From positions 682,001-746,000 of the forward strand of contig NZ_FOZS01000002.1 of assembly GCF_900116205.1 (NCBI RefSeq): a stretch of 64,000 nucleotides of DNA. The letters run 5' to 3'. A program made the translations under genes and the position numbers. Below the pieces are notes generated by a model. It made no database searches. It was not told where the DNA came from and saw nothing but the letters and a program-made list of their open reading frames with translations. The DNA comes from Halostagnicola kamekurae (GTDB taxonomy: Archaea > Halobacteriota > Halobacteria > Halobacteriales > Natrialbaceae). Positions within the stretch are counted from its first letter, which is position 1. Each line of letters begins with the position of its first letter. Below are positions 1-64,000 of the stretch, piece after piece.

Positions 1-83
1 ACGGCGAGTCGGCGTGAAGCAACTCGATCCCAGATCGGCGGGAACGCACAGTACTTTTGCGGTCCGGCAGCGAACGAACGCGT

Positions 84-890
84 ATGGACGTTGTTCCGGA
101 GGGGAAACCGCCGGTCAAAGAGTACATGACACGAGAGGTCGAAACGGTATCGCCCGATTCGACCGTCTACGATGTCGCATCGCGGATCGCCGAGAGCGAC
201 GAGCACAGCGGCTTTCCGGTCTGTGACCGGCGTCGGGTCGAAGGGTTCATCAGCGCGCGGGATCTCCTGTTGGCCGACGACAACGAGCCGATTTTCAAGG
301 TGATGACGACCGATATTCTGGTCGCCCATCCCGAGATGAAACTGACCGATGCCGCCCGAGTCATCCTGCGGTCGGGAATCCAGAAACTGCCCGTCGTCGA
401 CGACGCCGGCAACCTCGTGGGGATCGTTTCGAACGCCGACGTGATCCGGAGCCAGATCGAGCGGGCCACCCCCGAGAAAGTCGGGAAGCTGATCCGGACC
501 TTAGAGCAGATCCACGAAATCGACCTCACACAGGAGCGACGGACGGTTCCGCTGGCCGACCTGATCCCGACCCAGGGACGGGTCTACGCCGACGAACTCG
601 AGGGACGACGGTACGAACTCGAGAACGGGTTGGCCGAACCGCTCGTCGTCATCGATAACGACGGCACGTTGCTGCTCGCCGACGGGCATCATCGAGTGCT
701 CGCTGCAGACCGGTTATCGATCGACGAAATGGACGCGTACGTCATCGTGACGGACCGAGAGATCGACCTCGGAATGGCGAAGACGGCGGCAAAGGAAGAC
801 CTCGAGGGGATCGGCGACATCGACGTCGTCGACTACGCGCGCCACCCGCTCGTCGAGACGACCGAACGATTACAGCCCGACGACGAGTAG
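84..890 (+). CDS. CBS-pair protein with C-terminal ParB-like domain
   Basis: The 268-aa protein has two tandem CBS motifs in its first 125 residues (each with the pattern of a conserved Thr/Ser-Val start and a G-x-h-S-x-x-D end), which normally bind adenine nucleotides. The last third looks like a ParB/sulfiredoxin-like fold, with an LADGHHRVLAA segment resembling the ParB box (DGxHR). I start at the ATG at 84 because the nine codons before it are Arg-rich and unlike the rest of the protein. A regulatory CBS module fused to a ParB-like nucleotide-binding domain suggests a ligand-sensing protein. No partition or nuclease role can be read from the sequence. It stands alone, with the next gene 173 bp downstream. 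Confidence 0.85.
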   Translation: MDVVPEGKPPVKEYMTREVETVSPDSTVYDVASRIAESDEHSGFPVCDRRRVEGFISARDLLLADDNEPIFKVMTTDILVAHPEMKLTDAARVILRSGIQKLPVVDDAGNLVGIVSNADVIRSQIERATPEKVGKLIRTLEQIHEIDLTQERRTVPLADLIPTQGRVYADELEGRRYELENGLAEPLVVIDNDGTLLLADGHHRVLAADRLSIDEMDAYVIVTDREIDLGMAKTAAKEDLEGIGDIDVVDYARHPLVETTERLQPDDE

Positions 891-1063
891 ACGGAGGGTG
901 AAACCGTAGCGCACTCTCGACCACGCGACCGCGGGACGCGACGACAGCCGATTCGCGTCAGCGATTCTCGACGGACTCTCTCCCACGGTGACGATTCTCG
1001 AAGGATACTCACTCGCATCGACGATTCCCGAAGGATTACACCCTCGAGTGCGTAGCCGTCGCC

Positions 1064-2401
1064 ATGAGCACGTGGATCGGTGAGACGTTCACGAGCGACG
1101 CCGGCTGGAATCATCTCGAGGAACTAGTCGACATCGGGTCTCGGATGGCGGGCAGCGACGGCGAGCGCGAGGCCGCGGAACGGACGCGGGGGGCGCTCGC
1201 CAGCGCCGGCGCGCGAAACGCGCGCCTCGAGTCGTTTGACGTGCAGGGGTGGACCCGCGGCGAAAGTTCGATTCGGAGCGAACAGTCCTCGTCGTCGCTC
1301 GGCCTCGAGCACGCCTCGATCGCGCTCCCGCGGAGTCCGTCGGCGACCGCCACCGCCGAACTGGTCGACCTCGGATACGGGCTCCCGGAATCGTTCGCCG
1401 AGACGGATATAGACGGGAAGATCGTCATGGTCAGAAGCGACGTTCCGGACCACTACGAGCGCTACGTTCACCGGCGAGAGAAGTACTACCACGCGGTCGA
1501 CAGCGGTGCGGTCGGGTTCATCTACCGAAACCACGTCGAAGGCTGTCTGCCGCCGACCGGAAGCGTCGGAACGCCGGCCGATCCGATCGGGGAGATCCCG
1601 GCGCTGGGCGTCTCGAGCGAGCTCGGCGCGCGACTCGCTCGCCGGTTCGACGGCGAAGAGATCGCGATCGAGGTCGAAGCCGACATCGGCGACGCGACGA
1701 GCCAGAACGTCCACGCCGAACTCGGCCCCGAAACGGACGAGCGCGTTCTCGTGACGAGCCACGTCGACGCACACGACATCGCCGAAGGGGCCCTCGACAA
1801 CGGTGCGGGGACCGCCATGGTCATCGAACTGGCGAACGCCCTCTCTCGGCGCGAGGACGACCTCGAGACGCGAGTGGAGTTCGTCGCCTACGGCGCGGAG
1901 GAGGTCGGGCTCGTCGGGTCGGAACACTACGCCGAGCAAGCTACCCACGACGACATCGTTGCCGTCGTCAACAACGACGGCGTCGTCGGCGATCGAACGC
2001 TCTCGCTCACCTGTCACGGGTTCGACGGCCTCGAGTCCGCGGCAGAGACGGTTTCGGATCGGTTCGACCACCCGATCGAGACGGACCCCGGCCTCGGCCC
2101 GCACAGCGATCACTGGCCGTTCGTCCAGTGGGGCGTGCCGGGCTATCACGTCAAAAGCACGTCCGACGAGGTCGGCCGGGGATGGGGCCACACCTACGCC
2201 GACACGCTCGAGAAACTCGAGAAGCGAACGCTGCGCGAACAGGCCGTGTTGTTGACCGAACTCGTCGTCCACCTCGCCAGCGACGAGGTCGCGATCGATC
2301 ACCGCGCCCCCGACGCGATCGCCGCCGATCTCGAGGAACAGGGTCTGGCCGAGGGGATGCGGATAACCGGCGACTGGCCGTACGACGGCGACGGGAACTG
2401 A
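1064..2401 (+). CDS. M28 family zinc aminopeptidase
   Basis: 445-aa co-catalytic zinc peptidase of the M28 type. The metal-binding series is visible: SHVDAHD near residue 232, ALDNGAG a little later, a YGAEEVG segment near 277 carrying the general-base and ligand glutamates, a VNNDG segment, and GPHSDHWPF near residue 347 for the last histidine. Residues 90-200 form a PA-type insert, common in this family. No signal peptide is seen, so a cytoplasmic role in peptide turnover is likely. The substrate cannot be told. The very acidic composition is typical of haloarchaea. Confidence 0.9.
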   Translation: MSTWIGETFTSDAGWNHLEELVDIGSRMAGSDGEREAAERTRGALASAGARNARLESFDVQGWTRGESSIRSEQSSSSLGLEHASIALPRSPSATATAELVDLGYGLPESFAETDIDGKIVMVRSDVPDHYERYVHRREKYYHAVDSGAVGFIYRNHVEGCLPPTGSVGTPADPIGEIPALGVSSELGARLARRFDGEEIAIEVEADIGDATSQNVHAELGPETDERVLVTSHVDAHDIAEGALDNGAGTAMVIELANALSRREDDLETRVEFVAYGAEEVGLVGSEHYAEQATHDDIVAVVNNDGVVGDRTLSLTCHGFDGLESAAETVSDRFDHPIETDPGLGPHSDHWPFVQWGVPGYHVKSTSDEVGRGWGHTYADTLEKLEKRTLREQAVLLTELVVHLASDEVAIDHRAPDAIAADLEEQGLAEGMRITGDWPYDGDGN

Positions 2402-2446
2402 ACGCACATCCGCACGTTTTTGGTCGGGCCGCGGGAACTGACGGCT

Positions 2447-3229
2447 ATGGAATCCGCCGCGTGGACTGCGGGCGACGAGCCGCTCGTCGGCATCGTCGGT
2501 ACGGACCCCGATTCGTCGGCAGGCGAGCCCTCGCTCGAGGAGTCACTCGAGGGCATCCTCGCAGAATACGACGGATCGGTCGTCCCCGGTGCGGTCGAGA
2601 CGGTCTGTGGGGCGGACCCGTCTTTCGTCGTCGCACTCGGCGACGCAGCGCTGTTCGAGCTCCTGCAGTCGGGAGCGTGCGCCGACGCACCCGTCCTCCC
2701 GGTCGGCTGTCGTCCCGAAACCGAGGGGCCACGACCGGACGGTTTGACAGACGCGGTCAGAACGCTGCTCGAGGGCGATGCGCGCGTTCGCGTCCACCCG
2801 GTTCTCGCAGTTGAGATCGGCGACCGACAGCGTCATCGAGCGCTCTGGGACGTCACACTCGCGACCGACGAACCGGCCCGAATTTCCGAGTACAGTATCG
2901 AGAGTCGGGGAGAATCGATCGATCGGTTTCGCGCCGACGGCGTCGTCGTCGCGACGCCGGCCGGCAGTCGCGGCTACGCGAACGCCGTCGACGGACCGAT
3001 ACTCTCAGCGGCGGTCGAGGCCGTGGTCGCAGCGCCGATCGCACCGTTCGACACCCACACCGATCGTTGGGTCCTCCCAAACGACGACCTCGTCCTCTCG
3101 GTCGAACGCGACGAGAGCGCCGTCGCGGTGTCGGTCGACGGGCGAACGCTCGAGACGATCACCGTCGACACACCTGTCCACATCACCGCGGACGGATCGC
3201 TCTCGACGCTCGTAATTCCGGACGAATAG
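2447..3229 (+). CDS. NAD kinase-like protein lacking the GGDGT motif
   Basis: 260-aa protein. The second half carries the NAD-kinase beta-sandwich signature (RADGVVVATPAGSRGYA, matching the TPTGSTAY-type motif) followed by PIL and the typical VLPNDDLV strand. In the N-terminal half the usual GGDGTxL catalytic loop is replaced by ALGDAALFEL, so the ATP-binding and catalytic Asp arrangement is altered. The start at 2447 is preferred over 2420 because the upstream nine codons are not family-like. It lies 45 bp after the peptidase in the same orientation. It is either a diverged NAD kinase paralogue or a regulatory pseudo-enzyme; a true NAD kinase must lie elsewhere in the genome. Confidence 0.75.
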   Translation: MESAAWTAGDEPLVGIVGTDPDSSAGEPSLEESLEGILAEYDGSVVPGAVETVCGADPSFVVALGDAALFELLQSGACADAPVLPVGCRPETEGPRPDGLTDAVRTLLEGDARVRVHPVLAVEIGDRQRHRALWDVTLATDEPARISEYSIESRGESIDRFRADGVVVATPAGSRGYANAVDGPILSAAVEAVVAAPIAPFDTHTDRWVLPNDDLVLSVERDESAVAVSVDGRTLETITVDTPVHITADGSLSTLVIPDE

Positions 3230-3274
3230 CGGGCTGATGCTCGGGACCCAGCGGTTGGATGGACGAGCCTCCTC

Positions 3275-3499
3275 TTAGCTGGTGTGAGGCTCTTCGTCCC
3301 GGTGGTTGTCGGGATTTTCCTGCTCCAGCGCCTCGTTCTCGCGTTCGACCGACTTGTGTTCGATATCCTGCCGGCGCTGTTCCTCGTCTCGCCGTTCTCG
3401 GGCCTCCTTTTCCTCTTCGGTGAGTTCCTCGTCTTCGTCGGCCGTCGTGTCCTCTTTGGCCAGTTCGACGTCTCGACCGTGTTCGTCTTTTTCGGACAT
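3275..3499 (-). CDS. Small highly charged protein, unknown function
   Basis: 74-aa protein made almost wholly of Glu, Asp, Arg, Lys and Gln, with a central stretch of EEK/ERR repeats likely to be a long single helix or coiled coil. There are no cysteines or membrane segments. The start at 3499 is fixed by a perfect GGAGGTGA Shine-Dalgarno sequence 5 nt upstream, which is unusual in this mostly leaderless genome. I recognise no family. Confidence 0.7.
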   Translation of the reverse strand: MSEKDEHGRDVELAKEDTTADEDEELTEEEKEARERRDEEQRRQDIEHKSVERENEALEQENPDNHRDEEPHTS

Positions 3500-3504
3500 A
3501 CAGG

Positions 3505-3512
3505 TCACCTCC
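3505..3512 (-). promoter_or_regulatory. Shine-Dalgarno sequence
   Basis: On the minus strand this reads GGAGGTGA, a full complement to the 3' end of archaeal 16S rRNA, with a 5-nt spacer to the ATG at 3499. It decides the start of the 74-aa charged protein against a longer reading frame beginning at 3595. Confidence 0.8.
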
Positions 3513-3602
3513 TGTGATGGGGTAACTGGAGTTCGAACAAAAGCGCGTGGCCGGAACACGCAAGCCGGCTGTGTCTCGAGCGACGACGGTAGCACGGAGA
3601 CG

Positions 3603-4286
3603 TTACCAGGGTTCGCCCGACGCCAGGTCGATCTCGCTGTCGCCTTTCTCGGACGGACAGATGTCGGCGAGCACGCAGTCGCCGCAATCGGGGTTCTGCG
3701 CGGAACAGATCGCTCGCCCGTGGTCGATACACAGGTGGGTGAACTGCTGCCAGTCGTCCTCGGGGACGATTTCGATCAGAGCCTCCTCGATGCGTTCGGG
3801 ATAGCTCTCCTCGGTGAGCCCCAGCCGTCTCGAGAGCCGCTGGACGTGCGTGTCGACGACGATTCCCTCGACGATGTCGTGGCCGTGCTGGAGCACCACG
3901 TTCGCCGTCTTCCTCCCGACGCCCGGCAGGTCGGTGAGCTCGCTCATCGTGTCCGGAACCTCGCCGTCGTGTTCCTCGACGATTTTCTCACAGGCGTTGC
4001 GAATGTACTCTGCCTTGTTGTTGTAGTAGGTGATCGAGTTCAGCGCCTCGGCGAGTTCCTCCTGGGGCGCGTTCGCGTAGTCTTCCGGGCCGTCGTAGGT
4101 CTCGAACAGCGGCTCGGTTTCCTTGTTGACCCGTTCGTCCGTACACTGGGCAGAGAGGATGACCGCGATCAACAACTCGAGTCGGTTCGAGTACCGAAGC
4201 GAAATCGTCGAGTCGGGGTAGGTTTCCTCCAACCGGTCGACGATTTCTGCGGCCTGCTCGGTCCGCGTCTCACGTGGCGTTCCCAT
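3603..4286 (-). CDS. nth: Endonuclease III (DNA glycosylase/AP lyase)
   Basis: 227-aa bifunctional base-excision repair glycosylase for oxidised pyrimidines. Helix-hairpin-helix LPGVGRKTA carries the catalytic lysine, VDTHVQRL holds the catalytic aspartate, and the C-terminus has the [4Fe-4S] ligand pattern C-x6-C-x2-C-x5-C (CSAQNPDCGDCVLADIC). Length matches the family. The ATG at 4286 starts exactly at the family's N-terminus; the 99 codons available upstream are shadow sequence. It is transcribed divergently from the decarboxylase gene at 4464. Confidence 0.95.
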   Translation of the reverse strand: MGTPRETRTEQAAEIVDRLEETYPDSTISLRYSNRLELLIAVILSAQCTDERVNKETEPLFETYDGPEDYANAPQEELAEALNSITYYNNKAEYIRNACEKIVEEHDGEVPDTMSELTDLPGVGRKTANVVLQHGHDIVEGIVVDTHVQRLSRRLGLTEESYPERIEEALIEIVPEDDWQQFTHLCIDHGRAICSAQNPDCGDCVLADICPSEKGDSEIDLASGEPW

Positions 4287-4433
4287 AGCCTCCGCTTGGA
4301 CTGTCGGGCTTTCAGCGTTCGGATTTGCGATCCGGTCAAATCGATGGTTGGCCGTGCTCGTCGTCGCGTGTGAGGGTGCGTTCGCTGGCGATACCGTGAC
4401 GAAAGAGAGACACGACAGCACCATCCCGTGACC

Positions 4434-4439
4434 TTTAAG
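4434..4439 (+). promoter_or_regulatory. TATA-like box of the decarboxylase gene
   Basis: TTTAAG lies 24 nt before the ATG at 4464, the spacing expected for a leaderless haloarchaeal transcript starting at or next to the start codon. Confidence 0.5.
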
Positions 4440-4463
4440 CGGCCGGTACTCGCCAGTCTGGGT

Positions 4464-5447
4464 ATGAAAGCCACGGCTTTGGCACACCCGATTCAGGGGC
4501 TGGTCAAATACCACGGGATGCGCGACGACGTCGAGCGGCTTCCGTACCACGACAGCATCAGCGTCTGTACCGCGCCGAGTCACACCAAGACGACGGCCGA
4601 GTTCTCGGCGGAGTACGACGAGGACACCTTCGTCGTCGACGGCGAGGAACTCGATGGGCGTGCCGCCGAGCGCGTCGACGCGGTCCTCGAGAAGGTTCGA
4701 TCGAAAGCCGACTCGGACCGCGCCGAACAGCCGGTTCGATTGGTGAGCGAGAACGACTTCCAGACGAACGTCGGACTCGGGTCGTCCTCGTCGGGATTCG
4801 CCGCCGCGGCGATGGCGCTTTCGGAAGCCGCCGGCATCGACGCGGATCGAGAGGAGATTTCGACGATCGCCCGCGTCGGATCAGCGTCTGCATCGCGAGC
4901 GGTGACCGGCGCGTTCTCGCAACTGTACACGGGGTTGAACGACGAGGACTGTCGATCCCGGCGCATCGAGACGGGACTCGAGGACGAACTCAGGACGGTC
5001 GTCGGCCTCGTGCCCTACCACAAAGAAACCGAAGACGCCCACGACGAGGCCGCCGACAGTCACATGTTTCAGGCGCGTAACGCGCACATCCACGGCCAGA
5101 TCGCGGAGATGCGCGACGCGCTCCGAAACGACGACTTCGACGCCGCGTTCGAACTCGCCGAGCACGACTCGCTGTCGCTGGCCGCGACGACGATGACCGG
5201 CCCCTCGGGCTGGGTGTACTGGCAGCCGGCGACGCTCGAGATCTTCAACCGCGTTCGGGCGCTCCGCGAGGAAGAAGGCGTTCCGGTCTACTTCTCGACC
5301 GACACCGGCGCGAGCGTCTACGTAAATACGACCGAAGAACACGTCGACCGCGTCGAATCGGAAGTCGCAGACTGCGGCGTCGAGACGATGGTCTGGGGCG
5401 TCGGCGGCCCCGCGAAGATCCTCGACGCCGACGAACAGTTGTTCTGA
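4464..5447 (+). CDS. mvaD: Phosphomevalonate/diphosphomevalonate decarboxylase (GHMP family)
   Basis: 327-aa GHMP-kinase-fold decarboxylase of the mevalonate pathway for archaeal isoprenoid lipids. The ATP loop LGSSSSGFAAAA and the FSTDTGASVY segment are typical. The start at 4464 begins MKATALAHPIQGLVKYHG, the family's usual N-terminus. In Haloferax volcanii the homologous enzyme acts on mevalonate phosphate and gives isopentenyl phosphate, so the same alternative route is likely here. That assignment rests on known biochemistry and cannot be read from motifs alone. Isopentenyl-diphosphate isomerase is also present in this window at 50.3 kb. Confidence 0.88.
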   Translation: MKATALAHPIQGLVKYHGMRDDVERLPYHDSISVCTAPSHTKTTAEFSAEYDEDTFVVDGEELDGRAAERVDAVLEKVRSKADSDRAEQPVRLVSENDFQTNVGLGSSSSGFAAAAMALSEAAGIDADREEISTIARVGSASASRAVTGAFSQLYTGLNDEDCRSRRIETGLEDELRTVVGLVPYHKETEDAHDEAADSHMFQARNAHIHGQIAEMRDALRNDDFDAAFELAEHDSLSLAATTMTGPSGWVYWQPATLEIFNRVRALREEEGVPVYFSTDTGASVYVNTTEEHVDRVESEVADCGVETMVWGVGGPAKILDADEQLF

Positions 5448-5572
5448 CTCTCGAGCGTCGACCCTCGGCCGCTGGACAGGTCTCGAGCACGAAAGACGGC
5501 ACTGTGATAGCTCGCGGGCACCCGGGAATACGCCGGCAGCATCGCTATCCCCGCGCTTCCCGTACTCGAGCC

Positions 5573-6112
5573 ATGAGCGATCAGACGGGAGCGTGGATGG
5601 GGCTTCCACAACGAGTGAAACCGCTCGTCACGGCCGGCGTGGTCCTCGGAATGGGACTCGGCGGGTTTTTCGACGGCATCGTCATCCATCAGATCCTCCA
5701 GTGGCACCATATGGTCTCCTCGCACGCCGACCCGGCCGTCGCGGGGAACCTCGAGTTGAACGTGATGGCCGACGGGTTCTTCCACGTCGGAACGTACGTC
5801 TTCACCGTACTCGGGATCGTCCTGCTGTGGCGAGCGTGGGGGCGACCCGGCGTCCCCAAATCCGGCCGGGCGCTGTTCGGATCGGTGATCCTCGGCTGGG
5901 GGCTGTTCAACGTGATCGAAGGGCTCGTCAACCACCACCTCCTCGGGATTCACCACGTCTGGCCGGCCGGTCCCGGAAGCGTGCTCCTCTGGGACCTCGG
6001 ATTTCTGCTCTGGGGTGGGCTGTTCATCGTCGTGGGCTACGCTGTCGTCCGTCGCGGAACCGGAGTGCAATCGCTCGAGCGCACGCCGGCGGAGGCCGGA
6101 CAGGGAGAATAG
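5573..6112 (+). CDS. DUF2243-type membrane protein
   Basis: 179-aa protein with four clear hydrophobic segments and several conserved membrane histidines (the GGFFDGIVIHQILQWHHM region, the NHHLLGIHHVW region and FFHVGTYVF). This layout of paired His residues in helices matches the DUF2243 family, whose function is unknown and which may bind metal or haem. The start at 5573 gives the short cytoplasmic N-terminus usual for the family. Confidence 0.8.
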   Translation: MSDQTGAWMGLPQRVKPLVTAGVVLGMGLGGFFDGIVIHQILQWHHMVSSHADPAVAGNLELNVMADGFFHVGTYVFTVLGIVLLWRAWGRPGVPKSGRALFGSVILGWGLFNVIEGLVNHHLLGIHHVWPAGPGSVLLWDLGFLLWGGLFIVVGYAVVRRGTGVQSLERTPAEAGQGE

Positions 6113-6209
6113 CGTGCTGTTGGAGGCCCATGGAGAGCTCGTCCGGTCCCCGGCGACCTTTCGTTCGCAGGGCCAACCATCAGCCCCGCGTTCGTCCTAC
6201 TGGGTTTTC

Positions 6210-7166
6210 ATGGTCGAACTCGGATTCACGCTCTCGAGCGAGGAACACGGGCCGAACGAACTCGTCGACTACGCCGTTCACGCCGAGGAGGTCGGTTTCG
6301 ACTTCCTGTCCATCTCCGATCACTTCCACCCGTGGGTCTCCGCGCAGGGCGAGTCGCCGTTCGTCTGGTCGGTGCTTGGCGCACTGGCCCGGCGGACGGA
6401 CGAAATCGAGTTCGGCGTCGGCGTCACGTGCCCGATCGTTCGAATCCATCCGGTCAACGTCGCACACGCGGTCGCGACGACACAGGTCATGGCCGACGAT
6501 CGGTTCACCTTCGCCGTCGGAACGGGCGAGAACTTAAACGAACACGTCACCGGCGAGAAGTGGCCGGAACACGACGTTCGCCTCGAGATGCTCGCCGAGG
6601 CCATGGCGCTCATGCGGGCGCTCTGGGCGGGCGAGAACACGAGCCACCACGGCGAGTACTTCACCGCGGAGAACGCTCGTCTGTACACGGTTCCGGAGGA
6701 AATTCCCGAGATCGTCGTTTCCGCGTTCGGTCCGGAAACTGCGCAGTTCGCCGGGGAGGACGGAGACGGCCTCTGGACTTCCGGGCCGCGAGCGGAGGTC
6801 GTCGACGCCTATGAGGGCGCCGGCGGCGAGGGGCCGAAGTACGCCCAGCTTCACTGCTGTTATGCGGCGACCGAAGACGAGGCGGTCGACACCGTCTACG
6901 AGTACTGGCCGAACGGCTCCATCCCCGGCGAACTCGGCCAGGAACTGCCGACGCCAGCACACTTCCAGCAGGCCGCGACGATGGTCGAGCGCGAGGACGT
7001 CGCCGAGGGGTCGACCGTCACCGATCCGGACCCGCAGGCCCACATCGACAGCATCGAACAGGCGATCGAGGCCGGTTACGATCACGTCTACGTCCACCAG
7101 ATCGGCCCCGAACAGGACGACGCCATCGAGTTCTACGCGGAGGAGGTCCTCCCTTCGTTCTCCTGA
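6210..7166 (+). CDS. LLM-class F420-dependent oxidoreductase
   Basis: 318-aa TIM-barrel enzyme of the luciferase-like monooxygenase superfamily, closest in look to the G6PDH-like F420 subgroup: SISDHFHPW near residue 33, GVGVTCPIVRIHPV for the cofactor pocket, FAVGTGENLNEHV near residue 108 and LWAGENTSHHGEYF. Haloarchaea make coenzyme F420, so hydride transfer to or from F420 is expected. The substrate is unknown. Start at 6210 because the protein begins with the family's MVELGFTLSSEE strand. Confidence 0.88.
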   Translation: MVELGFTLSSEEHGPNELVDYAVHAEEVGFDFLSISDHFHPWVSAQGESPFVWSVLGALARRTDEIEFGVGVTCPIVRIHPVNVAHAVATTQVMADDRFTFAVGTGENLNEHVTGEKWPEHDVRLEMLAEAMALMRALWAGENTSHHGEYFTAENARLYTVPEEIPEIVVSAFGPETAQFAGEDGDGLWTSGPRAEVVDAYEGAGGEGPKYAQLHCCYAATEDEAVDTVYEYWPNGSIPGELGQELPTPAHFQQAATMVEREDVAEGSTVTDPDPQAHIDSIEQAIEAGYDHVYVHQIGPEQDDAIEFYAEEVLPSFS

Positions 7167-7349
7167 ATCCGCGGCAGCGCGTCTCCTCGTCGGCGCGACC
7201 CTGCGTCGGCCAGGCTCCGTTCGAGCTCCATCGGCCCAGCTCCGTTCGAGTTCTCGAGGGATGCGAGCGGCGGAAAACCACCGCTGCCCGATCGAACGCA
7301 CCCTCGCCGCTTCCCAATGCGTTTTGTCGGTCGACGCCGAATCGAGCCC

Positions 7350-8351
7350 ATGGAGTATACGACACTCGGCGACACGGGTACGACGGTCTCGAGGCTCTGT
7401 TTCGGAACGTGGCGATTCGGTCGGGAAACCGGCGGCGTCGTCGAAACCGACCGGGAGGAAGCCCACGACCTGCTCGACGCCGCGAGCGAGCACGGCATCA
7501 ACTTCATCGACACGGCGAACGTCTACGGCGATCCGAACGGAAAGAGCGAGAAGTGGATCGGCGAGTGGCTCGAGGACCGCTCGCGCGAGGACTACGTCAT
7601 CGCCTCGAAGGTCTACTTCCCGTTCGACGGCTGGGGCGAACCCGGCCCGAACGACTCCGGACTCGGGCGCAAGCACATCCGCGCCCAGATCGAAGGCACG
7701 CTCGATCGACTGGGAACCGACTACCTCGACCTGTACTACATCCACCGCTGGGACGAGGACACGCCGATTCAGGAGACCTTAGAGACGCTGACGGCCCTCG
7801 TCGACGAAGGGAAGGTCAACTATCTCGGGGCCTCGAGCATGGCCGCCTGGCAGCTCACCAAGGCACTCTGGACCAGCGACGTCGAGGGGCTACAGCGGTT
7901 CGACGTGACTCAGCCGATGGTCAACGCGGCCCAGTACGACACCGTCGCAGAGTACCTCGAGGTCTGTGCGGATCAGGACCTCGCCGTCTGTCCGTACTCA
8001 CCGCTGGGCGGCGGCTTCCTCACCGGCAAGTACGACCGCGCCGACGATGGCTCGGTCATCGCCCCCGACGGCTCGCGGGGCAGTCTCGACGACATGTTCG
8101 ACGACTATTACGCGACCGAGCAGGCCTGGGACGTCCTCGAGACCGTCGAGGACGTTGCGGACGAAGTCGGGGCCTCGCCGGCGCAGGTGTCGCTTCGCTG
8201 GCTCATGGACCAGAGCGAGTTCACCTGCATCCCGATCGTCGGCGCGAGAACGCCCGACCAACTCGCGGAGAACGTCGGCGCGGTCGAGGTCGAACTCTCC
8301 GACGAGCAGTTTGATCGGATCGACGGCGCTCGCGGCGAGGCGGAGTCGTAA
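7350..8351 (+). CDS. Aldo/keto reductase
   Basis: 333-aa NADPH-dependent TIM-barrel oxidoreductase. The catalytic tetrad is visible: Asp and Tyr in FIDTANVYG, Lys in IASKVYF and His in YYIHRWD. The C-terminal IVGARTPDQLAENVGA segment binds the 2'-phosphate of NADPH. The start at 7350 (MEYTTLGDTG) matches the family's N-terminal strand. Substrate unknown; related proteins are often labelled voltage-gated K-channel beta-like reductases. Confidence 0.9.
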   Translation: MEYTTLGDTGTTVSRLCFGTWRFGRETGGVVETDREEAHDLLDAASEHGINFIDTANVYGDPNGKSEKWIGEWLEDRSREDYVIASKVYFPFDGWGEPGPNDSGLGRKHIRAQIEGTLDRLGTDYLDLYYIHRWDEDTPIQETLETLTALVDEGKVNYLGASSMAAWQLTKALWTSDVEGLQRFDVTQPMVNAAQYDTVAEYLEVCADQDLAVCPYSPLGGGFLTGKYDRADDGSVIAPDGSRGSLDDMFDDYYATEQAWDVLETVEDVADEVGASPAQVSLRWLMDQSEFTCIPIVGARTPDQLAENVGAVEVELSDEQFDRIDGARGEAES

Positions 8352-8456
8352 GCGGGGGCTGTTTCTTTCGCCGATCGGGGATCGTGGCTGTGCTACCGAA
8401 GACTACGCTGGCGCTCTACCCAGAGTTGTCGCGGGAATCAGAGCGGTTCTGTCGGC

Positions 8457-9878
8457 CTACAGCGCGAGCGCGTCGACGAGCACGGCGACGAGGACGGCTC
8501 CGAGGAAGGCGTTGGACGCGTGGAAGGATCGAAACGCGGCGGTCTCGCTCTGCTCGAAGTGGAGCCTGACCGCCGTCCAGAGGAAGATGCCGCCGAAGAC
8601 GGCGACCGTCGCCGCGTACAGCGCGCCGAGGTCGGTGATCCAGGCGAGCCCAATGGTTCCCAGCAGCGTCGCCGCGATGTAGTAGATGATGTGTTTCCGG
8701 GTCTCGGTCTCGCCGCGAACGACGGGCATCATCGGGAACCCGCCTCGAGCGTAGTCGTCGCGGTAGGCCAGCGCGAGGTTATAGAAGTGGGCGGGCGTCC
8801 AGAGGAAGATGACCCCCGCCAGCGCGAGCGCCGGCAGTTCGACCGCGTTGGTCACCGCAGCCCAGCCGATGAGGGCGGGCAACGCGCCAGCCAGGCCGCC
8901 GATGACGGTGTTCTGGACCGTGTTGGGCTTCAACAGCAGGGTGTAGACCACGCTGTAAAAGAGGATCGCGGCCAGCCCGAGCGCCGCGGCGAGCGCGTTG
9001 ATCGTCAGAAAGATGCCCACCGACGCAGCCGTCAAGAACGCGCCGAACGCCAGCGCTCGCCGGACAGGGATCAGATCGGTCGCGAGCGGACGGTCGGCCG
9101 TCCGGGACATCTTCTGGTCGATGTCGCGCTCTAACACGTGGTTGAACGTCCCCGACGCGCCGATCGAGAGCACGCCGCCACCGAGCGTGGCGACGATGGT
9201 TCCGACCTCGAGATCCCGGCCCGCCGCGAGCGCCATCCCCGCCGCCGCGACGAGACAGAGCAGCCACATCAGCCGCGGCTTCATCATCTTGAAGTACGCG
9301 AAGGCGGTCAAGCGGGCGCGCTCGAGTCGACCCGTCGGAAGTGTTCGCTCCGGTACTGCGGCGGGGTCGATTGGCTCGGGCTCCGGTGGCGACTCGATCG
9401 CGTCGTCGTCGCTGCCCGTCGTCCGCTCTAGGTCCCAGGCGAGTGCGAGAACGACGATCGAGAAGATGGCGATCCCGAGTCCGAGGTGGAGGCCAGGGAG
9501 AATCGCCGCGGAGCCGACGGTCGCCGTGACGGCACCGACGCCGATCTGAATCAGATAGAGCACGAACGAAACGACCAGCACCGCGGTGACCCGACGCGAG
9601 GCGTCGCCGGCGACGGCGGCTGCGACGGTGATCGCGGCCAGCGCGCCGACGACGGCCGCCGTGAGTCGGTGTCCCCAGACGATAGCCAGTTCCGTCTGGC
9701 TCACCGGATCGACGGGAGCGCTACAGAGCGGCCACGTCGAGCAGGTCGTCGCGGCGTTCGTAATCGAGGTCGTGGCACCGATGATCAAGAGCAGATAGAT
9801 CCCGAGGGCAGTCCCGGCTAGCAGTGCTGAGAATCGCCGCTGGGTCTCGATCGGCCAGGGATAGGAATCGGATGCCAC
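8457..9878 (-). CDS. ctaB: CtaA-like domain fused to heme o synthase (protoheme IX farnesyltransferase)
   Basis: 473-aa membrane protein. Residues 1-155 contain four hydrophobic segments with TCSTWPLC and GHR...HLGLG motifs like one half of heme A synthase (CtaA). Residues about 195-473 are a UbiA-type prenyltransferase of the CyoE/CtaB group, with the prenyl-diphosphate motif NHVLERDIDQKMSRT near residue 255 and YRDDYARGGFPM near 385, plus eight or nine membrane helices. It adds a farnesyl group to haem b for haem o/a in terminal oxidases. A TATA-like AT stretch lies about 30 bp upstream near 9910. The fusion is known in haloarchaea. Confidence 0.9.
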   Translation of the reverse strand: MASDSYPWPIETQRRFSALLAGTALGIYLLLIIGATTSITNAATTCSTWPLCSAPVDPVSQTELAIVWGHRLTAAVVGALAAITVAAAVAGDASRRVTAVLVVSFVLYLIQIGVGAVTATVGSAAILPGLHLGLGIAIFSIVVLALAWDLERTTGSDDDAIESPPEPEPIDPAAVPERTLPTGRLERARLTAFAYFKMMKPRLMWLLCLVAAAGMALAAGRDLEVGTIVATLGGGVLSIGASGTFNHVLERDIDQKMSRTADRPLATDLIPVRRALAFGAFLTAASVGIFLTINALAAALGLAAILFYSVVYTLLLKPNTVQNTVIGGLAGALPALIGWAAVTNAVELPALALAGVIFLWTPAHFYNLALAYRDDYARGGFPMMPVVRGETETRKHIIYYIAATLLGTIGLAWITDLGALYAATVAVFGGIFLWTAVRLHFEQSETAAFRSFHASNAFLGAVLVAVLVDALAL

Positions 9879-10040
9879 GGTGTCGTTACATCGAACTTCG
9901 CCTCTGTGTACTTATGCGTCCCGCTTTCTGCCATTCGAGCGTACCGTTGCCTCGATTCGAACGAACATGTTCACCCGGATCGTCGACGACACGAGGGCGT
10001 TCGATCAACGTGACTTCACCGACGGACACCATCGACAGAC

Positions 10041-10358
10041 TCACATCCCCATATCGGCCGCCGCGTCCGGAACCGGCAACTCGTGGGGCGAGACGCCGAG
10101 TAGCTCCCCCACGTGGTCCAGCGCCATCTCGAAGCCGTAGTAGCGCTCGAGTTCGTCCCCCGTCGCGGTGGGCCGAACCTTCAGCATGGCGTATCCCTCG
10201 CGGTTCTGTGCCACCGCAGCCGTGGCCCGACCGTCCGCAGCGGCGTCGGAACTGAACTCGAGGAGCCGCTCACTTTCGGTCTCGCGATAGGTCGCCGTAA
10301 TCCCATTGCTGGTCGCCGTTCGCTCGTCGCTAGTCGCCGTTCGTTCCTCGTCTGTCAT
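10041..10358 (-). CDS. Conserved haloarchaeal protein, unknown function
   Basis: 105-aa soluble acidic protein. After a low-complexity Thr/Ala/Ser-rich start containing a repeated DERTATS unit (residues 3-18), it has a compact alpha/beta-looking core ending ELLGVSPHELPVP. There are no cysteines, no membrane segment and no motif I recognise. It is convergent with the upstream ctaB region and divergent from the metalloprotease gene at 10493. Confidence 0.6.
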   Translation of the reverse strand: MTDEERTATSDERTATSNGITATYRETESERLLEFSSDAAADGRATAAVAQNREGYAMLKVRPTATGDELERYYGFEMALDHVGELLGVSPHELPVPDAAADMGM

Positions 10359-10492
10359 ACCCTCTCTCGAGCGTCGACGAACGGAAGAGTATCGGTTTCG
10401 ACGGCCGGTCCGAGTCGAACCAGTCGGGTGATTCCGCGCCGGATCGACATCGCTTTGTCACTTCACTGGAGAATGCCCCTCGTGAGTGTGCA

Positions 10493-11404
10493 GTGAGCGC
10501 CGAGGAGTCAGCCGGTTCCCTCCACACCCTCGAGACGTTCCGAGTGACGCGGACAGTCGCGGCTCAGTGGGTCGTCGTCTCGACGATCGGCTTCTTCGCG
10601 TTCGGCTACCTGTTCGCGGGCGTTCGCGCCTGGCTCCGAGGCCGTCCGCTCGAGCCGATCGTGCTCCCGATCTCCGCACACCCGACGACGCTCGAGTTCC
10701 TCGGCGGCTTCGGGCTGCTCGTCGCGCTCGTCATCGCGCTCCACGAAGCGATTCACGGGCTCGCGATGAGCGCCTTCGGGAGGGAGCCGACGTACGGGTT
10801 CGGGCTCTCTCACGTCATCGTTCCCTACGCCTACGCCGATTCCGACGGCGGCTACACGCGCGACCAGATGCTCGCCGTCTTGCTCGCTCCCGTCATCGGC
10901 ATCTCGGCACTCGGCGTGCTGGTGATGAGCGCGTATCCATCGCCCGTACTCGTCGTCGCTCTCGCCGCCAACGCCGCGGGTTCGATCGGCGACCTCTGGA
11001 TGGCCTCGATCCTCGTCCGTTTCCCGGAGGGCGTCCGCGTCGGTCCGCTGCCGGATCGAGCGCCGGACGGGCGGGGGATGGGGATCTACGGCTCGAGCGC
11101 GTCTCAGGGCCGGGTGACTGCGCGCTCGAGGCTCGCCTCGGCGTTTCTCGTCGGCGCGGTTGGGACCCTCGTCCTGCTCGTCGTCGGCATGGTCGGAACG
11201 GTCCTGCTCTCGCTGGCGCTCGGCACGGGGACGGTGGTCGTCGGCGATCCGGACGGTCGCTGGTTCCTGTTCGCCCACGAGATCAGCCGCGAAACCCGGC
11301 AGGTGAGACTTCGGATCGGCGTCGAGGTGATACTCGCGGCGATGAGCCTCGGCGGAGCTCTCTGGACGGTCACGGTCGGCGGTGTGGAACTGTTGCGATC
11401 GTAA
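10493..11404 (+). CDS. DUF3267-type integral membrane putative metalloprotease
   Basis: 303-aa membrane protein with about five to six hydrophobic segments. The second carries HEAIHG (residues about 83-88), an HExxH zinc-binding pattern inside a membrane helix, and a later NAAGSIGDLWM segment supplies a conserved Asp. This layout resembles site-2-protease-like DUF3267 proteins. The start is the GTG at 10493; no ATG is available before conserved-looking sequence. Substrate and regulation are unknown. Confidence 0.75.
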   Translation: MSAEESAGSLHTLETFRVTRTVAAQWVVVSTIGFFAFGYLFAGVRAWLRGRPLEPIVLPISAHPTTLEFLGGFGLLVALVIALHEAIHGLAMSAFGREPTYGFGLSHVIVPYAYADSDGGYTRDQMLAVLLAPVIGISALGVLVMSAYPSPVLVVALAANAAGSIGDLWMASILVRFPEGVRVGPLPDRAPDGRGMGIYGSSASQGRVTARSRLASAFLVGAVGTLVLLVVGMVGTVLLSLALGTGTVVVGDPDGRWFLFAHEISRETRQVRLRIGVEVILAAMSLGGALWTVTVGGVELLRS

Positions 11405-11516
11405 ATCACCGCGAGCTACCTCGACACCGTCCGAAAGCGCGAGGTTGGACCCGACTACGGCTGTCTTCGACGGGAGAAATCGTAACGTTAGAGCACCTTC
11501 GCTGCGGACGAGACCC

Positions 11517-11798
11517 ATGACGAAGTGGATCCGGAGCGGGCGGCGGCGGGATATCTGTTATCTGCTCGCGGCCGAGGGCGAGCGGCGCGGCCAGCAACTC
11601 AAATCCGACCTCGAGTCCCACTACGACGAGCGACTGGAGCCGTCGTCGTTCTACGGAACCCTGTCCGCGATGGTCGAGGCGGGGCTGGTCGAGACCAGAA
11701 CGGAGGGACTCGCCGACGTCTACTCGCTGACCGCGGTCGGCGAGGACCGCCTCGAGGAACACGTCCGGTGGGTCGAGTCGTGTCTCGAGACAGAATGA
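11517..11798 (+). CDS. PadR-family winged-helix transcriptional regulator
   Basis: 93-aa DNA-binding protein with the PadR pattern: a first helix RRDICYLLAAEG, then GQQLKSDLESHY, SSFYGTLSAMVEAGLVE (recognition helix) and a beta-wing DVYSLTAVGEDRL. It lacks a long C-terminal dimerisation helix, as is common in short haloarchaeal PadR proteins. The TGA stop lies inside the first unit of a 48-bp tandem repeat, so the repeat may have arisen from the end of this gene. Confidence 0.8.
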   Translation: MTKWIRSGRRRDICYLLAAEGERRGQQLKSDLESHYDERLEPSSFYGTLSAMVEAGLVETRTEGLADVYSLTAVGEDRLEEHVRWVESCLETE

Positions 11799-11900
11799 GG
11801 TGGGACCGAACGAGACGTGGTCCTGGCCCGTCTCGAACCCGAATGAGACGGGACTGTGCGAGACGAGGCCCCAGCGCGTCTCGAGGCTGGTGAGACGAGG
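11793..11900. repeat. Two-unit 48-bp imperfect tandem repeat rich in GAGACG
   Basis: Two units beginning GAATGAG start at 11793 and 11841 (period 48), each containing GGGAC, CGAGACG and CGTCTCGA in the same order. A partial third unit follows. The repeat fills most of the space between the PadR-like gene and the small zinc-ribbon gene. Each unit contains GAGACG and its complement CGTCTC, so each could fold into a hairpin. Confidence 0.65.
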
Positions 11901-11924
11901 GCGTCACTGACCGCTGATCGGGGG

Positions 11925-12074
11925 TCACTGAATCGTGTAGCGGACGATCTCCTCGCAGTCACACTCCGGGCAGTTCGCCGCGGTCGAACCGACCGTGGTG
12001 CCACAGCGTCGACACTCCTCGACGACCATCGCGCTCGAGCGGCGAAAGAGCACCGTTTTCAGAACGTCTCTCAC
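11925..12074 (-). CDS. Small two-CxxC zinc-ribbon protein
   Basis: A 49-aa reading frame starting with GTG at 12074. The protein begins VRDVLKTVLFRRSSAMVVEE and contains CRRCG and CPECDC, giving two CxxC knuckles 11 residues apart, and ends EEIVRYTIQ. The spacing and the hydrophobic ending are those of a zinc ribbon. Small zinc-finger proteins of this size are frequent and often functional in haloarchaea. The partner or role is unknown. Confidence 0.7.
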   Translation of the reverse strand: MRDVLKTVLFRRSSAMVVEECRRCGTTVGSTAANCPECDCEEIVRYTIQ

Positions 12075-12301
12075 GCCGTCTCACCGCGTCGGGTTGGTCC
12101 GCGCATACTCGAGCACATCGGCAGGACGGGGTTTGTTATTGTCACGCTACCGTGATAGTCACCGAATCAAAGGTATGATTTACCACATATTTTGCCGTCA
12201 CTGTGGCGGGTTCCCGTACCACGGTAAAACGCGATATTCGGCCGTTTGAACCGAGATTTACTACAGAATAGAATAATTTCGACCGGCCGGACCATCAGAG
12301 A

Positions 12302-12307
12302 TTTATA
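12302..12307 (+). promoter_or_regulatory. TATA box of the aldolase operon
   Basis: TTTATA is centred about 27 nt before the ATG at 12332, preceded by an AT-rich stretch that may hold the BRE. Spacing indicates a leaderless transcript. Upstream at 12137-12250 lie CTACCGTGATAG and CGTACCACGGTA segments that could be regulator sites, but no regulator can be named. Confidence 0.7.
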
Positions 12308-12331
12308 GCGGCCTGTTGGACCACCACGTAG

Positions 12332-13120
12332 ATGATACCGATCGACGATTCTCCGATCGTCCGCGACGGCAAATCACTCATTCTTGCGATGGACCACGGC
12401 CTAGAACACGGGCCGGTCGATTTTGAAGACGTGCCCGAGAAACTCGACCCGGCGACCGTCTTCGAGACGGCGACGCACGACGCCGTGACCGCGATGGCCG
12501 TCCAGAAGGGGATCGCGGAGGGATACTATCCGAGCTACGAGGACGACGTTAACCTCCTGTTGAAGCTAAACGGCACCTCGAACCTCTGGATGGGCGAACC
12601 CGACTCGCCGGTCAACTGCTCGGTCGAGTACGCCGCCGAGCTCGGTGCCGACGCGGTCGGATTCACCGTCTACAGCGGCTCGAACCACGAGGTGGAGATG
12701 TTCGAGGAGTTCCGAGACGCACAGGAGAACGCCCGTGACCACGACCTCCCAGTCGTCATGTGGTCGTATCCGCGCGGACAGGGCCTGAAAAACGACACCA
12801 AACCGAGCACCATCTCCTACGCGACTCGCATCGCCCTCGAGGTCGGCGCGGACATCGTGAAGGTGAAATACCCGGGTAGTCCCGACGCCATGCGACACGC
12901 CTGCAAAGCCGCAGGAGACATGAACGTCGTCATGAGCGGGGGCTCGAAGACGTCCGACTACGAGTTCCTCTCGACGGTCGAAGCGGCCGTCGACGCCGGC
13001 TGTACCGGGCTGGCGGTCGGGCGGAACGTCTGGCAGCGCGAGGACCCGACGAAACTGCTCGACGCCCTCGAGAAAGTCATCTACGACGAGGAGAGCGCGG
13101 AAGCCGCACTCGAGGAATGA
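12332..13120 (+). CDS. fba: Class I fructose-bisphosphate aldolase (archaeal type)
   Basis: 262-aa DeoC/FbaB-type TIM-barrel aldolase that joins dihydroxyacetone phosphate and glyceraldehyde 3-phosphate. MDHGLEHGP near residue 20 is the family start. The Schiff-base lysine lies in the DIVKVKYPG strand, and the phosphate site is formed by MSGGSKTSD and [10 protein letters not shown]. The sequence also resembles the related ADTH synthase, but pairing with FBPase by a 4-nt overlap argues for aldolase. It is the first gene of a two-gene gluconeogenesis operon. Confidence 0.9.
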
Positions 13121-14082
13121 CCGACCCGAACCCCGACGTCCGCGCCGGCACCGACTCGTCCGAATCCCGACGCGAGTCGGGCGGGGACGAACTCGAGGCG
13201 GCGGTCGACGCCGTCGTCTCGACGGTCGCACGAACCGCGGTCGACGTTCGACAGGGTCTCGTCGGCCGCCGCGGAAAAACCGCGAGTGAGAACCCGAGCG
13301 GGGAGAGCCAGGCCGAAGCCGACGTGTACGCGGACGAACTGCTCTGTGACCGACTCGGATCGCTCGCGGCCGTCGGCCAGTACGCGAGCGAAGAGCGAGC
13401 CAAGTGCATCGACTGCGGGCCGACGCCCGGATCCGATAGCGCGTCGGACGCCGACGACGGTCTCGAGCGGACGGTCTCGGTCGCCGTCGACCCGCTCGAC
13501 GGCTCGTCGAATCTGGCGTCGAACAACGCCATGGGGACCATCTTCGGGATCTACGACGCGACGCTTCCCGCCGCCGGACGCGACCTCATCGCTTCGGGGT
13601 ACGTTCTCTACGGCCCGATCACGACGATGGTCGTCGCCGACGACAGCGGCGTCACCGAGTACGAACTCACCGGCGGCGAACGGACGGTCATCCGCGACGA
13701 CGTCACGCTGCCCGAAGACCCCGTCGTCTACGGCTTCGGCGGGCGCGTCCCCGACTGGCCGGCGGACTTTCGCGAGTACGCGCGAGCGATCGAAGACGAA
13801 CTGAAACTCCGCTACGGCGGCGCGATGATCGCCGACGTCAACCAGGTGCTGACCTACGGGGGCGTGTTCGCGTACCCGGCCCTCGAGTCGCGCTCGGCGG
13901 GCAAACTCAGACTCCAGTTCGAGGGGATTCCGATCGGCTACATCCTCGAACGAGCGGGCGGGCGCTCCTCGGACGGCGACCGATCCCTGCTCGATGTTCG
14001 GCCGGAGTCGCTTCACGACCGAACGCCGGTCCACGTCGGCAACGCCGACCTGATCGGCCGTCTCGAGTCGACGCTCGAGTGA
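13117..14082 (+). CDS. fbp: Class I fructose-1,6-bisphosphatase
   Basis: 321-aa metal-dependent sugar phosphatase. The VDPLDGSSN motif near residue 128 holds the metal ligands, SEERAKCID gives the glutamate, and the C-terminal GGRSSDG region matches the FBPase/inositol-monophosphatase fold. Its start codon overlaps the aldolase stop by four bases (ATGA), showing translational coupling. The first 25 residues are low-complexity and acidic. It removes the 1-phosphate of fructose 1,6-bisphosphate in gluconeogenesis. Confidence 0.92.
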
Positions 14083-14102
14083 ACGCCGCTGTGTCCCGCC
14101 GC

Positions 14103-14306
14103 TTACGGGTCGTCCGACTCGAACCACGACGCGGTGATACTTACGTAGACTGCGACGCCACCCAATAACAGCGCGTAGAACGCCCAGATCGGCCACCCCG
14201 TCGAGAGAAACAAAAGCGTCAGGAAGAGCACCCAGAGACCGAGGACGACGGCGTCTCCGAGGAGGCGGATGCCGGCCCGCAGCGTTTCGGTGAGTGCGGT
14301 AGTCAT
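14103..14306 (-). CDS. Small membrane protein, unknown function
   Basis: 67-aa protein with two hydrophobic helices (LLGDAVVLGLWVLFLTLLFL and the segment from WAFYALLLGG to SITAS) separated by a short turn, and an acidic C-terminus. It lies directly downstream of the exported protease-like gene in the same orientation (28 bp apart) and may be co-transcribed with it. I do not recognise the family. Confidence 0.6.
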   Translation of the reverse strand: MTTALTETLRAGIRLLGDAVVLGLWVLFLTLLFLSTGWPIWAFYALLLGGVAVYVSITASWFESDDP

Positions 14307-14334
14307 CGTAGTCCTGTCAAGTAGCGATTTGCAC

Positions 14335-15528
14335 TCAGAAGTGATACCCCAGCGATTCGTTCACCCGATAGGCCGAGACACCCCAGACGTAACTCTGGCC
14401 CGGCCACCAGGTTCGAGCGTTGTTGAACCCCGCGACGAGGACGCTCTCTTCGGGATCTTCCGGGTCCGGGTGATAGCTAACGGAGCCGCTATCGCCGTCG
14501 ATCAGGTCCATCTCGCTGCCCCAGCGGATCTGTCCGTGGCGACAGAAGTTGTCGGTAAAGCAGGTCACGGCGTCGATACCCTGAATTTCGCCGGTCGTGT
14601 GGCCCGTCATCGCGCCGACCTTCTCGAGCGGTTCGCCGCGGGCGAGCAGGTCGGCGAGTCCCCAGCGGGTGTACTGGCCGGTGATAGTCGACGGCGGCGA
14701 CGTGTCGATTCGGTTGATCGGGTCGAGGCGACCGCTCGGTTCGACGGCGACGATGTCCGCGATCGGGTGGTCGAAGCGAACGGTTCCGAGGTCGAACGAC
14801 TCCTCCGTTTCCGTCGGCAGCGTGAGCGCTTCTCCCACGACGGTCGCTTCGTCGTCGAAGGCGTGCTCTGCGGTGACGAAAAACGACGATCCTGATTCGG
14901 GGTCGTACATCGCAGGTCCGAGCGTCGCCATGGTCGAGTCGGTTTCGCAGGTGACTCCGCCCGGCGCGGTCCCGTTCGCGGCGTCTCGAGCGAGACGGGG
15001 CTGTCGGATCGATCTGTCGGCGCCGTCTCTGAACTCCTCGAACGTCTCGAACTCCTCGTCCTCGAAGCGTTCGATCTCGAGTCCGAGGCTATCGGAGACG
15101 GTGCCGATCAGATCGCCGATAAACCCGGAGTCGCCGGTGACGCCGATGGTCACCGACGCGGTCCCGCTCCGGTAGTCGCCGGGAACGACCGCGCTCCCGA
15201 GATAGCCCATCACCCGCGACGACGCGAGTATCTCGTTGACCTCGAATGCCTTCTCGACGGCGGCGTACCACTCGGCCGGGACCGTTCGCGTCCGCTTCTC
15301 GAGCGAAAACGGGTCGTCGGTTCGGTCTCGAGCCAGCGCGGTGACGACCGGCACGTCGCCGTCGTCGGTCTCGAGAAAGTCGTCCACGCCGAGAAGCTGC
15401 GCCATGCCCACGGCGTACCCGGCGCTTGCGAGTGTGCGAACGAACTCTCGGCGGTCCATTCCGGCGTCCAATCGCTCGCGAATCGTCGACAGCCGGTGAA
15501 CGACGGTCTCAGTATCTTTTTCCGACAT
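14335..15528 (-). CDS. Trypsin-fold protein with an internal twin-arginine signal
   Basis: 397-aa protein with a plausible chymotrypsin-fold catalytic set: His in FFVTAEHAFDD, Asp in the later strands (FDHPIADIVAVEP) and Ser in DGDSGSVSY. A twin-arginine-like segment (MDRREFVRTLAS) starts at residue 24, after an unusual helical extension. Residues 90-190 may be a propeptide. The ATG at 15528 is used because longer frames are Arg-rich shadow. It may be an exported protease or an inactive relative; the substrate is unknown. Confidence 0.7.
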   Translation of the reverse strand: MSEKDTETVVHRLSTIRERLDAGMDRREFVRTLASAGYAVGMAQLLGVDDFLETDDGDVPVVTALARDRTDDPFSLEKRTRTVPAEWYAAVEKAFEVNEILASSRVMGYLGSAVVPGDYRSGTASVTIGVTGDSGFIGDLIGTVSDSLGLEIERFEDEEFETFEEFRDGADRSIRQPRLARDAANGTAPGGVTCETDSTMATLGPAMYDPESGSSFFVTAEHAFDDEATVVGEALTLPTETEESFDLGTVRFDHPIADIVAVEPSGRLDPINRIDTSPPSTITGQYTRWGLADLLARGEPLEKVGAMTGHTTGEIQGIDAVTCFTDNFCRHGQIRWGSEMDLIDGDSGSVSYHPDPEDPEESVLVAGFNNARTWWPGQSYVWGVSAYRVNESLGYHF

Positions 15529-16045
15529 GTAACCTAACGGACGCGATGTCGGCCGCTCACCCGGCGACAAGAGAGCGGCGGCGACGGTACGTGCGAACGA
15601 ACTACGAAAACGGGCATACACCTTCTGCCTGCAACTGCCGCTTCATACGACCAGCACACAGCCGACCCTCTCGGATACGGCTCGAGTCATACATAAAACA
15701 TGGATAGTTTAACGCGAAGAATAGTGTCGGGCGTCCCCGTAATGATACGTGTCCCTGCGTTGGTGACCGCGGGGACTGCCCTCCCGACGCTCCCGAACGC
15801 GATCTCCCCCCACTGTTCGGGCGTCTTCGAGACCGGACGAACTCGTACCTGCGTTCGGTCGGCCGACGACGTACTCGAGACGCGTGTCCTCGGCTGCCGT
15901 GTCGTGAAGCGGGAGACGAGCCGAAACGTATCGGGAATACAGGGAGTTAACGCTCGTCTCCCCTTTCACTCCGAGGATTTATTTCTTTAATTATTTAATC
16001 ATCAAAAGGGAAAACGGTTTCAAGATATCTGTCGCAGGCTTTGGC
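15529..16045. other. Intergenic region without a supported gene
   Basis: About 500 bp between divergent genes. Reading frames of 86-96 codons occur on both strands but lack protein-like composition. The right part (15976-16020) is AT-rich, with TTTAATTATTTAATC around 15987-16000, and may carry the promoter of the carboxylase gene with a leader of about 25 nt. A second AT-rich patch is at 15690-15725. I see no RNA gene or repeat. Confidence 0.5.
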
Positions 16046-17887
16046 ATGCACGTTCGTATCGCCGACGGCGCGAGCGAGGCGGAAGCGACGGCCATCGCGA
16101 CGGCGCTGGTCGAACACGTCGGCGTCGACATCGAAGTCTACGTGGGCGATGAAGCCAAACCGACGGTCGTTCGCGAGGTCGACTCGAGCGCGGACGAGAC
16201 GCCGGCGTCTACGGGCACCGCAAGCGGTGACCAGCATACTCAGGAAGCGAGTCCGGCCGCGACGGGTACGACGGCGAATCGGTCGTCGGACTCGTCTGAG
16301 CCGACCGATCGCGAAGAGCGTCTGTGGGCGGAAATCGAAGACATCCTCGAGGGGGGTCCACGGAAGTACAGAGAACAGCTCTCGTCGGAAGGGAAGTTGT
16401 TCGTCCGGGACCGCCTCGAGTACTGGTTCTCGGGCCCGGAGGACGAGTTCCTGTTCGAAGACGGGAAGTTCGCGGCGTTCGACGAGTGGCACCCCGACGG
16501 CGTCGAGACGGACGACTCGGGAGAGAGCGACAACAGGCTGCCGGCCGACGGACTCATCACTGGAGCGGCGACGTTCGAGGGCCGGGACGTCCACGTCATG
16601 GCCAACGATTACACCGTCAAACGGGGGAGCATGGCCGAGAAAGGGGTCGAGAAGTTCCTCCGGATGCAACAGCGGGCGCTGAAAACCGGCAACCCCGTAC
16701 TGTACTTGATGGACTCCTCGGGCGGTCGAATCGACCAGCAGACGGGCTTCTTCGCCAACCGGGAGGGGATCGGCAAGTACTACTACAACCACTCGATGCT
16801 CTCGGGTCGAGTCCCGCAGATCTGCGTGCTCTATGGCCCCTGTATCGCCGGCGCGGCCTACACGCCGGTCTTCGCCGATTTCACCGTGATGGTCGAGGGA
16901 ATGTCCGCGATGGCCATCGCCTCCCCGCGGATGGTGCAGATGGTCACCGGCGAGGAGATCGACTTACAGGAACTCGGCGGCCCGGCCGTCCACGCGCGGG
17001 AATCGGGCTCGGCGGATCTCGTCGCTCGAGACGAGGAACACGCCCGCGAACTCGTCGCGAAGCTGCTCTCGTATCTGCCGAGCAACGCCGACGAGACGCC
17101 GCCTCGAGTCGAGGGTCAGTCGCCGGCTTCCTCGCCCGCGGGGATCGACGCGGTGGTTCCCGAGCGGCCGAACGCGAGTTACGATATGAACGCGGTGATC
17201 GAGCGCATCGTCGACGCGGATTCGACGCTCGAGATCGGATCGGAGTACGGCGACGAGATCGTCACGGCGTTCGCCCGGATCGACGGGAGACCGGTAGGCA
17301 TCGTGGCCAACCAGCCGGCACGGCGCGCGGGGGCGATCTTCCCGGACGCGGCCGAGAAGGCTGCCCGGTTCATCTGGACTGCGGACGCGTTCAACGTCCC
17401 CCTGCTGTACCTCTGTGACACGCCGGGTTTCATGGCCGGGTCGCAGGTCGAGAAGGAGGGGATCCTCGAGAAGGGAAAGAAGCTGATCTACGCGACCGCC
17501 TCGGCGACGGTCCCACAGCAGACGGTGATAGTCAGGAAAGCCTACGGTGCGGGGATCTACGCGATGGGCGGGCCGGCCTACGACCCCGAGAGCGTCATCG
17601 GTCTCCCCTCCGGAGAGATCGCGATCATGGGCCCCGAAGCGGCGATCAACGCGGTGTACGCCCGAAAGCTTGCCGCGGTCGACGATCCCGACGAGCGCGA
17701 GGCCCTCGAGCGAGAGCTTCGGGAAGCCTACCGCGAGGACATCGACATCCATCGCATGGCCAGCGACGTCGTCATCGACGAGATCGTTCCCCCGAGCACG
17801 CTCCGGACGGAACTCGAGAACCGCTTCGAGTTCTACGCCGACGTCGAGAAATCGCTCCCGAGCAAGAAACACGGCACGGTTCTGTGA
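16046..17887 (+). CDS. Acyl-CoA carboxylase carboxyltransferase with N-terminal extension
   Basis: 613-aa protein. Residues about 95-600 form the paired crotonase-fold carboxyltransferase of propionyl/acetyl-CoA carboxylases: DSSGGRIDQQ, the YGPCIAGAAYTP oxyanion region, CDTPGFMAGSQVEKEG near residue 457 and KAYGAGIYAMGGP in the C-half. It transfers CO2 from biotin to an acyl-CoA, for example propionyl-CoA. The family is usually about 515 aa. The extra 90 residues are a short alpha/beta domain (MHVRIADGASEAEATAIATA) and a Ser/Thr/Glu linker, resembling the small epsilon/PccX-type subunits. No biotin carboxylase gene is adjacent. Confidence 0.85.
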   Translation: MHVRIADGASEAEATAIATALVEHVGVDIEVYVGDEAKPTVVREVDSSADETPASTGTASGDQHTQEASPAATGTTANRSSDSSEPTDREERLWAEIEDILEGGPRKYREQLSSEGKLFVRDRLEYWFSGPEDEFLFEDGKFAAFDEWHPDGVETDDSGESDNRLPADGLITGAATFEGRDVHVMANDYTVKRGSMAEKGVEKFLRMQQRALKTGNPVLYLMDSSGGRIDQQTGFFANREGIGKYYYNHSMLSGRVPQICVLYGPCIAGAAYTPVFADFTVMVEGMSAMAIASPRMVQMVTGEEIDLQELGGPAVHARESGSADLVARDEEHARELVAKLLSYLPSNADETPPRVEGQSPASSPAGIDAVVPERPNASYDMNAVIERIVDADSTLEIGSEYGDEIVTAFARIDGRPVGIVANQPARRAGAIFPDAAEKAARFIWTADAFNVPLLYLCDTPGFMAGSQVEKEGILEKGKKLIYATASATVPQQTVIVRKAYGAGIYAMGGPAYDPESVIGLPSGEIAIMGPEAAINAVYARKLAAVDDPDEREALERELREAYREDIDIHRMASDVVIDEIVPPSTLRTELENRFEFYADVEKSLPSKKHGTVL

Positions 17888-17903
17888 CCGGCGGCGGGGA
17901 CGG

Positions 17904-18098
17904 TCAACAGGACAGCGAAACGAAGCGACGGCGACGCAGAATGGTCGTCGAACACGACGGACACTCGTAGACGTCTCGAGTGGGCCGTTCGCGGATGATC
18001 CAATCGCCCGTTACGGGACTTTCGTGTCCGCAGTCGGGACAGAAGAGGACGCCTTTCTTCGGCGGGTCCTCGTCGGGGGTGGGAGGGCGCTGACTCAT
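17904..18098 (-). CDS. Small zinc-ribbon protein
   Basis: 64-aa protein with CPDCGHES and CPSCST knuckles about 25 residues apart, the pattern of a rubredoxin-like zinc ribbon, between a Pro-rich start and an RRRRF tail. The ATG at 18098 begins MSQRPPTPDEDPP, a typical haloarchaeal start. Likely a nucleic-acid or protein-binding mini-protein; function unknown. Confidence 0.75.
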   Translation of the reverse strand: MSQRPPTPDEDPPKKGVLFCPDCGHESPVTGDWIIRERPTRDVYECPSCSTTILRRRRFVSLSC

Positions 18099-18439
18099 GG
18101 TGAATACACTGGGAACCGCACGGTAAAAACGCTGTCCACGATGAATTATCCTGATGGTTCGGTCGAGAGAGCGGTCTCGAAACGCGCCGAGATCTCACGT
18201 TGTGAGTTCGCGCTGAGATCGATCCGGATCGGCGGGCGGTAAGCGAACCCTTCCACGACCGAACGCAGAGTCGCGAGCCGACCTCGCCGCAGATCGAGAG
18301 CTACGGGTCACTTAACAATACGTCGGTCGGTAGAGCGGGCGTTCGAACGGCCGCTCCGTGACACCGTGGGAGGCTCGAGACGGTCCATCGCCGGTGGACG
18401 GTCACCGACGCCAGCCGGTTCGACTCCGGTCAGGGGCCT

Positions 18440-18787
18440 ATGCGTTCGATTGCCGGGTTCGCGAGAGCGGCCGACACGGAGGCGTCGCCGATCGAACTCG
18501 AGGGGCTACTGTGGGTCGCCGTTGGTGCGGCCCTGATCGGAGACGTCGTCACGACGTTCGTCGGACTCCACCTCGGACTCGCCGAATCGAACCCGATCGC
18601 TCATGGCGCGATCGACGGCTACGGTCCGGCGGGCATGGTCGGGTTGAAGCTGATCGCGGTCGCCGTCGGCATCGGGTGTCGATCCTTGCTCCCCGAGGAG
18701 TACCGACCGATCGTGCCGGCGGGACTGGCCCTGCCGTGGCTGGTCGCGATCGGTATCAACCTCTACATGATCTCGAGCGTCGTGTAA
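18440..18787 (+). CDS. Small membrane protein (DUF5658-like)
   Basis: 115-aa protein with three or four hydrophobic helices and the conserved-looking GDVVTTFVGLHLGLAESNP segment at residues 35-53, which resembles DUF5658 proteins of haloarchaea and other prokaryotes. The helices are short, with one interrupting Arg. Function unknown. It is the last ordinary gene before the AT-rich island. Confidence 0.7.
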   Translation: MRSIAGFARAADTEASPIELEGLLWVAVGAALIGDVVTTFVGLHLGLAESNPIAHGAIDGYGPAGMVGLKLIAVAVGIGCRSLLPEEYRPIVPAGLALPWLVAIGINLYMISSVV

Positions 18788-18934
18788 GCGGCTCGAGGGA
18801 AACGGGTTACGGGGAAGCAAGGAGAAAGGTTCGCGCTTTAGCGCGCGATGAATCCGCCAATACCCTCCATCCCGAAGTTCGATAGCAGTGCTGGATGTTC
18901 CACATTGATTCGAATAATTAAGTTAGAGAAATAC

Positions 18935-19113
18935 GGCTCTGATGAATCACTAGACGGCGTCGGCTTCCACGGATCAGATCCGGCGACTTGAGGTGTTACT
19001 CTGGGACAATTCGATCACTATCCGAAGGAAACCGTGATGGCGGTGTGGTTGGACTCCGTCACAGGCCCACTGAAATCACTCAATCTAACGCTGTATGGCG
19101 ATTCATCAGAGCC
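18935..19113. mobile_element. MITE-like element, 179 bp
   Basis: A perfect 14-bp inverted repeat bounds this segment: GGCTCTGATGAATC at 18935-18948 and its complement at 19100-19113. The interior has no open frame. The GGCTCTG end is shared with the 17-bp ends of the element at 33018. No matching target duplication is seen (agaaatac on the left, aaaatagg on the right), so the insertion may be old or the ends may be all that remains. It sits at the left edge of the AT-rich island. Confidence 0.55.
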
Positions 19114-19130
19114 AAAATAGGCTATTTAGA

Positions 19131-19446
19131 ATGTCTCAAATATCCTGGTCTGCAGACTTCTTCCAATTCGCAGAACTCAATCAATAACGGGACAACGATC
19201 TCGTCACAGTGACTGCCACGATCTCTATTGGTCCGATCCAGATCTAGCTGACGACTTACTTGAACCAGCCAACTCAGTTCCAACGATACGCCGAAATGTC
19301 TCCGATTCTCGAACCACTCGATCCCGAGGTGGTTTACTCAGTGGAGCAAAGAGAGAACTAGCAAGAACATAGTTGAAGCTACACTGGCGCAACAGCGAGC
19401 ACGTGTGGCGGATTTTTATGAAAATGAGAAAAAGTCCTTTTTATAA
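19131..19446 (+). pseudogene. Decayed gene of unknown function
   Basis: Protein-like sequence can be followed through three frames. ATG at 19131 gives MSQISWSADFFQFAELNQ and then a TAA at 19185. The frame continues RDNDLVTVTAT, shifts near 19215 to DLYWSDPDLADDLLEPANS and further to GGLLSGAKRELAR, then shifts near 19368 to IVEATLAQQRARVADFYENE and a TAA at 19444. The composition is like a normal haloarchaeal protein. Its end overlaps the stop of the M48 gene on the other strand. I do not recognise the family. Confidence 0.55.
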
Positions 19447-20454
19447 TCTTTTCTTTCTGAGTCGCTTGATCCGTCGTTCTGTATTGGGATGGGTTTTGAC
19501 TAACCAGTTCAATCGGCGAGTTGGTAACGGTAAACCACCGAAATCAGGCTGCTTTTGTGGAGGTTCAACGATCGAGAGCGGCGAAATATCTGCATTGCGG
19601 AGATCAGTCGAAGGACGCTCTGAAAGTGTTGTATCAATTTTTTCAAGTGCAGTTGCCAGACTAGCCGGATCACCAGTAATAGAGATTGCACCGCTGTCAG
19701 CGGTGAATTCTCTTGTCCGAGAGAGTGCTGCCCAGCATAAGACAGCTACAATCCAGATTGGAAGTATCAGAATCAACCCTACCGTTATAAATAAATCTGT
19801 ACTATCAGCACGGCTTGGCTGCCCATATTTAACACCTACCGTTGAATCTGAAAATAGACGAAAAATACGTTTCGTTGCTCCGATAGGTAATGATGCGATA
19901 GTCATCACTACCATGTCTCGATTTTTTATATGAGCAACTTCATGTGCCATAACGGCCTCAACCTCACTTTGGTCAAGTATTGATAATAGTCCTTCACTAA
20001 TAACAAGTCGTGCAGTTTGTGGTCTGAATCCCGTTGTGAAAGAAAAAGGTGTTTCAATTGGAGCAATATAAATATCTGGCACAGGAGTCGAGACTTGATG
20101 AGCGACTAATTGAACGGTATTCATCAATTCTGGATGCTTATCTTCTTGGATATGAGTAGCATTGACTGCTCTGATCGAGTGTGCAGGAGCATGTTGTTCA
20201 CCCCATAGAAGAAGAGTCAGAATACAGGTACCAGCACCAGAACCGACCAAGAATAGGGTTTCAGTAGACGGCAATTCCGGCGGTTGGAGCAAAATAGCAT
20301 AAATGAAGAATAAAGAGGTAGATACAATACTACCAGAAACAACAGCTGCCAGAAGGGCTGTTATTCCAAGCCCAAGAAGCGTTATCCCTATCAAGCTATA
20401 CAAATAAACTCTTTGAGCATTCGTTTCCATTACGTGCCACATGAGCGCCTTCAC
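19441..20454 (-). CDS. M48 family (HtpX-like) membrane zinc metalloprotease
   Basis: 337-aa protein: two membrane helices at about residues 17-40 and 65-85, a cytosolic zinc-protease region with HEVAH (near residue 171), two further helices around 220-250, then REFTADSGA supplying the third zinc ligand. This is the HtpX/Oma1-like order. The ATG at 20454 or the one at 20430 (METNAQ) could be the start. Codon use is AT-rich compared with the flanks, indicating acquisition by transfer. It neighbours, in the same orientation, a subtilase 150 bp upstream. Confidence 0.85.
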   Translation of the reverse strand: MKALMWHVMETNAQRVYLYSLIGITLLGLGITALLAAVVSGSIVSTSLFFIYAILLQPPELPSTETLFLVGSGAGTCILTLLLWGEQHAPAHSIRAVNATHIQEDKHPELMNTVQLVAHQVSTPVPDIYIAPIETPFSFTTGFRPQTARLVISEGLLSILDQSEVEAVMAHEVAHIKNRDMVVMTIASLPIGATKRIFRLFSDSTVGVKYGQPSRADSTDLFITVGLILILPIWIVAVLCWAALSRTREFTADSGAISITGDPASLATALEKIDTTLSERPSTDLRNADISPLSIVEPPQKQPDFGGLPLPTRRLNWLVKTHPNTERRIKRLRKKRL

Positions 20455-20604
20455 GACTTTCCTTCTTTGATTTCGCTGTGATATTCATTCCTTGATTCCG
20501 AATTCTCACACGAGCCTGCCAGTTTACTGTTGAATATTTCATCAACCATGACGTTGGGCGTGGGCCTTCAAAAAGAAGGTGTCAGCTTCGAGTTCTAGAT
20601 TTAA

Positions 20605-22014
20605 TCAGTCTGCGACGCGCTCAAGCGTCTTAAGAGCATTAATACGGCCAGCACCAAGCCCAGATGTATATTCGCCGGAAAGTTCTATCGCACCTTGCTC
20701 AATCGCCTGATGGACACGCCGTGGATGGAGATCAGGGTTGAGTTCACGAAGGAGACATGCTAGACCCGATACCTGAGGTGCAGCCATCGATGTCCCGGAT
20801 ACGTAGTCGTAGTGCGAACCATGGATGTCTTTTGCAACAGCTGAAAGTACTTTGTTCGTTGAACCCGGATATTCAACCCTCTCAGGCTTTGCAAACTTTG
20901 TTTTCTCAGATGTTTCGTAGCCACCACCAGGTGCGGCAACATCAACTGTCCTATCTCCATAATTCGAGTAGTAGCTTCGCTTGTCGGTAGGTCCGGTTGC
21001 GGCGACGGTAATTGTTCCTAGAGTATCGGCTGGCAAAATGTACTCCGTTTTTTTGTTCAAATTGATTCCTTGGTTTCTAGCGGCAGCTACAACGACGACA
21101 CCATGCTCAATCGCGTATTGGACCAGACGGCGATACGCAGTAAAAGCCCTACTATTAGACGGGAACATATGTCCAAAGCTGAGGTTAATTACGTCGACAC
21201 CTATCTCAACTGCATAATCGATCGCGAGAAGAGTGTCGGTGATCGTCCCTACGAGTGTGCCAATGAACTCGTTGATCCGCTCGAAGAACATAGTGCGAAG
21301 CGAGACGATATTCGCATTTGGTGCCATTCCGATGATACCAGTATCGTTGCCTACAGCAGCAGTGATCCCGGCAACGGGAGTGCCATGTCCAGAAACATCG
21401 CCAGCGACAGGCTGAGTGATCGACGATACTACTGAGTTAGTTCCTGGCTTTTCGGCGACAAGAACTTCGTTGCTTCCCGAGTGAATACGACCATATCGAA
21501 AGAGGCGACCTCGGCTAACGTCGATATTGGGTTCGAGTACTGGATGTATATGACTGATACCACTGTCAATGACTGCAACTGTCGTTCCCTTGCCTGTTGC
21601 CAGATCATGGGCCGCTGCTGTCTGGGTGATCTGTTTGTCCCACTGTTTTTCGTACAGCGATCCGTTAGTGCCAATCAGTTCGTCCTCTGTCCGATTGATC
21701 TCATTAAAGGCGTACACCTCATCTGGAATCACATCTTCAATTACTGCCATTGACTGGAGCTGGTTGAGCCTATCTTCAGGCCCTTGGATGATAAGAACCG
21801 ATTTCTCAGCAAGTTCATGTAAGATTTCGAATCCAGCCTGTGTGATTCGAGTTCGTAGGTTGGAACCGCCCCCAAGAACAATATATAGATGTTGTTCATC
21901 TGGAACTACTCGGTCACTTGCGTTTCCAATACCGATCGCAGTGACTGCCATACTGCTTCCTACGATACTTTTAATTATTGATCGTCTTGAGTAGGGTGTA
22001 ACCTTCCCCATCAT
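20605..22014 (-). CDS. Tat-exported subtilisin-like serine protease (S8)
   Basis: 469-aa subtilase. The N-terminus has a twin-arginine signal (YSRRSIIKSIVGSSMAVTA), followed by an inhibitor-I9-like propeptide to about residue 115. The catalytic domain shows Asp in VAVIDSG, His in GHGTPVAG, the oxyanion Asn in AAARNQG and Ser in SGTSMAAP, so it should be active. It resembles halolysin-type extracellular proteases but has no C-terminal PKD or lectin extension. It is divergent from the Tat-exported protein at 22298, with a 283-bp AT-rich spacer. Confidence 0.9.
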   Translation of the reverse strand: MMGKVTPYSRRSIIKSIVGSSMAVTAIGIGNASDRVVPDEQHLYIVLGGGSNLRTRITQAGFEILHELAEKSVLIIQGPEDRLNQLQSMAVIEDVIPDEVYAFNEINRTEDELIGTNGSLYEKQWDKQITQTAAAHDLATGKGTTVAVIDSGISHIHPVLEPNIDVSRGRLFRYGRIHSGSNEVLVAEKPGTNSVVSSITQPVAGDVSGHGTPVAGITAAVGNDTGIIGMAPNANIVSLRTMFFERINEFIGTLVGTITDTLLAIDYAVEIGVDVINLSFGHMFPSNSRAFTAYRRLVQYAIEHGVVVVAAARNQGINLNKKTEYILPADTLGTITVAATGPTDKRSYYSNYGDRTVDVAAPGGGYETSEKTKFAKPERVEYPGSTNKVLSAVAKDIHGSHYDYVSGTSMAAPQVSGLACLLRELNPDLHPRRVHQAIEQGAIELSGEYTSGLGAGRINALKTLERVAD

Positions 22015-22270
22015 AGTACTAATAAAAGAACCTTCTAATAATGATGTTGTAATTTCATTCCATAATAATGTTCTGGTGTATTAGTATACTATACTAATAT
22101 AATATTTTATGCTTTTTGAATTCGATTTGCGTTTTTACTGCTTACTGCATCTCTGTTATTGGTTGCTGTCAATCAATTCACTCAAACTAAATTATATGTA
22201 AAGGTTGCCATAAAGGTAAAGAATAACTATACCGGATGTATATTTAAACTACAGAAGTTAGTAAGATACA

Positions 22271-22278
22271 AAATATTA
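22271..22278 (+). promoter_or_regulatory. TATA-like box for the exported protein gene
   Basis: AAATATTA lies about 24 nt before the ATG at 22298, within the AT-rich divergent spacer 22015-22297. The spacing suits a leaderless transcript. The whole spacer is AT-rich, so alternative boxes exist. Confidence 0.4.
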
Positions 22279-22297
22279 GGTTGGTAAATATTAATGT

Positions 22298-23269
22298 ATG
22301 GCGAACCAACTTAGCAATTCCAGACGTAAGGTGCTGAAGACAATCGGCGCAACAGGCGCACTGCTAACAGCAGGTTCAGGACGAGTGTTAGCAGCAGATA
22401 CTGGAGAGCAATACCCAGAAGTCGATGCCACAATATACAATAAAACGGTTCGGGGAATCGCATCAGTCAATGGCCTTACTGATGTTCCAGGAGTAGCTAA
22501 ACATCCATCACAAGATCGCGTCGCTTTCATTTCTTCGCGTGGTGAAAGTGCACTTGACCTATTTATTGCTGAAGGAATTCAATCAAAGGAGGACAAAGCA
22601 AATAAAGTCTATCGCATTACAGATTCTCCAAAGGCAGGCGTCTATGGGCCAAAATGGATCGGTGAAAATTACCTTTCTTTCCAAAAGAATTTGAAACGAT
22701 GCGCAGTAGATATCCCACAGTCATATGAGGTGGAAGAAGAAGTAGTACTAAATGAAAATGTTACGGAAAGCAAGGGTGCTGAACCAGCACTCCCCTCAAT
22801 TCCGACTCCTAACGCAATTCCTTTCACCGTCTGTGTTCCAACTGGTAGAGACCAGTGGTGCGTGAATACTGATCCTATGACTATTGGGGAGCCAAGAGAT
22901 TGTAATAGTGGACGTACTCCACCCCTTGCCTCTGCGAGTGTGTCAGTTACGCATAAGGTGTTAGGATGGGATGGTTTTGATGTTGTTTCAACACTCTCAT
23001 TCTGGGCTGGTGTGGAAGAAGATCTAAATGGAGTTTGGGTCGGCACACCAGACGGTGAATGTGCCAGGTTCCACATTGACCCACCTAGTCCAACTGCAGC
23101 GGTTGACGATATTGTTGATGAGATTAACGACGTCAAGGGAGATATACTTGATTGGATTGACGAACAGGGAGGACCTAGCCGAGGTTCAATAGGGAGCGAA
23201 ATTATCGGAGTCCTTCTTTTAATTGTTATTGCTATTATTATTGCTGATGGTGTTCCTGATCCTATCTAA
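22298..23269 (+). CDS. Tat-exported protein with C-terminal membrane anchor, unknown function
   Basis: 323-aa protein. A Tat signal (SRRKVLKTIGATGALLTAGS) occupies residues 8-33. Residues 45-120 read like propeller-type beta strands (HPSQDRVAFISS, then DLFIAEG and YGPKWIGENYLSF). A central part has five cysteines (in CAVDIP, TVCVP, WCVN, RDCNS and GECAR), suggesting disulfides outside the cell. The C-terminus has an amphipathic helix (VDDIVDEINDVKGDILDWID) and a final hydrophobic stretch (IIGVLLLIVIAIIIAD). I recognise no family. AT-rich codon use matches the island. Confidence 0.75.
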   Translation: MANQLSNSRRKVLKTIGATGALLTAGSGRVLAADTGEQYPEVDATIYNKTVRGIASVNGLTDVPGVAKHPSQDRVAFISSRGESALDLFIAEGIQSKEDKANKVYRITDSPKAGVYGPKWIGENYLSFQKNLKRCAVDIPQSYEVEEEVVLNENVTESKGAEPALPSIPTPNAIPFTVCVPTGRDQWCVNTDPMTIGEPRDCNSGRTPPLASASVSVTHKVLGWDGFDVVSTLSFWAGVEEDLNGVWVGTPDGECARFHIDPPSPTAAVDDIVDEINDVKGDILDWIDEQGGPSRGSIGSEIIGVLLLIVIAIIIADGVPDPI

Positions 23270-23307
23270 CAACAAAGCTTAATACTCTCCCATTCATAGT
23301 TATACCT

Positions 23308-23628
23308 ATGATTTCTATTACTGAAAAGATAAGAACACCTCATATTTTTGGTTCGGCCATTATATTAGTAGGTGTAGTCTTACTTTACGATCAGTCAGAC
23401 CCGATATCATTCAAGGTTTTATACTTATCGCTATTAGCAGCGGCAGTCCTCTCCGGCCTAAAGCACGTTAAACATCACCGAATCTATTTACTCATAGGAG
23501 TTTCCGTAATAATATCCTCGGCAGCGAGCATCTATAATAGCATGCCAATCTTATATAGCGTCTCACTTCTAATATTTGGTTTGGTAGCATTGTATTTGTA
23601 TTATATATCGGTACGGAGATTGTCTTAG
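23308..23628 (+). CDS. Small membrane protein, unknown function
   Basis: 106-aa protein predicted to consist of four hydrophobic helices with short polar loops (a KHVKHHR loop in the middle). It lies 38 bp after the Tat-exported protein in the same direction and shares its AT-rich composition, so the two probably form an operon. The size and layout would suit an immunity or accessory membrane protein, but that is only a guess from context. Confidence 0.6.
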   Translation: MISITEKIRTPHIFGSAIILVGVVLLYDQSDPISFKVLYLSLLAAAVLSGLKHVKHHRIYLLIGVSVIISSAASIYNSMPILYSVSLLIFGLVALYLYYISVRRLS

Positions 23629-23821
23629 CCAAGTTTCACTATCGCCTGCCATCGGTTTCGATAACAATACACAGTCGGGACATGAAAGATACCGCGTGCT
23701 CGAGAATCAGCGGGACTGATACCCACAGCTTCGGATGATATGCTAATTCTCAGTACGTCACAAAGCCGTTAGTTAGAACGTCTACTTGCTGAGGATGTGC
23801 ACTCCAACCAGCAAGCAAACA

Positions 23822-24470
23822 GTGAACTTTACGGTATTGTTCAGATAGCTGGTTCCAGCAGTATACGTCGCTCTGCAGCCATGCTTCACCGGTTTTCGGT
23901 TTGCTTCTGAGATGGTTTCAAAATTGTCATATACGTCGTTTCATCTCTTGGAAGAACTGCTCAACAGCGTTCCGATTTTCGTGTTTTTCGTATCGAAATC
24001 GGAGTCCGTATCGATGAAGTGCCGCTTTGAGCTGGGGTGCTAAACCGACGAAAAACACGGCATCTTTAACGTCATGTTCCTCGTGAGTTCGGAGAGAAAG
24101 ACCGAAGTGACACCTTCGTACCGGGTCGAAAATAGCCTGACATGGAGAATTCATTGGTTTCGGGATCAACAGCAGCGTGCAGCTAGTAGCGTTGATCGTC
24201 GAATTGGATCACGGGTTCGTCGACCGTGACGTGATCCGGCTGTTTGCCATCTGTCGGCTGTAGATCGGCTTTCTGCATCGAGTTATGGACGGTCAATCGC
24301 GCCCGTTTGACACCGAAACTTTCCAAGACAAATGCAGTATCCGAAAGTAATAATCCGCGCAGTTGGAGCTGAATACTCGACTACATCCGCTCGTGCGGTG
24401 TCTCCTCGCGTTCTACAAAGTCTAACTGGATGGCGATGCTAGACCCGCCGAGGAGGTAGAATTCTGGCAT
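23822..24470 (-). pseudogene. IS6-type (ISH-like) transposase, degraded
   Basis: Reading down from the ATG at 24470: MPEFYLL, FVEREETPHERM, a TAG, then SIQLQLRGLLLS, HNSMQKADLQP and VTVDEPVIQFDDQRY (first catalytic Asp), another TAG, HAAVDPETNEF, a frameshift near 24095, then GLAPQLKAALHRYGLRFRYEKH and NAVEQFFQEMKRR (catalytic Glu) and a further stop. The order matches haloarchaeal IS6-family transposases. The second catalytic Asp region has become VFFVGLA. At least three stops and one frameshift make it inactive. It marks the right part of the AT-rich island. Confidence 0.8.
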
Positions 24471-24652
24471 AAGTACAACGGAATTCCACCGCCTCACTCC
24501 TTCAAACTCTAATCTGAACAGCACCGGTTGGCACAGCCATTGACATACTTGTTTGACGAGGAGACTGGTGCGTTCACACCTCGAGAATAAATCACGTCGT
24601 AAACCACAATATCGCACCGTGGGAATCCTCGCGCTTCAGTGCGGAGAGGATG

Positions 24653-25228
24653 TCAAGCGCTCTCGCCGTCTCTGGCTTCGTTGACGGCGCCGACGATTGC
24701 GCCCGAACTGACGATCGACGCGTCACTGTTCAAGACCGTTTCGCCCGCTTCGTCGATGACGAGTGTTACCGGCGTGCCGATGACGTCGTACTGCTGGCGG
24801 AACGAGTACGTCGACCCGTGGCCGACGTCCCACGCCCCGTCGTAGTCTTTCCACCACTCGCGGAGCCTGTCTTTCTCGAGGGTCTTGCCGATCGTCTGGG
24901 TCGTTATCGAGAGGAATCGAACGTCGTCGTCGATCTCCGCTCTGGCCTCCGCGAGCGGTCCCATCTGTTGTTTGCAGTACCCGCAGTAGGTGACGAAGAA
25001 ATTGAGCACCGAAATCGTCCCCTCGGGCGGGAGCACCTGCGTCCCGGCCTCGCTCGCCCCGGCGTCGATCGTCCGGACTGTTGGCGGACCGTCGTCTTCG
25101 TTCCCGGAATCGCGTTCCGACGAATCGGTTTCACCCCCGAACGACGGCACTCCGGTTTGCCAGAGGGCGACGCCGCTGCCGAGCGTCCCGAGACTGGCGA
25201 CGCCGGCGATCGCCTCCCGGCGTTTCAT
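24653..25228 (-). CDS. TlpA-like exported thioredoxin-fold protein
   Basis: 191-aa protein with an N-terminal KRREAIAGVASLG Tat-like signal, a polar linker, then a thioredoxin fold with a CGYC active site in FFVTYCGYCKQQMGPL and a cis-Pro in GTPVTLVID. Such TlpA/ResA-type proteins act as membrane-tethered thiol-disulfide reductases or in cytochrome maturation. Substrate unknown. GC-rich codon use shows that the core chromosome resumes here. Confidence 0.88.
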   Translation of the reverse strand: MKRREAIAGVASLGTLGSGVALWQTGVPSFGGETDSSERDSGNEDDGPPTVRTIDAGASEAGTQVLPPEGTISVLNFFVTYCGYCKQQMGPLAEARAEIDDDVRFLSITTQTIGKTLEKDRLREWWKDYDGAWDVGHGSTYSFRQQYDVIGTPVTLVIDEAGETVLNSDASIVSSGAIVGAVNEARDGESA

Positions 25229-25384
25229 CGCGATCCCTCCGCGACTGTCACTCGAACGAGTGTGTTAGCGGGACCGAACATACACGATTGTACGGACTCG
25301 ACGGAAAAGGACCTTCGGGTTCGAGTCGGATAGCCGACGTGATCGCTCGAGTACGGGTCGAATTAGCTCCCTCCGACGAAACTA

Positions 25385-25945
25385 CTAGGATGTCTCCTCG
25401 AGGAGTTCTCTGGCGTTGTGTCGCCAGGTTCTGACGTGCAGGACGTTTAGCTCGAGAACCTCGGCCACCTCGGCGGCGCGGATCGTCGCGAGTCGCTCCG
25501 CGGAGGTGATGCCGGCGGTCGCCAGCCGATCCGCGTCGTCGGGGCCGACGCCGGTAACGCGCTCGAGGGGAGTCGGGTGGGGGTAGGGGCGCTCGGGTTC
25601 GTCGGCCGACTCCGTTGGCTCGTCCGGAGGAGAGACGTTCTCGAACGCCTGCCAGTCCTCGTCGGCGCTGGCGACGACCCACTCGCGTTCGGCGTCGCCG
25701 AGCCCCCGAACCGTCGTCGAGCGCCTGTCGAGGTCGCCGTCGGTTTCGAACGACCACGGCAACGAAAACCGCCGTCGGAGCGTCTCGGCGTCCGACTCGT
25801 CGAGGCCGGCCTCGAGCAGCATACGAAAGGAGTAGGCCTTCTCGGCGACCCGATCCGGATCGATGTCGGCTCGCTCGAGGGAGTCGCGGATTCGATCCTC
25901 GATCCGCGACTCGTCCGTTCGCTCAACGGCGGCGTCGTTGCTCAC
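25385..25945 (-). CDS. Helix-hairpin-helix domain protein, unknown function
   Basis: 186-aa protein starting with GTG at 25945 (VSNDAAVERTDESR). The N-terminal half is helical, with SFRMLLEAGLDESDAETLRRR suggesting a small all-alpha domain. The C-terminal 60 residues contain tandem HhH-like units (ERVTGVGPDDADRLATAGI and AAEVAEVLELN) like those of DNA-binding helix-hairpin-helix proteins. Earlier in-frame codons up to 26884 are antisense to the dehydrogenase and are not used. Possible DNA or nucleoid-associated role. Confidence 0.6.
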   Translation of the reverse strand: MSNDAAVERTDESRIEDRIRDSLERADIDPDRVAEKAYSFRMLLEAGLDESDAETLRRRFSLPWSFETDGDLDRRSTTVRGLGDAEREWVVASADEDWQAFENVSPPDEPTESADEPERPYPHPTPLERVTGVGPDDADRLATAGITSAERLATIRAAEVAEVLELNVLHVRTWRHNARELLEETS

Positions 25946-26134
25946 GCGGGACACCAGTCTATCCGTACCTCTCGGCGTCTCGTCTTGAAAGTTGTCCCCG
26001 ACGGGTCGAACGCGGTCGTCGTTGCGGAGTCGAACGCGGTCGTCGTGGCGGGCCCATTTGACGCCGAACGGCGGAATTGCCGTGAGATCGTCACCACCGG
26101 TAGGCTTACCACCGCCTCTCGTGACGGTCGAAGT

Positions 26135-26989
26135 ATGGTTCGTGAGAGCATCGACCGAATTGGCGTCGTCGGCGCAGGAACCATGGGCAGTGGAATCGCA
26201 CAGGTCGCCGCAACCGCGGGCTACGACGTTGTCGTGCGCGATATCGACACCGAACTCGTCGAGAGCGGCTTCGACTCGATCGACGACAGTCTCGAGCGAC
26301 TCGCCGACAGAGACGACCTCGCCGAATCCCCGGCGACGATCCGCGAGCGAATCGAGGGAACGACGGCCCTCAAGGCGCTCGCCGACTGCGACCTCGTCGT
26401 CGAGGCCGCGCTCGAGGACCTCTCGGTCAAGCGGGATATCTTCGAGGAACTCGAGGGGGTCTGTGAGCCGTCGGTCGTCCTCGCGACGAACACGAGCACG
26501 CTCTCGATTACGTCCATCGCATCGAGTCTCGACCGCCCCGATCGGGTGGTCGGTTTGCACTTCATGAATCCGGTCCCGATCATGGAAGGCGTCGAGGTCG
26601 TCGTCGGGGAGAAGACGAGCGGGTCGACCCGAGAACTGGCCCACGGAATCGCCGAGGAGCTGGGGAAGACGACCTGGGAGTCCGACGACAAACCGGGGTT
26701 CGTTACGAACCGCATCCTGATGCCCTGGATCAACGAGGGAATCCGTGCCTACGACGAGGGCGTGGCCACGAAAGACGACATCGACGCCGGGATGGAACTC
26801 GGGACGAACGTCCCGATGGGACCGCTGACGCTCGCCGACCACATCGGACTCGACGTCTGTCTCCACGCGACCGAGACGCTCCACGAGGAACTCGGGGATC
26901 GATATCGACCGGCCTATCTACTCAAACGGAAGGTCGAGGCGGGTGAACTCGGCAAAAAGACGGGGTCGGGCTTTTACGAGTACGAGTGA
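26135..26989 (+). CDS. 3-hydroxyacyl-CoA dehydrogenase
   Basis: 284-aa NAD-dependent enzyme of fatty-acid beta-oxidation or of hydroxybutyryl-CoA metabolism. The Rossmann motif GVVGAGTMGSGIAQ is near residue 10, NTSTLSIT and HFMNPVPIMEGVEV carry the catalytic Ser and His, and KPGFVTNRIL begins the C-terminal helical domain. Length fits the single-function short form (PaaH/HbdA-like). The start at 26135 places the Rossmann strand at the expected distance. An acyl-CoA dehydrogenase lies nearby at 28392. Confidence 0.93.
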   Translation: MVRESIDRIGVVGAGTMGSGIAQVAATAGYDVVVRDIDTELVESGFDSIDDSLERLADRDDLAESPATIRERIEGTTALKALADCDLVVEAALEDLSVKRDIFEELEGVCEPSVVLATNTSTLSITSIASSLDRPDRVVGLHFMNPVPIMEGVEVVVGEKTSGSTRELAHGIAEELGKTTWESDDKPGFVTNRILMPWINEGIRAYDEGVATKDDIDAGMELGTNVPMGPLTLADHIGLDVCLHATETLHEELGDRYRPAYLLKRKVEAGELGKKTGSGFYEYE

Positions 26990-27008
26990 GCGTCGTCGGG
27001 ACGGTCCC

Positions 27009-27123
27009 GTTGGTGACGGGATCGACGAATCGTTGGGAATGGAATCGACGGGCCATTGATGGCGAGATCGACAACCTGTTAGGAAAGAAATCGACGGGCC
27101 GTTGGTGACGGGACCGGTGGACT
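27009..27123. repeat. Five degenerate 23-bp tandem repeats
   Basis: Five abutting 23-bp units start at 27009, 27032, 27055, 27078 and 27101. Units 2 and 4 share GAAATCGACGGGCC-type endings, and units 1 and 5 share GTTGGTGACGGGA. The consensus is about GTTGGTRAYGRRATCGACGGGCC. The array ends 17 bp from the stop of the convergent synthase gene and begins 20 bp after the dehydrogenase stop. Because 23 is not divisible by 3 it is unlikely to be coding. Confidence 0.75.
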
Positions 27124-27140
27124 GCCGGCGCACGGGCCGG

Positions 27141-28187
27141 CTACTGGTGCAGCGGTCCTTCCGCCATCTCGCTGCGAAGGGTCGAGAGGTTCCCCCGAGC
27201 GACGCCCTCCTCGAACTGGCTGATGAGCTCGTACACTTCCGCTCGAGAGATCTTCACGTCGCCGTCGCGGACGACGTCTTCGGGCCGTTCGCGGAGTTCC
27301 CGCATGGTGCCGACCGCGAGCAGGTACGGGATCGCCCACGCCGAGAGCTTGTTGCCGCGGTGTTCGGGGATGATCTCGAGATAGCGGTGGGCGTCGTCGA
27401 GGTAGGTTTCCGCCCGTCCGGTGACGCGCTTGATGACGTTCGTGACGCCGCCATGGTTCTCCTCGTGGGTGACTTCCTCGACGGGCACGTCTTCCTCCTC
27501 GAGCCACTCGGCGGGGAGGTAGACGTTGTTCTCCTCGCGGTAATCGGTCTCGACGTCTTTCGCGATGTTGACCAGTTGCAAGAGCAGGGCGAACGACCGG
27601 GCGTTGTCCCGCATCTCCTCGGCTCGATCCGCCGAGACGCCGCGAGCGACGAGCCCGGTGATGAGTGTCCCGACCGTGCCGGCCGCGTACCAGCAGTACT
27701 CCTCGAGTTCCTCGACGGTCTGGAGGCGGAGCCCGCCCTCGTCGGCGTATCGGCTCGTGAACATCGCCATCCCGCCGACGAGTTCCCGGACCGGTTCGCG
27801 CATGATCTCGCGCGGTTCGTCCTCGAGCGCGTCGAAGGTGTCGAGGACCCGCGGCGTCTGGGCGACGACCTCCCAGTCGTCGGTAGTCTCTTCGGGGATC
27901 CACGGCTCGACGTCGTCCATGAACTGCTCGACGGCGATGTCGTCTTCCGGGTCGAGCAACCGGTCGTACGAGTCGAGCAGTTCCGTCTGGGTCCCGGCTG
28001 GAATGTGACCCGCGTCCTCGATCGTATCCGCGATTCGACAGAGGAGATAGCCGACACAGATGTGTCCGGCCATCGGCTCCTCGAGTCGGTCGATAGTTAT
28101 CGAGAACGTCCGTGAGACCCCGTGTACGGCCTCGAAACACCACTCGAAATCGGCGTCCGTCGTCAGTTCGCGCTGGCCCGAAGTCAT
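27141..28187 (-). CDS. Squalene/phytoene synthase family enzyme
   Basis: 348-aa all-helical prenyl transferase that condenses two C15 or C20 diphosphates head to head. The two Asp-rich metal sites are clear: CRIADTIED near residue 50 and NIAKDVETDYREENN near residue 208. FSITIDRLEEPM near the start and the YCWYAAGTVGTLITGL helix are family features. Haloarchaea need squalene for membranes and phytoene for bacterioruberin. The YxxxVAG-like region here (YAAGTVG) and a length close to squalene synthases make squalene synthase slightly more likely. Confidence 0.85.
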   Translation of the reverse strand: MTSGQRELTTDADFEWCFEAVHGVSRTFSITIDRLEEPMAGHICVGYLLCRIADTIEDAGHIPAGTQTELLDSYDRLLDPEDDIAVEQFMDDVEPWIPEETTDDWEVVAQTPRVLDTFDALEDEPREIMREPVRELVGGMAMFTSRYADEGGLRLQTVEELEEYCWYAAGTVGTLITGLVARGVSADRAEEMRDNARSFALLLQLVNIAKDVETDYREENNVYLPAEWLEEEDVPVEEVTHEENHGGVTNVIKRVTGRAETYLDDAHRYLEIIPEHRGNKLSAWAIPYLLAVGTMRELRERPEDVVRDGDVKISRAEVYELISQFEEGVARGNLSTLRSEMAEGPLHQ

Positions 28188-28391
28188 CTACGTGCAACTC
28201 TATTAGCGGGCTTTCCGGAAAAACACCGCGGTCCCGGTTGCGACCTTCAGCGGGGGACAGATACCCGATTTCGGCGCGTCAGTTCGTCGCCTTGCAGCCA
28301 CTGGTCGGCCCACGGCTGACTCGCGGCCACGCGAGTGAACTCGAGCGGAGTTACAGCAACTGTAAAGGATCGACCGGTCGATACCTCGCGT

Positions 28392-29537
28392 ATGGACTTC
28401 GCGCTCTCGGCCGAACAACGACAGATCCGCGAGATGGTTTCCGAGTTCGTCGACGAAGAGGTCGTCCCCGTCGCGGGTGAGATCGACCACGACGACGAGT
28501 TTCCGGCAGACCTCGTCGACGAGATGGCCGAACTCGGCTTGCTGGGGATGCCCTTCCCCGAGGAGTACGGCGGCGCCGGGCTCGACTATCACTCCTACGC
28601 GATCGGCCTCGAGGAGCTCTCCCGAGGCTCGGGCGGACTGGGGACGATCGTCGCCGCCCACACCTCGCTGGCGGGCAACATGCTCTACGAGTTCGGATCC
28701 GAGGACCAGAAAAGCGAGTATCTGACGCCGCTCGCCGAAGGGTCGGACATCGGCGCGTTCGCGCTCTCGGAAGCCGGTGCGGGCAGCGACGTTCCGTCGA
28801 TGACGACGACCGCGCAAAAAGACGGCGACGAGTACGTCATCGACGGCGGGAAGCTCTGGATCTCGAACGGCTCGGTCGCGGACACGATAACGCTGTTCGC
28901 GAAAACGGACCCCGAAGCCGGCAACAAGGGTATCTCGTCGTTTATCGTTCGGCCGGACGAGGACGACGGCTTCGTCGTGGAAGGAACGGAAGAGAAACTC
29001 GGCGACAAGGGCTGTCCGACCGCCGAACTCCGGTTCGACGACCTTCGCGTCCCGGCGGATCGAATGCTCGGCGAGGAGGGCGAGGGATTCGTGCAGGCGC
29101 TGAAGACGCTCAACGGCGGTCGAATCACCATCGCCGCCCGGGGCGTCGGCATCGCTCGAGCGGCCCTCGAGGAGGCGACCGACTACGCGAACGAACGCGA
29201 GCAGTTCGACCAGCCCATCGGCGAGTTTCAGGCGATCAAACACAAACTGGCCGACATGGACACGAAGGTACAGGCCGCGAAGCTGCTCATGCACCGTGCG
29301 GCCGATCGAAAGATTCGAGACGAGGACTTCATTAAACACGCGGCGCAGGCCAAACTCTACGCCTCGGAGGTGTCTCGAGAGGTCGCAAACGAGGGGATCC
29401 AGATCCACGGCGGCTACGGCTACACGAAGGACTTCCCGGCAGAGCGGTTCTACCGGGACGCGAAACTCAACGAGATCTACGAGGGGACCAGCGAAGTGCT
29501 TCGGAACACGATCGGCGATCAGGTACTCGAGTCCTGA
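28392..29537 (+). CDS. Acyl-CoA dehydrogenase
   Basis: 381-aa FAD enzyme that introduces the 2,3 double bond in acyl-CoA. FALSEAGAGSDVPS and LWISNGSVAD form the FAD/substrate pocket. The C-terminal helical domain contains QIHGGYGYTKDFPAERFYRD and the catalytic glutamate in IYEGTSEV. The start at 28392 gives the standard MDFALSAEQRQIRE N-terminus. Single gene; chain length and substrate are not readable. No ETF genes are seen in the window. Confidence 0.94.
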   Translation: MDFALSAEQRQIREMVSEFVDEEVVPVAGEIDHDDEFPADLVDEMAELGLLGMPFPEEYGGAGLDYHSYAIGLEELSRGSGGLGTIVAAHTSLAGNMLYEFGSEDQKSEYLTPLAEGSDIGAFALSEAGAGSDVPSMTTTAQKDGDEYVIDGGKLWISNGSVADTITLFAKTDPEAGNKGISSFIVRPDEDDGFVVEGTEEKLGDKGCPTAELRFDDLRVPADRMLGEEGEGFVQALKTLNGGRITIAARGVGIARAALEEATDYANEREQFDQPIGEFQAIKHKLADMDTKVQAAKLLMHRAADRKIRDEDFIKHAAQAKLYASEVSREVANEGIQIHGGYGYTKDFPAERFYRDAKLNEIYEGTSEVLRNTIGDQVLES

Positions 29538-29625
29538 CGCGAGACGACTCCGAACGACCCGTTCGTCTGTCTCTTTCCGTTCAGTCTCTTTTTGCCCTCC
29601 GTCCCTTCGGCTCCGGGCCCAGCCG

Positions 29626-30690
29626 TTAGCGACTCCCGAGCGTGACCGTCACCGTCCTCTCCTGGCCGTCTCGCCAGAACTCGATGCCGACCTCGTCGCC
29701 GGGACGAGTCTCGAGTGCGAGATACGTCCCCAGCGCGTGGCGGTCGGGGATCGGTTCCCCGTCGAGTTCGTAGATAACGTCGCCGCGCTCGAGTTCGTCG
29801 TCAGCGGGACCGTTCGGATCGACGCTGGAAACGAGAACGCCGGACGCCTCCTCGAGGCCGTACTCCTCGACGACCGCTCTGGTGACCTCTCGGTAGCTGA
29901 TCCCGAGATACGAGTGTTCGTACACGCCGTCGTCGGCCAGCGCCGGGACGACGCGACGGGCGAGCGCGGCGGAGATGGCAAAGCCGATGTTGTCGCCGCC
30001 GCCGGCATTGACGACGCCGATGGCTCGGCCCTCGAGGTCGACGAGCGGGCCGCCGCTGTTGCCGGGGTTGACCGCCGCGTCGGTCTGGATCGCGTTCGGG
30101 AACGGAAACCGGCGATAGGAGACGTCGACCGAGCGGTTGACGCCGCTGACGATCCCCTGTGAAACGGATCCCTCGAGCCCGTACGGCGCGCCGATTGCGA
30201 GGACCTGCTGGCCGACGACCGGCGTCTGCTCGCTCAGCGGGAGCGACACGGCATCGTCCGGCACGTGATCGACCGCGAGAACGGCCAGATCGCTGTAGTA
30301 GTCCGTTCCGGCGATGGTGGCGGTCGTCCAGTCGCCGCCGATGTACTGGATCTCGACCGAATCAGCCCCGGAGACGACGTGTTCGTTGGTGATGAGATAC
30401 GCTCCATCTTGCTCGAGTGCGACGAGAAAGCCCGACCCTTGTCCGGTCCCCTCTCCGAGGCGTCTCGGGCTCTCGACGCCGTAGGCGCGGACCTGTGCGA
30501 TAGAATCGATGACCGCGTCGTAGACCTGCGTGTAGGCTGATTCGCCGGCGAGGTCGCCGTCTACCTCGAGTTCAGTGGACGAACTCCCTGGAACGGAACT
30601 CTCCGATTGGGGCGCTGCACACCCCGCCACGACGCCAGTGATGCCGGTCGCGGCCGCGGCGAGATAACGGCGGCGAGTAACGTTGTCCAT
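29626..30690 (-). CDS. HtrA/DegP-like lipoprotein serine protease with PDZ domain
   Basis: 354-aa protein. The N-terminus has a Tat signal (MDNVTRRRYLAAAA) ending in the lipobox VVAGC, so it should be anchored on the outer face of the membrane. The trypsin-like domain shows His in LITNEHVVSG, Asp in YYSDLAVLAVD and Ser in GNSGGPLVD. Residues about 260-354 form one PDZ domain (YLGISYREV, then VSSVDPNGPAD). Likely extracytoplasmic protein quality control. The start at 30690 is chosen for the signal peptide. Confidence 0.92.
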   Translation of the reverse strand: MDNVTRRRYLAAAATGITGVVAGCAAPQSESSVPGSSSTELEVDGDLAGESAYTQVYDAVIDSIAQVRAYGVESPRRLGEGTGQGSGFLVALEQDGAYLITNEHVVSGADSVEIQYIGGDWTTATIAGTDYYSDLAVLAVDHVPDDAVSLPLSEQTPVVGQQVLAIGAPYGLEGSVSQGIVSGVNRSVDVSYRRFPFPNAIQTDAAVNPGNSGGPLVDLEGRAIGVVNAGGGDNIGFAISAALARRVVPALADDGVYEHSYLGISYREVTRAVVEEYGLEEASGVLVSSVDPNGPADDELERGDVIYELDGEPIPDRHALGTYLALETRPGDEVGIEFWRDGQERTVTVTLGSR

Positions 30691-30838
30691 ACGCCACCTT
30701 GGGATTCGACCGATATCAAAGCCGGGAAGACGGTCACCGACTCGTGACACTCGAGGACGGGACGTGGGAGCGCCATACGCGATCCGTCGCCGAACGGAAG
30801 GGAAAGCGTGTTATCGACGGCGACCCGACACCCCAGAT

Positions 30839-32227
30839 ATGACACCCACGGAAGACGCCCGGGAGTTGCTGGCGACGGGGCCGGTCTGTGACTCCTGTCT
30901 CGGGCGTCCGTTCGCCGAACGCAGTTTCGGCCTGACGAACGCCGAGCGGGGGCGCGCGCTTCGGACGACGATCGCGCTCGAGGACGACGCGGATTTCGAC
31001 CCCGTCGAGCCGCTCGAGTGCTGGGTCTGTGAGGGGTACTGCGGAACGTTCGACGCGATCGCCGAAACGATCGTCGACGCGCTCGAGGGGATCGACTTCG
31101 CGACCTACCAGGTCGGGAGCCGCATCCCACCGCTGATCGAGGAGAACGAGGACCTCTTCCGCGAGGACGCCGGCCTCGAGCCGGACGTCGGCGAGTCACT
31201 CAAACGCGAGGTGAACCGGGAGGTCGGTCGCCGCGTCGGCGCGGAAACCGGCGCGGAAGTCGGGTTCGAACGCCCCGACGTCCTCGCTATCGTCGACCTC
31301 GACGGCTTCGATCCGTTCGACCTGCTCGAGACCGAAGCTGGCGAAGCGGGTGGGGAGGCCGCCGTGGAACCGCGGTCGGTGACGAGCCACGCCGTCGACC
31401 TGCAGGTCAACCCCGCGTTCGTCTACGGGCGCTACCGAAAGCTCGAGCGGGACATTCCTCAGACCGAGTGGCCCTGTCGGGAGTGTGGCGGAAGCGGCGT
31501 TCAGTTGGGCGACGACGGCGAGGAGCCCTGTGACTACTGCGGGGGATCGGGCTACATGTACGACACGAGCGTCGAACAGGTCGTTCGCCCCCACGTCGTC
31601 GCGGCGATGGACGGCGACGAGGGTACCTTCCACGGCGCGGGCCGCGAGGACGTCGACGCCCGGATGCTCGAGGGCGGTCGCCCGTTCGTCCTCGAGGTCA
31701 AAGACCCGCGAATCCGCGATCCGGATCCGGAAGCGCTCGAGCGCGAGATCAACGACGCGGCCGACGGCGCGGTCGAGGTCGAGGGACTCCGTCTCGCGAG
31801 CTACGAGATGGTCGAACGCGTCAAGGAACACGACGCGAGCAAGCGCTACCGGGCCGACGTCGAGTTCGGAGAACCCGTCGACAAAGCGGCTTTCGAGGGC
31901 GCGCTTGCCGAACTCGACGGAACGACCCTCGAGCAGTACACCCCACAGCGGGTCGACCACCGACGGGCGAACATCACCCGCACGCGAACCGTCTACGAGA
32001 TCGACGGCGAACTCAGCGAACCGACGCGAGCCGAAGTCCGGCTTCACGGCGAAGGCGGGCTCTACGTCAAGGAACTCATCAGCAGCGACGACGGCCGCAC
32101 CGAGCCGAGTCTGGCGGGCCTGCTCGAGGTCGACGCCGAGGTGACCGCGCTCGACGTCACCGGCGTCGAGGGGGAGGACGAACCGTTCGAACGCGAGGAG
32201 TACTTCCGGGACGACCGCTCGGCCTGA
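30839..32227 (+). CDS. pus10: tRNA pseudouridine synthase Pus10
   Basis: 462-aa enzyme that makes pseudouridine 54 and/or 55 in archaeal tRNAs. The N-terminal zinc module has CDSC and CWVCEGYC, followed by a THUMP-like region, an inserted pair of CRECGGSG and CDYCGGSG knuckles at about residues 219-240, and the catalytic Asp in GAGREDVDARML near 270. The ending is LEVDAEVTALDVTGVEG. The ATG at 30839 starts the zinc module. It is followed by rnhB 82 bp downstream in the same orientation. Confidence 0.92.
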   Translation: MTPTEDARELLATGPVCDSCLGRPFAERSFGLTNAERGRALRTTIALEDDADFDPVEPLECWVCEGYCGTFDAIAETIVDALEGIDFATYQVGSRIPPLIEENEDLFREDAGLEPDVGESLKREVNREVGRRVGAETGAEVGFERPDVLAIVDLDGFDPFDLLETEAGEAGGEAAVEPRSVTSHAVDLQVNPAFVYGRYRKLERDIPQTEWPCRECGGSGVQLGDDGEEPCDYCGGSGYMYDTSVEQVVRPHVVAAMDGDEGTFHGAGREDVDARMLEGGRPFVLEVKDPRIRDPDPEALEREINDAADGAVEVEGLRLASYEMVERVKEHDASKRYRADVEFGEPVDKAAFEGALAELDGTTLEQYTPQRVDHRRANITRTRTVYEIDGELSEPTRAEVRLHGEGGLYVKELISSDDGRTEPSLAGLLEVDAEVTALDVTGVEGEDEPFEREEYFRDDRSA

Positions 32228-32309
32228 CCGGTTTCGGGTATCGTTTTCGCTGCGCTCGAGCGCGCGACGGAAAGCAACGATTTTGCCCGTCGCCCAACCA
32301 CGGACTGTC

Positions 32310-32984
32310 ATGTACCAGTTCGGGGTCGACGAAGCCGGCAAGGGACCGGTGTTCGGCTCGATGTTCGCCGCGACCGTCTGCGTGGACGATCTCGAGCGGC
32401 TGCCCGACGGAATCGCCGATTCGAAGCGGCTCACGGCCGAGCGGCGCGAGGAACTGGCCGAAACGCTTCGCGAGACCGACGGCGTCCACGTCGGCGTCGC
32501 CGAGGTTTCGACGGCGCGGATCGACGATCCCGAGACGAACATGAACGCCCTCGCTGTGAGCGCGCACGCAAACGCGATCGAGGACGCGACGGCGGGGCTC
32601 GCGGTTTCGGACCAGTCAGAGAACGCAGCTATTTCCGGCCTCTGTGACGCCTGCGATACCGACGCGGATCGGTTCGCCCGGCGAGTGAGCGATGCCTGCT
32701 CGCTCGAGGCGACCGTCGACGCCCGCCACGGCGCGGACGACGACTCCGACCTCGTCGGCGCGGCGAGCATCGTGGCGAAAGTCGAGCGCGACGCCCACGT
32801 CGCCGACCTCGCCGCGGAGTACGGCGAGATCGGCAGCGGTTACCCCGGCGATCCCAAAACCCGAGCGTTCCTCGAGTCCTACGTCGAGGAGACGGGCGAG
32901 TTGCCGCCCTTCGCCCGCGAGTCGTGGTCGACGTGTGCAGACGCGCTCGCGGCGGCGAATCAGACGACGCTCGGGGGATTCTGA
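32310..32984 (+). CDS. rnhB: Ribonuclease HII
   Basis: 224-aa endonuclease that cuts RNA in RNA-DNA hybrids and single ribonucleotides in DNA. Catalytic residues are Asp and Glu in GVDEAGKGPVFG and Asp in TVDARHGAD, followed by the AASIVAKVERD helix and the GSGYPGDPKTRAFL segment. Length is as usual for archaeal enzymes. The 3' end is followed by an A8 run (32999-33006) and the insertion at 33018. Confidence 0.95.
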   Translation: MYQFGVDEAGKGPVFGSMFAATVCVDDLERLPDGIADSKRLTAERREELAETLRETDGVHVGVAEVSTARIDDPETNMNALAVSAHANAIEDATAGLAVSDQSENAAISGLCDACDTDADRFARRVSDACSLEATVDARHGADDDSDLVGAASIVAKVERDAHVADLAAEYGEIGSGYPGDPKTRAFLESYVEETGELPPFARESWSTCADALAAANQTTLGGF

Positions 32985-33017
32985 GTTCCCCGTAAATCAA
33001 AAAAAACCGGTTTTCCG

Positions 33018-33899
33018 GGCTCTGTTGAAATCCTCCGTAGTTGATAGAAACTCCGTGCTGAATACAGCACGCATATTCAGCACTCCAAACTGATGGGCAG
33101 AATTGGTCGTCGATATGTAGACGATCTCACTATGTCGCCAGCACTCGTATGTGGTGAATTCACAGCTAAGTTTTTAGTTATCTACTGACAAGAAATTCCC
33201 ATGAAAAACGACGAATCTGTTGAGGGGTATATCGAAACGCTTGCGGGGAGACTCCACGAGTTTGAACAATCGACGACGACGGTGGACGACCAGCATGTGA
33301 CGGTGTTTCACGACCGTTCGCTGTCGCTCTCGAAGTTTGGATTAGTCGACACCGTGTTCGTGGTCGGCACCGCGGAAACAGCCTATCAGGCACGGGCGTT
33401 CAGCGAGGCTGCCTTCGAGCACGGCCTCTCCCTGAAATCGAAACTCCCGCGGGGATTAGGTGGCAACCTCGTCGTCTACCCGATCGTTGTTAGCGAGACA
33501 GATCTCGCCAATTGGGTCCAACTGTACGACCCAATACACTGGTCATCCTTCGAGTTTCCTGTCGTCATTGACCCGACCGAGGGTACCGTCGACTACTACG
33601 AGTCGACGCGGTTGTGGGGTATAATCTATTACAAGGGCTTCAGGGAGACGGCTGAGACGACACTTAAACCATAGGTTCCTCACGGCGTGGACGGGATGCG
33701 TCGGTATTAGCCGAACCAAGGGAAGGTTGAGCAGACGATGGAGAACCACGAGTCGCTATACCGACCGTCCCCATTGAGGGGGAGAGTCGCTTCGACCTCT
33801 GGCTAGACCATCTTTTTTAACAAGACCAATGATGGACGCAATCTCTATAGTCAGCACGCACTCCAAAAAACATCATAATTCAAGGATTTCAACAGAGCC
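33018..33899. mobile_element. 882-bp cargo-bearing non-autonomous transposable element
   Basis: Perfect 17-bp terminal inverted repeats, GGCTCTGTTGAAATCCT at 33018-33034 and its complement at 33883-33899, are flanked by an exact 8-bp direct repeat GTTTTCCG at 33010-33017 and 33900-33907, the mark of transposition. The only convincing gene inside (33201-33674) is not a transposase. Mobilisation must therefore depend on a transposase elsewhere. The 8-bp duplication and the ends would suit an IS5/IS1595-like parent, but the family is not proved. The undecayed repeats indicate recent insertion. Confidence 0.88.
33201..33674 (+). CDS. Cargo protein of the transposable element, unknown function
   Basis: 157-aa acidic soluble protein. 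It looks alpha/beta: VTVFHDRSLSLSKFGLVDTVFVVG, then SEAAFEHGLSLKSKLPRG, VVYPIVVSE and EFPVVIDPTEGTVDYYES. There is no DDE triad, HTH or recombinase motif. A TATA-like TTTTTAGTTA lies at about 33171-33180, about 25 nt before the ATG. It occupies the middle of the element, with 183 bp and 225 bp of non-coding sequence to the ends. I do not recognise the family; the reading frame is intact, which suggests selection. Confidence 0.75.
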   Translation: MKNDESVEGYIETLAGRLHEFEQSTTTVDDQHVTVFHDRSLSLSKFGLVDTVFVVGTAETAYQARAFSEAAFEHGLSLKSKLPRGLGGNLVVYPIVVSETDLANWVQLYDPIHWSSFEFPVVIDPTEGTVDYYESTRLWGIIYYKGFRETAETTLKP

Positions 33900-33910
33900 G
33901 TTTTCCGGCG

Positions 33911-35551
33911 TTACTTGTCGGTGAGGAGCCGCCGCAGGATATCCCCGTAGGCGGGTCGGGTGATGAGCACGCCGATCAACACGCCGAGGATGGTGATGAT
34001 GGCGAACCCGCGCAGGTCACCCAGACTGAGCACCGCGAGCGGCGACATCGCGATGATCGTCGTCGCGGCCGCGGCCCCGATGACCCAGAACGCCTTGCGG
34101 AAGCGCGACTCGAAGACGCGCTGGGAGTTGACGTCGCCTTCGGACATCACCTCGTCGGCGATGATGATCAGGTCGTCTACCCCCGTTCCGACGACGGCGA
34201 TGAAGCCGGCGATGTGCGAGAGGTCAAGCGGCATACGTATCAGCGCCGCGAAGCCGAGCAGGATGAACACCTCCGCCAGCGCCGTGAGTATCATCGGCGC
34301 TGCGACGCGCCGATCCTGATAGCGACCGTAGACGACGCCGCTGACGCTGATCACCGAGAGAACCCCGATCAGCAGCGAGTAGGTCTTGAACTGGTCGGCC
34401 AGCGCCGGCTGGAGCGAGTAGAATTTCCCCTCGGTCATATCGAGCGGTGCGCGCAGTTCGCCGGCCTCCAGGTTGACCGACAGCGCCTGTGCCTCCGAGT
34501 ACTCCTGGGCGCCCATCTGGAACCTCGGACTCTCCGCCCAGTCTCCGGTGGCCATGCTCGATCCCAGTTGCTGGCTCATCGAGTGTGCGGCGACCGGTTC
34601 GCCGTCGACGACTGTGAGCAGACAGTGTTGTTCCTGCTCGTCGTTGAATTCCATCTCGCCGGTCTGTGGGTCCTGTACGCGACAGTTACTCCATCCCTGC
34701 TGTTCAGTATACCCCATCTCCCGCATGTCGGATTGGAAGTCCTCGGCGCTGCTATCTTCGACCTGGACGGGGACTTCGTAGCCCGTTCCCCGTTCGGGTT
34801 GTCTCGGCGGGTCGACCTCCGCGATGTCGTCGCCGGTGAGGACCGTCTCGTTGACCTGGGTTCCGTTCTCGCCTCCCGGGTGGTACGCCACGACTTCGAC
34901 GATACCTCGATCCTCGAGTATCGATCTGAGTTCGGCTTCGCCCATCTCGGGTACCTCGGTGACGACGTAGTGCTGATCGCTCATCTCCGCGTCGGTTACC
35001 TGCCCGCCGGAGAGACCCGCCTCGTTGATCCGGAGGGTGATCGTCTCGATGATGTCGTTTCGAGTTTCCTGCGTGACTCCCTCCCTGACGTCGTCTTCGG
35101 ACGCCCCGACGTCGGCGTCCTCGAGGGCGGCGACGAACGCCCCCTCGCTCACGTCGTCGACGAACAGTTCGACGCTGACGGTGCCGTCGTCGTGGACGAC
35201 GACGTTCGCGTCGCCGATCTCGAGGTCGAGCGCCTCGTCTGCGTACAGCGACTCTTCGATCTCGGTTATCCGATCCTGATCGGCCTCGCCGTCGGAAACG
35301 ACGCCGGCGTCGACGTTCTCCGCGGTCATCCCGACGACCGGCGCGCTGATTCGCGTCCCGCCCTCGAGACCGAGCCCGTACTCGAGGTTGATCGGGTCCT
35401 CGGTCCACGACTGGTTGCTCTCTCCTTGCGAGGCGTAGCTGCTGTCACCCATGACGCCGCCGGGGAGAAACAGCGCGACGACCGCGCCGAGGACGAACAC
35501 GACGAGCAAGAGAACGCGCCAATTCTCCTTGAGGAACGCCGTCGGTTTCAT
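33911..35551 (-). CDS. secD: Protein-export membrane protein SecD
   Basis: 546-aa RND-type subunit that uses the ion gradient to help Sec-dependent export. One N-terminal helix (LLLVVFVLGAVVALFL), a large external domain containing GLEGGTRIS near residue 59, and five C-terminal helices with GFIAVVGTGVDDLIIIADEV near residue 456. The start overlaps the secF stop by four bases. The downstream 3 bp end at the target duplication of the 882-bp transposon, so the transcript now runs into the element. Confidence 0.94.
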   Translation of the reverse strand: MKPTAFLKENWRVLLLVVFVLGAVVALFLPGGVMGDSSYASQGESNQSWTEDPINLEYGLGLEGGTRISAPVVGMTAENVDAGVVSDGEADQDRITEIEESLYADEALDLEIGDANVVVHDDGTVSVELFVDDVSEGAFVAALEDADVGASEDDVREGVTQETRNDIIETITLRINEAGLSGGQVTDAEMSDQHYVVTEVPEMGEAELRSILEDRGIVEVVAYHPGGENGTQVNETVLTGDDIAEVDPPRQPERGTGYEVPVQVEDSSAEDFQSDMREMGYTEQQGWSNCRVQDPQTGEMEFNDEQEQHCLLTVVDGEPVAAHSMSQQLGSSMATGDWAESPRFQMGAQEYSEAQALSVNLEAGELRAPLDMTEGKFYSLQPALADQFKTYSLLIGVLSVISVSGVVYGRYQDRRVAAPMILTALAEVFILLGFAALIRMPLDLSHIAGFIAVVGTGVDDLIIIADEVMSEGDVNSQRVFESRFRKAFWVIGAAAATTIIAMSPLAVLSLGDLRGFAIITILGVLIGVLITRPAYGDILRRLLTDK

Positions 35552-36426
35552 CGATTGATCCCCTCGAACTTGTACCAGCGAAGCAGACTGAGGTTCAACA
35601 TGTAGGTGTTCATCAGATCGGCTGCCAGCCCGACGAACAGGATTGTCCCGATCGAGGCCAGCAGTTCGACGCCCATGATCGTCGCCGCGATGGCCATCAC
35701 GAGCATGGCGACCATCGAGGTAATCGTCATCGTGACACCCGTTCTGATCGCCTCGTTCGTACTCTCATAGAAGCTCCCGCCACGACGGAGAACGTGATTG
35801 TTCAACAGGATGTCGGAGTCGACCGAGTAGCCGATCAGCATCAACAACCCGGCGACGGTCCCGAGCGTGAGCGGAATGTTCGCCAGATTCATGAATGCGA
35901 GCGGGATCACGAGATCCGAAAACGCCGAGAGGATGATCGCGATCGACGGGACGAACGTCCGAAAGAGCAAGAACGTGATAACGCTCATCCCGACGAACGC
36001 GACGGCGATCCCCAGCAGCGCCGTTTGCTGTGCCTCCGCGCCGAAGCTCGCCGATGTCGAGGAGGACTCTTGGATGACCTCACTGTTGCCATCAGCTGGC
36101 GCGAGGTTCTCCTCGGCCTGATCGGTCAGCGCCTGTTGGTCCTCGGACGTGAACTGGATGATGTACTGGTTCGACGCCCCCGTCGACTGAATCGACTCTG
36201 GTTCTTCGTCGAACGCGGTCTGGATCGCCGACTCCGAGTCCGTCGTCTCGACGGTCAGTTCCGTGCCGCCAGCAAAATCCATTCCGAGTGCGACGGGCGT
36301 TCCATAGACGGTATACGCGACCAATAGAATAGCCAACGCGACCGCGAGGAAAGCCAACGGAATCGCCGCGAGTTGCCGGTTACTGTACCGGGTGTACTCG
36401 ATCTCCGGTACGTCGAAATACCCCAT
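35548..36426 (-). CDS. secF: Protein-export membrane protein SecF
   Basis: 292-aa partner of SecD. One N-terminal helix, the ALGMDFAGGTELTVET strand motif near residue 48, a short periplasm-facing domain, then five helices with LIGYSVDSDILLNNHVLR near residue 195, the SecF signature. The start at 36426 (MGYFDVPEIEY) is used; upstream codons in frame are not membrane-protein-like. secF-secD order with overlapping ATGA is standard in haloarchaea. Confidence 0.95.
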   Translation of the reverse strand: MGYFDVPEIEYTRYSNRQLAAIPLAFLAVALAILLVAYTVYGTPVALGMDFAGGTELTVETTDSESAIQTAFDEEPESIQSTGASNQYIIQFTSEDQQALTDQAEENLAPADGNSEVIQESSSTSASFGAEAQQTALLGIAVAFVGMSVITFLLFRTFVPSIAIILSAFSDLVIPLAFMNLANIPLTLGTVAGLLMLIGYSVDSDILLNNHVLRRGGSFYESTNEAIRTGVTMTITSMVAMLVMAIAATIMGVELLASIGTILFVGLAADLMNTYMLNLSLLRWYKFEGINR

Positions 36427-36781
36427 ATACGCCCCACGTGGGTGCCCCCGAAAGTAAGCCTTCGCAATTCTTGAAGGCCAGTTTCTCGTGGCGAAATCGA
36501 ACGAAATCAGCCGCCTCAATGCGAATAAGGGATCAATTTCTGGGCTAGGCCGAGGGTGAATTAATTGACCCATAGCTCGAGCAGGCCCGTCCCTCGAGCC
36601 GGTCCGATCTCTCGAGTCGTCGAACCTTTCGAGCGAGCCCGGTCCCACCATCGAATCCGGGGCGCGAGGAATCGCCCACCCTCGAGCGAGATGCCAGTCG
36701 TTCCGGGCCCGGATTCGACTGGTCAGTTCCAGCCCCAAATCCCACGGTACCGTTTTGAGACTCGAGCCCGTTTCTCCCCCT

Positions 36782-37123
36782 ATGTCGAACGAACCTCGAG
36801 CGGAGCCACGAGAGCGGGCGACGCGCGTCGTCGTTTCCTACCCCGAGGACCTCTCGGAGTGGGGGCGGTCGCAACTCGAGCAGTCCTCGTTTCGAGCCTT
36901 TCTCCGAAAGACGCGAGACGAGGCTTGAGTCGGCGATATCTGGGAGGAGTTCGTCGACGTCGGCTGCTGTGGGAGCACGCTCGACGTGCCGCTGCGGGTC
37001 GAACGACTCGAGGGCGGCGACCTGATCGGCGAGGAAACCGAACTCGAGTACGAAGCCCGCGAGGCCTGCGGCGTCGAGGGCAGTTGGCGCGTCCAGAGCG
37101 AAGGCGGCCCGAAACGGGCCTAA
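36782..37123 (+). CDS. Cys-Cys motif protein read through an in-frame TGA
   Basis: One frame gives 48 codons ending RKTRDEA, a TGA at 36926-36928, and then 64 more codons to TAA at 37121. The second part begins VGDIWEEFVDVGCCGSTLDV and has another Cys in REACGVEG. Composition, acidity and frame are continuous across the TGA, and there is no ATG, GTG or TTG start in the second part before the CC motif. Either the TGA is read through or recoded, or the gene is a recent nonsense mutant. From memory and unchecked, haloarchaeal families named halo-CC-star (HcsS/HcsL) may describe this arrangement. Confidence 0.6.
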
Positions 37124-37162
37124 CGGTTCGTACAATCCGGGTTACAGCGACGACCGCGCCGA

Positions 37163-37636
37163 TCAGTCGGGCAGGTACCGAACGCTCAAGACGCCCGCCT
37201 CGGGATCTGAGCGAACCTCGACGCGGACGGCCTCGAGCCGGGCCGCTCGAGCCACCGTCTCGTCGTCCTCGAGTACGTCGGCGGCCGCGTCGTCGACGTC
37301 TTCGTCCGGAAGCGAGAGGACGTGAATCTCGCCGGTTCCCGCTCGCTCCTCGCGGACGACCTCGCCCGGCTGGGCGTCGGCCGCCAGTTCTCGTTCGTGG
37401 GTGGTCGGGCTGAGATCGCTATCGACGAGCTCGACCGTCCGCCGATCCTCGACGTCGACGACCTCCCAGGCGACCTCGAGCGGCGGCTTCGGTGCCACCG
37501 TCGCCTCGAGCACGTCGTCGACCTCGAGGCCGGGATTCGACGCGAGGGTGTGAACCTGCGCCGTCTCGACGTCTCTGACGACCGCCGACTCTTCTTCCGC
37601 GTGGGTGACGACGAACGTCGCCGTCTTCTCGCTCAT
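37163..37636 (-). CDS. DUF5812-type haloarchaeal protein
   Basis: 157-aa acidic protein with a beta-rich start (MSEKTATFVVTHAEEESAVV) and an OB-like or SH3-like look (TLASNPGLEVDDVLEATVA), then an acidic helix and a final VRVEVRSDPEAGVLSVRYLP. It matches what I recall of DUF5812 in haloarchaea; function unknown. The ATG at 37636 gives the short form, and a longer frame to 38095 is antisense to the repeat-rich intergenic region. Confidence 0.75.
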   Translation of the reverse strand: MSEKTATFVVTHAEEESAVVRDVETAQVHTLASNPGLEVDDVLEATVAPKPPLEVAWEVVDVEDRRTVELVDSDLSPTTHERELAADAQPGEVVREERAGTGEIHVLSLPDEDVDDAAADVLEDDETVARAARLEAVRVEVRSDPEAGVLSVRYLPD

Positions 37637-37752
37637 ACTCGAGTCTCGCGGGCGAGGCGTTTCCCGGTTTCGTTCCTCGCCTCCCGTTCCGTGTGGGGTA
37701 TGAACAACTGGGGAGACGAGCAGGCGGCGAGTCCTTGCAGGAAGAATACGAT

Positions 37753-37953
37753 GAAAGCCCCTTTCGCGCTCGACTCCCGGGCCTCGCTGTGCGCTTCGGT
37801 CACTCGCTGCGCTCGCTCCCTGCAGTGCTTGCGTCGTCCGGGTTCGTCGACCCGCGAAAGCCCCTTTCAGTCCCACCCCGCGGTGGATTGGACGGGCTGG
37901 CGATTCGAGTGGGGTGGCGGACTGGCAGTTTTGGATGGGGTAGCGGACTGGCA
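37753..37953. repeat. Intergenic repeat cluster upstream of pgi
   Basis: GAAAGCCCCTTTC, itself nearly palindromic, occurs at 37753-37765 and 37856-37868. A second repeat, GGGGTRGCGGACTGGCA, occurs at 37911-37927 and 37937-37953 (period 26). Between them lies a TCACTCGCTGCGCTCGCTCCCTG segment rich in short inverted repeats. There is no supported protein in this 409-bp gap. Similar GAAAGCCCCTTTC-bearing spacers are, from memory, common in haloarchaeal genomes. Confidence 0.55.
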
Positions 37954-38045
37954 ATGTGCGTGGATTGGGTGAAAAGAGCGACACATCGAATCCCGATCGA
38001 TCGGATGACGGAACGCCTTTAGGGCCGGCCGTCGCGCTCTCGCGC

Positions 38046-39341
38046 ATGGACGTCGATATCGGCAACGCGCTCGCGTCGGTCGCCTCGCCGGGCATCTCTC
38101 GAGAGGCGCTCGACCGGCTCGACGAGCGGGTCGGTCAGGCCCACGAACGCATCGAAACCGGCAGGGAGAATCACGAGCACGGCTACGCCGCGTTGAACCT
38201 CCCCGAGCGAACCGATCCCGACGAGATTCGGCGAGCGGTCGACCCCGTCGCCGACGCCGAGGCGCTGATCACGATCGGAATCGGCGGCAGCGCGCTGGGC
38301 GCGGCGACGATCGTCGACGCGCTCGAGGGAGACACCGAGATGGTCTTTCTCGACAACGTCGACCCCGAATGGGTGACGAGCCGACTCGAGTCGGTTCCGC
38401 TCGCCGAGACGGCAATCAACGTCGTCTCGAAGTCGGGCACGACCGCGGAGACGCTGGCGAACTTCCTCGTGGTTCGGGACGCCTTCGAAGCCGCGGGCGT
38501 CGACTGGACCGAACGAACGATCGTGACCACCGGCGAGGCCGGCCCCCTCTCGGATCTCGCCGAGCGCCACGACCTGCCGAAACTTCGGGTTCCCGACGGC
38601 GTCCCCGGCCGGTTCTCGGCGCTCTCGCCGGTCGGAATGGTCGCCGCCGCGGTCGCCGGCCACGACCTCGAGGCGCTGCTCGAGGGCGCGCGAACCGAAG
38701 CCGAATCGCTGTCGGGATCGCTGTTCGAGTGTCCCGCCTACGCCTACGGGGCGACCACCTACGCGCTCGACGGCCGCGGAGCCGGAATCAACGCGATGAT
38801 TCCGTACGCGGAATCGCTCGAGACCTATGCGGAGTGGTTCGCCCAGCTGTGGGCCGAGAGTCTGGGCAAGGACGACCTCGGACAGACACCCGTTCGGGCG
38901 CTCGGAGTCACCGACCAGCACTCACAGCTTCAGTTGTATCGCGCGGGCCCGCGGGACAAACTCGTCACGTTCGTCGCGCCGCGAGAGCGCTCCGACCGAG
39001 CGATTCCGGACACCGAGGTCGAGGAACTCGCCTATCTCGGCGACTCCACGCTCGGCGAACTGCTCGAGGCCGAGTTCGAGGCGACCGAGGCGAGCCTCGC
39101 CGCCGCCGGTCGCCCGAACGTGCGCGTCGAACTCGAGACGGTCGACGAGTACGAACTCGGCGGCCTGCTCTACGGAATGGAGGCGTCGTGCGTGCTCGCC
39201 GGCGAACTCTACAGCGTGAACGCGTTCAACCAGCCGGCCGTCGAGTGGGCGAAGAACGCGACCCGCGGCCTGCTCGGTGGGGGCGAGTTCGCCGAAGCGG
39301 ACGCCGTCGCGGAGAAGACGACCCTTCGCGTCGAGCGGTAG
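38046..39341 (+). CDS. pgi: Glucose-6-phosphate isomerase
   Basis: 431-aa double-SIS-domain enzyme interconverting glucose 6-phosphate and fructose 6-phosphate. GIGGSALGAATIVDA near residue 80 and VVSKSGTTAETLAN near residue 122 bind the phosphate, and the catalytic Glu is expected in the WAESLGKDD region. The C-terminus (NAFNQPAVEWAK) supplies the conserved Gln and Lys. It works with the aldolase and FBPase operon at 12.3 kb. The start at 38046 is the first ATG with family-like sequence. Confidence 0.95.
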   Translation: MDVDIGNALASVASPGISREALDRLDERVGQAHERIETGRENHEHGYAALNLPERTDPDEIRRAVDPVADAEALITIGIGGSALGAATIVDALEGDTEMVFLDNVDPEWVTSRLESVPLAETAINVVSKSGTTAETLANFLVVRDAFEAAGVDWTERTIVTTGEAGPLSDLAERHDLPKLRVPDGVPGRFSALSPVGMVAAAVAGHDLEALLEGARTEAESLSGSLFECPAYAYGATTYALDGRGAGINAMIPYAESLETYAEWFAQLWAESLGKDDLGQTPVRALGVTDQHSQLQLYRAGPRDKLVTFVAPRERSDRAIPDTEVEELAYLGDSTLGELLEAEFEATEASLAAAGRPNVRVELETVDEYELGGLLYGMEASCVLAGELYSVNAFNQPAVEWAKNATRGLLGGGEFAEADAVAEKTTLRVER

Positions 39342-39430
39342 TCGCCCGATCCCCGGAGTGGAGGCCCACAGCGCGGTGACGCGATAGCCGAATGCGGTGG
39401 CCCTATGTGCGTTCGCCGGTCAGTGTGGGT

Positions 39431-40546
39431 ATGGGCACGACAGCACAGTCGGATGCAGACGGCGACGCGAGCGGCGTCGACGCCGTCCCCGCGGTCGGAA
39501 CCATCGTTACCGCGCTCACGATGGGATGTCTCCTGGTCCCCGTTCGACAGGGCATCGACGAGCCGACCGTCCTGGGGGCGAGCGTCTTCGCCGCCATCGC
39601 CGTCGCGGCCTTTCTCGCGAGACGCTATGGCATCCTCGAGCGCGAGCGAAGCGGGCTCGTCGCCGCGGTCTCGAGCGCCCTCGTCGTGGTTCTCTCGGCG
39701 ACGGCGATCATGCTCGGCACGTCCGGTTCGGTGACCGTTCCCGAAGTCGGCTGGTCGATATCGCTATTATTCGGCGCTCTCGTCACGAGTTTCACCGCGA
39801 CTGGAGTCGCCATCGCGGAGTACGCCGGCATCTCCGGGACCGGACTGAGCCGGCGAGCCGGACAGTTCCTCGAGATGGTGATCCTCGGGTTCGCCGGCCT
39901 GATCGCGATGCAGATCGCGTCGATCGTCGTCTCGGTGCCGATGATAGTCGCGGTCGGAGAGCTGACTGAGTTCCAGTGGCAGGCCGTGAGCTATCTCGCG
40001 ACCGGTCTCGGTCTCGGAACGGTCGCCGTCGGCTATCTTCTGTTTCGCGGGTACGGCCTGTCGTACGTCGATATCGAGCTGCCGACGCTTCGGACGGTGG
40101 TCTGGATGGTCGTCGGCCTCATTCTCATCTTCGGTGCAAACATCGCGGTCTCGATGCTCATAACCGGTGCGGGCGTCGAATCCGCCGAACACAGCCTGTC
40201 CGAAACGGTCGAACAGAACGTCGGGCTCGTCGTGATCATCGTCCCGGCGATGGTGCTTATCGTCGGACCATTCGAAGAACTTCTGTACCGAAACGTCGTC
40301 CAGAAGTCGCTGTACGAAACGTTTTCGCGACCCAGCGCGATCGTGGTCGCGAGCACCGTCTTCATGGTCGTCCACGTCGGCGCCTACGCGACCGCCGGCG
40401 CGGGGCGAGTGCTCGCGAGTCTCATCAGCGTCTTCGCGCTCTCGCTGGTGCTCGGGACGATTTACGAGCGGACGGACAACCTGGTCGTCCCCGCGCTGGT
40501 CCACGGCTGTTACAACGCCCTGCTTTTCGTGCCGTATCTATCCTGA
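39431..40546 (+). CDS. CPBP-family intramembrane metalloprotease
   Basis: 371-aa protein with about ten hydrophobic helices. The last third contains the type II CAAX-protease/bacteriocin-processing set: GPFEELLYRNVVQ, TVFMVVHVGAY and ALVHGCYNALLF, giving the paired Glu and two His metal ligands. The start at 39431 (MGTTAQSDAD) is preferred over 39392. Members process prenylated or bacteriocin-like substrates or act as immunity proteins; the target here is unknown. Confidence 0.88.
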   Translation: MGTTAQSDADGDASGVDAVPAVGTIVTALTMGCLLVPVRQGIDEPTVLGASVFAAIAVAAFLARRYGILERERSGLVAAVSSALVVVLSATAIMLGTSGSVTVPEVGWSISLLFGALVTSFTATGVAIAEYAGISGTGLSRRAGQFLEMVILGFAGLIAMQIASIVVSVPMIVAVGELTEFQWQAVSYLATGLGLGTVAVGYLLFRGYGLSYVDIELPTLRTVVWMVVGLILIFGANIAVSMLITGAGVESAEHSLSETVEQNVGLVVIIVPAMVLIVGPFEELLYRNVVQKSLYETFSRPSAIVVASTVFMVVHVGAYATAGAGRVLASLISVFALSLVLGTIYERTDNLVVPALVHGCYNALLFVPYLS

Positions 40547-40588
40547 GCTTGCAACCGACAGTCCATCGCGAGAATTACCGCCGCGAAA

Positions 40589-41047
40589 TTAACTCGGATT
40601 CTTGCGAGCGAGTCCGGATCCGCAGATCGGACAGCGATCCTTCTCGTCGTCGAACTCTCGACCGCAGCCCTGACACTGGAACCGCCAGTCGCGCTGTTCT
40701 TCGATCCCCTCTCGAGCGATCACTTCGACGTCGACGTTTAACTTTTCCGCGACGTTTTGCATCGCGTAGTCGTCGGTGACAAGCACGCCGTCGAGTTCGA
40801 AACTCGCCGCGACGAGTCGGATGTCGGTTTCCGAGAGAGTCTCGAAGTCGCCCGACTCTCGGGCCGCGCGTTCGACCTGTTCGGTGGTGTCCTCGTTCGG
40901 AATGTGGATGTGCATTCCGGAGCCTTCCATCGCGTCGTAGCGGTAGGCGCTCTCGTCCTCGAGTTCGTCGCGGACGAGCGGGATGGTCGCAGACTGTTCT
41001 GTCGTGTGAAAATCGTGGATAAAAGCCGAGGAATCGAGGATGTACAT
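40589..41047 (-). CDS. nob1: NOB1-like PIN-domain endonuclease
   Basis: 152-aa archaeal NOB1 homologue that trims the 3' end of 16S rRNA precursor. The PIN domain has acidic residues in ILDSSAFIH near the start, in ETDIRLVAA and in VTDDYAMQNVA, and the C-terminus has a zinc ribbon with CQGCGREF and CPICGSG. It follows the PRC-barrel gene by 4 bp, so the two are co-transcribed, an arrangement shared with many haloarchaea next to infB. Confidence 0.92.
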   Translation of the reverse strand: MYILDSSAFIHDFHTTEQSATIPLVRDELEDESAYRYDAMEGSGMHIHIPNEDTTEQVERAARESGDFETLSETDIRLVAASFELDGVLVTDDYAMQNVAEKLNVDVEVIAREGIEEQRDWRFQCQGCGREFDDEKDRCPICGSGLARKNPS

Positions 41048-41051
41048 ACCG

Positions 41052-41297
41052 TTAGCGCTTGACGACGATGTAGTCTTTGACCGCCTGAACGCGGCTGACG
41101 GGCACGCGGAATCGGCCGGTGTCGTCGCGGTCGAAATCGACCGCGTGGCCGGGTAGCTCCTCGTCGGGGTCGATGACGAGGTCGTGTAGTTTACCCGATT
41201 TGATGTCCATCGTGACGTTGTAGAGCATTCCCAGTTCAACTCCGTCGGATCCCATGACGGACTTCCCCGAGAGGTTTTCGGCGAGTATGTCGCTCAT
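41052..41297 (-). CDS. PRC-barrel domain protein
   Basis: 81-aa small beta-barrel protein (MSDILAENLSGKSVMGSDG, YNVTMDIKSGKLHDLVIDP, FRVPVSRVQAVKDYIVV). PRC barrels also occur in 16S rRNA maturation factor RimM and in photosynthetic reaction-centre H subunit. Being the first gene of an operon with nob1, a role in 30S subunit maturation is a reasonable inference. Confidence 0.9.
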   Translation of the reverse strand: MSDILAENLSGKSVMGSDGVELGMLYNVTMDIKSGKLHDLVIDPDEELPGHAVDFDRDDTGRFRVPVSRVQAVKDYIVVKR

Positions 41298-41502
41298 ACC
41301 GTACCGTTCAGACTAGTCGCTAATAAATACCATGGAGGGAACACTGATTTCGGAACGGTTGCTCGAGTTCGTCGGTGCAGTGATAGACCGCTGCTGGGGC
41401 CGGTGGGTTAGGCCCGATCGGAATCGGTCGGCGTCGTCGTGACGATGGGTTTAACTACCGTCCTGCGGACCGTTTACCCAAGACCTTCTCTGGTGGTTCA
41501 CC

Positions 41503-43302
41503 ATGACGGACACGGACACACACGACCCCACATCTCTCAGAACGCCGATCGTGGCCGTCCTCGGGCACGTCGATCACGGTAAGACGAGCCTCCTCGATAA
41601 GATACGCGGCTCGGCCGTGATCGAGGGCGAGGCCGGCGCGATCACACAGCACATCGGTGCCACTGCCGTCCCCCTAGACGTCATCTCGACGATCGCGGGC
41701 GAACTTGTCGATCCCGACGATTTCGATCTCCCCGGGTTGCTCTTTATCGACACGCCGGGACACCACTCTTTCACGACGCTTCGCTCGCGCGGCGGTGCCC
41801 TCGCGGACATCGCGATCCTCGTCGTCGACGTCAACGACGGCTTTCAGCCACAGACTATCGAGGCGCTCGACATCCTCAAACGGTCGGAGACGCCCTTCAT
41901 CGTCGCCGCGAACAAGATCGATACCGTCCCGGGCTGGAATCCCAACGAGGACACGCCGATCAACGACACCTACGACGCTCAGTCGGATCGCGCGGCCTCG
42001 AGACTCGACGAGAGCCTCTACGAAATCATCGGCGAGTTGAGCGACGAGGGGTTCTCCGCGGACCTCTACTGGCGGGTCCAGAACTTCCAGCGCAACGTCG
42101 GCGTCGTCCCCGTCTCGGCGATGACCGGCGAGGGAGTCCCCGACCTGCTCGCGGTGATGATGGGCCTCTCCCAGCGCTACATGAAAGCCGAGATGGAGAT
42201 CGACGTCGCCGGCCCCGGCGTCGGGACCGTCCTCGAGGTCAAAGAGGAGAAGGGGTTCGGAACGACGGTCGATACGGTCCTCTACGACGGGACGATCCGC
42301 AGCGACGACACGGTCGTCGTCGGCGGAACGAACGAACCGATCGTCACCGACGTGCGCGCGCTGCTTCAGCCGCGACCGCTCGCCGAGATCCGGACCGAGA
42401 GCCGGTTCGAAAAGGTCGAGTCGGTCAAGGCCGCCTCGGGGATCAAGATCGCCGCGCCGGAGCTCAAGGACGCGATGGCCGGCGCGCCGGTTCGCGTCGT
42501 CAGAGACCGAGACCTCGAGGATGTCGTCGAAGAGGTGCGGGCCGAACTCGCCGACATCGCCGTCGACACCGACGAACAGGGCGTCGTCGTCAAGGCCGAC
42601 ACCCTCGGGAGTCTCGAGGCGATGGCCGACGCGCTCGGCGAGGCCGAGATTCCGATCGTCAGCGCAGAGGTCGGCGATATCGCGCCGCGGGACGTCTCCG
42701 TCGCGTCGACGGCGGAGGACCCGAAACAGCAGGCGATCCTCGGGTTCAACGTCGACGTCCTCGCGGACGCCAAGACGCGGGCCGAACAGGACGACGTGAA
42801 ACTGTTCACCGACGAGGTCATCTACCAGCTCGTCGAGGAGTACGACGAACACGTCGAGGAACTCGAGCGCGCCCAGCAGGACACGATCCTCGAGAACATC
42901 TCCCGACCCGCGCGATTCCGGATCCTGCCGGATCACACCTTCAGACAGAACGATCCGGCTGTCGTCGGCGTGGAAGTCAACGCCGGCACGATCCAGAACA
43001 ACAACTTCGTCGTCACCTGGGACGGCAACGAGACCGAACGCGTCGGGCAGGTCAAAGGGATCCAAGAGCAAGGCGAGGACGTCGACGAGGCCCGCGCCGG
43101 CAACCGCGTCTCCGTCGCCATCGACGGCCCGACCGTCGGCCGACAGATCGAGGAGGGCGACGAACTCTGGATGGAGGTCCCAGAAAAGCACGCCAAGATC
43201 TTAGAACAGGAACTGACCGACGAGATCCCCGGCGACGAACTCGAGGCGCTGAACATGTACCTCGAGAAACAGCGCAAGCGGGATCCGTTCTGGGGCAAGT
43301 AG
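41503..43302 (+). CDS. infB: Translation initiation factor aIF5B (IF-2)
   Basis: 599-aa GTPase that joins ribosomal subunits at initiation. P-loop GHVDHGKTSLL at residues 21-31, switch II DTPGHHSFTTL near residue 83, AANKIDTVPGW (NKxD) near residue 140, and then beta-barrel II, the Rossmann-like domain III and the long helix to C-terminal domain IV (VGQVKGIQEQGEDV). Length is typical of archaea, without the bacterial N-terminal extension. A TTTAA element at 41449 and a GGTGGT stretch 6 nt before the ATG may serve initiation. Confidence 0.96.
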   Translation: MTDTDTHDPTSLRTPIVAVLGHVDHGKTSLLDKIRGSAVIEGEAGAITQHIGATAVPLDVISTIAGELVDPDDFDLPGLLFIDTPGHHSFTTLRSRGGALADIAILVVDVNDGFQPQTIEALDILKRSETPFIVAANKIDTVPGWNPNEDTPINDTYDAQSDRAASRLDESLYEIIGELSDEGFSADLYWRVQNFQRNVGVVPVSAMTGEGVPDLLAVMMGLSQRYMKAEMEIDVAGPGVGTVLEVKEEKGFGTTVDTVLYDGTIRSDDTVVVGGTNEPIVTDVRALLQPRPLAEIRTESRFEKVESVKAASGIKIAAPELKDAMAGAPVRVVRDRDLEDVVEEVRAELADIAVDTDEQGVVVKADTLGSLEAMADALGEAEIPIVSAEVGDIAPRDVSVASTAEDPKQQAILGFNVDVLADAKTRAEQDDVKLFTDEVIYQLVEEYDEHVEELERAQQDTILENISRPARFRILPDHTFRQNDPAVVGVEVNAGTIQNNNFVVTWDGNETERVGQVKGIQEQGEDVDEARAGNRVSVAIDGPTVGRQIEEGDELWMEVPEKHAKILEQELTDEIPGDELEALNMYLEKQRKRDPFWGK

Positions 43303-43323
43303 AGCCGTTTAGCAGCTAACTTC

Positions 43324-43698
43324 TCAGTTTTCGACATCGAACCGCACTCGAGCGCCGCCCTCGAGATCCGACAGCGCCGAAACGTCCTCGAGCCTGCCAA
43401 CCACGTTGACGGGCGCGGTCGCCCGCGGTTCCTCGCCGCGACTCGCCGGCGTCGGCCCCCAGAACAGACAGAGTTTGTCCCCGGTGGGCCAGTAGGCGAT
43501 CGCGCCGACCGGGACCGCCTCGGACTGGTTTTCGGCCGGCGCATCGAGCGGCACGTCGAAGTACAGTTCGTCGCCCCAGCGGACGGCCTCGCCCTCGAGC
43601 GGCAGTTCGCGCTCGAGCGCCCGGCGGGTTTCCGGGGCGTCGTCGTGCCAGGTCGCCTCGAGTTCGCGACCGTCGACGGTGACTCGCAGGTCGGACAT
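43324..43698 (-). CDS. Cyclophilin-like fold protein (DUF3830/TM1367-like)
   Basis: 124-aa all-beta protein: MSDLRVTVDGRELEATWHDD, LPLEGEAVRWGDELYFDVP, VPVGAIAYWPTGDKLCLFWG and NVVGRLEDVSALSD. This order matches the small cyclophilin-like family (TM1367 type). The aromatic active-site residues of true cyclophilins are not obvious, so peptidyl-prolyl isomerase activity is doubtful. It is convergent with infB, 21 bp apart. Confidence 0.78.
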   Translation of the reverse strand: MSDLRVTVDGRELEATWHDDAPETRRALERELPLEGEAVRWGDELYFDVPLDAPAENQSEAVPVGAIAYWPTGDKLCLFWGPTPASRGEEPRATAPVNVVGRLEDVSALSDLEGGARVRFDVEN

Positions 43699-43820
43699 AT
43701 CGAGGCCATCAGACGGCAGGGACGTAGTCCTACCGCATCGGTTCGAGCGCCGACGGGAGGGGGAACCGAAACCGGGGGCGAGACGTTCCCAGTCGAGGTC
43801 TCGCGGTTCTCGAGGGATGA

Positions 43821-45556
<1,736 letters not shown>

Positions 45557-45557
<1 letters not shown>

Positions 45558-46474
45558 TGGTGAATACAGACACGTTCGTCCCGGACGCAGTCGAAGAGAT
45601 CGAAACCGAAATCGGCGACGAAAACGCCGTCATCGCCCTTTCAGGCGGCGTCGATTCGTCCGTCGCCGCCGCCCTCGCCTACGAGGCGATCGGCGATCAA
45701 CTGACACCGGTGTACGTCGACACCGGGCTGATGCGCAAAGGCGAGACGGCACAGATCCGGGAGACGTTCTCCTACATGGACAGCCTCCGGGTCGTCGACG
45801 CCAAAGACCGGTTCCTCGAGGCGCTCTCGGGCGTCACCGATCCCGAAGAGAAGCGGTCGGTGATCGGCGAGCAGTTCATCCGCGAGTTCGAACGCGAAGC
45901 GAAAGACGCCGACGCGGACTTTCTCGTCCAAGGAACGATCTACCCCGACCGGATCGAATCCGAGGGCGGGATCAAATCCCACCACAACGTCGGTGGGCTC
46001 CCCGACGTGGTCGATTTCGACGGGATCGTCGAGCCGGTTCGGGACCTCTACAAGGACGAGGTCCGGGAGGTCGCCCGCGAACTCGACCTCGACGAACTCG
46101 TCGCCGAGCGGATGCCCTTCCCCGGCCCCGGACTCGCCATCCGCGTCATCGGCGAGGTCACGGCGGAAAAACTCGAGATCGCCCGCGAATCCTGTCACGT
46201 CGTCGAGGAGGAACTCGAGGAGTACGAGCCGTGGCAGGCGCTCGCTGCGGTCGTCGGCAAAGCGACGGGCGTCAAGGGTGACAACAGAGTTCACGGCTGG
46301 ATCGTCTCCGTTCGGTCGGTCGAATCCCGCGACGGGATGACCGCTCGCGCCCAGGAGATCGACTGGGAGACGCTCCAGCGGATCCAATCGCGGATTACCG
46401 GCGAGAACGAGAACGTTGCACGGGTCGTCTACGACGTCACGCACAAACCGCCCGCGACTATCGAGTACGAGTGA
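45557..46474 (+). CDS. guaAB: GMP synthase subunit B (ATP-pyrophosphatase)
   Basis: 305-aa PP-loop subunit that adenylates XMP for amination to GMP. The PP loop is [16 protein letters not shown] near residue 30, and the C-terminal dimerisation domain has [16 protein letters not shown] and ends [14 protein letters not shown]. In archaea the glutaminase subunit A is a separate gene; it is not in this window. Translation is coupled to pyrG by a one-base overlap. Confidence 0.95.
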
Positions 46475-46794
46475 TGGACGCGATAGTCTCCGGTCCGGAC
46501 GAAGACGGTCTCGGCGATGCACTCGAGGCCGAAGGCGTCTCCGTCACCCGACTCGAGGGGACGCTCAGCCGCCCGACGCTCGAAGAAGCGGGAATCCTCG
46601 AGGCGGATCTGTACGTGCTGACCGACGTCGGCCAATCGACTACGGTCCCGATCGCGCTGGATCTGAACGACGACCTCCGGACGGTCGTCTACGCGCGGGA
46701 CTCGGTGCCGGAGTTCGTCCGCGGTCAACTCGACCTCGCGCTCGATCCCGCGTTGATGGAACCCGCGATGGTCGCCGAGGAACTGGTCGGCTGA
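46474..46794 (+). CDS. Small conserved protein after guaA (DUF7126-like)
   Basis: 106-aa protein with a Rossmann-like alternation: [40 protein letters not shown] and TVVYARDSVPEFVRGQLDLA, similar to nucleotide-binding TrkA-N halves. Homologues in haloarchaea are sometimes mislabelled CTP synthetase because of their position. Its ATG at 46474 overlaps the guaA stop; a GTG at 46471 is an alternative. Third gene of the operon; function unknown. Confidence 0.75.
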   Translation: MDAIVSGPDEDGLGDALEAEGVSVTRLEGTLSRPTLEEAGILEADLYVLTDVGQSTTVPIALDLNDDLRTVVYARDSVPEFVRGQLDLALDPALMEPAMVAEELVG

Positions 46795-46847
46795 TCCGGA
46801 CGGCACCGCTCGAGTGCGTCTTGTCCCAAACCGGACAAAATGGCCGA

Positions 46848-46853
46848 TTTAAA
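46848..46853 (+). promoter_or_regulatory. TATA box of the putative structured RNA
   Basis: TTTAAA in ATGGCCGATTTAAACTATC, with no protein-coding start about 25 nt downstream. Transcription would begin near 46876-46880, just before a run of strong stem-loops. Confidence 0.6.
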
Positions 46854-46877
46854 CTATCTAACTACAGATATAGGCGT

Positions 46878-47200
46878 TTTGAACTGTGCTTAATCGCGAG
46901 GTAACTCGGAATAAGATGGTACTACCATCGCCATCGTTGAAGTGGAAACCGACGATAGCTGGGAGTGGAGGTCGACGGGCACACCCACACGAAGGCACCC
47001 ACCGCCTTGGACCCGTGACTTCCAGCAACCCCACCACAGCACCCTTCCCCCACTTGCCATCCCGGCGCGGCGATGCGGGTTCGCTGCACCGACCCGCATC
47101 GCGCTTCGGAATGGCTGTCGGGACGACGAGTCCCGACGTGGATCCTCACAACGGATCACCCACCAGATCCCCGAGAGTTGTCTGTGATTCTCTCGGTGCT
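46878..47200 (+). ncRNA. Candidate structured non-coding RNA
   Basis: No supported protein lies in 46795-47291. On the plus strand stems are: CGAG(GTAA)CTCG at 46897-46908; GATGGT(ACT)ACCATC at 46915-46929; 46958-46966 with 47018-47026 enclosing 46975-46979/47012-47016 and AAGGC(ACCCACC)GCCTT at 46992-47008; 47056-47064 with 47107-47115 enclosing an 11-bp perfect stem 47070-47080/47092-47102; an 8-bp stem 47117-47124/47130-47137; GGATC(ACCCACCA)GATCC at 47153-47170; and CCGAGAG/CTCTCGG at 47171-47196, possibly the terminator. It does not show the hallmark motifs of SRP RNA or RNase P RNA. Ends are estimates; orientation comes from the TATA box. Confidence 0.6.
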
Positions 47201-47291
47201 CGAACCGGCGGGCCGGTCGATGCCGTTCCGCTCGGGTCGAGCACCAGTTTTCGATTCGGAGAGTCGTGAATACCGCCCCGCCACCAGATCA

Positions 47292-48026
47292 CTACCGCAA
47301 TTGGTCGAGAACCGGGATTTCCTCGAGTCGTTCGTCAGAAAGGAGAGCCCAATCGATTCCGGATGGGCCCCTATCGACGGCGTCGTCCGGCTCGAGCGCT
47401 CTGTCGGGTGTGACGATCAGATCCATCGGGACGTCGTGGTCGGTCGTGGGTATCTCCTCGTCGATGCACTGTCGCTCGTGGACGGTCGTCGCGACTGGTG
47501 TCTCCTCGTCTACGAGACCTAATTCGGTGAGGATCGCGTACTCGAGGTCGCTGTAGCCCTCGCCCTTGCCGATCCGTGCGCCCGGGCTCGAGCCCTCGTC
47601 GGTTCCCACCGCGACGCTTCCGGAGACGATCAGGTCGATTTGTGACACCGCTTCGGGGCCGACCTGGACGCCGTGTTCCGACGATCCGGAGACGGTGGTC
47701 GCCGCGTCGTAGTCCTCGAGTTCGTCGGGGTCGAGCCGAAGGAAACACCGCTCGTCGCGAAGCCGGGGAACGGCCATGTAGACGGTCTTTCCCTCGCGAA
47801 GGGCGCGTCGCCGCACTGGCAACTGCGGCGCGTCGGGGTTCGCCTTGATCGTCTCGGCTCGATTCCATTCCGGGCGGGCCGCGAGTCGATCGGCCGCCGC
47901 CTTCGCGCCCGCGAAGTTTGGAATGCGACCGTGTGGAGGAAAGGGGAACCTGGCCTCGCCGCTTTCCTCGAGGTCGTCCCAGACGCGTTCGCGGATGTCC
48001 TGTTTCGACGGAGTGGGCATGCTCAT
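47292..48026 (-). CDS. 5-formyltetrahydrofolate cyclo-ligase family protein
   Basis: 244-aa protein of the MTHFS/NagB-like fold. KQDIRERVWDDLEE at the start, NPDAPQLPVRRRALREGK in the nucleotide-binding region, and ARIGKGEGYSDLEYAIL near residue 155 match the family's GxGGGYYD-type signature in its archaeal variant. It would convert 5-formyl-THF to 5,10-methenyl-THF, although the archaeal variants may act on another substrate. The start at 48026 or the Met at 48020 is possible. Confidence 0.82.
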   Translation of the reverse strand: MSMPTPSKQDIRERVWDDLEESGEARFPFPPHGRIPNFAGAKAAADRLAARPEWNRAETIKANPDAPQLPVRRRALREGKTVYMAVPRLRDERCFLRLDPDELEDYDAATTVSGSSEHGVQVGPEAVSQIDLIVSGSVAVGTDEGSSPGARIGKGEGYSDLEYAILTELGLVDEETPVATTVHERQCIDEEIPTTDHDVPMDLIVTPDRALEPDDAVDRGPSGIDWALLSDERLEEIPVLDQLR

Positions 48027-48197
48027 AGTTCGGCCGGCGACCGAGTTCAGCGTTGGTATTCTGCGACGGGACGAGTTCGACCGCGCCGGCGTTCGGCGAG
48101 GCGACGATATCCACGCGGTGCGTCCGAACAGTGCCGTTCGATCGTCCGCGGGTCGTTGCGCCGTTCCATCGTCGACGGGCGTCGCACAGCCAATCGA

Positions 48198-48740
48198 TTA
48201 CGCTCCGCCGTCGCTGTCCGGTCCGCTCGCCAGCGCGACCAACCGATCGGCTTCCGGGACGATGATCGATTCGACCGCGCTCGAGATCGCGACGGGTTCG
48301 TTCGGCAGACAGAAAATAGGCGTCCGGTCACTGACTCCCGCGAGCGTGCGACTCGTGACGGCCTTCGTCCCGATCTCGTCGAAGGCGAGCGCGTAGAACA
48401 GCTCCGAAAACGCCGACAGTTCCTTCTCGAGCAGCGGACGGACGGCTTCGATCGTCGCATCTTCGGGTCCGATGCCGGTTCCGCCCGCGGTGACGACGAT
48501 GTCGACGTCGTCACGGTCGAGGAGCCGAGACACTTTGGCCTGTACGTTATCGTAGCTTCGATCGATAAGCTCTCGAATTGCGATCTCGTGATCCTCGGCG
48601 TCGAACGCGGCGACGATCGCATCGCCGGCCGCGTCGTCCTCGATCCGTCCGTCCGCAGAAATAGTGACGACGGCGACGCCGATTTCGCCGTTCGAAGGCT
48701 CCTCCTCGCTGGTCGATTCCGCACCCGTTTCTGCGGTCAT
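48198..48740 (-). CDS. moaB: MoaB/MogA-type molybdopterin adenylyltransferase
   Basis: 180-aa MoCF-domain protein. After an acidic 20-residue tail, GVAVVTISADG starts the fold; VDIVVTAGGTGIGPEDATIEA (substrate loop) and SRTLAGVSDRTPIFCLPNEP complete the molybdopterin-binding pattern. It adenylylates molybdopterin before metal insertion. Start at 48740 (MTAETGAE). No other Mo-cofactor genes are adjacent. Confidence 0.9.
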   Translation of the reverse strand: MTAETGAESTSEEEPSNGEIGVAVVTISADGRIEDDAAGDAIVAAFDAEDHEIAIRELIDRSYDNVQAKVSRLLDRDDVDIVVTAGGTGIGPEDATIEAVRPLLEKELSAFSELFYALAFDEIGTKAVTSRTLAGVSDRTPIFCLPNEPVAISSAVESIIVPEADRLVALASGPDSDGGA

Positions 48741-48917
48741 AGCCCCTGTTCGGCCGCAAGCGGGTAAAACACTGGCCTGTCGAACGGTAGCGGTACCTAC
48801 CCGGGATCGACCATCGAAACTCGCCCGCTCGGCAGTCGGTCGCGAGGACGACCGCCGAGCAGACGAACGCGGCCCAGAACCGTGACCGCTTTTACCATAC
48901 GCTCGAAACGCTAGTTC

Positions 48918-49229
48918 GTGACCTCGAGCGACGACAGCGGATACGTTCACGATCCGGCCGATTTCGACGACGAGTCGGCCCACGAGGGTGAGGAACCGAC
49001 GGACGACGAGTGGCTCGAGGATCCGGCCCATCCGGCGGCCACAGACCGGGAGTTCGGCACGCGCGGGTGGATACTCGTCGGCGTCATCGTCTTCGCGTTC
49101 GTCGTCTCGCCGCTCACGATCGCGTTCTGGCCGATCGAGCTCGGCTACTGGTTCGCGCTGTTGATTCTGCCGCTGTTTCCGGCCGTCCTGCTAGCGACGA
49201 CGGCCATCTGGGCGACGACGCGAGCGTAG
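48918..49229 (+). CDS. Small haloarchaeal membrane protein (DUF7322-like)
   Basis: 103-aa protein starting with GTG at 48918. Residues 1-48 are very acidic with Asp/Glu/Pro. Two hydrophobic helices follow (RGWILVGVIVFAFVVSPLTI and WFALLILPLFPAVLLATTA). I know of similar haloarchaeal proteins of unknown function. Confidence 0.65.
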   Translation: MTSSDDSGYVHDPADFDDESAHEGEEPTDDEWLEDPAHPAATDREFGTRGWILVGVIVFAFVVSPLTIAFWPIELGYWFALLILPLFPAVLLATTAIWATTRA

Positions 49230-49289
49230 ACTGATCGGTTCGACGGGAACTGTTCGGTGCGAGTGAGAAAACGTTCGCCGACGACCGAG

Positions 49290-49607
49290 TTACTCGCTCG
49301 CGAGCCGCGGCACCGCGCCTTCGATGCGCTCGAGGACCGCGGTGCCGTAGGCGACGTCCGACGCCGGCGTCTCCGGGGCGTCGAGATACGCCGAGACGAC
49401 CTCGTGGACGTTCGTGACTTGCTCGCGAGTGAACGTTCTCCCGTCGGATTCAATGGTTTCGACGACCTCGAGCGCCCAGTCGGGCGGAGCGGCGTCGTCG
49501 TCGAGGGCGTCGTCGACGCGGCGTGCCACCACGTCGTGGACGACCCACTGTTCGTCTCGGGAAAGATCGACTTCGTACGTCTCGGTTGTCGGTGGCGAGG
49601 AACTCAT
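49290..49607 (-). CDS. Conserved haloarchaeal protein, unknown function
   Basis: 105-aa acidic helical protein (VDLSRDEQWVVHDVVARRV, then ALEVVETIESDG and REQVTNVHEVVSAYL). There are no cysteines or membrane segments. The start at 49607 (MSSSPPTTETYEVDLS) is chosen because a longer frame includes basic shadow sequence. The pattern suits a small all-helical domain common in haloarchaea. Confidence 0.65.
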   Translation of the reverse strand: MSSSPPTTETYEVDLSRDEQWVVHDVVARRVDDALDDDAAPPDWALEVVETIESDGRTFTREQVTNVHEVVSAYLDAPETPASDVAYGTAVLERIEGAVPRLASE

Positions 49608-49766
49608 TTCGATATCAGGACCGGTTTCGCCGGCCCACGGGCGACGATACGAACGGGGGGACCATAAACCTTGGTAGCGTATGACACACATTGAGAGTTC
49701 GATATTTAGTTCGCCGCCGGAAACGATAGTGACTCGAGCGCGGACGCGTCGACGGGCGACGAACGG

Positions 49767-50321
49767 TTACTGCGTATCGCGACGCATCGCGATCTCGAAC
49801 CACGGACAGAGCCGGAGCTGGCGGTACCACTCCGGGTTCGAGTGCAGCCGGTCGTAGGGGGCCCACAGCAGCCCCGCGACCTCCTCCGGGTCCGGGTCGA
49901 GCGACGGGTCGGAGACGGTCAATTTCAACACCGAACAGACCTCGTGCTCGACGCCCTCGTTCTCGAAGTAGCGCTTGTACTCGAACCGGTCGGTCACGCG
50001 GAGGTCGTCGTACTGCGAGGGCGCGATTCCGAGTTCCTCCTCGAGTCGCTGTCTGGTTGCTTCCTCCTGGCTCTGTCCGTCGGTGGGATGAGAGGCGACG
50101 GTGCCGTCCCAGTAGGTCCCCCAGAGCCGTTTTTCCGGCGCACGCTGGGCCAGCAGAACGTTGTCGTCTCGGTCGAACACGAGCGAGGTGAACGCCCGGT
50201 GGCGGATTCCCTCGCCAGTGTGGGCCTCGAGGCGGTTGACGAGTCCCTGTTCGGTGTCGGTCGCGTCGACGGCGATAACGTCCTGTCCGGCGTTTTCGTG
50301 GCGGTCGTCGCCCGTATCCAT
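49767..50321 (-). CDS. idi: Isopentenyl-diphosphate delta-isomerase type 1 (Nudix)
   Basis: 184-aa Nudix hydrolase-fold isomerase converting IPP to DMAPP. HRAFTSLVFDRDDNVLLAQR starts the fold, KRLWGTYWDGTVASHP has the catalytic-type region, and the modified Nudix helix is EEATRQRLEEELGI. NEGVEHEVCSVLKL contains the metal-binding Glu. The start at 50321 (MDTGDDRHENAGQDV) is the only ATG giving the known length. Cys is absent from the expected active-site position next to TxxSHP, so an isomerase assignment is likely but not certain. Confidence 0.82.
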   Translation of the reverse strand: MDTGDDRHENAGQDVIAVDATDTEQGLVNRLEAHTGEGIRHRAFTSLVFDRDDNVLLAQRAPEKRLWGTYWDGTVASHPTDGQSQEEATRQRLEEELGIAPSQYDDLRVTDRFEYKRYFENEGVEHEVCSVLKLTVSDPSLDPDPEEVAGLLWAPYDRLHSNPEWYRQLRLCPWFEIAMRRDTQ

Positions 50322-50469
50322 ACTGCCACAATCGAAACGGGTACTCAAACCACTACCGGCTCGCGTCGACCGATCGCGTCCCTCGAGGGGGTTCGACACT
50401 CCTACCGACGATTCGTCGACCGCCACCGATCGGTATCCCCAAGTGCGGACCCCGTAATCTCGAAGACGA

Positions 50470-50997
50470 ATGGACCGGCGACGGAGACTTGCGCTCGGAA
50501 TCGTCCTCTCGCTCGCGTTGCTCGGGCTCTGTGTCCACCACGGAGCCGCCTACGACGACGCCTGGCCGCATCCGACCGGCGACCAGCTCGCCGCGGACGG
50601 GAGCGAGTACGATGGCGAGGGCGTCCTCCTGTTCGGGGACGTCCGAGCGGTCGAGGAAGACGGTATCTCTATCCACGTAACCGATGATAGCGGCGACGTC
50701 GCCGCCGACCTCGAGGTGCGAGGCGTCGACACCACCGGCATCGAGCCGGGCGGTGTCGTGCAGGTCTACGGGACTCTCGAGTTCGACGGCGCGGACGCAC
50801 GCGACGGGACCGTGATGGCAGAGAAGGTGGTCGTCGTTAATGCGAGTCCGCGCGCCAGCGTGTACAAGTACGCTGCTTCGGCTCTTGGGGGCCTGTTTGC
50901 CGCCGGATTCTTCCTGCGACACTGGCGGATCGATAGCCGAAACCTGCGGTTCGTCCCCCGGGGCGACACCCAATCGGAGGTGTCCGAGCGTGGCTGA
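50470..50997 (+). CDS. Membrane-anchored OB-fold-like protein, unknown function
   Basis: 175-aa protein with an N-terminal helix (RLALGIVLSLALLGLCVHHG), an external beta domain (EGVLLFGDVRAVEEDGISIHV, then DVAADLEVRGVDTTGIEPGG and VVQVYGTLEFDG) that looks like an OB fold, and a C-terminal helix at YAASALGGLFAAGFFLR. It overlaps the next gene by 8 bp. Function unknown; the pair is probably co-translated. Confidence 0.7.
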   Translation: MDRRRRLALGIVLSLALLGLCVHHGAAYDDAWPHPTGDQLAADGSEYDGEGVLLFGDVRAVEEDGISIHVTDDSGDVAADLEVRGVDTTGIEPGGVVQVYGTLEFDGADARDGTVMAEKVVVVNASPRASVYKYAASALGGLFAAGFFLRHWRIDSRNLRFVPRGDTQSEVSERG

Positions 50998-51484
50998 TCT
51001 CCTCTCGCACGTCCTGGTCGCCTACGCGCTGGGGACCGTCGCGGGGTGGCGACTCGAGTGGCTCTCCAGTCGGTGGATCGCAGTGGCGATGGTCGGTGCG
51101 GTGGTGCCCGACCTGAATCGCATCGGACTGCTCGTGGGCGAGCCGACCGTTGAAGCCGCGCTCGGAACGCCCTTCTCCTTCGGCGCGATCCAGACGCTCG
51201 GCGGGGTCATCGTCCTCGCCGGAATCGGAACGCTCTGCTTCGAAACCCACCGATTCCGGGCGTACGGGTTGCTTCTGGCCGGCGGGCTCTCGCACCTGCT
51301 GTTCGACGCGATCAAACGCTACGCCGACGGCGAGGCGGGGGCGTGGCTGTTTCCCCTGACGTGGGCTCGCCACCCGACGCCAAACCTGTACGTCTCGTCG
51401 GAGCCTGCGGTCTTGCTCGTCGCCCTCTCTCTGGCAGTCTGCGTCTGGGCACTCGATCGACGGTGGGTCGACGAATCGTCCTGA
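50990..51484 (+). CDS. Membrane-bound metal-dependent hydrolase-like protein (DUF457-like)
   Basis: 164-aa protein starting with GTG at 50990, overlapping the previous gene. Four hydrophobic segments with LLSHVLVAYALG, MVGAVVPDLNRIG and GGLSHLLFDAIKRYADG give the paired His/Asp pattern of YdjM/DUF457-type proteins. Enzymatic activity in this family is unproved. Confidence 0.8.
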   Translation: MADLLSHVLVAYALGTVAGWRLEWLSSRWIAVAMVGAVVPDLNRIGLLVGEPTVEAALGTPFSFGAIQTLGGVIVLAGIGTLCFETHRFRAYGLLLAGGLSHLLFDAIKRYADGEAGAWLFPLTWARHPTPNLYVSSEPAVLLVALSLAVCVWALDRRWVDESS

Positions 51485-51706
51485 CGAGCGTCCGAGCCGG
51501 CCTGTTTTCAAGGAGTGCCGCGAGTCAGTCTCTTCAACTATATCGAGTATCGCGTTCTATGACGGTCTTTACGCACCGACAGTCAGGTCCAATACGCAGA
51601 GGGCAAACTCTTTGTGAGCGTCGCTGGTTTGACTCGATGTAGACGTGGTGGGTATGATTAGACGACGTAGTCGCCCACCGAGGTACCACCGTAGCCGTTT
51701 CCCACT

Positions 51707-52321
51707 ATGATCGACGACGCACTCGAGAACTCGCGGATCGTCCGGTTCCTCGGACGGTGTCGCACCGCCGCCAGCGCCGTCCTCGAGCCGTTTCGCCGCG
51801 CGGGCAATCGCCTCGCTCGATACGTGAAAGCCTCGGTCGTGTACCGATGGCTGACGAAAGAACCCGAGCCGGACGTCATCGTGATCGACCTCCGCGAGAC
51901 CTACACGATCGGCCCGTTCGTTCGCCTGTTCGATCGACTGCTGTCGGGCCTTGCGGACAGTTACGAACGCTCGAGAACGCGGGCCGCAGTCGAGGGCGTA
52001 GCGGAAGTGTGGCAAGCTCGACCGTTGAAAGTCGTCGGTCTCGCGGGAATCGTGTTCGTCGTCGTCTCGGCGCTCGCCGCGGTCGGCTCGGGTTCGCTGA
52101 CGACGGGACGAGCAGCGGCGCTGGCGGTTCTGGGCGCACTCGCAGCGCTCGGAGTTCGGTCGACGCGCACGCTCGAGGGAGTCCTCGAAACTCGCCTCGG
52201 CCGGGCGCTCGTCGCCGCGTTCGAACCGCCGGAACCGCCGGCGTCGGCGAACGACCTGTCTGACGATCGGTCGGAGGGGGTCGACGACCGAGATCGTGCG
52301 CTCGAGGACGCCGACACCTGA
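51707..52321 (+). CDS. Membrane-associated protein upstream of glmU-like gene
   Basis: 204-aa protein. Residues 1-100 are amphipathic and basic/acidic mixed (RFLGRCRTAASAVLEPFRRA). Two hydrophobic helices lie at about 108-150 (VVGLAGIVFVVVSALAAVG and AAALAVLGALAALGV). The tail is acidic and disordered. It lies 73 bp before the nucleotidyltransferase on the same strand. I do not recognise the family; conserved position near glmU-type genes is likely in related genomes. Confidence 0.65.
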   Translation: MIDDALENSRIVRFLGRCRTAASAVLEPFRRAGNRLARYVKASVVYRWLTKEPEPDVIVIDLRETYTIGPFVRLFDRLLSGLADSYERSRTRAAVEGVAEVWQARPLKVVGLAGIVFVVVSALAAVGSGSLTTGRAAALAVLGALAALGVRSTRTLEGVLETRLGRALVAAFEPPEPPASANDLSDDRSEGVDDRDRALEDADT

Positions 52322-52393
52322 ACGGGCGGCCCCGGTGCAGGTGATGAGGATCGAACCACACCATTAACTCGCGGCCGATAGTAGCTGGCCTCG

Positions 52394-53575
52394 ATGAAAG
52401 CTGTGGTTCTCGCCGCCGGCGAGGGAACGCGAATGCGTCCGCTGACCGCAACCGTCCCCAAACCGATGCTTCCCGTCGCAGATCGGCCGCTGGTCGCTCA
52501 CACCCTCGATGCCGCCATCGACGCCGGCGTCGACGAATTCGTTCTCGTGGTCGGCTACGAGTCCGACGCGGTGGTCGAGCACTTCGGAGAGAGCCGTCGC
52601 GGAGTCCCGATCAACTACGCGACCCAGACCGAGCGCGCGGGAACGGCAGACGCCGTCGCGACCGCTCGAGAGTACCTCGACGGCCCGTTCGCCGTCCTCA
52701 ACGGCGACAATCTATACGACTCGGCGGCGATCGGCCAGCTTCTCGAGTCCGGGCCCGCGATCGGAGCGATCGAGGTGGCCAATCCGTCGAACTACGGCGT
52801 CCTCGAGACCGCGGGCGAGCGCGTCGAGAGCATCGTCGAAAAGCCAGCGAAGCCGCCGACGAACCTGGCGAACGCCGGCGCGTACGTCTTCCCCGAGGAA
52901 GCCGCGGGCTGGCTCGAGGTCCCCGAGAGCGAACGCGGCGAACACGAGATCACGGACGTCCTCGCGAAGACCGTCGACGAATACGCGGTGACGCCCGTGG
53001 TCATGGACCGCTGGATGGACGTCGGCCGCCCGTGGGAACTGCTCGAGGCCAACGAGTGGAAACTCGGCGAACGGGACCGACGACTCGCGGGAGACGTGAG
53101 CGACGACGCGAAGATCACCGGCGACGTCGTCGTCGAGGAGGGCGCGACCGTCGAATCGGGCGTCGTCATCGAGGGGCCGGCGACGATCCGAGCCGGCGCG
53201 TCCGTCGGTCCCAACGCCTACGTCCGCGGCGCGACGCTGATCGGCGAGGAGGCCTCCGTCGGCCACGCCGTCGAGATCAAAAACAGCGTTCTCATGGCGG
53301 GCGCGACGGTCGGACACCTCTCGTACGTCGGCGACAGCGTCCTCGGACGAGACGTCAACTTCGGGGCCGGAACGACCGTCGCGAACCTCCGCCACGACGA
53401 CGAGCCGGTCGAGTTCACGGTCAAGGGCAAACGCGTCTCGACGGAGCGACGGAAGTTCGGTGTCGTGCTCGCCGACGGCGTCAAAACGGGGATCAACACC
53501 AGCCTGTATCCCGGCGTCAAACTGTCCCAAAACGCGACCACGACACCCGGCGAGGTCGTCGAACGGGACCGCTGA
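52394..53575 (+). CDS. glmU: Bifunctional sugar-1-phosphate nucleotidyltransferase/acetyltransferase (GlmU-like)
   Basis: 393-aa protein. The N-terminal nucleotidyltransferase has the LAAGEGTRMRPLTATVPKPM loop and the metal-binding FAVLNGDNLY segment. From about residue 235 there is a left-handed beta-helix of hexapeptide repeats (KITGDVVVEEGATVESGVVI) ending NTSLYPGVKLSQNATTTPG. It makes UDP-GlcNAc or dTDP-sugar precursors for glycans; the exact sugar is not shown by motif. Confidence 0.9.
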   Translation: MKAVVLAAGEGTRMRPLTATVPKPMLPVADRPLVAHTLDAAIDAGVDEFVLVVGYESDAVVEHFGESRRGVPINYATQTERAGTADAVATAREYLDGPFAVLNGDNLYDSAAIGQLLESGPAIGAIEVANPSNYGVLETAGERVESIVEKPAKPPTNLANAGAYVFPEEAAGWLEVPESERGEHEITDVLAKTVDEYAVTPVVMDRWMDVGRPWELLEANEWKLGERDRRLAGDVSDDAKITGDVVVEEGATVESGVVIEGPATIRAGASVGPNAYVRGATLIGEEASVGHAVEIKNSVLMAGATVGHLSYVGDSVLGRDVNFGAGTTVANLRHDDEPVEFTVKGKRVSTERRKFGVVLADGVKTGINTSLYPGVKLSQNATTTPGEVVERDR

Positions 53576-53587
53576 GGATCGAAGAAC

Positions 53588-54379
53588 TCAGAACGGGAAC
53601 AGCGAGTCAGCGTTCGGATCGCGCTCGAGCAGTTCGATCTCGTGGCCGTCCTGATCTTTGGTGAACGCGTACATGTTGTCGTTGCTCTCCGGATCTCGGT
53701 AGTCGGCCGCCTCTCGAGTCTGTAATTGCTCCCAGTCCTCGACGAGGTCGTCGACTTCGACACAGAGGTGCCCCCAGGCGTCGCCCAGCTCGTAGCTCCG
53801 GCCGTCGTAGTTGTAGGTGAGTTCGACCGACATCGCCTCTTCGGCGGCGTCCTCGGGTTTCACGAAGTAGTTCGCGAAGGTATCGGACTCCCAGCGGCCG
53901 GTGTGTTCGTACTCGAACTTCCGAGTCCAGAAGCCGATCGCCTCGTCGGCGTCCTCGACGCGAATCATGGTGTGATCGAGCGACCACTTCGCGCCGTGGT
54001 CGCGCTTGACGATCTCTATCTCGTGGCCGTCGGGGTCCTTGACGAACGCGTAGCGCCCGTCGCAGGATTCGGGGTCGCGGTAGTCTTCGACGCCCTCGTC
54101 CATCAGTTGCTGGTAGGACGACTCGAGTTCGTCCTCGGGGACGCGAACGGCGATGTGGCCCCACGCGTCGCCGACCTCGAGGTCGTCGTCGCCCTCGTTG
54201 TGGGTCAACTCGAGCATCGCACCCTCCTCGTGCATCTCCTCGGGCCCGAGGTAGACGATGGTGAAGCCGTCGCCCTCGTGGCGGTCTTTCTCCTCGTAGC
54301 CGAAGTGGGTCTGGTACCACTCGAGGGAGTCGTCCAGATCTGCGACTCGCAGCATCACGTGATCGAGCGTTCCGTCCAT
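53588..54379 (-). CDS. Two-domain VOC (glyoxalase/dioxygenase fold) protein
   Basis: 263-aa protein of two repeated VOC domains (residues 1-128 and 131-263). Each has a His in LDHVML/LDHTMI, Glu in MLELTHN/SVELTYN, His in DAWGHIAV/DAWGHLCV and Glu in DGHEIEI. With both sets intact, each domain could hold a metal and the protein could fold like a glyoxalase I dimer on one chain. Substrate unknown; lactoylglutathione lyase is a common label but haloarchaea use gamma-glutamylcysteine rather than glutathione. Confidence 0.85.
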   Translation of the reverse strand: MDGTLDHVMLRVADLDDSLEWYQTHFGYEEKDRHEGDGFTIVYLGPEEMHEEGAMLELTHNEGDDDLEVGDAWGHIAVRVPEDELESSYQQLMDEGVEDYRDPESCDGRYAFVKDPDGHEIEIVKRDHGAKWSLDHTMIRVEDADEAIGFWTRKFEYEHTGRWESDTFANYFVKPEDAAEEAMSVELTYNYDGRSYELGDAWGHLCVEVDDLVEDWEQLQTREAADYRDPESNDNMYAFTKDQDGHEIELLERDPNADSLFPF

Positions 54380-54487
54380 GGACGGGTCTACGATCGGTAA
54401 TTCTAAAAGCGTGGCGAAGCCGGTAGTCCCTCGGTCTGCGGACCGGTCGTTCGAAGTGGATCTCGAGCGAGAAAGCGACGAAATGCC

Positions 54488-56182
54488 TTACTCCGTCGAG
54501 TCGGTCGTGGATTCTCGAGCGGAGACGGACTCTCGGTCTTCCTGTGGAACGTTCGAAACGACGGGCTCGACGCCGCGCCGCCTGGCGTCCAGTTCCGAAA
54601 GCGCGTAGACGAGGCCGACGAGCAGGACGAATCCGAGCGGCAGGAAGACAAGCGGCGGCACCTCGAGGAACCCGTACAGCAGGTAACAGACGACGACCAC
54701 GGCCATCACGGTCCCGGCGTAGTAAAACTGGGTCCGAACGTGATCGATCAGGTCCGCGCCGGTGAACGTCGAGGAGAGCACCGACGTATCGGAGATCGGC
54801 GAGGTGTGATCACCGAAGATCGCACCGGAGAAGACGGCACCGACGACGACGGGCATGGGTTCGAACGTCCCCGTCATCTCGAAGGCGACGGTGATCGCGA
54901 TGGGCGTCACTATCGTCATGGTCGCCCACGACGACCCCATGGTGAACGCGACGAACGCGGACACGAACACGATGACGAGCGGAAGAAGTTCCGCGGGGAT
55001 AGACGACCCGACGACGCCGGCGACGAAATCGCCGGTTCCCAGCGCGTCAGTCGTCGAACTGATCCCCCACGCCAGGACGAGGATCGTCACTGCGGTCAAC
55101 ATGAGTCGGAAGCCGTCGAGCACAGTCTCCACGCCCTCGCTGAGATCGAAGAGGTCGTAGGCGATGCCGATCGCGATCGCGGTGGCGACCATCGCGAACG
55201 AGCCCCAGATCAGCGAACTGGTGAAGTTCCCCGAACCGACGATATCGACGAGCACCTGCACCGTTCCGGTTTCGTCTGCGGCGGCACCGAACGCCGTCGG
55301 CGCGCCTGCCTCCGCCTGAGCGGAGAGCCACGACTGGTGTCCGGTCCAGACCGCGCCGGCCAGCGTGACCGCGAGGAGGACGGCGACCGGCCCGAAGAAC
55401 GTCCGAAGCATCGGTTTGTCCTCGATCGGTTCGCCGAGGTCCTTCTCGACTTCCTGCAGGGGTTGTGCGTCGTCGCGGTTTACCTTCCCGGAGGACCACG
55501 CGCGGTGTTCCGCGGTCAGCATCTCGCCGTAGTCTCGCCCCGTGTAGACGATGATCCCGACCATCACGATCGCGAGTAGCGAGTAGGTGTTGAACGGAAT
55601 CGAGCTGACGAACGTCTCGAACGCGGTCGGCGTCTCCGAGACGCCGTCGAGACCGTTGTACGCGTCGGCGATCAGCGAGAGCTGGAACGCGACCCAGCTC
55701 GAGAGCCCGATCGTCGCCACGGGCGCGGATGTCGAGTCGACGATGTATGAGAGCTTCTCGCGGGAGATCCGGAGCTGATCGGAGAGCTCGCGCATGGTGC
55801 TGCCGACGATCGCCGTGTTCGCGTAGTCGTCGAAAAAGAGCAACATACCCAACAGCCACGTCGTCAGCCCAACGTTTCGACGGGTCTGGAGGTTCGCCGT
55901 CGCCCACCGTCGAACGGCGGTCGCGCCCCCGAGTCGCCAGATGAGCGCGACCCCCGAACCGAGCAGGAGCGTAAAGAGCAGGATTTCGACGTAGAACCCG
56001 TCGTCGGCGATGATCCCGCTCACGATCCAGTCGAACGTCTGTGCGATTCCCAGACTCTCGGTGTAGATGATCGCCCCGGACCAGATACCCAGGAACAACG
56101 AGAGCATCGGCCGCCGCGTCACGATCGCGAGGACGATGGCGAGCAGCGGCGGCAACACCGAGAGCGCACCGAACTCAGGCAT
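54488..56182 (-). CDS. nhaC: NhaC-family Na+/H+ antiporter
   Basis: 564-aa membrane protein with about twelve helices. ALSVLPPLLAIVLAIVTRRP at the start, LLFFDDYANTAIVGSTMREL near residue 117 and GSSWATMTIVTPIAI plus FGDHTSPISDTSVLSSTF in the C-half are NhaC signatures; paired Asp in FFDDYAN are the likely ion-binding residues. It exports Na+ against protons, which fits a high-salt lifestyle. The C-terminus is a short acidic tail. Confidence 0.9.
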   Translation of the reverse strand: MPEFGALSVLPPLLAIVLAIVTRRPMLSLFLGIWSGAIIYTESLGIAQTFDWIVSGIIADDGFYVEILLFTLLLGSGVALIWRLGGATAVRRWATANLQTRRNVGLTTWLLGMLLFFDDYANTAIVGSTMRELSDQLRISREKLSYIVDSTSAPVATIGLSSWVAFQLSLIADAYNGLDGVSETPTAFETFVSSIPFNTYSLLAIVMVGIIVYTGRDYGEMLTAEHRAWSSGKVNRDDAQPLQEVEKDLGEPIEDKPMLRTFFGPVAVLLAVTLAGAVWTGHQSWLSAQAEAGAPTAFGAAADETGTVQVLVDIVGSGNFTSSLIWGSFAMVATAIAIGIAYDLFDLSEGVETVLDGFRLMLTAVTILVLAWGISSTTDALGTGDFVAGVVGSSIPAELLPLVIVFVSAFVAFTMGSSWATMTIVTPIAITVAFEMTGTFEPMPVVVGAVFSGAIFGDHTSPISDTSVLSSTFTGADLIDHVRTQFYYAGTVMAVVVVCYLLYGFLEVPPLVFLPLGFVLLVGLVYALSELDARRRGVEPVVSNVPQEDRESVSARESTTDSTE

Positions 56183-56249
56183 GCTCGGAAAACGAACCTG
56201 TCGCGGATATATCTCTCGGATTCGAAAAAACGGAACCCGAACGCCGTCG

Positions 56250-57359
56250 CTATCGTCGGAGGATCAACTTGAGCACGTCCTCGTCCTCGAGGACGTGCTG
56301 GTCGCCGACCTGCTGTTCGTCGTGGGTCGCGCTCGGCCCCGAGACGCGGGCGAACCGGAACCGCTCTTGCATCTCGCCGCCGAGTTTGTCGACCGCCTCC
56401 TCGATGGTCGACCCGCGCTCTAACATCAGCGGTTCCTCGTAGTCGACGCCACGACCCGGCTTGTCCATGTAGACCCGGATGAGGTCGAGGTTCTCCCAGA
56501 GGCGGTCTTTGAGCGCCTCGAGGCCCTTTTCCTCCTCGGCGCTGATGAACGTGACCTCCTCGGGGTCGAGCCCGCGCTCTCTGAGCTGCTCGTCGACGGT
56601 CTCCTTGTAGTCGGGTTCGATCAGGTCGACTTTGTTCACGCAGGTGATCGACGGGATGTACTCGCGGTTTTCCATCAGACCGTCGATCAGCCGATCGATG
56701 TCGACCTTCTCGCCGAGGTTCACGTCGGCGTTGACGTAGCCGTGCTCGCGGAGTACGTCCGAGATCGTCTCCTCGTCTAAGTCCTGATCCGCGCTCGAGG
56801 TAATCTTGATGCCGTCTTTGATCTTCGGACGCACGGTGACCCGCGGCGGCGTCTTGTCGACTCGAATGTTGATGTCGTAGAGCTCCTCCTGGAGTCGATC
56901 GTACTGTTCGATCTCGAACACCGAGAGGACGAAGAGGATGAGATCGGCGTTTCGGACGACCGAGAGGACCTGCTTGCCGTCGCCCTTGCCGGTCGCCGCG
57001 CCCTGAATCAGCCCGGGAACGTCGAGCAACTGTATGTTCGCACCGCGGTGTTTGCACATGCCGGGGTTGACGTCGAGCGTCGTGAACTCGTAGGAGCCGG
57101 TCTCGCTGTCGGCGTTCGTCAGCGAGTTCAAAAGCGAGGATTTGCCGACGCTCGGAAACCCGACGAGCGCGACCGTCGCGTCCCCGGTCTTTTCGACGTC
57201 ATAACCGGTGCCGCCGCCGGCCGAGGACTGATTCTGCAGTTTCTCCTTTTTCTCCGCGAGCTTCGATTTCAGCCGGCCGATGTGGGCCTCCGTCGACTTG
57301 TTGTAGGGCGTGCTGGCGATCTCTTCTTCGATCTCCTCGATCTCCTCCTCGAGCCCCAT
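56250..57359 (-). CDS. DRG-type OBG-family GTPase with TGS domain
   Basis: 369-aa translation-associated GTPase. An N-terminal coiled coil (residues 1-45), P loop GFPSVGKSSLLNSL near 69, DVPGLIQGAATGKGDGK near 113, CVNKVDLIEPD near 241, and a C-terminal TGS domain (LIRVYMDKPGRGVDYEEPLM). Archaeal DRG homologues act at ribosomes. Two ORFs upstream on the other strand are unrelated. Confidence 0.93.
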   Translation of the reverse strand: MGLEEEIEEIEEEIASTPYNKSTEAHIGRLKSKLAEKKEKLQNQSSAGGGTGYDVEKTGDATVALVGFPSVGKSSLLNSLTNADSETGSYEFTTLDVNPGMCKHRGANIQLLDVPGLIQGAATGKGDGKQVLSVVRNADLILFVLSVFEIEQYDRLQEELYDINIRVDKTPPRVTVRPKIKDGIKITSSADQDLDEETISDVLREHGYVNADVNLGEKVDIDRLIDGLMENREYIPSITCVNKVDLIEPDYKETVDEQLRERGLDPEEVTFISAEEEKGLEALKDRLWENLDLIRVYMDKPGRGVDYEEPLMLERGSTIEEAVDKLGGEMQERFRFARVSGPSATHDEQQVGDQHVLEDEDVLKLILRR

Positions 57360-57604
57360 GTACCTACACGCAACCGTTCGTCTGGAAAAACCCTTTCCAT
57401 GCGACCCGATCGAACCGGATTCGCGCTCTTCATCTCGAGGACCGGTCGTTGCGTGGAGCGTATTATACCTACTGGCCGGTGGATTTTCTACGAACCCTGT
57501 ACCGCGTTCCTATGCTCGTCTAAGCTCCTGAAGCTCCCTATTACCAATACAAATTTGATTCCGACACACATAAACCACGGGGCTGGCACAGTCGGAGTGT
57601 ACAA

Positions 57605-57808
57605 ATGTCGGGACCGTCGCAACTGCGTGATAGCACCCAGATCGTTCTTCAGCAGGAGGTGCTCCGGGAACTCGAGACGCAGTTAGACGACGAGTTCACC
57701 GTCACGATCTTCGACGAGAGCGAGGAGTACTGTCGGATCATCGGGAGCCCCGTCGAGATCAAGGCGGCCAGCGACTTCCTCGCCCGCCGCGGGGTCACTA
57801 TCGCGTGA
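57605..57808 (+). CDS. Small haloarchaeal protein (VNG_1110C-like)
   Basis: 67-aa protein with an alpha-beta-beta-alpha look: LRDSTQIVLQQEVLRELETQ, FTVTIFDESEEYCRIIG and PVEIKAASDFLARRGVTIA. I recall a haloarchaeal family of the VNG_1110C type with this layout; function unknown. Preceded by an AT-rich stretch at 57540-57575 that may hold its promoter. Confidence 0.75.
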   Translation: MSGPSQLRDSTQIVLQQEVLRELETQLDDEFTVTIFDESEEYCRIIGSPVEIKAASDFLARRGVTIA

Positions 57809-57838
57809 TCCCGGCGGAACGCTCGGTTCCCATCGTCG

Positions 57839-59158
57839 CTATCGCTCCGGATGGATCGGGCCGTCGAAGCCGCCCCGAACCAGCGGTTTCGCGATGTGCC
57901 GGCGCGCACACGGCGGGACCTCGTACCAGCCGACCTCGAGGTCGCGCTCGAGCGGAACTTCGGATTTTCCCGGCGCAGTCGTCCCGCAGTCACGGCATCG
58001 ATACCCCTGATCGCTGCCGGCGCTTTCCATCGTCCGACCGCACTCGAGACACGTCGGCGTGACGAGTTCGGTCTCTACGAGGTCGCGAACCGCCAGCTTC
58101 TCGAGTTTGAGCGTCCCGCGCGCGAGTTCCCCGCAGACGGTGAGCCGATCGCCGACGCGGAGTTCGCGGACCCGGTCGCGGAATCGCTTGGTCGGCTCGA
58201 ACGCCGCGCACTCGAGGCGGTCGGGTTCGGATTCTACTGCCCGCCTATCGCCGTCTGTGTCTCGGTCCGCGTGATCCTCGAGCGACTCGATCGCGAAGAA
58301 GACGTGGCCGCCGCGTCGGGTTTCGGGGGCCGAGACGACCCGCCCGTCGAGGCGATAGGACCAGCCGTCGCGAGCCGCCGAGATCGTCCCCTCACGGAGA
58401 TGTGCGTCGGTCCCCTGATTCGTCCGGAAGCGCTGGCTCGAGGCCACCGGTTCGCTGTCGATCGCGGCCGCGACGCGTTCGACCGCCTCCGGGTCGTCGC
58501 CCCTGATTCCGTGGAGAATCGGACCCGGCGTGTGCGGAACGCAGACGGCTTCGCCTTCGACGCGGTCGACGGTGTCCCAGACGTCGGGGTACTCCTCCTC
58601 GGCTGCGGCGAAGACGCTTTCGCGGTCGACCTCGCGGGACGTCCCCCACCGCTCGGGTTCGCGGTAGCTGATGTACTCGTCTGTCCACTCCTCGAGCGCC
58701 CGCCAGCTGCCGATCGCCGCCAGCGCGCCGATCCGGCCGCGGCCGTTGCCCGCGTGCCACGATCGGTAGCCGCGGGCGTCGATCAGGGATTCGGCCTCGT
58801 CGATCTCGAGGTGATCGCGAATCGCGTCGCGGGCGAACGAGCCGACCGGGTGGGGGATCGAGGCCGGGCCGTGGTCGGTGACGACCAGCCCCGGATTCGT
58901 TCGGTCGTCCGCCGTTTCCGACAGCGACTCGAGTGCGCCGCGTGCGATCTCGAACGCTCGGTCGGCGTCGCAGTCGGTGTGGACGGCGAGCGCGGCGTTC
59001 CCGCGGGTCTTGTACTCGACCGCGGGGTTGAGCCGAACGAGCAGCAGTCGCGACACCTCGTTCTCTGTACGCAACCGATCCGCTATCCTCGTCGCGACGT
59101 ACGTGGTACACATCCCGCGCTCTCGAGAGTCGGTGTCGTCGAGCCCGACGATGGTCAT
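57839..59158 (-). CDS. tiaS: tRNA(Ile2) 2-agmatinylcytidine synthetase TiaS
   Basis: 439-aa enzyme that attaches agmatine to C34 of tRNA-Ile2 so that it reads AUA. The N-terminus MTIVGLDDTDSRERGMCTTY is the phosphate-binding kinase-like motif; residues 110-330 contain ARGYRSWHAGNGRGRIGALA; an OB-fold at about 330-380 precedes a zinc ribbon with CLECG and CRDCG; and the C-terminus ends WYEVPPCARRHIAKPLVRGG. Essential in archaea. Start at 59158. Confidence 0.95.
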   Translation of the reverse strand: MTIVGLDDTDSRERGMCTTYVATRIADRLRTENEVSRLLLVRLNPAVEYKTRGNAALAVHTDCDADRAFEIARGALESLSETADDRTNPGLVVTDHGPASIPHPVGSFARDAIRDHLEIDEAESLIDARGYRSWHAGNGRGRIGALAAIGSWRALEEWTDEYISYREPERWGTSREVDRESVFAAAEEEYPDVWDTVDRVEGEAVCVPHTPGPILHGIRGDDPEAVERVAAAIDSEPVASSQRFRTNQGTDAHLREGTISAARDGWSYRLDGRVVSAPETRRGGHVFFAIESLEDHADRDTDGDRRAVESEPDRLECAAFEPTKRFRDRVRELRVGDRLTVCGELARGTLKLEKLAVRDLVETELVTPTCLECGRTMESAGSDQGYRCRDCGTTAPGKSEVPLERDLEVGWYEVPPCARRHIAKPLVRGGFDGPIHPER

Positions 59159-59273
59159 TGGCCGTCGTTAGACGGCGAGTGGGTAACGCCTTTCGGAGCG
59201 ATCTGCGGCCGTCGATCGCAGCGAAAACGAAGTCGAGAATCTCTCCGTTCGTACCGGCACGGAGGCTAACTCG

Positions 59274-59609
59274 TCAGTCGTCGGCGGTCGCGGCCCCGTT
59301 CGCGCCCTCGGAGTCGATTTCTGCCTCGATGCTCGGCGGGTACTTCCCGCGGTCGAGTTTGAGGTCGGAGGTCGGCCGAGCCATGCAGGTGAGCGCGTAC
59401 GCCTCGGCTTCGGCCTCCGTGAGCCCGCGGGCCGCGGGTTGGGTGACCTCTCCCTCGACGATCTCCGCAGAACAGGCCAGACACATGCCGACGCGGCAGG
59501 AGTACTCTTGGGCGATCCCCTCCTCGAGACAGCGGCTGAGAATCGTCTCCTTGTCCGAGCAGGTGATCGTCTCGCCGGTGCCGACGAACTCGACGGTGTA
59601 CTCTGTCAT
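59274..59609 (-). CDS. Plant-type [2Fe-2S] ferredoxin
   Basis: 111-aa electron carrier. Cluster ligands are the C-x4-C-x2-C of EYSCRVGMCLACSAEI plus Cys in YALTCMARP. It lacks the 20-residue acidic N-terminal insertion of the main halophilic ferredoxin, so it is a shorter paralogue. It is divergent from the geranylgeranyl reductase; an electron-donor link is possible because archaeal reductases can use ferredoxin. Confidence 0.92.
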   Translation of the reverse strand: MTEYTVEFVGTGETITCSDKETILSRCLEEGIAQEYSCRVGMCLACSAEIVEGEVTQPAARGLTEAEAEAYALTCMARPTSDLKLDRGKYPPSIEAEIDSEGANGAATADD

Positions 59610-59774
59610 ACCGCCTGCTACGAAAGACCACGCTAAAACTCTTTATTTAGGATCTGTCGTGTCACTACCGACACAAAGGCGATCGCCGACGGCCCGTTCG
59701 ATCCGCATTTTGACCCGCCCGAACCAACGAATAACACGAAAAACGTTTTCTTACCTGGGTAACCACTCCTAGGT

Positions 59775-61181
59775 ATGAGTACGCAGGAACAGTCGGCTGC
59801 AACCGCGACGACGGAGACGCGCTCGCCCGACGTGGTCGTCGTCGGTGCGGGGACCGCGGGCTGCTACGCGGCGGCAACGGTCGCACAGGCGGGCTACGAG
59901 GTCGTCATCCTCGAGCGGAAAACCGAGGAAGAGGCGGGCCACATCGCGTGTGGCGACGCGCTGAAGGGCGCAGATGCCTTCCCCGATGCGATCCCGAAAT
60001 CCAAGCTCGAGCCGGCGTTTACGAATACCGGCGTCGACCACGGGCGCTTCGAAATCCCACAGGAAGACACCGTCCTCGAGATTCCGGTACCCGGCGAGCT
60101 GGCGGTCATCGACCGCTGGGAGTACGGCCGCCGAATCATCGAGGGCGCGGGCGACGCCGGCGTCGACTTCCACTACGATACGGTCGTCCAGAACGTGTTA
60201 CAGGCCGACGACGGGCGGGTAACCGGCGTCGAGGCGATGTCCAAAGGCGACCCGCGCACCTACGAGGCCGACGTCGTCATCGACGGCGCGGGGTCGCTTT
60301 CGATCCTACAGGATCACGTCGACTTCTCGGAGTCGACGTACGACACGAACGTCAACTACTCGCAGTTCTGTTCGGCCTACCGGGAGATCGTCCACGTCGA
60401 CGAGCCTGTCGAGTGGGACGACGCGCTCGTGTTCAAGCCGACCGAACGCGCGGCGGGCTACCTCTGGTACTTCCCGCGTACCGACACGGAGATCAACGCC
60501 GGCCTCGGCTTCCAGATGACCGAGGAGCCGATGGAACTGGTCGACGACCTGAAGCGAGACCTCGAGAACCGGGCCGAGTTCGAGGGTGCCGAAGTCGAGG
60601 ACAAACTGGGAGCCGCGCTCCCGACCCGTCGGCCGTACGATTCGGCCGTCCACCCCGGATTCATGTCCGTCGGCGACGCCGCGGGTCACGTCAACCCGAC
60701 CACCGGCGGCGGCATCGCCGGCGCGGCATACGCCGGCAGCTACGCCGCCGAGCAGGCGATCGAGGCCCTCGAGACCGGCGACTACAGCGAGGAGACGTTC
60801 TGGCGGTACAACGAACGCGTCATGGACCACTTCGGCGCGCGATACGCCGCCCTCGACGTGTACAACATCCTCTCCACCGCCGTCGACATCGACGACCTGA
60901 TGGGACTGCTCGCGGCGATGCCCGGCGACAAACTCGCAGAGGCGCTGTACTCCGGCAGCGCGAACATCGGTCTCAAGCTCAAACTCGAGTCGCTGATCAA
61001 GAGCCGCGGCCATTGGGGAACGATCTGGAACCTCTACCAGACCAAACAGCGCGCCGACGAACTGCTGGCCCACTACGAGGACTACCCCTCGAGTCCCGAC
61101 GGGTTCGAGGCCTGGCAGGCCGAACGCGACGAGTTGATGGAGCGCGTGTACGAAACGACCGGCGCGGATCCGAAGTACTGA
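59775..61181 (+). CDS. Geranylgeranyl reductase (digeranylgeranylglycerophospholipid reductase)
   Basis: 468-aa FAD enzyme that saturates the isoprenoid chains of archaeal membrane lipids. The FAD motif VVVVGAGTAGCYAAATVAQ begins at residue 18; CGDALKGAD follows near residue 60, and the second FAD motif GDAAGHVNPTTGGGIAGA is near residue 299. The C-terminal helices suit membrane association. The start at 59775 is preceded by an AT-rich region with TTTTCTTACC about 25 nt upstream. Divergent from the ferredoxin gene with 165 bp between them. Confidence 0.93.
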   Translation: MSTQEQSAATATTETRSPDVVVVGAGTAGCYAAATVAQAGYEVVILERKTEEEAGHIACGDALKGADAFPDAIPKSKLEPAFTNTGVDHGRFEIPQEDTVLEIPVPGELAVIDRWEYGRRIIEGAGDAGVDFHYDTVVQNVLQADDGRVTGVEAMSKGDPRTYEADVVIDGAGSLSILQDHVDFSESTYDTNVNYSQFCSAYREIVHVDEPVEWDDALVFKPTERAAGYLWYFPRTDTEINAGLGFQMTEEPMELVDDLKRDLENRAEFEGAEVEDKLGAALPTRRPYDSAVHPGFMSVGDAAGHVNPTTGGGIAGAAYAGSYAAEQAIEALETGDYSEETFWRYNERVMDHFGARYAALDVYNILSTAVDIDDLMGLLAAMPGDKLAEALYSGSANIGLKLKLESLIKSRGHWGTIWNLYQTKQRADELLAHYEDYPSSPDGFEAWQAERDELMERVYETTGADPKY

Positions 61182-61269
61182 GCCCGCAGGCGGTTTCTCT
61201 TCTTTCGAACACTTCGACCCTACGCTGTTAGGATGTGACCGCATTGCGATCGGTTGCCACGGTTGTGAT

Positions 61270-62091
61270 ATGGTTCGAAACCATACACGCCGACGGATGC
61301 TCTCGGGAGCAGGAGCCGCTAGCGTCGTCGCAATCGCAGGCTGTCTGGGCGGTGGCGAAGGATCCGAAAGCGATGGCTCCGGAGACGGATCGACCACCGA
61401 CGACGGTGGAAACACGACTGACGACTCCGGTGACGAGGATGAGGAGAACGGATCGATGGAGGCGTCGGTCCGCGTCGCTCACCTCTCGCCGGACGCGCCG
61501 AACGTCGACGTCTCGGTCGACGGCGAGACGGTCCTCGAGGACGTTCCCTACCGGACCGTAAGCGAGTACCTCACGCTCGAGTCGGGGACCTACGAAGTGA
61601 CGATCGCCGCCGCTGACGACCCCGACACTGTCGTCTTCGACGAGGAGCTCGAGATCGGCGCGAGCGCCTACACGGTGGCCGCGCTCGGCGAGCTCGCGGC
61701 GGAGAACCAGCCGTTCGAGGTTACGGTACTCGAAGACGATCGTTCGAGTCCCGGCGAAGACGCCTGCGTCCGCCTCGTACACGCGTCGCCGGACGCGCCG
61801 GCAGTCGACGTCACGGTCGGCGACGGCGAAACCGTCCTCTTCGAGGACGTCGGCTTCGGCGAGACCGCGACGGCCGATGTCGCGCCGGGCGAATACGCTC
61901 TCGAGGTTCGGCCCGCAACGTCGAACAACGACGGCGAGGTCGTCGGGACGTTCGACGTCGAACCGGCCGCCGGAAACGTCTACTCGGCGTTCGCGGTCGG
62001 CTACCTCGAGCCGTCAGATGCCCCGGTGGACGAAGCCTTCGACCTCGAGGTCGTGGTCGACGCCGAGGGAGAATACGTGGACGGCCACTGA
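61270..62091 (+). CDS. DUF4397 domain lipoprotein
   Basis: 273-aa exported lipoprotein. A Tat signal with RRRMLSGAGAASVVAIAGC ends in a lipobox Cys, followed by a Gly/Ser/Asp-rich linker. Then come two DUF4397 repeats: ASVRVAHLSPDAPNVDVSVD near residue 64 and ACVRLVHASPDAPAVDVTVG near 165. Surface-anchored; function unknown. Confidence 0.92.
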   Translation: MVRNHTRRRMLSGAGAASVVAIAGCLGGGEGSESDGSGDGSTTDDGGNTTDDSGDEDEENGSMEASVRVAHLSPDAPNVDVSVDGETVLEDVPYRTVSEYLTLESGTYEVTIAAADDPDTVVFDEELEIGASAYTVAALGELAAENQPFEVTVLEDDRSSPGEDACVRLVHASPDAPAVDVTVGDGETVLFEDVGFGETATADVAPGEYALEVRPATSNNDGEVVGTFDVEPAAGNVYSAFAVGYLEPSDAPVDEAFDLEVVVDAEGEYVDGH

Positions 62092-62158
62092 CGCTGCTCG
62101 AGTCTCGGTCGCTGCGTCAGCCGCTTCTGCCGTTCGTTCGATTCGCTGTGCCGACTGC

Positions 62159-63430
62159 CTACGGCCGCTCGTGTCCGATTCGTTCGATCGCGCCGGTCAA
62201 CACGTCGATGCCGTGGCCGATGCTCTCCTCGTCGACGTCGAAGGTAGCCGTGTGGTGACCGCCGGGGTGGTCGGTACCGACGCCGACGTAGCAGGCCAGC
62301 CCGCCGTTTCGCTGGACTTCCCGCATCAGGAAGGTCGCGTCTTCGCTCCCGCCGAGTTCGTCTCGCTCGAGGATCGAGTCGACGCCCTTGACGCCGCCTG
62401 CGGCGTCGGCGACGATCGATACGAGTTCGTCGTCGCTGTGTGCGCTCGGCGCTTCGGCCCCCGTCTCGACCTCGAGTTCGCAGTCGTGCATCTCGGCCGC
62501 GGATCTGAGGACGTTTCGGGCCTTCTCGTCCATGTATCGCATCAGTTCGGTGGTCTCGCCTCTGACCTCTGCGACCAGTCTCGACTCCTCTGGGATCACG
62601 TTCGCAGCGCTCCCGCCCTCGATGACGCCCGCGTTGATTCGCGTCGCACCGCCGGCGTGGCGCGGGATTCCGTACAGGTTCTGGACGGCGGTCGCGAGCG
62701 CCTGATTCGCGTTTCGACCTTGTTCGGGGTGGCCGCCCGCGTGGGCCGATTCGCCAGTGAACGTCGCCTCGAGGTGGACGACGGCGAGGAACCCCTCGAC
62801 GCCCGCGACGACCTCGCCGGTCGGGTGATCGAGGCCGACGTGCATCGCGAGCAGGTAGTCGACGTCGTCGATGTGCTCGCTCTTCGCCATCGACTTGCCG
62901 CCGCCGACGACCTCCTCTGCGGGCTGGAAGAATACCTTGAGCGTGCCCGAGAAGTCGCTCTCTCGAATCGCCTCGAGCACCCCGATTCCGATCGTGGCGT
63001 GGGCGTCGTGCCCGCAGGCGTGCATCGCCCCCTCGTGTTCGGACCGAAACCCTTCGGCGGCGGGAACGTGTGCCGGATCGTCGGATTCCGGCCGGGGCAA
63101 CGCGTCGATGTCGACCCGAAGCCCGACCGTCGGCCCCGGACCTTGCTCGAGCACGGCGACGGCGCCCGTGTGCCCGCCCTCGAGCGACTCGAGGATCTCC
63201 TCGTCGACGTCGGAGGCCGCGGCCCGGTCGTACCACGCCGACAGTTCGTCCTCGTCGGGAAGGCCCATTCGGTGGTCGGCGGCGAGCGCGTCCGGACCGA
63301 CGTGGAGGGCCGTCAGGTCGAGCTCTGAGAGGGTCTCGACCAGACGAGCAGTGGTGTAGAACTCGCACCACGCCGGTTCTGGTTTTCGATGCAGGTCACG
63401 ACGGAGCGAAACGTGCGATCCGCTGGTCAT
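62159..63430 (-). CDS. M20 family amidohydrolase
   Basis: 423-aa dinuclear metal amidohydrolase of the M20D group (aminoacylase/IAA-amino acid hydrolase type). Metal ligands are in MHACGHDAHATIG near residue 137 and VFFQPAEEVVGGG near 171, with DHPGGHHTATFDV near the C-terminus. A lid dimerisation domain with TFTGESAHAGGHPEQGRNA is also present. The insertion at about 60-90 (DALAADHRMGLPDEDEL) is unusual. The start at 63430 is chosen for the MTSGSHVSLRRDLHRKPE N-terminus. Confidence 0.93.
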   Translation of the reverse strand: MTSGSHVSLRRDLHRKPEPAWCEFYTTARLVETLSELDLTALHVGPDALAADHRMGLPDEDELSAWYDRAAASDVDEEILESLEGGHTGAVAVLEQGPGPTVGLRVDIDALPRPESDDPAHVPAAEGFRSEHEGAMHACGHDAHATIGIGVLEAIRESDFSGTLKVFFQPAEEVVGGGKSMAKSEHIDDVDYLLAMHVGLDHPTGEVVAGVEGFLAVVHLEATFTGESAHAGGHPEQGRNANQALATAVQNLYGIPRHAGGATRINAGVIEGGSAANVIPEESRLVAEVRGETTELMRYMDEKARNVLRSAAEMHDCELEVETGAEAPSAHSDDELVSIVADAAGGVKGVDSILERDELGGSEDATFLMREVQRNGGLACYVGVGTDHPGGHHTATFDVDEESIGHGIDVLTGAIERIGHERP

Positions 63431-63683
63431 GACTACATCTACTCGGGAACCGTCTAAACTGTGGCGACGCGCCGAAAAGCGAGAGAGGTTCCGGACGCGT
63501 GATCGGCTCGCCCCAACGACCGGAATCGAACTGAAATCGAAGCGGCGACGAACCGGCCGAACCGAAATCGGGTTCGCGGCGACCGGCCACGGTGATAGAA
63601 GCGTCGATAAATGCGATATTCGGCCCCATCGAGCCTTCAGAGCGCGAAACTCGAGCACTGGTTCCGGACCCCAAAATTAAACA

Positions 63684-63689
63684 ATATAT
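63684..63689 (+). promoter_or_regulatory. TATA box of the last gene
   Basis: ATATAT in AACAATATATGAG lies about 25 nt before the ATG at 63711, in an AT-rich patch that stands out from its surroundings. Consistent with a leaderless transcript. Confidence 0.55.
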
Positions 63690-63710
63690 GAGTGTGATGA
63701 TACGGATGAA

Positions 63711-64000
63711 ATGAAGATTGACGTCGTCGAAACGCTCCATCAACCGGAGTACACCGGTGACGATAGATGCGAGCCGTGTACGATTTTGAACTTGGTCATC
63801 GCCGCCGTACTGAGTTCTCTTATCGCGCGGAAGTCGAAACTCGGCGGGGCACTCGCCCTCGGCTGTTCGATCGGCTTGATCTACCTTCGCGGCTATCTGA
63901 TTCCGGGAACCCCGACGCTGACGAAACGGTATCTCCCGCCCGAGGTCCTCCGCTGGTTCGGGAAGGACCCGGAGCCGGTCGTCGCGTCCGGACTCGGTTC
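63711..64000 (+). CDS. Membrane protein, 3' end beyond window
   Basis: The first 96 codons are visible. MKIDVVETLHQPEYTGDD is followed by CEPC (a CxxC motif) and two hydrophobic segments (ILNLVIAAVLSSLIARK and LGGALALGCSIGLIYLRGYL), then GTPTLTKRYLPPEVLRWFG. The CxxC before the membrane segments is notable. I recall similar haloarchaeal proteins but no function. Confidence 0.75.
   Translation, partial: MKIDVVETLHQPEYTGDDRCEPCTILNLVIAAVLSSLIARKSKLGGALALGCSIGLIYLRGYLIPGTPTLTKRYLPPEVLRWFGKDPEPVVASGLG

Follow-up and report, generated by a model that had tools for sequence, protein, structure and literature searches.

A conserved structured RNA of Natrialbaceae and its phased promoter module: a candidate small-RNA gene

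The window, a 64-kb stretch of haloarchaeal DNA (C2:682001-746000) whose family was assigned as Natrialbaceae via named relatives, contains a region that, judged from its sequence, is a structured, non-coding RNA conserved in Natrialbaceae and outside Rfam. The region is conserved and syntenic, two of its hairpins covary, and it lies behind a promoter that aligns without gaps among relatives and recurs in other haloarchaeal families. Our preferred reading, to which we give an even chance, is a stand-alone non-coding RNA gene (~174 nt, 46967 to ~47140) with a promoter at 46848-46966, encoding a predicted trans-acting RNA whose C-rich block would capture G-rich targets. The limits of the predicted RNA (46967..47140; this and all features below are on the + strand) are both estimates, the start being derived from box spacing and the end from the last covarying hairpin. 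The initial annotation had proposed a highly structured non-coding RNA with its own promoter; the structure, the non-coding character and the presence of a promoter held up, whereas the position of the core promoter and the limits of the RNA did not.

Conservation, structure and proposed action of the RNA

The RNA region follows guaA and a DUF7126 gene on the same strand and is faced from downstream by a convergent 5-formyltetrahydrofolate cyclo-ligase gene (Pfam assignments). Since the cyclo-ligase gene keeps its convergent orientation in 58/65 extracted loci, there is no same-strand gene there for the RNA to lead into. By BLASTN the region is present in 112/125 genomes of the same family, and an exact 25-mer of the RNA matches 43 named contigs, all from Natrialbaceae genera or bins, some of these genera being ones that we take to belong to the family and others being placed there by their label. 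Covariance model R1 matched 93 of 391 genomes of the class, comprising 93/101 from the RNA's own family and 0/290 from other families. Carriage of the RNA by viruses was dropped, as the exact 25-mer had 0 matches in viral contigs. A self-match of 46950-47290 on the opposite strand at the same place corresponds to the strand-symmetric stem P4 and not to a second copy.

Chance open frames were found on both strands of the region, and across 48 relatives the ORFs beginning in the first 120 nt of the RNA vary in length between 0 and 188 aa, with a median of 82.5. Protein coding was rejected because of these widely varying lengths and of frame-breaking indels among relatives; an ATG occurs in the first 60 nt in only 11/48, in agreement with the earlier failure to find a believable protein. 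The region thus combines the features of a small-RNA gene, namely its own promoter module, no ORF other than chance ones, and no same-strand gene of which it would be the leader.

Covariation was judged by five measures against 500 shuffles, and 0/500 reached any of them. Compensatory changes in homologous regions, which the initial annotation had proposed as a check, were found: among 30 full-length sequences, 17/44 pairs carried a two-sided change in one or more relatives, compared with 9.7 in shuffles, and cells with such changes numbered 63 versus 21.4. Over the whole structure in these sequences 92.5% of cells were paired versus 88.7% in shuffles, and pairing dropped to 37-46% of cells when the registers were slid. 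Alignment A4 consists of 30 sequences, 18 of the 48 dereplicated ones being omitted (11 diverged, 5 without a match to the 3'-end pattern, L044 and L063); A1 omitted 6/48.

Hairpins P4 and P5 supply the covariation signal, and P3 hardly varies in sequence. P4 is a perfect 11-bp stem (47070-47080 with 47092-47102) in the P4a/P4 domain (47056..47115), which is closed by the outer stem GCCAT/ATGGC (47056-47060 with 47111-47115). Both sides of P4 changed in at least one relative at 8/10 pairs, and 95.5% of its cells are paired; pairing is weaker in the inner part of P4a, at 72% of cells. The terminal hairpin P5 (47117..47137) contains a perfect 8-bp stem (47117-47124 with 47130-47137), and both sides changed in at least one relative at 9/12 pairs of the aligned helix. 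Both perfect stems had been drawn correctly before, and the ACCCACC described as common to two loops is indeed present at 46997-47003 and 47158-47164. Stem P3 joins TGGAGGTCGACGGG (46966..46979) to CCCGTGACTTCCA (47012..47024) and has 99.5% of its cells paired; because 10/13 pairs never change in A4, covariation support for P3 within the main group is weak. Diverged genera replace P3 by other fully paired sequences, GGAGACCACG/CGTGGTCTCC in g2 and GTGGAGGCC/GGGCTTCCAC in g27, and the counterpart in genus g7 is the fully paired GGAGGC/GCCTCC. Separately, the 5' bases UGGAGGU of the predicted RNA (46966-46972) are exactly complementary to the 16S rRNA 3' end ACCUCCA of the same genome (L175), and are locked within P3, where they include a conserved G-U pair.

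P3 is followed by a conserved, unpaired C-rich block (47025..47055; 97% column identity in A4, and 97-99% for P3 and the block together). The mean unpaired probability of its 24-nt core is 0.84 versus 0.39 for the rest of the RNA across 47 relatives, and no intramolecular pairing partner was found for the block. The layout resembles that of a small RNA, in that a stem closes off the 5' end, the pyrimidine-rich linker is open and a hairpin forms the terminus. Our model is that the block probably serves as a bait gripping a partner. Specifically, the 5' strand of P3, ~30 nt downstream of the first base of GTT(C/G)AAGT, would be where transcription begins, and a regulator bound cooperatively to phased repeats in the promoter would set the RNA level. 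The RNA would then act in trans; P3 and the terminal hairpin would shield its ends and keep the C-rich block open, so that the invariant block could catch G-rich target RNAs by base pairing. The targets may be mRNAs of cell-surface functions, a guess made because the promoter module elsewhere drives exported and membrane proteins, as described below.

We compared five segments of the RNA with four RNAs (rRNA, RNase P RNA and SRP RNA), using 40 mononucleotide shuffles each, and found no excess complementarity; the strongest antisense duplex lay ~1.9 sd below the shuffle mean. An antisense role toward these RNAs was therefore rejected. Since the conserved segments are not aimed at them, capture of G-rich mRNA is favoured and a protein partner becomes the main rival. 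In that case the RNA would be a platform or sponge for an RNA-binding protein, which would recognise the numerous CACC motifs located in loops and linkers much as CsrA recognises CsrB; CsrB-type RNAs bind CsrA through GGA motifs. Consistent with this, CACC-type motifs number 11.7 per RNA versus 3.4 in mononucleotide shuffles (overlapping counts, 48 relatives), and the partnerless block is invariant over 30 nt, exceeding most seeds. However, a candidate protein was not found, and diverged lineages preserve the C-richness but not the exact motif, so that we rate a protein platform as conceivable but rather unlikely.

A phased promoter module and the predicted start

The promoter-upstream module (46848..46935) is made of phased A/T elements ending in TACCATC, and the promoter-only model R3 matches the window at 46848-46969 with an E-value of 3e-17. 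The A columns of the module (46852-53, 46882-83, 46893, 46903-04, 46913-14 and 46924) fall in helical phase, and the module is followed by the TATA-like box GTTGAAGT, of the form GTT(C/G)AAGT, at 46936..46943. When anchored on this box, the upstream modules of 48 dereplicated relatives align gap-free. Their A/T columns have a period of 10.6 bp, matched by 0/2000 column permutations; only this 48-relative half of the periodicity test is independent, since the 35 other-family promoters (without L222 and L232) came from models that already contained the pattern. A search with the strict phased-array pattern found the locus in 7/11 genomes and nothing in 4/11, plus 3 stray sites with two mismatches, and the looser model R3 later recovered the locus more widely. 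The phased repeats suggest a regulator that would bind cooperatively along one face of the DNA, as some ribbon-helix-helix proteins do.

The sequence TGGAGGTC starts 30 nt after the box start in 47/48 relatives and 31 nt after it in 1/48. This fixed spacing between box and P3, together with the leaderless ATGs that in other families usually lie 34 nt after the box, places the predicted start near 46967. On the same grounds the AT-rich box at 46848, which reads TTTAAAC (46848-46854) and had been taken for the TATA box of the core promoter, probably does not have that role. Among the seven or more stems drawn earlier, the two perfect ones stand, and those upstream of ~46966 are most likely promoter DNA rather than RNA.

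The RNA as first annotated would be longer, starting near 46880 from the box at 46848 and containing the upstream stems. It draws on the TATA-like aTRAAC (46849-46854), whose central columns are conserved in at least 43/48 relatives, and on the fact that the longer region folds well too: 46880-47290 reaches -180.8 kcal/mol compared with -148.7 (sd 6.2) for 100 dinucleotide shuffles (z -5.2), none of which (0/100) was as stable. Yet 46850-46966 differs from the RNA part in aligning gap-free and in having A/T elements every 10.6 bp, and in other families the same stretch precedes the start codons of leaderless genes. These data make the long RNA improbable in our estimation.

Two further occurrences of the module may be mentioned. 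The genome of the window (G000) has a second R3 match at E <= 0.01 and may hold another gene of this group. At G063:C14:41219-41578 (L059) there are two tandem promoter modules ~150 bp apart, the upstream copy being accompanied by a partial RNA.

The same promoter in other haloarchaeal families

Model R2, which kept only 9 pairs and is mostly a sequence model, reached 97/101 genomes of the same family; in the 290 genomes of other families it had 27 weak matches. We extracted 17 of these 27, together with 3 own-family loci, and the alignments matched through the upstream module. With R3 at E <= 0.01, matches were obtained in 280/391 genomes. Among the matches listed, 100/101 own-family genomes and 180/290 outside ones were represented, against ~3 outside expected by chance if the rough, home-made E-values hold; the models behind the distant matches were built stepwise, which inflates confidence in these matches.

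The products were surveyed at 37 loci, consisting of the 17 from R2 and 20 further R3 stretches among the matches listed, one of them from the diverged own-family genus g7. By our own judgement, in which a locus counts as coding if an ATG between +31 and +44 opens a frame with a hydrophobic N-terminus, 24/37 loci open a protein with such an N-terminus 31-44 nt after the box (16/24 at exactly +34) and 13/37, lacking a credible ATG, are non-coding. Long chance ORFs persist in some of the non-coding calls (L199, L210, L228 and L234), and L197 was scored as coding by its +42 ORF although a longer frame is also present. Elsewhere the module thus appears to precede either leaderless genes whose products are small exported or membrane proteins (24/37) or further structured RNAs (13/37). 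Leaderless transcripts account for 72% of those of Haloferax volcanii, according to passages of PMC6560208.

Small exported proteins are encoded at L200-L203, L208, L209, L218-L221, L229, L230, L232 and L233, lipoprotein-like proteins at L223 and L236, and larger membrane proteins at L222 and L225, the last two being related proteins of ~400 aa that look glycosyltransferase-like by eye. A VPDxVS-type motif occurs in 13 proteins behind the promoter. Of four proteins run against Pfam, one contained an archaeal Fn3-like domain and the other three had nothing close to the curated cut-off; for the three small exported proteins run, the result was one Fn3-like match and two with none near the cut-off. 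At the non-coding loci, the RNA usually opens with a 5' stem built from the first bases past the predicted start. Sixteen RNAs (including L001, L098 and L103, with the window's RNA among them) had a mean fold z of -2.6 versus -0.3 for 16 protein loci, a difference that depends on our coding/non-coding split (one-sided Mann-Whitney p = 5e-5). The candidate RNAs at L212 and L235 (genus g35) have two hairpins in common, one with UGGAUGG as its loop and one with CCCCACCC within its loop.

Where the extracted stretch includes DUF7126 (16 loci), 8 loci are protein-coding and 8 are non-coding. One way to read this is as a relic or by-product: the transcript would stem from an exported-protein gene, and the promoter or the act of transcription, not the RNA, would be what matters; the guaA-DUF7126 locus does carry the same promoter before protein genes and before non-coding sequence alike. 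A by-product would not, however, be expected to keep P3 and the unpaired block at 97-99% column identity, nor to have covarying P4 and P5 stems, and we regard the relic as doubtful. The simplest reading of the sequences would be one old locus at which the promoter was kept and the product differs. We suggest tentatively, as a possibility short of an even chance, that the product of one ancestral locus, linked to guaA-DUF7126 and carrying the phased promoter, has changed between families, being a small exported protein in some and a structured, C-rich regulatory RNA in others. The RNAs would then form one functional class, defined by a 5'-terminal stem at the start site and a C-rich single strand, and, with the regulator unchanged, RNA would have taken the place of protein or protein that of RNA.

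Relation to known RNAs and promoters

The Rfam comparison proposed in the initial annotation was run. With Rfam 15 at gathering score, there were 0 matches within the 64-kb window and 0 in 20 related loci, which rules out any family of that release. At E <= 10, region 46780-47300 gave sub-threshold matches only, the best being symR at 21 bits against a cut-off of 61. The archaeal RNase P RNA and SRP RNA (RF00373 and RF01857) are present in the genome as single copies at C2:211049-211484 and C2:805351-805662, outside the window, so that neither identity applies, and the signatures of both had rightly been reported absent. A function as H/ACA or C/D guide RNA for rRNA modification is very improbable: an ACA lies inside CCACAGCACC, and haloarchaea are reported in passages of PMC2584109 to require H/ACA guides for 23S sites, but there is no Rfam match, the five conserved segments, compared as whole segments, form no rRNA duplex beyond 40 shuffles each, and the R1-type RNA is confined to one family, while guides serving shared sites would be expected throughout the class.

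The RNA is available for probing in most members of a whole family, and its invariant unpaired block makes the question of its targets directly testable. To our knowledge, it is uncommon for an archaeal small RNA to show deep conservation together with covariation in its structure and a promoter of a recognisable family. The promoter module can be recognised across much of the class and suggests that haloarchaea have a regulator not yet described, together with a set of co-regulated, mostly unclassified exported proteins. If true, the switch between protein and RNA at one locus would be a rare natural case of such an exchange.

In RsaE-type staphylococcal small RNAs, an unpaired C-rich segment is the seed for G-rich targets. 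The likeness to the window's RNA lies in this unpaired C-rich segment; RsaE is bacterial, and its short UCCC loops are aimed at Shine-Dalgarno sites. In the main texts of the open-licence literature we found no description of this RNA or its promoter, which is no proof of absence from print, and the portion of PMC2864571 drawn on here names no haloarchaeal RNA of this kind. The halite metatranscriptome yielded 22 ncRNAs that occur in several Halobacteria, with function unassigned there (passages of PMC7002113). The window's RNA could be among these conserved intergenic sRNAs, although the main text, in the portion drawn on here, is without 'Natri'. The sptA promoter of Natrinema sp. J7-2 likewise has elements upstream of its TATA box, a start codon at +5 and an exported product, but according to passages of PMC6085418 these elements are semi-palindromes and direct repeats of other sequence, and no such phased array is described in them. 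For sRNA132 of H. volcanii, passages of PMC6560208 report an occurrence only in Haloferax and regulation by phosphate starvation, and report no phased promoter module. Like the window's RNA, however, sRNA132 is syntenic among relatives and, with no sequence kinship shown, has a similar layout of two stems and a pyrimidine-rich linker (passages of PMC6560208).
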